A stretch of 64,000 bases of DNA from contig JAPMOS010000041.1 of the NCBI GenBank assembly GCA_027972325.1, forward strand, positions 180,001 through 244,000. Direction: 5' to 3'. The DNA is from Paratrimastix pyriformis. Taxonomy: Eukaryota > Preaxostyla > Paratrimastigidae. Positions 1-64,000 of this stretch are shown here, in pieces (the stretch's first letter is position 1; each line of letters opens with the position of its first letter). Under the pieces are notes generated by a model. It had not been told where the DNA came from and did not search any database. It worked only from the letters and a program-made list of their open reading frames with translations. The translations under genes and the position numbers were made by a program.

Positions 1-2440
1 AGACCTTTTGCCAGAGAGAACGTGGGTGGCGGGTTCCGATAAGCCCAGAGAACCGTGCTGACATACCACAGACGGGAATGGGGCCCAAGTGGTCCCCGGA
101 CGAGCGAACGGCGAGAGGAGAAGGGGACTGAACTCCAAAACTCGAGGTCGACGCTGCGGGCGAACAAAGATAAAAAGGAAAATTTCGTAGGTTCAGATTT
201 TTCTAAATACTGTTTAGTGTCCGAATATGCTGAAACGAGGTGGATCACCTTGACGGACGGCGCTGAAGCCCCCATACAATGGAGTCCCGAACGAAAAAAG
301 ACGTGACCAGGAACGCAACTGATTGGGAAAAAACCCTATGGAATCAACCAGCGTGAAAGTCGCATCGGCTACAGTGTCGCGATCCCTGGGGAGGAGGAAA
401 ACCCATGCGACATGCCGAAGAGGGAACCTCGGAATTGTGGTTGCTGGAGATTCTGGTCTTGCTATAAGTTAGAGGAGAGCCCATGATAAAGACCCCATCA
501 AAAAGAGAGCTCACAAAACGTTTCTCCTGGAGAAAAGGTCATGCCAATGGTGATCCCCCCGAAGTGAAAGTTCTCAGGGGTAAGTTTAAAAACTTCTTCA
601 AGATCCCTCGGGGTGTTTCCGAATCAGCATCGAACGGCCGTTTTGGCCACCGACTCGACGGCGTTCCGCACCTAGTCTGGATTAGGCTGGGTAGTGGCCA
701 CCCAGCCTGAGCCAGGCTGGAATGTGTGCAGCGCACCCGAGTGGATCACCCCCAGGCTGGATTAGGATGCGAAAAGAGTGAATTTCACCGCACGGCTCGT
801 AGAACTAATATGCCGGCTTGCAGTGACCAAGCTCCGACATTCTGATCAATGCGGTCACTCTGCGCGTCTGCGAGTGTTGCTTTCCACTGACCCAAAGGAA
901 TATGTACCGTTTTCAGGTTTCATAGGCTATTTGATGAGTCGAACGGCTGAACCAGCATATACTCAATTGAGACTTGGTAACGCTCCTCAGCTCGCCACTG
1001 TTCTCTTTCAGCGAAGTATTTCCTTCAGAAAGTAAGCATACCATGGTCTTGTCTGCTGTTCTTTGCCCAAAAATTCGGGATGTTCTTGTGACGATAGAAT
1101 CGGAAAGCACCAGAGCCTTCCGATCGTTGTTCGGCCGATTTTCAATGAACTGGGTCACGTTCCACCACCTCTTGTCGTTCCTCCACCACCTCCTGCAGTC
1201 TGCCCATGATTTTCCAGCTGATCACCCGCTCTTCCGAGGTCTGTTACGTGTCCAGTCCACGCTCATTCGCGCCACTCGCCACTCACTCCACGATTGGCAT
1301 TGCTCCACGCACACATCCCTAACTGCAGAGGAGGCCTCGTGGCGCCGAACGTGGGCAGGTGCGGGTGGGCACGCGGCTGATGTCTCGCTGCCGACCTCCA
1401 ACGAGCTCCCGCTGGCCGACGTCGACTCTTCCAGGCGCTGACCTGGACCACCTGCTGATTCTCTTCCTCAAGCGCAAGGTCGCCCGCACCCGCCCGCCCC
1501 GCCCCGCCCCGCCCCGCCCAGGGGCGGGCTCCCCGGGGCATGGCACCGGCAGCGTTGGTGCGTGGGTGCGCAGGTTATGTGCGTCCAGGCGCTGGTCTTC
1601 CGCTGGCCGCACGCCGACGTGCTCGTCCTGCCCAGCGCCATGCTGACCCTGCTGCAGGCCGGCCCCCCGGTGCCCTCCCTGATGGGGGGGGGAGGGGGGG
1701 GGGGGGGGGGGGGGCAGCGGAAGTCCGGCGACGTGCACGGCCACCCGCTGGCCGAGCTGGACCTCTCCGGGCCGACCTGGCCTTCCAGGCCCACCTGATG
1801 CCACCCCGTGGCGCCCGTGGCGCCCGCCGCCCTGCCTGCTGACCGGGTGGCCCCCCAACCCCCCCTCCCCGGCAGGGCGTCCTGGTGACCCTGCCACCTC
1901 GCTCCTCCCGCTAGGCCGCCCGGACATTCTTCGGGGCTTCTCGAGCAGCAGGCATTCATGCACGTCGCCGAGGAGCGCATCGCGTCCGCCCCTGCCCCTG
2001 CCTGACCCTGCCCCTGCCGGTCGGACGCCTTGCTGCTGCTGCTGATCGGCTGCCGTGATGCGCGGACGCTACCGGGCTGCGGGTGGGTCTCGTCGGGGGG
2101 CAGGCCGGGGTCGTTCGACTTCCGGCGCACAGAGCGATGCCCACCCTGGGGCCTGGGCACCTCCATCCCGCCCTCGGCCGATGGGAGCCCCATCGGGGCC
2201 CATCGCCTGCAGCAGCGGCGGGAGCGTGCCGCCCCGGCCCACCTGGGAGTTTGTCCCAGGCAGTGGCCATGCCGCCGCCCCCCTCGTCCGGCGCGACCCC
2301 TGCGGCTCCGGGGTGGTCCCTGCCGACGCCGCCCTCCCTGTCGATGAACACGGCCGGCCCGCCTCCGCTGCCCACGTGCCGGCTCGGTCAGGGGATCTCC
2401 TTGGGCTACGACGTCCGCCCCCATCCTCATCCTCCCTCTT
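1..2440. other. Unassigned left end with GC-rich exon-like patches
   Basis: No gene could be defined. Bases 1-1300 are mixed-composition DNA with no long or recognisable reading frame. From about 1300 the GC content jumps and short plus-strand segments look exon-like, for example around 1575-1680 (reading QVMCVQALVFRWPHADVLVL and onward to LPSAMLTLLQ), but competing open frames exist on both strands because the GC-rich sequence has few stops. A G-run near 1684-1714 resembles the homopolymer tracts found inside introns elsewhere in the window, which would fit a broken-up intron-containing gene. Product and strand are undetermined. Confidence 0.3.
670..770. repeat. AGGCTGG palindromic repeat cluster, copy 1
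   Basis: This stretch repeats the heptamer AGGCTGG and its complement CCAGCCT several times in 100 bp, giving self-complementary arms (AGGCTGGGTAG facing CCACCCAGCCT). The same family recurs at 3810-3925. Nothing else explains it; it could be the remnant of a small inverted-repeat element. Confidence 0.5.
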
Positions 2441-2444
2441 CTGT

Positions 2445-3020
2445 CTACTGCACTTGGACTACGGCCACCCGCAGCTGCCCACGGTGGATCAGCGTGGAAT
2501 GATTCGCGCCGTGCCTGTCTGCCGCCCCTGACCCCCGTCTCGCATTTCGACACAGGCCAGTACAACGATAACCTGACGGGTCTGTAGGTTTGTCGTTTTG
2601 TGGTGTTGTGCGCGGACGTTGACAGACCAACGGTCTCAGCTTCTGCTCGAGTTCTCCCTTTTCGACATCCGTAATGCCTTTTCGGTTGGGTTTCACAATT
2701 TTTCTCATTTCCGACACACTCTCTTTGACATCCGTCATATCTTTTTTGAGGTCGTTCAAGATGGGTAGAAGGATGCCGCAAAGTTGCGCGGCCACGATTT
2801 CGCCCAGTTGGTTCGCCGTCAACTTGGATGATGCCATTTTGAACTGCTTTTGGGATTTTGAACTGTTTTTTGGAGCGGTTGGCCCTCTCTCTCTCTGGGT
2901 TGGAGCCTGATCATCCCGCTTTTTCTTTTCGTGCGCGTGTTTCCCTTTTTTTGTTTTGTTTTTCGAGCCAAAATTGAAGCTCATTGAGTCGCCACACATT
3001 GGCGTTGCTGGACATCTCAT
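2445..3020 (-). CDS. Hypothetical basic, coiled-coil-like open frame
   Basis: A 191-codon minus-strand frame. The first third is lysine-rich (KNKTKKGKHAHEKKKRDD), followed by a segment with spaced hydrophobics, MASSKLTANQLGEIVAAQL and then LPILNDLKKDMTDVKESVSEM, which looks like a short coiled coil. The last third is less protein-like. No family is recognised. A second basic frame lies upstream on the same strand at 3331-3753 (residues such as KERMSLIVRKRGRTDPKRG) and could be another exon. It could equally be the remnant of a transposon ORF1-like protein or chance, so confidence is low. Confidence 0.25.
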   Translation of the reverse strand: MRCPATPMCGDSMSFNFGSKNKTKKGKHAHEKKKRDDQAPTQRERGPTAPKNSSKSQKQFKMASSKLTANQLGEIVAAQLCGILLPILNDLKKDMTDVKESVSEMRKIVKPNRKGITDVEKGELEQKLRPLVCQRPRTTPQNDKPTDPSGYRCTGLCRNARRGSGAADRHGANHSTLIHRGQLRVAVVQVQ

Positions 3021-3809
3021 TTATCTGTTGTCACTTTTTTGCCACCCCCCGTATCTCCAAGTCGACCATCTCTAACTTTCACTGTTTGTTCAACGTGTCT
3101 CTCTTCACACCCCAGGACTATCCGATCGCCCCGGTATCTGCGTGGCTGCGTGGAGCCTGGGGCTCCGACTCCCTGATCTGAGATTCGCAACGCGAAAGGC
3201 CCGGTCTGACTTCTCTGGGTCTGCATCGCTGTTTTGTTTTCGATCTTTCTTCACATTTTACAGGAATCTCTCGTTGGAACTCTTCCGTTGTTGAACCTCT
3301 TGAACCAAATACAGCATGTCTCTCTGGTTTTCATGAGACTCGACCTGTAATTGTTGCTGTCGGGTTCAAAGGATTTACCAGCAAGAACGACCCGATGCCC
3401 GAGGAATCGAGAGCGAGTCTACCTGGTCTAATGTCCTTCCTCCTCTTTTTCCAATGCTCCATCATGTCTTTGTGAGGTCCTGATCGAGCAGCCCCTCTTT
3501 TTGGGTCTGTTCGCCCCCTTTTCCTCACAATCAAGCTCATCCTTTCTTTTGGGTTTTCAGTCCAAGTGGCCCGTGCTGTTTTTTTAGGTCTTGGCGTGGT
3601 TCTCAAGGCTGAGTTCTGCTGCTTCATCTGGTGTCCTGTTTTTGGCTGGGATAATCTGCAAGTAGGGCTTTTTGGCTGGAATATAGGATCGTCGTTCACT
3701 TGTTTGAAGGTGGTTCGGGAGCTCGGTTCAAAGGGAAATGGCGAGGAAATCAAAAAAAAAAAAGATCGCGGGCCCGGCGTTCGACCAGTTAGACTGGGCT
3801 TTTCCCTGG

Positions 3810-3925
3810 TTCAGGCTGGGGCCCAGGCTGGCCCAGCCTAAATTTTAGCCTCCCAACTGGTCATCCAGGCTAGGTTCTAGGCTGGCCCAGCCCCAGCCTG
3901 GCCCAGCCTGGGCGGCGAACGCCGT
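3810..3925. repeat. AGGCTGG palindromic repeat cluster, copy 2
   Basis: About ten copies of AGGCTGG or CCAGCCT occur in 115 bp, arranged as GGGCCCAGGCTGGCCCAGCC and mirror forms, so the single strand could fold into alternative hairpins. It follows an A-run at about 3753-3763. It shares its core with the cluster at 670-770, which implies a dispersed repeat family. Confidence 0.55.
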
Positions 3926-4329
3926 CGGACGTGCAGACGTGGATTGTCCCCTCGGATAGCCGCTCGCCCCGAGGTCAGAGTGACTCTTTCCGGAATTGAA
4001 CTGTTTTCTTGTTTGCTTGATTTGAATGCACACCACTGAGAATTACCCAATCTCTCTGACTTGCAAAGAATTAACAACTGTTTTTTTCTGCTTCTGAGGC
4101 AGTGTACTTTTCCGGAAGCGGTTGAGATCATCAAGATTTTCTCCCTCCAAGTGGATCGCATCGTTTACACCCGGACCGGGAAACAATACCGTCTGCAGAC
4201 CTTGTTCACGCATCGCATTTCTTTTCGAAAAACCAAACAGAGATTCGTTCAGAGGCCGAATTTACGATTGGAAGGCGTTCGCACTCGAGGAAGCATAACG
4301 ATTGGGAAATCGTCTGTTTTCTCCCTCCA

Positions 4330-5477
4330 GCTGCCCCTTCGACGACAACTCCCGGGCCGGCGACTCCGCCTGCTCAGTCGACTGACTCGACTCCCCGGTC
4401 GCCTGACAAGGCTTTGCCCGACAAGACCCAACGGGCCACCATCATTGAGGAGGATTCGGACTCGCTGGGCCGATTTCACTTTGATCCTTCTCGAGCTCCT
4501 CTTTTCCCCCCACTCCCTTTTTGCGCGACCGGATTCCTCACCACTCGAACCCCTCTCCTGTGTGCCATCATTCCTCCATCCAACATCGCCGCACCCAACG
4601 GCGAGGGCCAGATCCTCAACAAGGGACTGAACTTCTCTCTGAGGCCGTCCTCCAGTTCCACGCCGCCGGAAACCTTCTCCCTGCTGGCAGCGCCTGTTCC
4701 TTCGTCTTCTGGAGATGTCCCCGTGGATCATCCCGTCCCCACCAGTCAACGAGATCTGACTGTTTGGCCTGATGAGGTCTGTTTGCTTAGCAATCAATCG
4801 TCATTGTTCCGCCAGCTCGACCTCGATGCCACATCCGGAGAGGAATCGACCTCCAGCGACGACTGTGTGGGGCCAGTTGGCCTCCCCCCAAAGAAGGGGG
4901 AATATTGCGTTACTGCGATCTTGGGCCACTGTTTTGATGCCGGGCAACTCCTTTTGAAGGTGCAATGGAAAGGGTTTGGTCATGAGGAAGATAGTTGGGA
5001 ATGGTATGAGCCAAATTGTCGGGGAAACATCAAGGTCTGCCGCTGAATGATTGTTTTGACCCAAACGGTTTTTTCTTTCCACAGGCGGAGAAGTACATCA
5101 AGGAGAACAAGCGGTTGATCGATGCCAAACTTCCGTCTGCGGACCCTCCTGAGGCTGAGGAAGAGGGCCACGCCAGCCCGAGCGACGTGACGAGCCCGAC
5201 CGACGAGACGAGCGCGGTCCCTGGGCGGTCCCTCGTTTGCCAAACCGGTCCCGACCGGTCGGGACCAAACCGGTCGGTCTTTCGACCCTTGGGAACCCTA
5301 TCATCGTCCCGGAATCTCGTGGCCGGACCCAGTTCTTCAACAAGCTGGTTTCGATCGAGCCTGGTCGATCGGTTTGGCTGCGGCCTTCGCCGCGTCGCGC
5401 CGAGCTCTGCCGGCGAGGCCCTTTTTGGTGCCGGGTTCGGCGGCGATTCTCGGGGTCTAAGTTCCCACGTTAATTAA
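4330..5477 (+). CDS. Chromodomain protein
   Basis: Two exons are clear. The first runs from a splice acceptor at about 4329 to 5034 and the second from 5085 to the stop at 5475-5477; the 50-bp intron starts GTCTGC and ends CCACAG. The first exon opens with a Pro/Ser/Thr-rich stretch (AAPSTTTPGPATPPAQSTDS), then a Ser/Asp/Glu-rich linker, then a chromodomain at about 4897-5030 with the hallmark aromatic and WKG residues (EYCVTAILG, LLKVQWKGFG, DSWEWYEPN). Splicing joins NIK to AEKYIKENKRL, completing the C-terminal helix of the domain. Chromodomains typically bind methylated histone tails, so a nuclear chromatin role is inferred. An upstream exon near 4080-4320 is likely but its start codon is unresolved. 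No integrase precedes it, which argues against a chromovirus tail, though domestication is possible. Confidence 0.8.
5247..5266. repeat. Perfect 20-bp palindrome
   Basis: GGTCCCGACCGGTCGGGACC is fully self-complementary and sits among further ACCGGTC motifs at 5244-5280. It lies within the second exon of the chromodomain gene, downstream of the domain. It may be compositional, or a footprint of an inserted element. Confidence 0.6.
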
Positions 5478-5489
5478 CGTTACAAAGTT

Positions 5490-7038
5490 TGAACGGCTTA
5501 GGATGTGGCACCAAATGATAGTCTCTGACGATCGTTGCCGACAATTTCTTTTGACTGAGAACTATCCCATCGATTTGGCACAAAGAGGCCGGGACAATTG
5601 GTACACAGTAGGCAAAAGCTGCTGAAGCAACTGAAGTCATGACGCGGGGTACTACGCCAGAGGTAGCGTGTTCAACCAAGGCCTTGAGTGCGTCTGGACA
5701 TAATGCCCCCTGTGTGGAATGAAAGACTCTTTCAGACACATGATCTTGGTGTGCCCACAGATGAGGGTTGCCCGGGAAAAGAGGTTCAAGAAACTACAGG
5801 CAGCGGAGAAGGAAGCACTTGATAGGTGGTTGAAAGAGGAGGATGATATAGCCAGGATGAAGGAGGCACAGAAAGTCCAGGAAGAGGCAGAGGAGGTGCA
5901 AGCATTGCGAGCAATGATAGCGGTGCAGCAAGAAGATGGACTGATTGCTTTCCGAGGGAAAACGATGGAGAGGGAGGTATTCTGGAAGATGTTTCGGAGG
6001 TATCGGCAAAGCGTGATGAGGAAGGGGAAAAGTTGGGCGGAGATGACAGCGGGATTTGTGGAGGAAGCAGTGAGACTCCATGAGCGATACACGCAGGGAA
6101 CGGTACTTGGCGGACAGAGGGTTGTGAAAGATGAGAATGCATGGGCCACGCCACATCAATGGAGTACTGTCATGGCAGATGCTTTCGGGCTGTGTACAAT
6201 GCTGTTCTGTCATCCTGGGAATGTGGACCCGACGTACGAGGAATACTGCACACCAGCAGAGGAGGATAGGGTTTGGAGCAAGATTTGATGGATTTGAGAG
6301 AGTAAATGAGGATAGCGAGCTCTTGGCATTTGCGAACCCTGAATATGAACAAGCGGCAATGGATCAGCTCTTTCGGAAAATCGCGGAAAGAGTGAAGAAC
6401 CCGAGAGCCATGAGGTGCGTGATGGTTATTCCGTACGGACCTGGAATGCCGAACAGAGATGGAATCGGGAGCGGGTTGGATATTATCCGCAAGACGATCA
6501 CAATGGAAAAGGTCGACGCAATGGTTAGGAGATTGCGGTGTTTGAAGCGGGGACATTCCAATTCTGGCGGGCGAATTTCTGGAAGGACGGAATTATAGGT
6601 GCTGGTAATGCTCCTTGGCCTGTGGGAATTATCATGGTGGAGAATGCCGCTTGTAGAGAAAAGTATCCGGTGGATGGAGAGGCCTACGCAAGAATGAAGG
6701 AAATGATGACAAGACAAGCAGGGGTGCAGGGGGTTCATTTTGGAGACGTGGGCAAAACTGAAGATTGCTGTGCTATGATGGCAAGGGAAGTTCGGAAGAA
6801 AGTGTCAAGGAGACTCGAGTGTCTCTGTAACCCGAGAACTTATCACAAAGGTGAATGCGAGCTGGCGGCTGAGATGGGAATTCTGGATGTCTGGACAGAA
6901 AGAGAATGGAAGAAGGCAATGATTAGTGCGAAGAACTGGGGAGAAACTTTTCAGATTGCCCGAGAGATGAGACCAATCCCCCCTGAGGGGGGACAGAACC
7001 CACCCCCCCCCGGAAGGGGGAGGGAGGGTGTGGGCTGA
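5490..7038 (+). mobile_element. Degenerate retroelement-like fossil with zinc knuckle and Dam-like methyltransferase segment
   Basis: A plus-strand relic, broken into a few open segments. Near 5710 it has a C-x2-C, H, C zinc-knuckle pattern (CPLCG ... RHMILVCPQ) of the type found at the C-terminal side of retroelement polymerase or RNase H regions. This is followed by a charged helical region and then, from about 6150 to 6700, a segment resembling the Dam or phage N6-adenine methyltransferase family: a WST...ADAFGL opening, a D/E-rich turn, a catalytic-loop-like AFANP motif, and a VIPYGPG strand. Methyltransferase domains of this type are known from DIRS-type retroelements, which is the nearest family suggestion, but no reverse transcriptase or tyrosine recombinase is visible here. 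It looks old and non-functional. Confidence 0.5.
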
Positions 7039-7310
7039 GAGGGCGTTGGGCCCGCCAGAGGGCGGGCAAGCGCCGGGCGACTGGAGCATTAAGCTCTGGT
7101 CTGCCAATTGGAGCCTGCACCCGCTCGGTAATTTCGGTTGCCGGGGTGGGTTTGTATAAAAAAAAAAAACGTCTGGACATCCGTAAGTATTTGTGCTCCT
7201 CCTATTCTGATTTTATAGGCACTCGCTCAAGTAGTTACCCGAACGCAAACTGTCTCGAGAGATCTGCGGGTTTGTGCCTAAAGTTCTCGCTTCACATTCT
7301 TGGTTTCAGG

Positions 7311-8464
7311 ATCGTCCCCGCCCGGTTCCGACGGAAATCGCGACAAAGAAGAGGAACAAACCCAGGCCAAAACGAGACGATACTGTCTGCGTTTTCGAGG
7401 AATTTGTTTTTTTTTTTAATTGACTCTCACTAGGATGATGAGGGGACGGCGAGAAAGAAGCGTGGCCGTCGCAAGGGTCCTCCTCGAAAACGGACCGAAC
7501 ACGACGAGGACGACGAGGATGATGAGGACGCGCAGGAGGACAAGGATGACGAGGACGCCGCGAAGGCCACTGCAGCCAAAACCACGAAGGCCGCTGCAGC
7601 CGCGAAGGCCACTGCAGCCGCGAAGCCCGCTGCAGCCGCGAAGCCCGCTGCAGCCGCGAAGCCCGCTGCACCCGCGAAGCCCGCTGCAGCCGCGAAGCCC
7701 GCTGCACCCGCGAAGCCCGCTGCAGCCGCGAAGCCCGCTGCACCCGCGAAGCCCGCTGCACCCGCGAAGCCCGCTGCAGCCAAGGAGGGGGCGGCCCAGC
7801 AGCCCCTCCAGCAACCCGGCGCGCAGGAGGGGGCGGCCCAGCAACCCCTCCAGCAACCCGAGCAACCCGCGCAGGAGGGGGCGGCCCAGCAACCCCTCCA
7901 GCAACCCGGCGCGCAGGAGGGGGCGGCCCAGCAACCCCTCCAGCAACCCGGCGCCCTGGAACCCGAAGCCCAAGCCGCGGAGATGCCGGCAGCAGGCGAA
8001 GAGCCGGACCAGGTCGCCAATCCCCCCCCCCCCCCCCCCCCCCCCCCAGTTCGCCGCATCATTTCCTGTCCGATTGATCATCCCTTTGCTCTAGACACTT
8101 CCTCTACTTCCTCTGGGAGTTGGTGACGATTGGATGTTGATATTTGGATTCTCATCCCTTTTTCTGTGTCCCTTGCCTCTCGCAGTCTCCTTCGAACAAG
8201 GACAAGGACGAATTGCCTCATTCATCCACCAATCCAACTCGGACGCCTTCGCCCCCCAAACCACCCTCTTCGCCTCGTTCGCCCAACGGTGAAGGCCTTC
8301 CCACCTACGAGCGACTGCGCTCGGAGAACGAGCAACTGCGCTCGGAGAACGAGCGACTGCGCTCGGAGAACGAGCAACTGCGCTCAAGGGTAGGCCAATT
8401 GGAGGAAGAAATCAGCGACCTGCGGGGCATCCTCAACAGGATGATGCCGACACCAGTTAAATAA
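7311..8464 (+). CDS. Basic/acidic Ala-Lys-Pro repeat protein with C-terminal leucine zipper
   Basis: Three exons are supported: about 7311-7384, 7434-8012 and 8186-8464. Introns start GTCTGC (7385) and GTCGCC (8013), and the second holds a run of about 25 C. The joined protein has basic clusters (KKRNKPRPKR, KKRGRRKGPPRKR) that look like nuclear localisation signals, an Asp/Glu tract, about ten imperfect KPAAAA/KPAAPA units (7600-7785) like the tail of linker histone H1, then four GAAQQPLQQP-type units. The last exon is Ser/Pro-rich and ends with heptads (RLRSENEQ three times in a row, then LRSRVGQLEEE) that form a dimerising coiled coil. The stop codon overlaps an AATAAA. A nuclear DNA-binding or scaffold role is inferred; no family is recognised. 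The 5' exon upstream of 7311 is unresolved. Confidence 0.65.
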
Positions 8465-9016
8465 AAAGCCAACGTCACGGCTACTTTGTCGAGTTTTCTG
8501 CAGTCAAAAAAACAAAAAAAAAAAAAAAGCTCGCCAAGTCCATGGCCACCGAGAGGATCACCCGCGCCGTGACCAAGGTGGCCCCGCAAGACACCACCCT
8601 CCTCGAGTCCCGGGTGAGGGTGGCCGCCGGCTGAGGCCTTTGTGTGGGGGGTGGGTGTGGGGTTTTGGGTGTATGATGGTCCCACCCGAAAAATAAAAAA
8701 AAAAATGGTCGACGCGCGAATCGATCCCCTGTCCACATCCTTTTCTCAAGTCGAACGTGGCCGAGTGGTGGTTGTGGGTTGAGCGGCACTTCCATGCCGG
8801 TCTTCAGCTCCTCGAGCGGGTGAAGTTGCCCACCCTTGATGGCAGCAGGGGTTGGGGGGAGGGCTGGCGGGTTATTCGGATTTGCGGCAAAAAGAAAGAA
8901 AAAGAGCCCGGTCGGGTGACACATGACAGTTATTGGGTCCCACAAGGAGGTTGAGGCTCCGCTTCGGGTAAACTGCGCAAGTGGCCTTGCGCTCCGAGGA
9001 CTTTTGGGTCCCACAT
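8465..9016. other. Intergenic or unresolved exon-like segment
   Basis: An A-rich run (8506-8527) is followed by two short conserved-looking open stretches at 8528-8610 and 8756-8840. Both strands are open there: the plus strand reads LAKSMATERITRAVTKVAP, the minus strand reads GGQLHPLEELKTGMEVPLN. I cannot decide the strand or name a family. A further A-run lies at 8695-8705. Confidence 0.25.
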
Positions 9017-10256
9017 TTACAAATTGCAGGCGTCGGGCAGGGGCTGCGCACCCTGGTACTGCTTGCAGATGGCCTTGATGATGTCGGGGGCCCCCTGGGG
9101 TGTCTCGCAAGGGAACAGGTCCCAAAGGCAGGACCGCTTGCCGGCAATGTACAGCGTGGGCGACCAGACGGCCCCCGCGGCGGAGGCCTGCTTGGCGGAG
9201 GCCGTCAGAAGGGCGGGGCCGTGCTCGAAGGCGCAGGTCTGGAGATCGGTGGCGTTCAGACTGCCAAGGGAGACATGGACAACCAATGAGGCTCGCCGGG
9301 CACTCAATCCCCCAGGGCGAGCAGACCGAATCATGATCTTCCCCCTCCTCCTCCTCCTCCTCCTCCTCCCTCCTCCCTCCTCCACCTTCCCCTCCCCCCC
9401 CCTTCTCCACTTCCCCCATTGGTCCCCCCGTTCCCCATACACCATCATCAGTCACCCAACACAGCCATAGTTCCCACGCGGAACGGACCCCAGGGCCTGG
9501 GCGCACTCGTCCGAGGGCAGCGGGATGCGGGATTGGTTCTGGTTGAGGCAGTGCATGTACTGCAGGGCGGCGGCCAGCGGGTACTTGTTCAAGGCGCACA
9601 GCTCAAACATGTCCCCGATGGCTTCCGATTGCCCCTGCGCGTGGGGTTGGCGAGGATGGGATGGAGGGCCAGTATGATCAGCTGCTGTGTGAAGGAGGGT
9701 GGAGGGCAGCGGGGAAAAATGCCTTGAAAAGAGCCAGGGGGTCGGCCAAGGATGAGGGAAATGAAGCCAAAGCAGCAGCAAGCAGCAAGCAGCAAGCAGC
9801 AAGCAGCAAGCAGCAAGCAGCAAGCAGCAAGCAGCAAGCAGCAAGCAGCAAGCAGCAAGAGAAGCAGCAAGAGAAGCAGCAAGAGTAAGCAGTAAGCAGT
9901 AAGTAAGCAGTAAGCAGTAAGCAGTAAGCAGGAAGCAGGAAGCAGGAAGCAGTAAGCAGCAAGCAGCAGCAGCGGGGGCGGATCGGAGGGACCAGAACCC
10001 GGTGGGGTACGTGGCCAGGGGCTCGGCGATGTAGCCGATGGTCAGGTCCATGATCGAACCCACGGCTTCCTGCACTTGGACGAATTGCTGGGGACGGGGA
10101 AAGAGAGGCGGGACGTGTGTGAGTGGATTGGACTCAAGCGAGTTGATCGGATGAAAGTCGGCGGATGGGGTGGCTGAGGGCCGGACCTCACTGAGGGAGG
10201 CCATGTCGGGGCACTTCGCCTCGCCGTAGTATTCCACCTTGACCCGATCGTCGTTA
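9017..10256 (-). CDS. GILT-like lysosomal thiol reductase
   Basis: Exons read right to left. About 10200-10256 carries VKVEYYGEAKCPDMASL, the strand-turn leading into the active-site motif. About 9985-10100 carries VQEAVGSIMDLTIGYIAEPL. About 9460-9640 carries EAIGDMFELCALNKYPLAAA, corresponding to the family signature region GN...EC. 9017-9290 carries LNATDLQTCAFEHGPALL and SPTLYIAGKRSCLW, the thioredoxin-like core end, with a stop at 9017-9019. GILT proteins reduce disulphides of proteins in lysosomes or are secreted. The usual CXXC reads CPDM here, so the second cysteine is missing. A 5' exon with a signal peptide probably lies between 10260 and 10360 but is not fixed. One intron contains a 7-bp repeat array. 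The gene is in tandem with the LRR gene. Confidence 0.7.
9773..9970. repeat. AGCAAGC heptanucleotide array in an intron
   Basis: The unit AGCAAGC is repeated about a dozen times from 9775 and grades into GAAGCAGCAA and AGTAAGC variants. It lies in the GILT-like gene between the second and third conserved exons. Confidence 0.85.
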
Positions 10257-10588
10257 CTGGGGGAGCGAGCACACCAGGGAGAGACCAGAGGGACAACATG
10301 GGGGACATGGGATGATGACGGCGCAGGAGGATGAGGGGGGGCGCGAGGGGATTCCACGTCCAACGATCAATATCAATCAACGACCAGCCCCCTCGGAGCG
10401 AGCGCGCACAGCCCATCAACCCTCCCGTGATGCACGTGCCGGGGCGGTGGGTGGCTGGGAGCGGGATGGATCGCGCGGACGGACCCGTGTGCGGAGCGGG
10501 CCGGGGCCGGGAGAGCCTTGGGAGCCTCGCCTGGAGGGTGCCAGCGGACAAAATCAGAATCAGGGGACAAATAAGATCAGGGGGAGAA

Positions 10589-12468
10589 TCAGGGGGTGCG
10601 GGGGGAGGCAGGGTCGTTCCACCCCCATCTGCGTGGGGACGGCGACGGACCGGCGGGGGACTTCTGGCAGGTGGCCCGCGTGTAGGAGGCCCAGTAGGGG
10701 ATGGGGCAGGTGAAGGGGTTCCCGCTGAGGTCCACGCTGGGCGGCACGCGACGGGTCGGCTCGAAGGCCGTCGGAATGAACCCGTGGAACTGGTTCCCCT
10801 GCAGGAACGGAAGGGAGATGGAGATCGCGGTGTGGTGGTGTGGCGGGCGGGCGGGCGGGCGGGCGGGCGGGCGGGCGGGCGGGACGAAGGGGCCCAGACG
10901 GACAGGTAGAGGAGGCTGGGGAAGGCCGAGGGGAGCCAGGGGGGCAGGACCCCGCTGAACCGGTTGGCGTGCATGTCCAGCACAACGAGGCCCGCGCACC
11001 GCTGCAGGCCGGCCGGGAAGTCGCCCTCCAGGGCGTTTCCGAAGAGGTCCCTGCACGAAGAGAGGCATCGTGAGCGGGCGGGATGGGAGACCGATGGTGG
11101 GGCTGGCGGTGATGGCGCATGCGAAGGAGGGAAGGACAGAATGGTTGGGGCGGGGATGGCCATACAAATGACGTCCTGTGCTGGCTGGTGGTGATAGCGC
11201 GATGCCTCTCCGCGACCAACAGAACAAATGCGAAGTTCTGTTGTGTAGGAGGGCGTGATGCGTGCCACACACATCCGATTGGGCGATCGGGGCTTTTGCT
11301 GGGAGAATCAACCGGCAGGCACAGCACACCATTGCCCCATTGCATCCCCCAGAAAGCGATGCATCTTTTTACGGACAGCTCGGTGAGGGAGAGCATGTTG
11401 TCGAAGATGTTCGGCAGGACGCCGGTCAGCTTGTTGTTGCTCAGGTCCAGCACCGAGAGCTTCTTCAGGTATTGCAGCGAGGTCGGGATGGGGCCCGTGA
11501 ATGCGTTGCCTGGCGGGCGGCGGCGGCGGGGGGGGGGGGGGGGGAGGGGGGGGGCAGCAGCAGCAGGAGGAGGAGGATGGGCGAGACCCTCCCTCATGAC
11601 GCCATTTCAAGGGCGAAAAAGTGAGGCGCGGGTCATCATGCGAATCCGTGAGGGACCGTGAAAGGGAAGTCCGCCGAAGCCCGAACGGCCGCACTTTTGC
11701 AACGGCTGGTGGCCTACTGCCGGTCGCAACCCACCCCACCGCCCACGCCATCAGCAGCACCAGCGGCAGTAGAGCCAACACCAACCCCGATGAGGGGCGT
11801 GGACGGACCGCCAAGCAGCAGGGTCCCCAGGTTGGGGAACCGGCCCAGGTACTCGGGGAGCTCGCCCGAGATCCGGTTGTTGGTCAGGCCCAGCACGGCC
11901 AGGCCGGTCATCTTGGCCAGCTCGGGGATGAGCGCCCCATCGAACGAGTTAAAGTCCAGATGCAGGAAGGCAACAGCAGCCGGCAATTCGGGGATCGCAC
12001 CGGAGAGCTTGTTCTTGCGGAGCCCAACGGCCATGAGATGGGTGAGCTTCTTGATGGTCGCGGGAAGGACGCCCGTGATTTGGTTTTCGCTTAACAAAAG
12101 GGTACCCCGATAGAAACCCCTGGATGACGTGCGCCAAGTCCAGACCTGAGATCAAAAGAGACCAGCTGATCGAGATCGCCGAAGGCATCTGGGAAGACAC
12201 CCTTCAAGCGGTTACCTGTAAGATAGAGGCCTGTCACACGCCCATTTGTGCATTCGACACCATACCAAGCATTCTCACAAGGAGTCCCGGAAAGCCAATT
12301 CGTGTTGTATTTCCATCCTGGCCCGTCCATGTAGCGGTAAAACTGGACGAGTGCAGCATGATCGTCGGCATGCACAGGCACCCCAGCAAGAACGAGAACA
12401 AAGAGGAAACCGAGAGGACCAAACATATCAGAACCTACCCCAAGGGGGCTTTGGACTGCCTTTTTCAT
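10589..12468 (-). CDS. Secreted plant-type leucine-rich-repeat protein
   Basis: The start ATG at 12468 is followed, after a short polar stretch, by a hydrophobic signal segment (FGPLGFLFVLVLAGVPVHA), then an N-terminal cap in the plant LRRNT style (DHAALVQFYRYMDGPGW, NW...C...WYGVEC). Repeats with the plant-specific LxxNxLxGxxP signature follow: LYLTGNRLKGVFPDAFGD, the ITGVLPATIKKL series (11720-12090), NAFTGPIPTSLQYLKKLSVL (about 11370-11510), NALEGDFPAGLQ (10930-11050) and GNQFHGFIPTAF (10690-10800). It ends with a cysteine-containing cap (NPFTCPIPYW, ATCQK). At least four introns break the repeats; one contains a G-run at about 11530-11553. There is no transmembrane segment or kinase, so it is probably secreted or cell-surface bound. 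Ligand unknown. Confidence 0.85.
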
Positions 12469-12478
12469 CGCCGGTAAC

Positions 12479-13465
12479 CAGCTCTTGGGTCAGGCGCACA
12501 CATCTCGGGACTTTCCTTTTGGTGTTAATCCCTACACATTCCACATAGCATGCCGTGCGAGCGCGCTCCTCATCGGGTGGAGGGGAGAGCAGGCGAGTGG
12601 GGAGTGGAGAGCAGTGCGGGCAGGCACCCTAGTCATTGGTCGGTTGACTGTCTTCCTTTAAAAAATAAGGGTGCGGAGGAGTGGTCAGGAAACGAACAGC
12701 TGGGAAGCGAGACTCTTCCGGTGAGAGAAGGGGCTGGTTCAAGGTGCACGCTCGCTGGTTGAAAAGGCACCGTGACCACACCACCACCGTCACACCACCG
12801 TCACCACACCACCACCGTCACCACACTCGCTCACAGGAAGACTGGGTGGCGCTGGTAGTCTGTCCGCTCTCACGTTGGTGCCTCGGGAAGGTGCTGGTGC
12901 GTGGCGGTGATGTAAGTAGTGGAAAGAAGGGGTCCTGTCAGGGAGCTGGGACTGGCGCTCCAGTGGTCGTCTTCGTGTTCCCGACACCACCAGCTTGCAA
13001 CTTGCCACGTGCACTGCCCAGGCCGCCAGCCCCCAGGGATGCGTGAAGGCGGACCCAGACCTTCTCCAGGCGTCTTGACCCGAACAGGTGCGGCCTTAAC
13101 GTCCGTTTCCTGATTTCCATCTTGCGCGCGGTGGGATCCAGAAACCCTCCCTTTGAATGTGGTCGCTTCCGCACCAAGCACTCTGGGCTTGGGATCTCAA
13201 AGATGTGCCGCCAATCCTCCATTGAGTTGGATCCTGCTCCTTGCTTTGAACTATTTTTTTTCCTTCGTCTTCTTCATTGACCCCGGACGAGAGATCAGAA
13301 TGCGGTTGGCCCGCGACAGGGAAGGGCCAAAACCCACGTGTAATTTTCCGGGCGTTCACGGTGTTGGGCTGCGTGGATGCGATGGATGATTGGATCAACC
13401 ACTTTTTTGTTCGGCGGCGCGACTGAGGTGAACCATCCCCCCCCCGTGCCGCCAGACGCAAACAA
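12479..13465. other. Intergenic region between LRR gene and transposon
   Basis: No convincing exon. It holds a short CACCACCGT array (12774-12830), which reads open on both strands, and a T-run near 13252. It is upstream of the minus-strand LRR gene, and before the transposon inserted it would have been the upstream flank of the giant DUF3638 gene, so promoters of both probably lie here. Confidence 0.4.
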
Positions 13466-13513
13466 GAGCTGGTGTCCAAAACCCGGCAAGGTACCCAAAA
13501 CCCGGCATATGGC
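13466..13513 (+). repeat. Left terminal inverted repeat
   Basis: Begins GAGCTGGTGTCC and contains AAAACCCGGC twice, 18 bp apart, a likely pair of transposase-binding sites. It ends with CATATGGC, in which the ATG at 13509 is the first in-frame start of the transposase frame. Confidence 0.9.
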
Positions 13514-14824
13514 AGCGCAGGCAGATGAAAACCCGCGGCATCTCACTGGTGCGAAGCTTCTGGACCTTATGAAAAGCGAGGAGTTCGTGGGGAAGCCTCC
13601 CGCCTACGTTGCCGTCAAAATTTTCCCTCGGTATGACATCTCCCAACATGCGCTATGCGATCTGGTGCGTTTCCTCCTTTATTGCTCCTCTGATTCCTTT
13701 AGTTTGACATTACGCATCAGCAATTTAACCGAGCCAAGGAAGCTATTGACAATGGACGACCCGTGGGGAAGAATGGCCGGCCAGAATCAGTGGTTCCCGA
13801 CGATGTCGGATTTGCCATCGATGTCGTTCAAAAAGCTACGGAAGAAGGTACCCCTCACGATCTCTCACTTGAGGGGGGAGCTTCAGGCCCACCGGTCGAC
13901 GGCGACAGCAGACCTCAGCCGCATCCCAGTGTACGGCCGTCACCAGATCAAAAAACTCCTACAGCGGATCAAAGCACAGCACGCCTACGGACGCCGAATC
14001 GAACCAGTCCGTGGGTATGGGGGAGAGGGAGGGGAGGGGGGAGGGGGGGAGGGCGGGAGGAGGAGGCGGAGGAGGCGGAGGAGGCGAGTCTTGTCCACAG
14101 TCGCCATCTGTCACACGCACACACATTCCCCCTGCCGCCCCTCTCCATCTCCGCCCATAGGTGCGGAGGATTGATCGAACCGTGGTCCAGGCGTTTTTCA
14201 AGTTGCTCCGCGACAACAAGATCGAGGAGATCGATCGCCGCCTTTTGTTCAACTTTGACGAAACGATGTTATCACCCAAGCAGATGAACCGATACAAAGT
14301 CATCTCTTTCGGCAACAAACGTCGCCCGACAAGCGACGATTTAGCCAAAACTCCGCACTGTACCGTGATCGCGGTCACCTCAGCCGCAGGGGGGATGCTG
14401 CGACCCCATCTCACATTTTCGAACATCATTTACCTGCCCGAAAAACTCCCCGAGCCTGTGGCGGAGCTGTTCGATTTTTCCAGTCCGTACCCTCGATCGA
14501 ATCCTTCATCTTTGACGTCGTAGGCACGGCGAGTGGGTGGACCGACACGGCCCTCTTGCACGAATACTTTTTTGAGAGAACGTTTATCCCTCACGTCCAA
14601 GCCGTGCGCGCCAAGATCGGCACAGACAAGCGCGCGATGTTGATTTGCGACGGTGCATCTACTCACCGGGTCGGTCCCTGCCTTACCGACTCCATTCACC
14701 CCAAGTTTCTAGGGACTCAAGGAATTGCTGGCGCCCGCTGGTATCGACGTTATCTGTCTGCCGCCCCATTCTTCAACTGTGTTGCAGCCACTGGACTTGG
14801 CTGTATTCGGAGCCTTCAAGGTCT

Positions 14825-14856
<32 letters not shown>

Positions 14857-15890
14857 ACGCACGCACAGACACAGGCACAACCCACAAAACCCGCCCCCAC
14901 CCCCACCCCCCCACCCCCACTCCCACCCTACACACGCGCACACAAACACGCACATGCACGCACGGCAGGGGAAGGCGCTACACCTCCTGAAGACCATGAA
15001 ACTCGCGGAGTGCAAAACGGTGACGGAGCGGGATAACTTGCTTTTGGTTTGCCATGATGCCTGGCTCGCAGCAAAGGGCACACTGACCAACTTGAATGGC
15101 TGGGCCAAGTCTGTGCACCTCCTTTTCTTTTTGTTCTGATTATTCTCCCAGGAGTGGAATTTCGCCTTTCGACACCGAGGCACCGCTCCGGAACCCATGC
15201 GTTGTGTCGCGCTCGCTCCCTTCCCCACCTGTTGTCGTTTCGAAAAGGGGGCCTCAAACCCGCATTCGCGGGAAGGTGCTCACGCCCACCCCGGAGGTTG
15301 TGACCCTGCCGGACTCTTCGAACTCGGACTCCCCCGACTCCAATCCGCCATGGGACGCGTCCTGGTGTCCGCCACCGTCTTGGATGCCGCCACCCTCATG
15401 GGTGCCACCCAAGGAGTGGTGCCCGCCCCCCAGTTGGATTCCTCCGGCCGACTGGCTACCACCGGTGGGCTGGACGCATCCGCACTTTCGTTGCCCCCCC
15501 ACACCTGTCTTCTCGTCCACCCCGACCGGCTATCCGTTGGCGTTTCAGGCGACACCTATGCGCGCACCAGCCCCCCGCGCACCGCCAACCCCTTTCATCA
15601 TGGTCCCCTCCCCTGCCCAGGCCCACTTAATGTGGCGGCAGTTCCCCACTCCGGCCACTCCCCGGCCGATGCCCGGGCCCGCCCCGTGGATGGACCCACT
15701 TCAGTCGCCGCCACCCTCTCCCAGTGTCAGAATCACCCCGACACCTTTGGGAATGCCCGGGCCCGCCCCGTGGATGGACCCACTTCAGTCGCCGCCACCC
15801 TCTCCCAGTGTCAGAATCACACCTTTGGGAATGGCGCCTCAGTTGCTGGGTGGACAGGGTTTTGCTGGGCAAAAACATCCGAGAGGGTAA
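13509..15890 (+). CDS. DDE-superfamily transposase, intron-containing
   Basis: The first exon (13509-13671) reads MAAQADENPRHLTGAKLLD. A GTGCGT intron ends at TTTAG (about 13708), giving FDITHQQFNRAKEAIDNGRP. The catalytic part starts at about 14161: first acidic residue in LLFNFDETMLSP (Asp codon 14257-14259), then HCTVIAVTSAAGGMLRPHL; an intron at 14483-14523 begins GTCCGT. The second Asp is in AMLICDGASTHR (14649-14651), an intron starting GTCGGT follows, and the third Asp is in STVLQPLDLAVFGAFK (14794-14796). The triad is DDD with the pogo/CENP-B style QPLD...FK ending. The C-terminus (15150-15890) is a Pro/Trp-rich extension with PPSW units and a tandemly duplicated block (PAPWMDPLQSPPPSPSVRIT twice). 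The N-terminal DNA-binding fold was not identified. All three catalytic residues are present. Confidence 0.8.
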
Positions 15891-16069
15891 ATTGAGCGTT
15901 TTCGTTGTTCTTTTGGTGTTTTCTTTGGGGGAGCCTTCTCAATGCAGTAATGCCGCCTCATCGATCGCTTCCGGGCCGGGAAAAAACAACAGCACACTCA
16001 AAGGTTGTCAAGTGGGCCATAATATGGTGCGAAAACGCTCGAAAACTCGAAAAACTCCGCACGAGTTTC

Positions 16070-16117
16070 GCCATACGCCGGGTTTTGGGTACCTTGCCGG
16101 GTTTTGGACACCAGCTC
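16070..16117 (-). repeat. Right terminal inverted repeat
   Basis: Reverse complement of 13466-13513 with one mismatch (A to G). It ends 17 bp before the ATG of the giant gene. The frame of that gene is open through this repeat back to an ATG at 16024. Confidence 0.9.
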
Positions 16118-16134
16118 AATCCACTCTTACAAAG

Positions 16135-41042
<24,908 letters not shown>

Positions 41043-41059
41043 AAATTCAAGGCAGGAGC

Positions 41060-41640
41060 CTGGGGAGAGGGCGGAGCGGTTGTTGTTTCGGGTGAACGAG
41101 AACATGGCTGGACGTTGTGACCCTCCCGTTCGGTCTTGGCGTCTCAGGGGGTGGTGAGCCGGTTGAGATGACGGCCGACTCCGTTGATGCCGAGGCATGT
41201 GGAGCATGTGCTGCTGCAATTTCTGGCGGGAAGGGTGGGAGAGAAAGGCGCGAGTGGGTCGTCGGGCCAGGTGCCTGCCTCGGGCACGCAACCTCTTCAC
41301 CGAGCACTCCCACGAAGTCGAGTCACCTTGCGGATTCCGCGAAGTTGGGCGCAAGCTCTCCGTGCTAAATAGGGTAACGTGCGTGTCCATCAGCGGATTG
41401 AACTTCATCAAGGCCAAGTACATCAAGACGACGAGAGCGGTCTCCGTGTCGAGAGGCAGATTGATTTCGGTGGTCAGTTTCAGATTTTCCGCGAGGTCTG
41501 TGGGATTGGACTCGTTTTTCGCGAAGGAATGGATCAAATTCGAGAGTTTTTGGAAAATTGAGAGGCAGATCCGCTATCTTTCTCTTTATGAAGGAGGAAA
41601 TTGTGGTGACGAGAGAACGCAGAGGGTGTGAGTCCATACA
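41060..41640 (-). CDS. Unidentified minus-strand gene
   Basis: The best-looking segment is 41340-41537, reading MIHSFAKNESNPTDLAENL, NLPLDTETALVVLMYLALMK, FNPLMDTHVTLFSTESLRPT. An upstream exon-like piece on the same strand (about 41540-41640) reads LVTTISSFIKRKIADLPLNF. The alternation of helices is protein-like and the opposite strand is less so. There is a loose resemblance to the C-terminal helical end of condensin kleisins, too weak for a call. It converges on the giant gene, whose stop is at 41042. Its ends are unresolved. Confidence 0.4.
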
Positions 41641-41720
41641 CCCTCTGAGAGAACGCCACTGTTGACAGTTGTTCAGCTGTGAACACAGGAAACACTCCCT
41701 GGGGTGGAACTCATTTGCAG

Positions 41721-43952
41721 GCACGTTTCAATAGGCTGGAGGAGGTCGCACTTGAAAAGGGTCCCCGAGTTCCACCCACCAAGGTGGGACGGCGTTTAGT
41801 TCATTACGAATTGATAGCTGATCCATACGCAGCGGAGGAAGAGGGTGAAGGATTTATTCCAAGTGCATTCATTGTCTGGTTTGCACTGATCGTTCGCGCT
41901 GCTGAGTTCGTTCACGCTAGGATTTCGCCGCATGCGAAGATTTTTTCGCGGTTGCTGGCTACGACTGTGAAATCAAACTTTTTGATACTGAACTCACCTG
42001 CGTTTCTTCCTCTCGTTCGATCCCACTTCTTGAGCCGGGTGAAACATCCTCCCCCATCCAATTGACCAATGACCCCTCGGGTAAGGAGAACGCAGCATCA
42101 TCATTATGCTACCAGCAGCTTGCGGCTCTCCCCATTCCATGTTACCACTTTCGCCTCCATCCCCGATCCTCCTCTGGGAACATTCACGAATACCTCCTTG
42201 CTGCTGCGGGCCCCACCGGCTTTGTTGCTGCCACGTTACTTTTTCTGAAGGACACGAAGAGCGTCACCTTCGTCGGTTTACGCGCCGCGAAACATGCTCC
42301 CACGGTGGTCCTTCCTCTTATTTCGAGCCTTGAACTCTTGGGAACAACCAGGGAACGTGTTCCGTGCGGGTTTGCGAGTACCCTGCGATTCGGCTATATT
42401 GGCACCAATGCATCGGATGGAATTCCGGCCACAGTTGCCATCTGTGACATTCAAATGGTGCTGTGGTGCATCGTCCACCTTCCCAACTCCGCCCCCTCTT
42501 AGGGCGTCGAATCTGAGATCATTTCTGCGGCTGTCGAGGTTCCTTCCGATCTACAGCAACGGAACCTTCAGAGGTCTTGACATGGATGTTCTTCCTCCTC
42601 ATTGCTTCCCTTTTGTGCCAGTGTGCTGAATCTTGCCAGAGACCGGGGACTGGCCCCACAAGAGGCCCTTTTGGTCATTGACCCACCACTGCCCCCTCAG
42701 CGATGGCGTTGGGCCCCTCCATCCGACGCTGTCTTTACACTTCACGAAAGTGGGCCTGTGTGCATGCTCGATCCATCACTGCGGGTCGGTGCCCTCTTTT
42801 TTTTCGAATTATCCGCGAACCGAAGGTAGCCACATGCTCTCCGGCCGATCTTTGCCTCGCCGTCGTGGAGGACGCACGAAGGGTGCCAGGTCGTCCTCTC
42901 ACAAATTGGCGAGGTTTGTGTTTGCCGCTGCGCTGCCCTCAGCCTTTTTCCTTTCTTTTCTCCAGCCCGAACTTTGGCTGAGCCTGGTGAATCCCTCTTT
43001 GAACCTCCGGTGCTTCCTTGTCCTCGATCTGACAGTCGAGCCCGCTCTGGAACGAGGCTGCGCAACTTCCGACCTCGAATCCGGTGAAGACTCTCAGATC
43101 CCCAGCCAATACCACCTGCACCGGTATTCTCTCAATCCCTCACCTGTTCTACCACCTTCGCATCTCTCACCACAACCTCATTCTGCGTCTCCTCCCGGAG
43201 GGAGTGCGGACCCCTCTCTATCTCGTGGCCGCCGGAAACTCCCGCCTTTCATGACGACTCCCCCCGCCGTCATGGCTTCCCGGGCGCCGGAAGTGCCCGA
43301 ACGACTGCGATCTACTCTTGTTGCATCTGCGTTCCCTCCCAAGCGAGTTGTTTTTTTAACCAGCGGCGAAAAGGGTTTGTATTGTTCTGGCCAAGACCAC
43401 ACTCTCCTTCTAGATGAGGCACCATCTTTCCTCCCCACGAACGGTGCTGGTGGTTTGGCCAAATTCACCCTGGACAACAAATATGCCTTCCTCTTGATTC
43501 AACAACCCAACCCAACCACACCAAGACTGATGTTTTCGCGACTTCCCACCGAAGAGGACCTTCCTGTCTTGCTGCAGATGACCTCACTCCAGGAGGAGCT
43601 CGGTGACACCTTCCGCCTGATCCGTGTTCCCAGGCACTTGTTTGAACCACCTTCTGCTTCGCACGGAACGTCTCCCTTTCGGGCTGCATCATCGACTGCG
43701 AGCTCTGGCGCGTTCACGACGAGCTCCTCTCGTTCGCAACAACTCCCTCCGTTTTCCCCACCAATCGTGAAAATACCTCTTCCAGCATGCGCGGATCCGA
43801 CGCTCCCGGAAGACCCTGGAGCTTCAGCAGCAGCAATCTGCCAATACGCCACGGCCACTGTGGTGAGTCGAAGAACTCCAATGCTTCGCGTGTTTCATGA
43901 TGCTCTGCTGATTGGGGCGGAGCGTGATGTGGACGTCTTTCCATTGTCGTAA
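41721..43952 (+). CDS. WD40-like beta-propeller protein (hypothetical)
   Basis: A 47-bp intron at 41874-41920 (GTCTGG...GCTAG) joins EGFIPSAFI to DFAACEDFFAVAGYDCEIKL FDTE, a clear WD-repeat style strand series (x-F-A-V-A-G-x-D-x-x-I-K-L-F-D). Later pieces include YLLAAAGPTGFV (about 42190), WAPPSDAVFTLHESGPVCML (about 42710-42770) and GEKGLYCSGQDHTLLLDEAP (about 43360), again blade-like. The end at 43952 is preceded by a Ser/Pro-rich stretch. Exact exon borders between 42060 and 43200 are unresolved, and the region could hold two genes. The first blade resembles COP1-type propellers slightly. An initiating exon upstream (ATG near 41588) is possible. Confidence 0.45.
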
Positions 43953-44097
43953 AATGTCTCGGAATGTAGCCTTCCTCCCACCACGAAACGGGTCGGTTAT
44001 AGCTCGCGAGAGAGGGTGCGCTTGACAACACCGGCTGTCTGTATCCCTCAGCCGCCTATAATCTATCCCCACACGGGGATCGCCATCGGACGAAATA

Positions 44098-47066
44098 ATG
44101 GAGGAGCCCAAACCGCCCCCTTTCGCCGAATATGTCATGATTGTAGGGCTTAACCTTGACAAACCGCACATTTCTGCCCGCCAAACTAAGGCCACTCTTT
44201 TGGATTGTAAATTTACTGCATCGATTCTCCACCAGTCCCCTGCCGAACGTGATCCGGCAACCATTGAAGTTCCTCCGGCCATCGAGGCATTTACTCACCC
44301 TGCTGCTGTGAAATTTCAACGCTTCCCGGAACCACCTCGCTACCATGCATTCGTTCTCACTGAGGCGAAGGGCTCCCATTTTTATGGGCACTGTCTCACC
44401 GTTTGGGAGGCTGTTCCTCGTGACGTTTGTGTGGCTTGCTGGAACAATATTCGCTGGCCCGCCAAAGCCTTACCACCGCCGCAGTCGGATCTTCCCGATG
44501 GGGGCCTGGATCCATCGGTGCTTCTCCTGTATCTCCCGCGTGTCCTGTTTGTGCTGACCCAGTACCCAGCCCACGTCACTATCAAACAAGCCATGCTGTC
44601 CTTTTCCAACGGAACCGTCGCCGCGGCCGCCTCTGGGGACGGCATCTGCCGGCCCTCGTTTTGTCCGTGCGCCCAGCGGGCCCTCCCGGCGGCCCCGACC
44701 CCGACATCGGCCCTCGAAGATGCATACCCGCATCCACACCCCGTATGTGGTCTGCGTCTCTTTTTGGATCACCGTTCATTCCGCACATCTGTGCGTTCAT
44801 GCGGGTGCTCGTCCCCAGTGGCCTGCGCCGGGTCCTTGTTCCAGGCCCTCCGCGAAGTCAGCCTCCCGCCCGCTGCCATCTCGGCGCTGGGGACGGGGTC
44901 GACAAACCCGGCCCGGATCGCGGCTCCCCCCGGTTCGGCCCTCGTTCGCGTGGGCCCCTTTGCGTTCCGATGTGCCTTCCCCTCTCCGCGCGCCCTCCCC
45001 TTTGTCGATGTCTGTCGTCCCGGCCGCCAACTGCGTGGGCCGTGGTGCCTTTGACGCATGCGAGCTGACCTTTTCGGGTAGATCGATTTTGGGGTGCTGT
45101 TCTCGCGGCTGGACCCGCCCAACATCGTGACCCTCGTCTCGGTGCTGCTCCTGGAGCAACACTGCCTCTTCATCTCCTCCGACCTCCACGTCTGTCGGCC
45201 ACCCTGCCCCGCCATGGCCCTCACACCCCTTGGGCAGGCTCTCAGCGCCGCCACCGAGGCCAGTCTGGCCCTGCTCTACCCCATGATCTGGATGCACGTC
45301 TACATCAACGTCCTCCCCGCTGCCCTGGTGGACTTCTTCCAAGCCCCGATGCCCTTCGTCATCGGCTGCCACCGCTCCGTGGCCGAGTCGTACCCCGTGC
45401 CGCCCGAGGTGGTGGTCATCGACCTGGACCGGAACCGGATCACCGTCCCCCCGGCCCTCACGGTGCCTCTGCTGCCCGAGCGGTACCGCCTCCGCCTCAT
45501 CAAGGTCCGCGCCCGTCTGCCCCTCGGGTCTCTCCAACAACGGACCCTCCTTTTTGGCAGATCATCCAGCGCCACGCCAACCTGTTCCCCCTCTCGGTGG
45601 CCGACGCGGACAGCTTCCAGCCCGGCGCCGACACGCCCGACTCACACATCACCCAGCGCACACTGGACGTCCTGTTCAGCTCCAGCTCCGAGCTGGAACC
45701 GGAGTCCCTCAAGCAGTGCATCGCCGACGAGCCTCACGGCTTTCAGGGCGCCGACCCGGGGCTCGCGGACCCGTCGGGCCCACACGGATCCCCGCCCCCA
45801 CCACCGACACCGTCTCCCCTCCGTCCGCCACCCCTCGCCGCGCCCAGCCCGCTGCCCAAGGCGCCCATCACGCCTGCCGACGACGGGGAGGACGACTTCG
45901 AGGATGACGATGATCCTGACGGGGACGGGGACGAGGATCCACTCCCGGCAGCCGCCGATGAGGACGACGATGGTGGCGACCCGGCCGCCTCTGCCCTCCC
46001 GGTGTCGCACGCCACGCCCGCCGCTCCCCGGCGGGTCACCGGCGGGCCCACTGCGCCAATGTCCCCCTCGAAGTCACCCTCGACCGAAACCACCGACGCG
46101 GGCTGGGTGCTCCCGGCCGCCGTCACCCACGAAAAGGCCCGCGTCCACGTGGCCGCCCTGCGCCGCGGGTTCCTCTCCGTTCTCGGTCTGCTGACCCTCG
46201 CGCCCTCTGTCCGGCGGCGTGGCGGCACGACGGCGCACATTGCTCCCTCCTGAGCCCCCCCAGGAGTGCGAGCGAATGATTTGGGTGACCCCTCCACCTC
46301 TCGCTCGCCTTTCCAGTGTCCCTTCTGAAGTACTACCGCGACTTCATCGTCATCCCCGAGACGGCAAGCCCCTCGGATGCCTCGTCGCCTCGTCCCCGCC
46401 CCAGCACGGCTCCATCCGAGGATCTGTCGCTCTTCCGGGCAGAGTCCTGCCTGGCCGAGGTGCGAGCCGACTGCCAGGTCCCTGCCCGCCTTCCCGTCTC
46501 TGGAGCGTATGCCGCTTGCTCTCTCTCTCCCTCTCTGTAGGAATTTCTTCGAGAATTCTTCCGGACGCAGCTCTTCTCCTGCTTCATCTCGGCCCGCGTG
46601 ACCCGGCTCGACGATGACCTCTTTGACGCCGCCATTCAGAAGAAGGTCGAGATGATGCGGGCCAACATCGGTCTGCCCCGGGGGACCTTCGGGACCCGTG
46701 GACCGACTGGCGGATTTGTTCTTGTTCTTGCTGTCTTCTCTGCAGGGATCCTCCAACAGCGGAGCGCCTCGGGGTGCCTGTACAAGCTGGGGCACCTCGT
46801 TAAGAACTGGAAGCGGCGCCGGTTCAAGCTGACCGGGCTGACGCTGAGCTACTACCCGGTGACCAAGGACCGCGAGATGCACTCCGGCCGGGGCATCCTC
46901 AACTCGGAGCGCTCCCACGGGACCGTCATCGGGAGCGGCGGTGCCAGTGCCGGGACGGCGGTGGCTCCCAAGGGCAAATTCACCCTGATTGCCGATCTGG
47001 AGATGACCAAGATCGAGATCCCCCTGTCCGTCCTTGGGCACAACCAGAGGCGGCACGCCTGCCCCC

Positions 47067-47097
<31 letters not shown>

Positions 47098-47699
47098 ACA
47101 CACCTTCTTTACGACACACACAGACACAGACACACACCTCTTTCCTTCTGTCTGACACACACACTCCCTCCGCACACACCGACAGGGAGCGACGGCGGTA
47201 CCCCACCTCGTATCCCTTCCAGATTCGGACGGTGGATCCGCCCCGCAAGTTGGTCATGTGCGCCGAAGACAGCCAGTCCCGCCGCGAGTGGATTAAGGTC
47301 GCCGGTGGCGCGGGGGCGATGACGGGGGCGGGGGGGGGCGGGGGGATTGGGGGAGGGGTGGTCGGCCCACACTCGCCGGCGGGAGGTGTGATCCGGCCTT
47401 TTGATTCCCTCCTTCACGCTCGGTTTCACTCCTTTGGGACCGCCTACGCAGACCCTCAAAGCCCATCTGCGGCTCGGGAAGGAGGCACCATCGACCGACC
47501 GCATCGACCAGCACTCCTCCGTGTACCGGGTCTGTGGCTGCCATTCTCGGAGGCTCATTCTTCGGGGGGCGGCCGTTCCTGGCTAGGTGGTTCGCGAGGA
47601 TCTGAACAACAGGCTCCTGCGGACCAAGTTGTACCAGACCCAGAAAATCTATGAGACGTGCCGCCTCCTCCCCGTCGTGGGCACCCCGCCGAAGGACTG
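44098..47699 (+). CDS. DENN-domain protein with C-terminal PH domain (Rab GEF type)
   Basis: Starts at ATG 44098 (MEEPKPPPFAEYVMIVGLNL). The upstream DENN part continues with FTHPAAVKFQRFPEPPRYHA F, then GSHFYGHCLTVWEAVP and YLPRVLFVLTQYP. The core DENN part (45080-45500) reads NIVTLVSVLLLEQHCLFISS, then LYPMIWMHVYINVLPAALVD FFQAPMPFVIG and PPEVVVIDLDRNRI. An acidic, Pro-rich linker (45780-46120) precedes the downstream DENN part FLREFFRTQLFSCFISARVTRL (about 46540-46660). The PH domain follows (46760-47300): GCLYKLGHLVKNWKRRRFKL, TLSYYP, and FQIRTVDPPRKLVMCAEDSQ SRREWIKV. The stop is at 47697-47699. Introns include one starting GTCCGC at about 45504 and one with a C-run and CA repeats (47060-47100). 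DENN proteins usually activate Rab GTPases; the PH domain suggests membrane recruitment. Convergent with the RNF25-like gene. Confidence 0.85.
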
Positions 47700-47889
47700 A
47701 CCCAAGCGGCAGGCCGCCACGCACCAACCAGCATTCCTTTTGCCTTTTCCCACACGCAATTTTCGTAATTTTGGTTTTTGTTTGGTTGCGCGGGACTCCC
47801 TCCCCCTCTCCCCCCCCAATAATTGGCGCTCCTCGATCGGCGCCTCCTCCCTCCCTCTCCTCTTCCACCGTCCAACGCGCAATGTAATA

Positions 47890-49831
47890 TCAAAGATCTT
47901 TGAGGTCGGGGATGTCTGTGTCATCCACGAGCCCGGGGGGTGGGGGCAGCCCGTGCCGGGCCGCGAAGTCGGCCTCGGAAGCCGACGCCTTCGGGTTTCG
48001 GCTGCTGTCCTGGTCGGTGTCGGCCTCCCCAAGCACCGCCTCGGCCCTCCGGCGCTCCCGCATGGCCTGGAAAAACCGCTCGTCATCCTCGGGGCCCCTC
48101 GGGGCCCCCGCAGGTCCGCGGGCGCTGGGCTGTGTGGGCGGGGCCTGGTTGTTGACCCAGCGCCACCGGTTGCCCCTCCGGTCGCGCCCCGCTTCTCGCC
48201 GCTGGCCCTCCCAAAACTCGGGGCGCCACGGACGGGCGCCCGGGGGCTGCAGTCGGTCCGGAGTCGCACCCGTGGGTTCCACCCGAGCGGGGGCCGGGTC
48301 CCGCGGAGCGGGCAGGCTCTCGGGCTGCTGCTGCGGCTTGGGCTCGTGGGGGGCGGGGGGAAGATCGCGCCGGTAATGATCCAGCGGCGGGAAAAAGGTG
48401 GGCTGCGGGGCAGCGCGGGATGGGTGGGAATGCGAAGGTGGGTGGGCGGGGGGCGGGGGATGGGAACGGGCTGTGCCTGTGGCGGATGGCGGTGGGGGCG
48501 AGACGGCGGCGGGTGGTGGTGGAGGGGCAGGGGCGGGGGCGCGGCAGTCGCAGAAGATGCGGCGGGCGGGGGCTGATTGCGGGCAGGGAAATGCCCAGCC
48601 GTGAATTTCCGCTTGGGAAGATGGTCGCTCCCCTCGCGTGGATGGGGGCCGCGTGTGCCGATGGGAGTGCTGGTTGTGGTTATCGTGTGAGTGGTGCTGG
48701 TGGTGATTGGGGTGTTTGTGGTTGTGGTCGTGGGAGTGGCGGCGGCGGCGGCGGCAGGTTGCGGTGCCCCACTCGCAGCGACGGACACAGGGGGTGCAGT
48801 TTGCACTTGTGCAGGTTGCGGGACTGCTGTGGGTTTGGGGGAAGACGGAGAGGCGGGTCCCTGTTGGGACTCTCGCGATGCAGCTTCGGGGAGAGGGCGC
48901 TGGCGGGCCCCGGGGGGCTGATAAATCTGGCGCTCTTGACGGCGGGCCACGTTCCTGCCGGTGACCTGCCAGAGAAGGTCAGGATCAGAGGAAGGTCAGG
49001 GTCGAAGGTCGATCAAACCTCGATGGCAGGTCCCTTTGTCGGATCGATCAGGCCCCCGACGCTCCGCTGATGCTCCAAAATCCGGGCGAGGCGCTCCCGT
49101 TCGCGGGGATCCACCAGGATCAGAGGCTCCGTGGTTGGGTCCGCGGGAGCCGACGAGGGAGGGGGAGGGCTGGCTGACTCGAGAGTCCGCACCTCAGTGG
49201 GCTCGAGAGGTTGTCGGCAGGTGGGACAAGAGAGGGACGCCCTGGAGTCGGGAGAGGTTCAATGTGGGCGAGCAAACGGGAGACCGACCCAAAGGAGCGG
49301 TAGGCCTCTTGCAGGCAAGAGGTGTGAAACACATGGGCGCACGAAAGCTTTGTGAGTGACTCTGGCGTGACAACAGAGTCTCTTTCGGCGAGAGGACAGA
49401 GACAAATTGGGCAATCGCCCTCCGGTGCCGTATTTTCTGCTGTGACAAAATCTCGGGCCAACTCTATGAGGTCATAAAGAACCCCATCCGACTCGTGCTG
49501 AACCTGAACAAGCTGAGAAGGGTACTGGGTGCAACTCCGTGAAAAAGAGGGAACAGACCGCAGCAGCCCGCTCGCGGAGACGCGTGATGAGTAACGCCTC
49601 TTTGACAGCTGAGAGTCCGCGGACTTGAGCAAGTTCAAACACGGGGAGAGTAGTCTCCGGAGAAAATGAAATGGTCAGCTGAAGGTGGACGAAGGCCACC
49701 CCGTCCTGCTCCCCAGTCTTTGGCATGATGTGAATTCTGAGTGAATGCTGCTCCGGCTGACATTGCAAAATCGACTCAGGAAATATTGTTTGAAGGACAA
49801 GAAGCTCTTGCGCTAGTTGGGTCGAGAGCAT
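47890..49831 (-). CDS. RNF25: RNF25-like RWD-RING E3 ubiquitin ligase
   Basis: The start ATG at 49831-49829 begins MLSTQLAQELLVLQTIFPES, an RWD domain that continues HSLRIHIMPKTG, ...VFELAQVRGLSAVKEALL. An intron starting GTCTGT follows, then VQHESDGVLYDLIELARDFV. The RING is split by a GTCGGT intron: CPICLCPLAERD, LSCAHVFHTSCL, then SCPTCRQPLEPTEV (C3HC4/C3H2C3-type spacing). After an intron (GTTTGA...GGCAG) the protein continues VTGRNVARRQERQIYQ into a long Pro/Ala/Thr-rich tail and ends ...GLVDDTDIPDLKDL with stop at 47890. RNF25 (AO7) family members pair RWD and RING and function as E3 ligases acting with UBE2D/UBE2E enzymes. The low-complexity tail may contain unrecognised introns. Divergent from the ERCC6L-like gene. 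Confidence 0.8.
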
Positions 49832-49910
49832 CAACTCACAAAATCGTGTGCGCCAGATGGGAAAGAACCGGCACGACCCCGGGAATTGAAAGCTGTGCCC
49901 CGCAGGGGAA
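49832..49910. promoter_or_regulatory. 79-bp bidirectional promoter region
   Basis: The start codons of the minus-strand RNF25-like gene (49831) and the plus-strand ERCC6L-like gene (49911) face away from each other with only 79 bp between. Any promoter elements must be shared or lie inside coding sequence. No TATA box is evident. Confidence 0.6.
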
Positions 49911-52900
49911 ATGCTTTCACGTGAACAGAAGCTTGAGTATAATCGGCTGATTTTAGCTGCCCGGGAAGCAGAAAAAGAGTCCCCTGGGAGCTCAAAGAAG
50001 GCCTTGCTATTATATCGGCGTGCTGCCGAAATCTTCCCATCTGACTCAAAGCTCCAGAAAAAAATTGAGTTTTTGGTCTGCTTTCGTCGTCTGAACAACC
50101 TGACATTGCGGTCAGGAAAGCCAAAAGGTCTTAAACAGCGAAACAAAAGTCTCGGTCAGCGTTGAGGTGCCACGCGAAGACCTCGACGGACTCGCCCGCC
50201 TCCTTGATGTCGGCGACTCCATTTCCGCCATCATGAACTGGAGCCCTCCCCAAGAGTTACCAAAAACATCAAGCCCCGGGATGCCCACTGCTCTCCCGAC
50301 CGGACCCCCGCTGGAGATCAAAGCCGCCCGCTCGCCATCTGGGGACCTCCAACTCCCCGGCGGTTTGGTGGTTCCCCATGCGACAGCCTCTCGGTTGTAT
50401 CCGTACCAGTTGGAGGGACTCGCCTGGATGTGGCAAGTCTTTCGCCAAGAAGAAGCCGGCGGCATCCTGGCGGTCTGCCCTGGTTTGGCTCCCCCATCAT
50501 GCGCTCCTTAGGACGACATGGGCCTCGGGAAAACCGTCCAGGTTGGCGCATTTTTGGAGAGCCTTGCCATACATCGAGCCCGAGAATGGAAACAAGAGAC
50601 TCATCTTTCGTCCCCTTCTGGGCCGGCCCTCTCCGCTGCCCTGCGCGCCTGCGGGGCGCCGTTGTTCACTGTGCTTCTGGTCATGCCCGTCTCGCTGCTC
50701 GAGAACTGGGCCACCGAACTTGCCCGCTGGTTTGCCCGCTGACTTTTCTCTCACGCCCACGCGTTCCAGGGCCCCTTCCCTCCGCCAGTACCCCCTCTAC
50801 AAGATCAAGCCCCAAAAGCGCGAAGAGACTCTCGTGCGTCTCTTTCGAACTGGAGGGTGCTGTCTGACGACCTACGGGACAGTTGCCTGTGCCATTGAGC
50901 ACCTCGAGAAAGCGGGTGTCTTTTCGGCGGTCTTCCTGGACGAGGGGCACAAGATCAAGAACACTCGGACCAAGGCCGCTCAGGCGCTCCGACGAATCCG
51001 AGCGGCCCATCGCTTTATTTTGACGGGAACGCCCGTCCAAAACAACCTGATGGTCAGCTCATCTTTCCGAGACTTTCCCATCTTCCTTCGCTTCTTCAGG
51101 AGCTCCATTCCCTGGTGGACTTTGTCTCCCAGGGGACTCTCCTCGGGCCGGAAGCGACATTTAAGCGACTTGTCCAAGACCCCATTCTCAAGGTTCGGGA
51201 CTTGGATCTTTTCTCCGCAAGATCGCCTTCCGCAGGGGATGCATCGCGACGCAAGCCCATCAACACGCGCCCGTGGCGAAAAAACCGCCTCAGCCCTGCT
51301 GGAAGTGATTGCGCCCTTCTTCCTGCGCCGGGAGAAAGCCGGTCTGTCAGATCTCTTGGTACGCATTCGAGCTTTCATCCAGCGAGTCCATCTGCGGGGC
51401 CCCCGGGTGGCGATGCCTCCACACCCCCACCCTCCAAGGTCAGACCGTTCTCCTTCTCCGCCAGCCCTGACTCGGCCCTGGGTTATAGGAGTATTCGGTG
51501 GATGTCCTGACTTGCTGGGTTCCTTTGAGCTCCGCTCAGCAGCAGCTGTACAAAGGCTTTCTCCAATCAGACGCAGTCCGCCGGGCGCTGAACATCTCCG
51601 CGTATCCCCTGGCCGCGATTGTTGTCCTCCGGAAAATATGTTCGCATCCCTGGCTCATCCGGTCTGGCGTTTTGTTTGAGAGCTCCACCGACGACCGCCC
51701 ACAGCGGGCCAACACCAACGGATCCCTTTATTCTGGACAATGCATTGACCGTCTCGTCGAAGTTGCGTGTTGCGGTTTCTCTTGTTTGCTCGCTCGCCGC
51801 GGTCTGGTTTCCGACGATCTCCCGCCGCAGCGCTTGCGTCTTTAGGGGAGTCACCGGATGCTGGTCTTCAGCGAAAGCCTGCAATTTTTGAACCTCCTCG
51901 CTCGTGCTCTGGAAGCCACTGAGATCAAGGTCTTTGGGTCGCCGTGTCTTTTTCCGAGGGGGAAAAATTGGCAAACAGGAATCCTCCTGGTCATGGGGTC
52001 CCTGTTCATCAACACAGTCGACAATTGGGGAGAAAGAAGACAAACAAAACAAACAAAAAAATCCGACATCCCATCAGACCACTCCGTCTCATTCCGTGCT
52101 TGTTCTTGTCCCAGCCATCCTTCGACGTCCTGCGTCTTGATGGCTCCCTGAGCAGCACCGAACGGCAAGAAGTCGTCACTCGTTTTCAGCTTTTCGCCGA
52201 AGAATCCCGCCCGGCACTTCTCCTGCTCACGACCCAAGTTGGCGGAGTGGGTCTCACCCTGACTGCTGCCGATCGTGTCATTCTTTGTCTGTTCCATTGT
52301 CATGGTCATTTTCACACGGTGTCGGTAGTGGACCCTTCGTGGAATCCTGCCAACGACGACCAAGCAATCGGTCGCGCCGATCGCATCGGTCAACACCAAA
52401 ATATCATCGTCTATCGCTTGGTGACGATCGGGACAGTCGAGGAAAAGATGTACCGACGCCAGATCTCGAAGAGTTCCCTTATCCGGTCCACGACTCGGGG
52501 AAAGAAAAACCAGTCGCGGTCCGTTCCTCTGGTGTTTGGCTGCGCTCATTCTCTGGTAGCTACTTCTCAAAGGCCGACGTTCGTGCCCTTTTCGAGATCG
52601 GCGACATGGAGCAGCCGCTGACGGCTCGGATCGTCGAGACGGTTCACGAGGCTCAAGGGCGCCCGAGCAACACAACCTGGACTCCAACCCTCGCCAGCCA
52701 TGTCGAGTGGCTCCAGTCCATCGGTCGGCCTCTTTGCTGCCAATTTCCACGCCCCCACGTCGTTCCTGCTTCCGAATAGGGATTCGTCAATGCACCGATC
52801 ACAACAAACTCTTTTCCATGCCCGAGCGAGCAAGCCAGTGTTTCGACCTGAACGATGAGGTCTCTCTTGCCTTGTTTCCCGTCCTGTTGATCCCGACCAG

Positions 52901-53994
52901 CAAGCATTGGAGCATCTGCTCTCCGTTGGCAGCGGGACCACCGAGGGTCCTCCCGTGACTCCAAAACGGCGGCTTCCTCCGCGCACCCCTAAGTCTGTCC
53001 ACCTTTTGCTTTTCTCCTTCGAGAAGACAAATGCATGGCAGGAGAGTTCGCGCTGAGGAACAGCCGAATCACATTGCCCCAGATTTGGTCCGGTGTTGTC
53101 TGCACCTCCTCTTCTTGCGACCCCGAAATAGGATTCTGCATTGCTGGAGGAATTTGCAGCGCTGTGCATTTTGCCACCGGCTCCCTCTGATGCACATGAA
53201 TTGGCAGGTGCTTTCCAAGAAGAGCATCCTGAAATGGATGCGAACGGGGCCCCCTCAGCAGACCCGGCCGCTCAACTGGAAGAAGCAGATGCGGGTCTGT
53301 GTCACATTCGCATTGATGTCACTGTGTCGCAGTCAGAACTCCAGTCCGTCGCCGAAGGATGGTTGTGGATTCTGACGACGACGTTCCCCAATCTGGCGCG
53401 CTCCCCATGGTGGTCGACCTGACCAACTCTCCACCTGACTTTCCGGAGCCTCCACCAGCCCTTATGTCTCGGGAGTCTTCACCAGATAGCACAATGGCGC
53501 GTTTTCGAAGAAGTCTTGGGATGTCATCGCGTCCCAGCGCCCCCGTCGGCGACCAAGAAGACTTTGAAGAGGACGACCAGGAAGAAGGAGAGGACGATGG
53601 CGGCATCTCTGCAACCGACCCGATCCGAGACTCCCAGCCGGCCCCCTCCACATCCCCGCGAGAATCGGCCATCTCCACATCCCCAGAAGCTCCACCCGCG
53701 AGCCCCCCGGCGCCCCCAGTCGCAGCTCCCGTCACGTCATCCGTTTTTGTCCCCATGCGTCCTGTCGGCGCTCTGGCACGTGAAGAACGAGTCCGATACA
53801 ATGAATTGCTCCAGCAAGCCAAGTCTGTTCTGGGCCGCGAATGCCGCCTTTGATGTTTTGACAGGTCGCTCGAGCCCACGCACCCGGTTGAGGCCCTCCA
53901 GATATTGCGCGCAGCCCTCTCGATTTGCGATGCGGATCTCCGTCTCCATCAAAAGGTGACGCGCCTTGCTGCCCGACTTGGGCAAGCGCCATAA
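49911..53994 (+). CDS. ERCC6L: ERCC6L/PICH-like SNF2 DNA translocase
   Basis: Starts at ATG 49911 with a TPR-like helix pair (EYNRLILAAREAEKESPGSS KKALLLYRRAAEIFP), as in PICH. The ATPase begins YPYQLEGLAWMWQVFRQEEA GGILA, spliced over a 39-bp intron (50473-50511) to DDMGLGKTVQVGAFLESL. Further motifs: VLLVMPVSLLENWATELARW, FSAVFLDEGHKIKN (50920-50960), RFILTGTPVQNNL, the PICH-type LVDFVSQGTLLGPEATFK RLVQDPI and the helix before APFFLRREKAG; then the second lobe MLVFSESLQFLNLLARAL, FDVLRLDGSLSSTERQEV, TTQVGGVGLTLTAADRVI and IGRADRIGQHQNIIVYRLV (52360-52430). After this comes YFSKADVRALFEIGDMEQ, the PICH-specific post-helicase region, an acidic Ser/Pro linker, and a C-terminal TPR (REERVRYNELLQQAK, ALQILRAALSICDADLRL). 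The stop is TAA at 53992-53994. PICH resolves anaphase DNA bridges. All SNF2 motifs look intact. Confidence 0.9.
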
Positions 53995-54093
53995 ACTCCC
54001 TTGAAATATAGAAGGCCCTCCGAATCGTCAAGAAAAGGAAGGACAGATCTTCTGCCGCCTGACCTCCTCCCACATCTGCCAAATGCATCATCA

Positions 54094-55116
54094 TCACAGC
54101 AGCAGAGACTGTTTCGAATGAGAAATTGCTTCTGCCGAGAGCGTCTCGGCTGTATCAAAGTTTATACACGCTCGCGCTTGCAGTCCTTCGAGGGCGGCAG
54201 TGATGAGCTGTTCGTCGGTGGGCCCGTGATGATGCTGGGAATCGGCCGCGTCCGGGGGGCGGATCCGCACGAGCTGCCTGGCGGTCGACAAAAAACGGAT
54301 GGCACTCGACGTCAGGGCAGAAGGCAAAAAGCCCACAACGCAAGGAGTTTCGGGTTGGCAGAACAGGTCCATAAAGGGGAGCGAGAAAGGTGCCTCCGGG
54401 GGGCACCAGGACACCCGGTAGCCGCATGTTTCGGCAGCGAGGCTTGAAGAAAGAGGAACCAATGCAAGAGAAAGAGGAGGGCGGCAGACCGAATCCAAAG
54501 GGCGCAATACCACCGAAGAGGCTCGCGGGGAAGAGTGTTCGAGGATGTCAACCAGCAGTGAAAGACATGGGTCGCCCGCAGGAGGATTTCAGGTATCGTC
54601 TCGAGAGAAAACCGAGGGATAGCCTGCAGGGAATAGGAAAACGGGATATTCGACCCGAAAAGATGAGCAAACAGAGGGTGCATTTGGGGAGCCTTCTTGT
54701 TGTTGGACGGCATTGCGAGTCTGAACAGGGGGGGGTTTCGTTGAAGGCTGCAAAAGAGATGCCTTCCAGAAGGGTGTGGCAATATCGGTGGGCGGGAGAA
54801 AGGATGGGACGCTCAGCGGCCCAAGGCCCAGCGAAGAACGAGGGGATGTCAACTGGGAACACGCCTGGAAGATGGCGACCAACCCTGCAGATGAGCGAAG
54901 TCAACTGAGCCAACTCAACGTCGCCACGGACCAGGACAAGGAGAATTGGCAGATTGCGTAAAGAATCGATAGAGAAGAAAGGGAAAATATCGGAGTGGAG
55001 AGGGCTCGGCTGTTGTCGCCGCCGTGACTGAGGCAAAAAAGTGCTGGGAGGCCGAGTCATCCTTTTCACCAAAATGAGGTGAAAAAATTTGCGCGCGCAC
55101 ACCGTCCACGTCCATC
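54094..55116 (-). CDS. Unidentified minus-strand gene
   Basis: ATG at 55116 (MDVDGVRAQIFSPHFGEKDD SASQHFF) opens a frame that meets a GTCCGT donor near 54938 and a CTGCAG acceptor near 54892, after which LVAIFQACSQLTSPRSSLG or an alternative frame continues. The last exon (about 54094-54460) is convincing: YRVSWCPPEAPFSLPFMDLF, CVVGFLPSALTSSAIRFL, DEQLITAALEGLQARACI, ending SKQSLLL. The stretch SLPFMDLFCQPETPCVVGFL faintly recalls the core of DENN domains (a P-x-P-F/C-V-V-G turn), but not enough to name it. It is convergent with the ERCC6L-like gene (100 bp apart) and divergent from the RFWD3-like gene. Confidence 0.5.
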
Positions 55117-56741
55117 CGATTCAAAAGGTGAGGCTCTACGGCAACAACCCCACAGGTTATCCACACTCTTTCGGTCAGTGGCCATTTCAATCATTGGTGC
55201 TTCCCGAAAAACGGCCATTGTCGCCCACATGTGGGGACGGCACCACCAAAAAAGAGCGGCTGATAACGAGTGAATCACCTGCATCTTGTTGCATTTGCCT
55301 CGAACCTCTGGATACATCCAAACATCGGGCCGCCTCCCTCAAATGTGGCCATTTGGTCTGCCTTTTCCCGGTAGCCTGCGAACTCTATATGTTTCCCAAG
55401 TTTGGACAATGCTGCATTACCCAATGGCTCTCCGATACGACCCATCGGCGGTGTCCGACTTGTCAAACCGCCGCCAAGCCGAGTGACATTCGAGTCATTT
55501 TTCTCTCGCCTTCTCTGCGCGTGGTTGATGACAGCGAGCTCGAGACCTATAAACGCCGTTTGGAAGAGGTCTCGCCGCCCGTCTCCGCCTCACCACCCAG
55601 CCTTTCGAATCAGGAGAAAGCGAAGCGCCTGGAGGCCGAGGCCGAGCACCGGCGCACACAGTTGGCCATGATGCAGCTCCAGCAGACAATTGTTGTCCTG
55701 CAGCAACGGGCCTCATCGGTTGCTGTCCAACGGGCCTCATCGACGCTTCCGTCGTGCTCACCGCGACGTTCGGACCCCACTTCCACCCCGAGCCCCAGCT
55801 CCCTACCTCTCCGGCGGATTCTCCTGCCTGATCAGGACCTCGTGTCAGTGCCCGTCCGCCCCGGCGAGGCGGTGACAAACTCCCGCATCCCGCCGCTGCC
55901 GCTCCCCTCTGAGGAAGGTGCGCCCACGGCAGCCTCGCGCTACGCACACATCAAGCTCGCCCGGGCGGTGCAGCTACAATCCCATCTCCTCACTGTACCC
56001 CCGCCACCACCGGTCATCTCCCAAGCACCACCAGCACCAGCACCGGCGGCAGCACCGGCGGCAGCACCGGCGGCAGCACCGGCGGCAGCACCGGCGGCAG
56101 CACCGGCGGCAGCACCGGCGGCAGCACCGGCAGCAGCACCGGCAGCACGGATAGCACCGGCAGCACGGATAGCACCGGCAGCACGGATAGCACCGGCAGC
56201 ACCGGAAGCAGCGATCTCCACCCCTCCGCCAGACTCTTCTGCGCCGTCATTTCCACCCCGCAACGACCTGGGGACGGACCACCTTCGCGGCATCGATCAC
56301 AACTCCTCCCATGCGGTGGACTTTCCCCTGGCTCCGACTGTCTCGGGCTCTCCTCATGTCAGCGACCATCCGGCGGTATCGGCCGCCCCGCGGCAGCTCC
56401 GTTCGGAAGGCGGAACCCTGCGCCTTCTGCGGAAGGTCGCCCTGCGCACGACCCATGACCCACCGGCCACCCAGGATCAGCCGCCTGCCGCCCTGCTGGC
56501 CCCATCCTCCAGCGTCTCAGAGCTTCCACTGGTGAGTACTGCTCAGCCTCCCCCTCTCCCCGAGAGCCAGGCAGCACCGTCCACACACAGTCTTCCCCTG
56601 CTTCCTCGTGACCTCTTGGTCCCTGCACCCACTTTCCATGCCCAGACCGGCCTCCTCCGCCTTCGCGGGCCCCCCATTCACCACTCTGCCTCTGGACTGG
56701 CAAACGCCACACCCAGGGACCCACAGCCAGGCGCTCGATGA
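55117..56741 (+). CDS. RFWD3: RFWD3-like RING-finger protein (no WD40 seen)
   Basis: The RING reads CCICLEPLDTSKHRAASLKC GHL, then a 45-bp intron (55356-55400, GTCTGC...CCCAAG), then FGQCCITQWLSDTTHRRCPT CQTAAKPSDIRVIF. The spacing, the C..CGH(L/F)FG..CI..WL pattern and the following SLRVVDDSELETYKRRLEEV plus a coiled coil (KRLEAEAEHRRTQLAMMQLQ) match RFWD3, an E3 ligase of RPA and the interstrand-crosslink response. The rest is Pro/Ser-rich with an (Ala-Pro-Ala-Ala)n array. RFWD3 orthologues have C-terminal WD40 repeats; none are visible to 57640, so this is a truncated form, a RING-only paralogue, or continues after the GTGAGT donor at 56531 in unrecognised exons. The start codon is unresolved; no ATG lies in frame close upstream of the RING. 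Confidence 0.65.
56036..56215 (+). repeat. Coding 12-bp repeat, Ala-Pro-Ala-Ala array
   Basis: About eight GCACCGGCGGCA units followed by three GCACGGATAGCACCGGCA variants, in frame in the RFWD3-like gene (APAAAPAA...ARIAPAARIAP). Confidence 0.85.
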
Positions 56742-56929
56742 CCGACCTCCAGAAAGATCGAGAAATCTCGACATGAAAATGTCAGACGGACGAGTGCGTC
56801 TTCTTCTCTTCGTCTCCAGCAACGAGAACGGGACATGGTGCGGCGTGAGAGTTGGGCCTCGAGGTTGTCCGGGCAACACGTCATGAAGACGGCTCGCGCG
56901 GCGCAGCGTTTGATGCGAGGGGTAGGGGA

Positions 56930-57215
56930 AGGTCGGCCGGTGGGGGAAGGTCGGCCGGTGGGGGAAGGTCGGCCGGGGCCGGTGGGGGAAGTTCGGCCGG
57001 GGCCGGTGGGGGAAGTTCGGCCGGGGCCGGTGGGGGAAGTTCGGCCGGGGCCGGTGGGGGAAGTTCGGCCGGGGCCGGTGGGGGAAGTTCGGCCGGTGGG
57101 GGAAGGTCGGCCGGGGCCGGTGGGGGAAGGTCGGCCGGGGCCGGTGGGGAAGGTCGGCCGGGGCCGGTGGGGGAAGGTCGCCCGGGGCCGGTGGGGGAAG
57201 TTCGGCCGGTGGGGG
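56930..57215. repeat. 18/24-bp GGCCGGTGGGGGAAG minisatellite
   Basis: Units of GTCGGCCGGTGGGGGAAG and the longer GTTCGGCCGGGGCCGGTGGG GGAA alternate about thirteen times. All six frames stay open, giving Gly-rich or Pro-rich phantom proteins, so coding status and strand are undetermined. Confidence 0.85.
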
Positions 57216-57640
57216 AAGGGGCAGGGGCGGTGGCGGTGGGGGGAGCTGAACATCCCCGAAGTCCGCCCCAGTTGCATCCTGTTGGAGATGATCGGAAGAG
57301 GGCAAAGCCAGAACGTTTCCCTCCTCCTCCTCCTCCTCCTCCTCATCGTCCTCCTCTTCGGCTTCATCTTCTTCCGCCTCCTCCGTTCCATGTTCAACCC
57401 ACGCAGCCGGGCTGCCCCTCCCGCAGGGCGCCAAGGTTGCGGTGGTCAGATCGGGTGGCAGCAGCACTTCTTCATCCGGATTCCATCGGCCTGCCGGATA
57501 AGGGACAGCGCGCAGCCCCAGCAGCACCTCGAGGGAGGAGACCCATTGCAGAGCAGTCTGGTGGGACCCCGCCACCAGGTCGACTGTCCGGTCGGCCGTG
57601 CGGAGCGAGAAGCTGAGAAAGAAGGGAAAACAAACGAATG
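57216..57640 (-). CDS. Acidic exon-like open frame, unidentified
   Basis: On the minus strand, 57280-57575 reads TALQWVSSLEVLLGLRAVPY, NPDEEVLLPPDLTTATLAPC and then a long Glu/Asp tract (EEAEEDEAEEEDDEEEEEEE). The opposite strand gives a poly-Leu stretch that is less plausible. If real, the gene continues left through the Pro-rich minisatellite. No family is recognised. Confidence 0.3.
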
Positions 57641-57666
57641 TGTGTGTGTGCGTGTGTGTGTGTGTG

Positions 57667-57838
57667 TCGTGTAAAGAAGGAACGAAGTAACGGGATAATA
57701 AAACAAAAACCAGAGAGGTAGAAGAGACAGCACGAATGTCACTGCACCCGTGGGCGAAGGAATCCCCTGTGGAGGGCGTTTGATAGGCTCGTTAGGGAGA
57801 GGACAGGGACCCCCACCAGGTGGTAGCAGCGAGTAGCG

Positions 57839-57840
<2 letters not shown>
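57667..57840 (+). mobile_element. Block B, copy 1 (truncated), LINE-associated
   Basis: Starts TCGTGTAAAGAAGGAACGAA directly after a GT run (57639-57666) and is cut at AGTAGCGGC, where an 84-bp GT array begins. It matches the first 170 bp of 59101-59668 and 61179-61723 with few differences. Confidence 0.75.

Positions 57841-57924
<84 letters not shown>
57841..57924. repeat. (GT)42 microsatellite
   Basis: Pure GT dinucleotide run separating block B copy 1 from a tRNA-like sequence. Confidence 0.95.
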
Positions 57925-57927
<3 letters not shown>

Positions 57928-57929
<2 letters not shown>

Positions 57930-57998
57930 GGCGTGGCTCAGTGGTTAGAGCGCAACACTTGGAGCACCGGGGTCGCGGGTTCAATCCCGGTCAGACCC
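57928..57998 (+). pseudogene. tRNA-like sequence (possible SINE head)
   Basis: It has a good A box (TGGCTCAGTGG, 57934-57944) and B box (GGTTCAATCCC, 57978-57988) at normal spacing, but the anticodon stem and acceptor stem do not pair and the T stem has a mismatch. The loop region CTTGGAG would place TGG (proline) as anticodon. It begins 3 bp after a GT array and is followed by about 250 bp of non-tRNA sequence (58000-58250), as expected for a tRNA-derived SINE or a polymerase III promoter fused to another sequence. Confidence 0.6.
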
Positions 57999-58249
57999 AC
58001 ACGCCGTACCTGGGCTCTACATTCCGGAATATGGAGGATAAAAACCATCCGACCCTGCACTCGCGGGGACAGGACACCGGAGAGCCGCGCTCTGGCTCGG
58101 TTAGTCGGCCTTGAGCCGGCAAGACAGCTCAAATATCGGGAAGTCCTCATCCGAGGATGGGCCGACGCGCCAGAAATGGCGGCGTGAGAGATGAGAGCGG
58201 CTGTCGGTCGGGGTTCCCCCACCCCCGGCTTAAGGTTTCACCGAAAGTT

Positions 58250-59100
<851 letters not shown>

Positions 59101-59102
<2 letters not shown>

Positions 59103-59666
59103 GTGTGAAGGAACGAAGTAACGGGAAAATAAAACAAAACCAGAGAGGTAGAAGAGACAGCACGAATGTCACTGCACCCGTGGGCGAAGGAATCCCCTGT
59201 GGAGGGCGTTTGATAGGCTCGTTAGGGAGAGGACGGACCTGCCGTCGTGGCGTAATGCGGAGGGACCCCCACCAGGTGGTAGCAGCGAGTAGCGGCGCAA
59301 GGGGATTTGCACAACCACCCACCACCAGATATAGTAGGAGAGCACGCACCCAACGAACGACCGGTCCATATGTCCAGTCCCTTCGGAGCGAATCGCACCC
59401 AACCACCCCTTCACCACATCGGCCCGTCATGTGCATAAGTGAACATCGGCGCGCAACACCGAACCCGAAAAGCTTCGGGTGGGAACCCGGAGGCTCCCGT
59501 CCGCCGAAGCGGATAGCAGCCGAAGTAGGCCGCCAAGACCCGATGAGCATCGGGAGAGAGCCATGTGCACTCTCTGATCAAAGGACGCAGCCGGAGCTGC
59601 CTTGGTGTGCGATCCCCGAAATTCGGGGAGAGAGTCCGGAGACCCTCTATGTCCGACAGAACGGAC

Positions 59667-59668
<2 letters not shown>
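59101..59668 (+). mobile_element. Block B, copy 2 (full), with hairpin cluster
   Basis: Starts TCGTGTGAAGGAACGAAGTA after a GT array and ends ACAGAACGGACTT at the next GT array. The last 210 bp contain several short hairpins (59464-59479, 59539-59554, 59614-59628). It matches 61179-61723 closely; most differences are losses of GA, TG or single bases in the second copy. No protein-coding potential is recognised. Likely the 5' untranslated region of the LINE family. Confidence 0.7.
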
Positions 59669-60794
<1,126 letters not shown>

Positions 60795-60841
60795 GTACAA
60801 GAAGGGACGATGTTGAAAGGGACAAGTTGGTGTGAACAGGG

Positions 60842-60935
<94 letters not shown>

Positions 60936-60937
<2 letters not shown>

Positions 60938-61132
60938 CAGCACCCAGATCCACCGCCGGCCGCAGCCCCAAGTGGGTTTCTCCATCCCCCTACGACACCT
61001 TCACGGGTCGCCCTGATCCGCGCAGGGTGGGACGAGCCACGACAGCGCGATAGGAGAGGACGCCGCCAGTAAGATTTCGTGCGTGCGTTTTTTTCCTCTT
61101 AGCACTGTATACCCAACAGGCTCAAAGATCAT

Positions 61133-61135
<3 letters not shown>
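60936..61135 (+). mobile_element. Block A, copy 3
   Basis: Same start point (GCCAGCACC) and end point as copy 2, between GT arrays 60844-60935 and 61136-61178. Confidence 0.8.
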
Positions 61136-61178
<43 letters not shown>

Positions 61179-61180
<2 letters not shown>

Positions 61181-61721
61181 GTGTAAAAGAAGGAACGAAG
61201 TAACGGGAAAATAAAACAAAAACCAGAGGTGAAGAGACAGCACGAATGTCACTGCACCCGTGGGCGAAGGAATCCCCCTGTGGAGGGCGTTTGATAGGCT
61301 CGTTAGGGAGAGGACCTGCCGTCGTGGCGTAATGCGGAGGACCCCACCAGGTGGTAGCAGCGAGCGGCGCAGGATTTGCACAACCACCACCACCAGATAT
61401 AACAGGAGAGCACACGCAACGAACGACCGGTCCATATGTCCAGTCCCTTCGGAGTCGCGCACCCAACCACCTTCACCACATCGGCCCGTCATGTGCATAA
61501 GTGAACATCGGCGCGCAACACCGAACCCGAAAAGCTTCGGGTGGGAACCCGGAGGCTCCCGTCCGCCGAAGCGGATAGCAGCCGAAGTAGGCCGCCAAGA
61601 CCCGATGAGCATCGGGAGAGCCATGCACTCTCTGATCAAAGGACGCAGCCGGAGCTGCCTTGGTGTGCGATCCCCGAAATTCGGGGAGAGTCCGAGACCC
61701 TCTATGTCCGACAGAACGGAC

Positions 61722-61723
<2 letters not shown>
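61179..61723 (+). mobile_element. Block B, copy 3, immediately 5' of the LINE coding region
   Basis: Starts TCGTGTAAAAGAAGG and ends ACAGAACGGACTT, flanked by GT arrays. The hairpins are conserved (61526-61541, 61601-61616, 61672-61686). It is separated from the coding part of the LINE only by an 85-bp GT run (61724-61808). Confidence 0.7.
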
Positions 61724-61810
<87 letters not shown>

Positions 61811-62329
61811 GCTGCCGACCCCGTGATCGTCTACGCCAATCCCCCGCGCCCCGCGGCACGCCGTCCCCCCGGCGCCATCACTCCGCAACAGTGGGAGCCC
61901 CCTCGTCGTATACGCCCCCAGCATCCGGCAGCGCCTCGAGGGACAGCGGCGGGCGCCCCTCCCCCTTCGTCACACTGGCCGTCGGGGGCCAACAAGGGCC
62001 TACCTCCAACCCCAACCGGCATACTTTCAGCCTCAGCCCCAGCCCAGGGGCGGTGGAGGCCGCGCCTTTCGGGGCTAACCGCCCCGACAATCGGGAGGCC
62101 GGGGTCCCCCCCATGAGGGCCGCCACAACCAGGACCCCGCTGGAGGCAGCGGAAGGGGCGTGATCGAAAGTTCTCCGGCTTTCCCTCCTGCCCCGGGCGA
62201 GCCCCGCTTGTCTCCTGGCCTGTTCTCCCCTCCGCCGCAGGACCCACCACCCAACCCCCCCATTTAGCACTGGCGGGGTCGGGGCCCCTGGCGCCGGAGA
62301 GCCATGCCCCTATCCCCCCCGGCGACCCG

Positions 62330-62755
62330 GCCGCGGCCCGCGAGGACGACGATGCCCCGAGTGACGAGGCCCTCCAGCCCCGAGAGGCCGACGACCCGCG
62401 CGTCTGGGAAAGAGGCCCCTTCGTCTACATTCTGGTCGGGGCCCACGGACGGAGCTACGTGGGCGCTACCACAGACCAACGCGGCGCCTCGCCCAACACA
62501 ACGGGGCTCGACCGGGGGGGCCCGGGCCACCCGACAGAATCGCCCTGGCGCCTGGTGGGACTGGCGGCCGGCCTCGCCTGCTGGCACGAGGCCATCGAGC
62601 TGGAGGCCGCTGTGAGGAACCCCCGCAGCCGGCCATGGGCAGCCGACATTCACCGGGAGCTCTCGGCCACTGGCAGCCTCGAGGTTCTCCGACAACTCGC
62701 ACCGAGACGGGGAGCCCGCGCCTACCGCCACGACATCCGGGGGCCGCTGGACTGA
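62330..62755 (+). CDS. GIY-YIG endonuclease domain (SLX1/UvrC type) of the LINE
   Basis: After an acidic lead (REDDDAPSDEALQPREADDP) the domain opens with RGPFVYILVGAHGRSYVGAT TD, matching the paired GIY and YIG strands (here VYI and YVG). The expected R-L-x-Q-H-N helix appears as RRLAQHNG at 62482-62505 but in another frame. The original frame returns after the G-run 62513-62520 with SPWRLVGLAAGLACWHEAIE LEAAVRNP, matching the PW.L+......A...E strand-helix with the metal-binding glutamate. It continues to a stop at 62753-62755. Such domains cut DNA with a single metal ion; in SLX1 they nick branched DNA. In this element it would be the candidate target-nicking enzyme. Confidence 0.7.
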   Translation, partial: AAAREDDDAPSDEALQPREADDPRVWERGPFVYILVGAHGRSYVGATTDQRGASPNTTGLDRGGPGHPTESPWRLVGLAAGLACWHEAIELEAAVRNPRSRPWAADIHRELSATGSLEVLRQLAPRRGARAYRHDIRGPLD

Positions 62756-62959
62756 GCTCACGCAGGGGACCCGAACCGCCCCGAGGACCCGCGCCGACAA
62801 GGAGGAGGCCCAGGCGCGCTTCATCTGGGTGATGGCCGCGACCGACCCTGACGAGGCATCCGCCCGGCTGGAGGCAGGCCTGCGGCCGGAGGAGCCACCG
62901 TGTGAAGGGCCACACCAGGGAAAGGCCACCCCACCCCGCCGCCCCAACGGGAGATCGCT

Positions 62960-64000
62960 CTCCGCCAGGTCAAGGAGGCCATGACCCGGGACGGACTCAG
63001 CGTGCGCCGGCCCAGAGGCGACGCACCCGCCCTCTGGCGCGCGTGGGACAAGCTCCGCAAGGGGCGGGACGAGTCCCGCCGCGCAGCCGCCGCCTCGCAA
63101 CTCCACCTTTTCTTCACCGACCGACGTCGACTCCACCGCCTCCTCCTGGCCCCGACACGGTGCACCTGCCCGATCGCCCCGGCGGAACTGCGGCGCCACC
63201 ATCTGGCAGAGGCGGCGGCGACCCCACCCAGCACCAACCCAATCTGGCCGGAGCTGGCCCCACCTCCCCCGCTCGCCGAGACCTCCACCCCGGCCGAGCA
63301 GCCCTTCTCGGCCACCGAAATCGCCGAGGCCATCCACAACGCCGACCCCCACTCAGCCCCGGCGCCAGCCGACGCGGCCACGATCCGGGACATCAGACGA
63401 CTGCTGGACGAAGGCGAGGAGCTGCGTGCCCGGGACGGCCCCCCCTCCCCGTTCATGGCCGCCCTGCTCCACCTCTTCAACATGTGCCTGGCCGAAGGAA
63501 CAGTCCCGCGCAGCTGGGCCCGGGCCGTGGCCGTCCTCATCCACAAGAAGGGGAAGCCGCCGGAGGAGATCCGGAGCTGGCGCCATGTGGTCCTCACGGC
63601 CCAACTCTCGCGAATCTACGGAGCCCTGCTCTCGCGCCGCCTCGAGGACTTCCTGCTCAGGGCCGGCCGGATCAGTGGGGCACAGGCGGGTTTCATCCGG
63701 GGCCAGGAGAGCCACTTCTCCGTGCTCCGCTTGCAGGCCTGGATCACCAGGGCCCGCCGTGAGCGCCCCCCTTTCGCGGGCGTACTTTTTCTCGATATCA
63801 CCAATGCTTTCGGGACCCTGGGGCGGGACGCCCTGGAGGGCAGTCTCCGGTGGGGTGGGGTCCCACCGACACTGCGGCGCGCCATCATGGGCACTTACCG
63901 CGACATTGAGATGTGCCTGCCCTTTGAAGGAGAAGCCGGCGCCCCCATCCCGCTGGGCCGTGGCACTCGGCAGGGGGACCCCTTGAGTCCAACTGTCTTC
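62960..64000 (+). CDS. LINE reverse transcriptase (partial, runs off the window)
   Basis: One open frame from about 62960 to the window end. The leading part reads VKEAMTRDGLSVRRPRGDAP ALWRAWDKL. The polymerase begins ATEIAEAIHNADPHSAPAPA, FMAALLHLFNMCLAEGTVPR SW, AVAVLIHKKGKPPEEIRSWR (motifs 0 to 2 of non-LTR enzymes), AGFIRGQESHFSVLRLQAW, then motif A as GVLFLDITNAFGTLGRDALE (Asp in FLDI) and motif B as GRGTRQGDPLSPTVF at the edge. These are LINE hallmarks (QGDPLSP, LDI..AF) rather than Penelope or LTR types. Motif C lies outside. Confidence 0.85.

Follow-up and report, generated by a model that had tools for sequence, protein, structure and literature searches.

LINEs of the R2 type nick their target with an RLE domain, and reverse transcription is primed from that nick. 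Penelope-like elements of the Chlamys/Naiad type carry a GIY-YIG domain at the N terminus. Cellular SLX1 is a nuclease that cuts branched DNA, including flaps, forks, and four-way junctions. In passages of the literature, the GIY-YIG nuclease belongs to Penelope-like elements, and LINEs carry APE, RLE, or both (PMC5718144, PMC5753468). According to passages of a 2006 survey, the Slx1 family stands apart from that of Penelope, the homing and restriction GIY-YIG nucleases come from the UvrC branch, and SLX1-like proteins that lack a RING finger are known (PMC1564403). A GIY-YIG domain has also been seen with a LINE reverse transcriptase (RT) in shrimp, and the passage that describes this case gives the authors' conclusion that the parts were not linked (PMC3849965).

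Here we describe elements in which a GIY-YIG domain and an RT occur within one predicted protein. Their host, Paratrimastix pyriformis, is a free-living member of the Preaxostyla (Metamonada). The main text of the genome paper for this organism contains no word beginning with "transpos" (PMC10703272). A LINE that combines GIY-YIG with RLE was not found in the literature searched, which lay outside bioRxiv, Repbase, and most subscription journals.

A degenerate element copy in the window

The window is the whole stretch of 64,000 nt that was analyzed (contig C344, positions 180001–244000), and the genome searched comprised 56,060,509 bases on 495 contigs. The published genome, as given in passages of its description, measures 56,627,582 bp with 60.94% GC, and the assembly was made from Nanopore reads, with Illumina reads and Nanopolish used for polishing (PMC10703272). 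An element copy on the plus strand begins directly 3′ of a (TG)43 microsatellite of the target type (61723–61808; Tandem Repeats Finder). This copy is probably a degenerate member of a lineage of microsatellite-inserting non-LTR retrotransposons (LINEs). Its 5′ part occupies positions 61809–62116 on the plus strand, and the stretch from 61809 to 62356 matches ten other places, whole or in part, at 94–99%. These places are L002 (the same as L065), L006, L007, L013, L014, L017, L018, L061, L063, and L064.

Motif peptides of a GIY-YIG domain and of a polymerase had been reported here by the initial annotation, and all of them are present where it put them. The GIY-YIG peptide FVYILVGAHGRSYVGATTD begins at 62420, and PWRLVG...EAIELEA finishes near 62608. 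Both peptides share one stop-to-stop frame of 212 amino acids (62117–62755, plus strand), which holds the GIY-YIG segment of this broken copy. The domain itself (62420–62608, plus strand) is assigned to the SLX1 type by profile, by the other family members, and by the PDB matches of its relatives, and its center is out of frame here. An open frame in another register (62616–62984, plus strand) appears from a by-eye comparison with the L061 ORF to be part of the linker between GIY-YIG and RT.

The RT frame of the window copy opens at 62906 on the plus strand, reaches the edge of the window at 64000, and runs on to contig position 246328. Within the window it contains the motifs LDITNAFG at 63791 and TRQGDPLSP at 63965, and an RVT_1 domain (63539–64000, plus strand; Pfam E = 9.5e-9) whose best solved relatives are R2 proteins. 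The full frame encodes 1141 amino acids that comprise RT, RNase H, CCHC, and the first part of RLE.

The frame that holds GIY-YIG and the frame from 62906 onward are in equal register, with stops between them. Pfam reports no match in the window's own GIY-YIG segment. The likely cause is the presence of five indel columns within 62420–62890, which are evident when the window copy is compared with a 98.5% identical copy on contig C1. Some of these indels could be sequencing errors, since the assembly was built from polished Nanopore reads. A profile of four GIY-YIG domains matches the window segment with an E value of 8e-29, which is not an independent result since one of the four profile rows (contig C266) belongs to the window's own family.

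Fusion of GIY-YIG and RT domains across the genome

Several copies carry GIY-YIG and RT in a single ORF, as the initial annotation had proposed. On contigs C1, C311, and C266, the two domains lie within the same ORF and GIY-YIG scores over the Pfam curated cut-off (E values of 1.7e-9 to 4.5e-9). Single ORFs with both domains are also found on contigs C484 and C179. In these copies, the GIY-YIG segment is neither absent from the RT ORF nor a separate unit.

Among the copies read at length, an uninterrupted frame from GIY-YIG through RLE is found in P0001 and P0002 only, and in none of the five family-A copies (L061–L065 with the window). P0001 is a 1744-amino-acid ORF on contig C484 with Pfam matches to GIY-YIG (7.3e-11) and RVT_1 (2.6e-27). 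P0002, a 1519-amino-acid ORF on contig C179, matches RVT_1 (1.6e-20) and RNase_H (4.2e-6); its GIY-YIG match (3e-4) is slightly under the cut-off, but the domain is over the cut-off in the genome-wide search. Both ORFs have the order GIY-YIG, linker, RT, RNase H, CCHC, and PD-(D/E)XK (RLE) motifs. Judging from these predicted proteins, the main protein of the lineage almost certainly has this order, with a GIY-YIG domain of the SLX1 type. RNase H is recognized by Pfam in P0002 and in L062, which is the continuation of the window copy. Pfam does not report RNase H in P0001, where the domain is present by eye (TDGS...SDSQY...).

The RLE motifs (CCHC, R.D, PD, E/D, and K..Y) can be aligned across P0001, P0002, and the metagenomic relative P0003, and this alignment also takes in the RT proteins P0005 and P0009. 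In the window's family, the motif set is divided between two frames. We take PD ... E/D ... K..Y after a CCHC motif to be the pattern of the R2-type RLE. A two-row profile of P0001 and P0002 gives a weak match to the corresponding region of the solved R2-type protein 8gh6 (E = 0.012), and when the RNase H/RLE part of P0001 was used as a protein query, nothing was returned at E values up to 0.001. At E values up to 10, where the search filters drop most matches above ∼0.1, P0001 and P0002 show neither an APE (Exo_endo_phos) nor a RING finger match among those listed.

The initial annotation suggested a LINE lineage with a captured SLX1-like nuclease for target nicking. A GIY-YIG nuclease domain in a LINE is what the genome contains, but it does not take the place of the usual LINE endonuclease, since P0001 and P0002 also carry CCHC, RLE, and RNase H. 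The GIY-YIG domain therefore adds to RLE. Like the RLE-type LINEs (R2, R4, HERO, NeSL, and CRE), the element has C-terminal CCHC and PD-(D/E)XK motifs, a repeated insertion target, and an RT that is nearest to R2 among solved structures. It differs from them by its N-terminal SLX1-type GIY-YIG domain and by the RNase H between RT and CCHC. Dualen/RandI elements (APE plus RLE) offer a likeness of another kind, two different endonucleases in one LINE. The first nuclease of the present element, however, is GIY-YIG, and no APE match was found in P0001 or P0002.

A genome-wide search with the profile PF01541 returned 111 GIY-YIG matches. At 43 of the 111, an RT of this clade is located 290–1030 bp ahead on the same strand, when all 116 RT match rows of the genome are used as the RT set. 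Control arrangements within 2 kb gave no case behind on the same strand, none ahead on the other strand, and a single case behind on that strand. This match, on contig C420, has a further RT where one is expected. The difference between 43 of 111 and these control counts of 0, 0, and 1 rules out chance neighborhood or assembly chimera. When the RT set was limited to 95 of the 116 rows, the count was likewise 43, and 15 of these cases are in frames of equal reported length. Of the remaining 68 matches, those that were read are virus-like, Penelope-like, a host SLX1 exon, or LINE segments. The virus-like family is AT-rich, and 34 of its matches span profile positions 1–74 (L070 is one that was read). 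L069 is a Penelope-like element, L074 is the host SLX1 exon, and L075 and L076 are LINE GIY-YIG segments whose RT falls outside the RT rows.

Relationships and constraint of the two domains

The nuclease had been called SLX1-like, and both database and same-genome comparisons agree. When the four-family GIY-YIG profile was compared with the PDB, eight matches were obtained, and the best five are SLX1 chains (E values of 2.4e-16 to 1.7e-12). The next are two bacterial UPF0213 proteins (6.9e-8 and 0.011). Within the same genome, the LINE GIY-YIG profile gives 44.9 bits for an exon of a host gene, 9.9 bits for the virus-like domain, and 5.4 bits for the Penelope-like domain. The host exon, which outscores the other GIY-YIG domains compared, can be identified as SLX1 because its own PDB search gives SLX1 chains as the five best matches (9.1e-19 to 1.8e-9). 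The likeness to SLX1 lies in the GIY-YIG core, including QHNG..GGA..T. Orthodox SLX1 has a C-terminal RING finger, whereas the element is without a RING match and its domain is fused to a retrotransposon polyprotein. By these sequence criteria, the GIY-YIG domain of the element is classed as SLX1 type and not Penelope type. Capture of the domain from Penelope-like elements of the same genome is disfavored by the score of 5.4 bits against the one such element compared.

The RT of the element is classed by sequence as LINE-type. Its best solved relatives are R2 and L1 ORF2p, and R2 is the nearest. With a profile made from the RTs of seven LINEs that carry GIY-YIG (GIY-LINEs), P0003 scores 410 bits, P0005 scores 195, two R2 proteins score 183 and 163, P0009 scores 153, and other LINE RTs score 78–158. 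The ranking is not cleanly one of RLE-type versus APE-type, labels that were assigned partly by eye (RLE to P0005 and P0009, APE to some rows), since the non-RLE proteins P0011 (157.5) and P0004 (156.5) outscore the RLE protein P0009 (152.9). In an RT tree of 28 rows, the seven GIY-LINEs and P0003 form a group (support 79/99.7, not starred). This tree, from which CRE, R4, NeSL, HERO, and Dualen references are absent, gives the clade no firm place among LINEs. P0003 is the sole close relative found outside this genome, and its sequence begins only downstream of the expected GIY-YIG position. No relatives were found in the viral contigs scanned, and a single RT with a weak relationship (22%), located on a short contig, came from bacterial and archaeal genomes.

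Penelope-like elements with an N-terminal GIY-YIG domain resemble the present element in having this domain ahead of RT in one protein. The same genome has an element of this kind (L069, recognized by eye from its RT motifs), and a topology that joins the two branches survives an AU test. When the Penelope-like row, which has a very long branch, is forced into the GIY-LINE group, the p value is 0.19 without P0003 and 0.37 with it. The possibility that the element is itself Penelope-like can nevertheless be set aside almost entirely. The partial Penelope-like RT of L069 scores no better than shuffled sequences with the RT profile, in contrast to the 163–183 bits of R2, and these scores disfavor a grouping of the RT with Penelope-like elements. 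At 5.4 bits, there is hardly any match between the two GIY-YIG domains, so that both the type of RT and the lineage of GIY-YIG differ. Moreover, the element has RNase H, CCHC, and RLE motifs, and the L069 frame is without an RNase H match.

A LINE-type RT joined to an SLX1-type GIY-YIG domain appears to be an old arrangement. GIY-YIG is retained in all four aligned subfamilies, whose six pairwise identities are 33, 41, 37, 42, 63, and 33% for GIY-YIG and 33, 38, 36, 38, 65, and 39% for RT. The parallel divergence of the two domains is carried mainly by the close pair since the five distant pairs differ in order. For this closest pair of subfamilies, dN/dS is ∼0.30 for GIY-YIG and ∼0.26 for RT, whereas the other pairs are near saturation. 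By these values, GIY-YIG in the one measurable pair is constrained at about the level of RT. The simplest reading is that GIY-YIG and RT were fused once, long ago. Repeated independent captures are less likely because the two domains have diverged to the same extent in the close pair (63% and 65%); the five distant pairs are indecisive.

The columns that do not vary across the four subfamilies include the Tyr, Tyr, Arg, and Glu positions of GIY-YIG, which we presume to be catalytic. An AlphaFold2 model of the domain, made from a four-row alignment, is confident (pLDDT 81.8, pTM 0.79). P0002 has no ATG ahead of its GIY-YIG domain, so an upstream ORF, splicing, or a non-AUG start must be invoked for this element. 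Both P0001 and P0002 have an overlapping upstream ORF, neither of which has a Pfam match above the curated cut-off. The lack of an ATG could mean that GIY-YIG does not serve the element as a nuclease, and that it is a DNA-binding remnant or part of a separate or differently spliced protein. We consider this quite improbable, given the four invariant residues, the dN/dS of ∼0.30, and the confident model.

Insertion targets and a possible division of labor

The constant 3′ end of the element is CAAAGATCATC. At the loci that were read, all ten distinct 3′ ends run into (TG)n. A genome-wide count gives 72 exact 3′ ends and a further 14 that differ by one mismatch. Direct continuation into A(TG)5 is seen for 37 of the 72 exact 3′ ends of the window's family; the other 35 are without it, and some of these, among the matches listed, have (TG)5 a few bases on. 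As a background value for the plus strand, (TG)5 occurs within 12 nt of 1.4% of window positions if the element region is counted, and of none otherwise.

The 5′ side of the element gives a similar picture. Copies on C1, C266, C495, C311, and C267 also have (TG)n 5′ of the element, and the boundary follows (TG)n in all six copies that show one (the window copy, L061, L063, L064, L065, and L010). L006, L014, and L017 continue upstream, past the stretch examined. By these patterns, the window's family inserts frequently in (TG)n. For the P0002 family, one 3′ flank and one 5′ flank point to (TGA)n: the P0002 copy runs into (TGA)n, and a relative on C49 is preceded by (GAT)n. Different subfamilies may therefore have different targets, an idea to be treated as a lead only since the P0002 copy's own 5′ flank has no such repeat.

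Truncation at the 5′ side has left copies of the constant 3′ end on contig C266 as well as in the window. One such copy in the window (60936–61135, plus strand) matches the 3′ end in L062 at 96.6% and is followed by (TG)n at 61135–61184. Another (58861–59057, plus strand) has (TG)n arrays on both sides. A further copy of the 3′ end (58290–58624, plus strand), followed by (TG)n at 58624–58861, is joined to a tRNA-like head of ∼364 bp (57923–58295, plus strand). The head has A-box- and B-box-like sequences by eye and comes directly after (GT)n at 57841–57924. Head and 3′ end together form a SINE-like composite, and the head is found at 41 places in the genome. ARAGORN does not call the head a tRNA and places the sole tRNA of the window at 28237. 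A search of positions 57000–64000 against Rfam gave three matches, all below gathering scores. A tRNA gene or an Rfam family is thus ruled out for the head by these two programs, and its predicted fold is no better than those of shuffled sequences.

If RLE nicks DNA as it does in R2 and the GIY-YIG domain cuts branched DNA as SLX1 does, then an order of action can be inferred in which RLE works first and the SLX1-like domain later. The Holliday-junction-like step proposed for R2 integration in a passage of PMC3636483 is consistent with this order. RLE would nick the first target strand, and RT would begin target-primed reverse transcription at the nick. RNase H would clear the template RNA, and the SLX1-like nuclease would then cut the branched intermediate or the second strand to finish integration. 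We give this division of labor, a first nick by RLE and a later cut by GIY-YIG, nearly an even chance. The proposal that the element pairs an SLX1-lineage nuclease with its own RLE, one to open the target and the other to resolve a branched integration intermediate, is tentative and stands a little below even.

Alternatively, target nicking might fall primarily to GIY-YIG, as in Penelope-like elements, with RLE reduced to a helper or a fading relic. Retention of the domain in four of four aligned subfamilies, under constraint about like that of RT in the measurable pair, would fit such a role. However, relatives of SLX1 are structure-specific rather than sequence-specific, and the RLE motifs (PD, E/D, and K) are kept in P0001, P0002, and P0003. 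A passage on Penelope-like elements states that their GIY-YIG probably cuts the target (PMC1564403), whereas some RLE-type LINEs are known to target microsatellites, with HERO as the case in the passage concerned (PMC4640811). On balance, we regard GIY-YIG as an unlikely primary nicker.

There is no settled account of second-strand cleavage by LINEs or of how their integration intermediate is resolved. With a potentially branch-cutting, SLX1-like nuclease beside an RLE in one element, single-residue mutants would allow the two integration steps to be separated. Such an element would likewise show that LINEs can acquire a third type of nuclease fold, in addition to APE and RLE, from a host repair enzyme. 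If the element does use an SLX1-lineage nuclease beside its own RLE, we know of no earlier mobile element built on the SLX1 branch of GIY-YIG, and this LINE would itself supply both halves of the integration chemistry.

A tRNA-like head and neighboring repeats

At window positions 57923-58624, a tRNA-like head is directly joined to a 3' end of the GIY-LINE clade, whose members encode an SLX1-type GIY-YIG domain and a reverse transcriptase (RT) in one ORF. The two parts form a SINE-like composite. The head is ∼364 bp long, carries motifs that we take to be A-box and B-box-like, and occurs at 41 places across the genome, including positions 5' of some GIY-LINE copies. Its neighbors were counted for 40 of these 41 places. 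When compared with 29 chosen RT places, nine of the 40 have a GIY-LINE-clade RT within 4 kb downstream. For family A, the window's own GIY-LINE family, the comparison covered 70 exact 3' ends out of 72, and seven of the 40 have such an end within 7 kb.

A repeat of ∼540 bp lies between (TG)n arrays at 61185-61722 and 59107-59667, and these two window copies match at 93%. Part of this repeat is also located 3' of the GIY-LINE element.

The deposited gene model

The deposited model P0020 (PAPYR_9035) reduces the GIY-YIG domain to its start and skips the RT, jumping to sequence 3' of the ORF. Both domains are therefore invisible to a domain search of this protein.

Other RT and GIY-YIG carriers

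A different LINE, L071 (G000:C471:12501-20500), has a 2365-aa frame that holds RT and RNase H together, along with sub-threshold ubiquitin-hydrolase and APE matches. Outside this genome, a weakly related RT (22%) is encoded by L077 (JAFXOW010000019.1), a sheep rumen contig labeled Bacilli.

The genome-wide GIY-YIG profile search recovered L069 (G000:C457:60001-66000), classed by eye as a Penelope-like element. Its frame (796-4917) carries GIY-YIG at the N-terminus, and a Josephin match in this frame falls below threshold. L070 (G000:C130:41601-42700) is a virus-like GIY-YIG gene of AT-rich sequence. It is one of 34 genome matches, grouped by span and score, that cover profile positions 1-74 and score almost equally. 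Perhaps the L070 gene is part of an integrated virus-like element.
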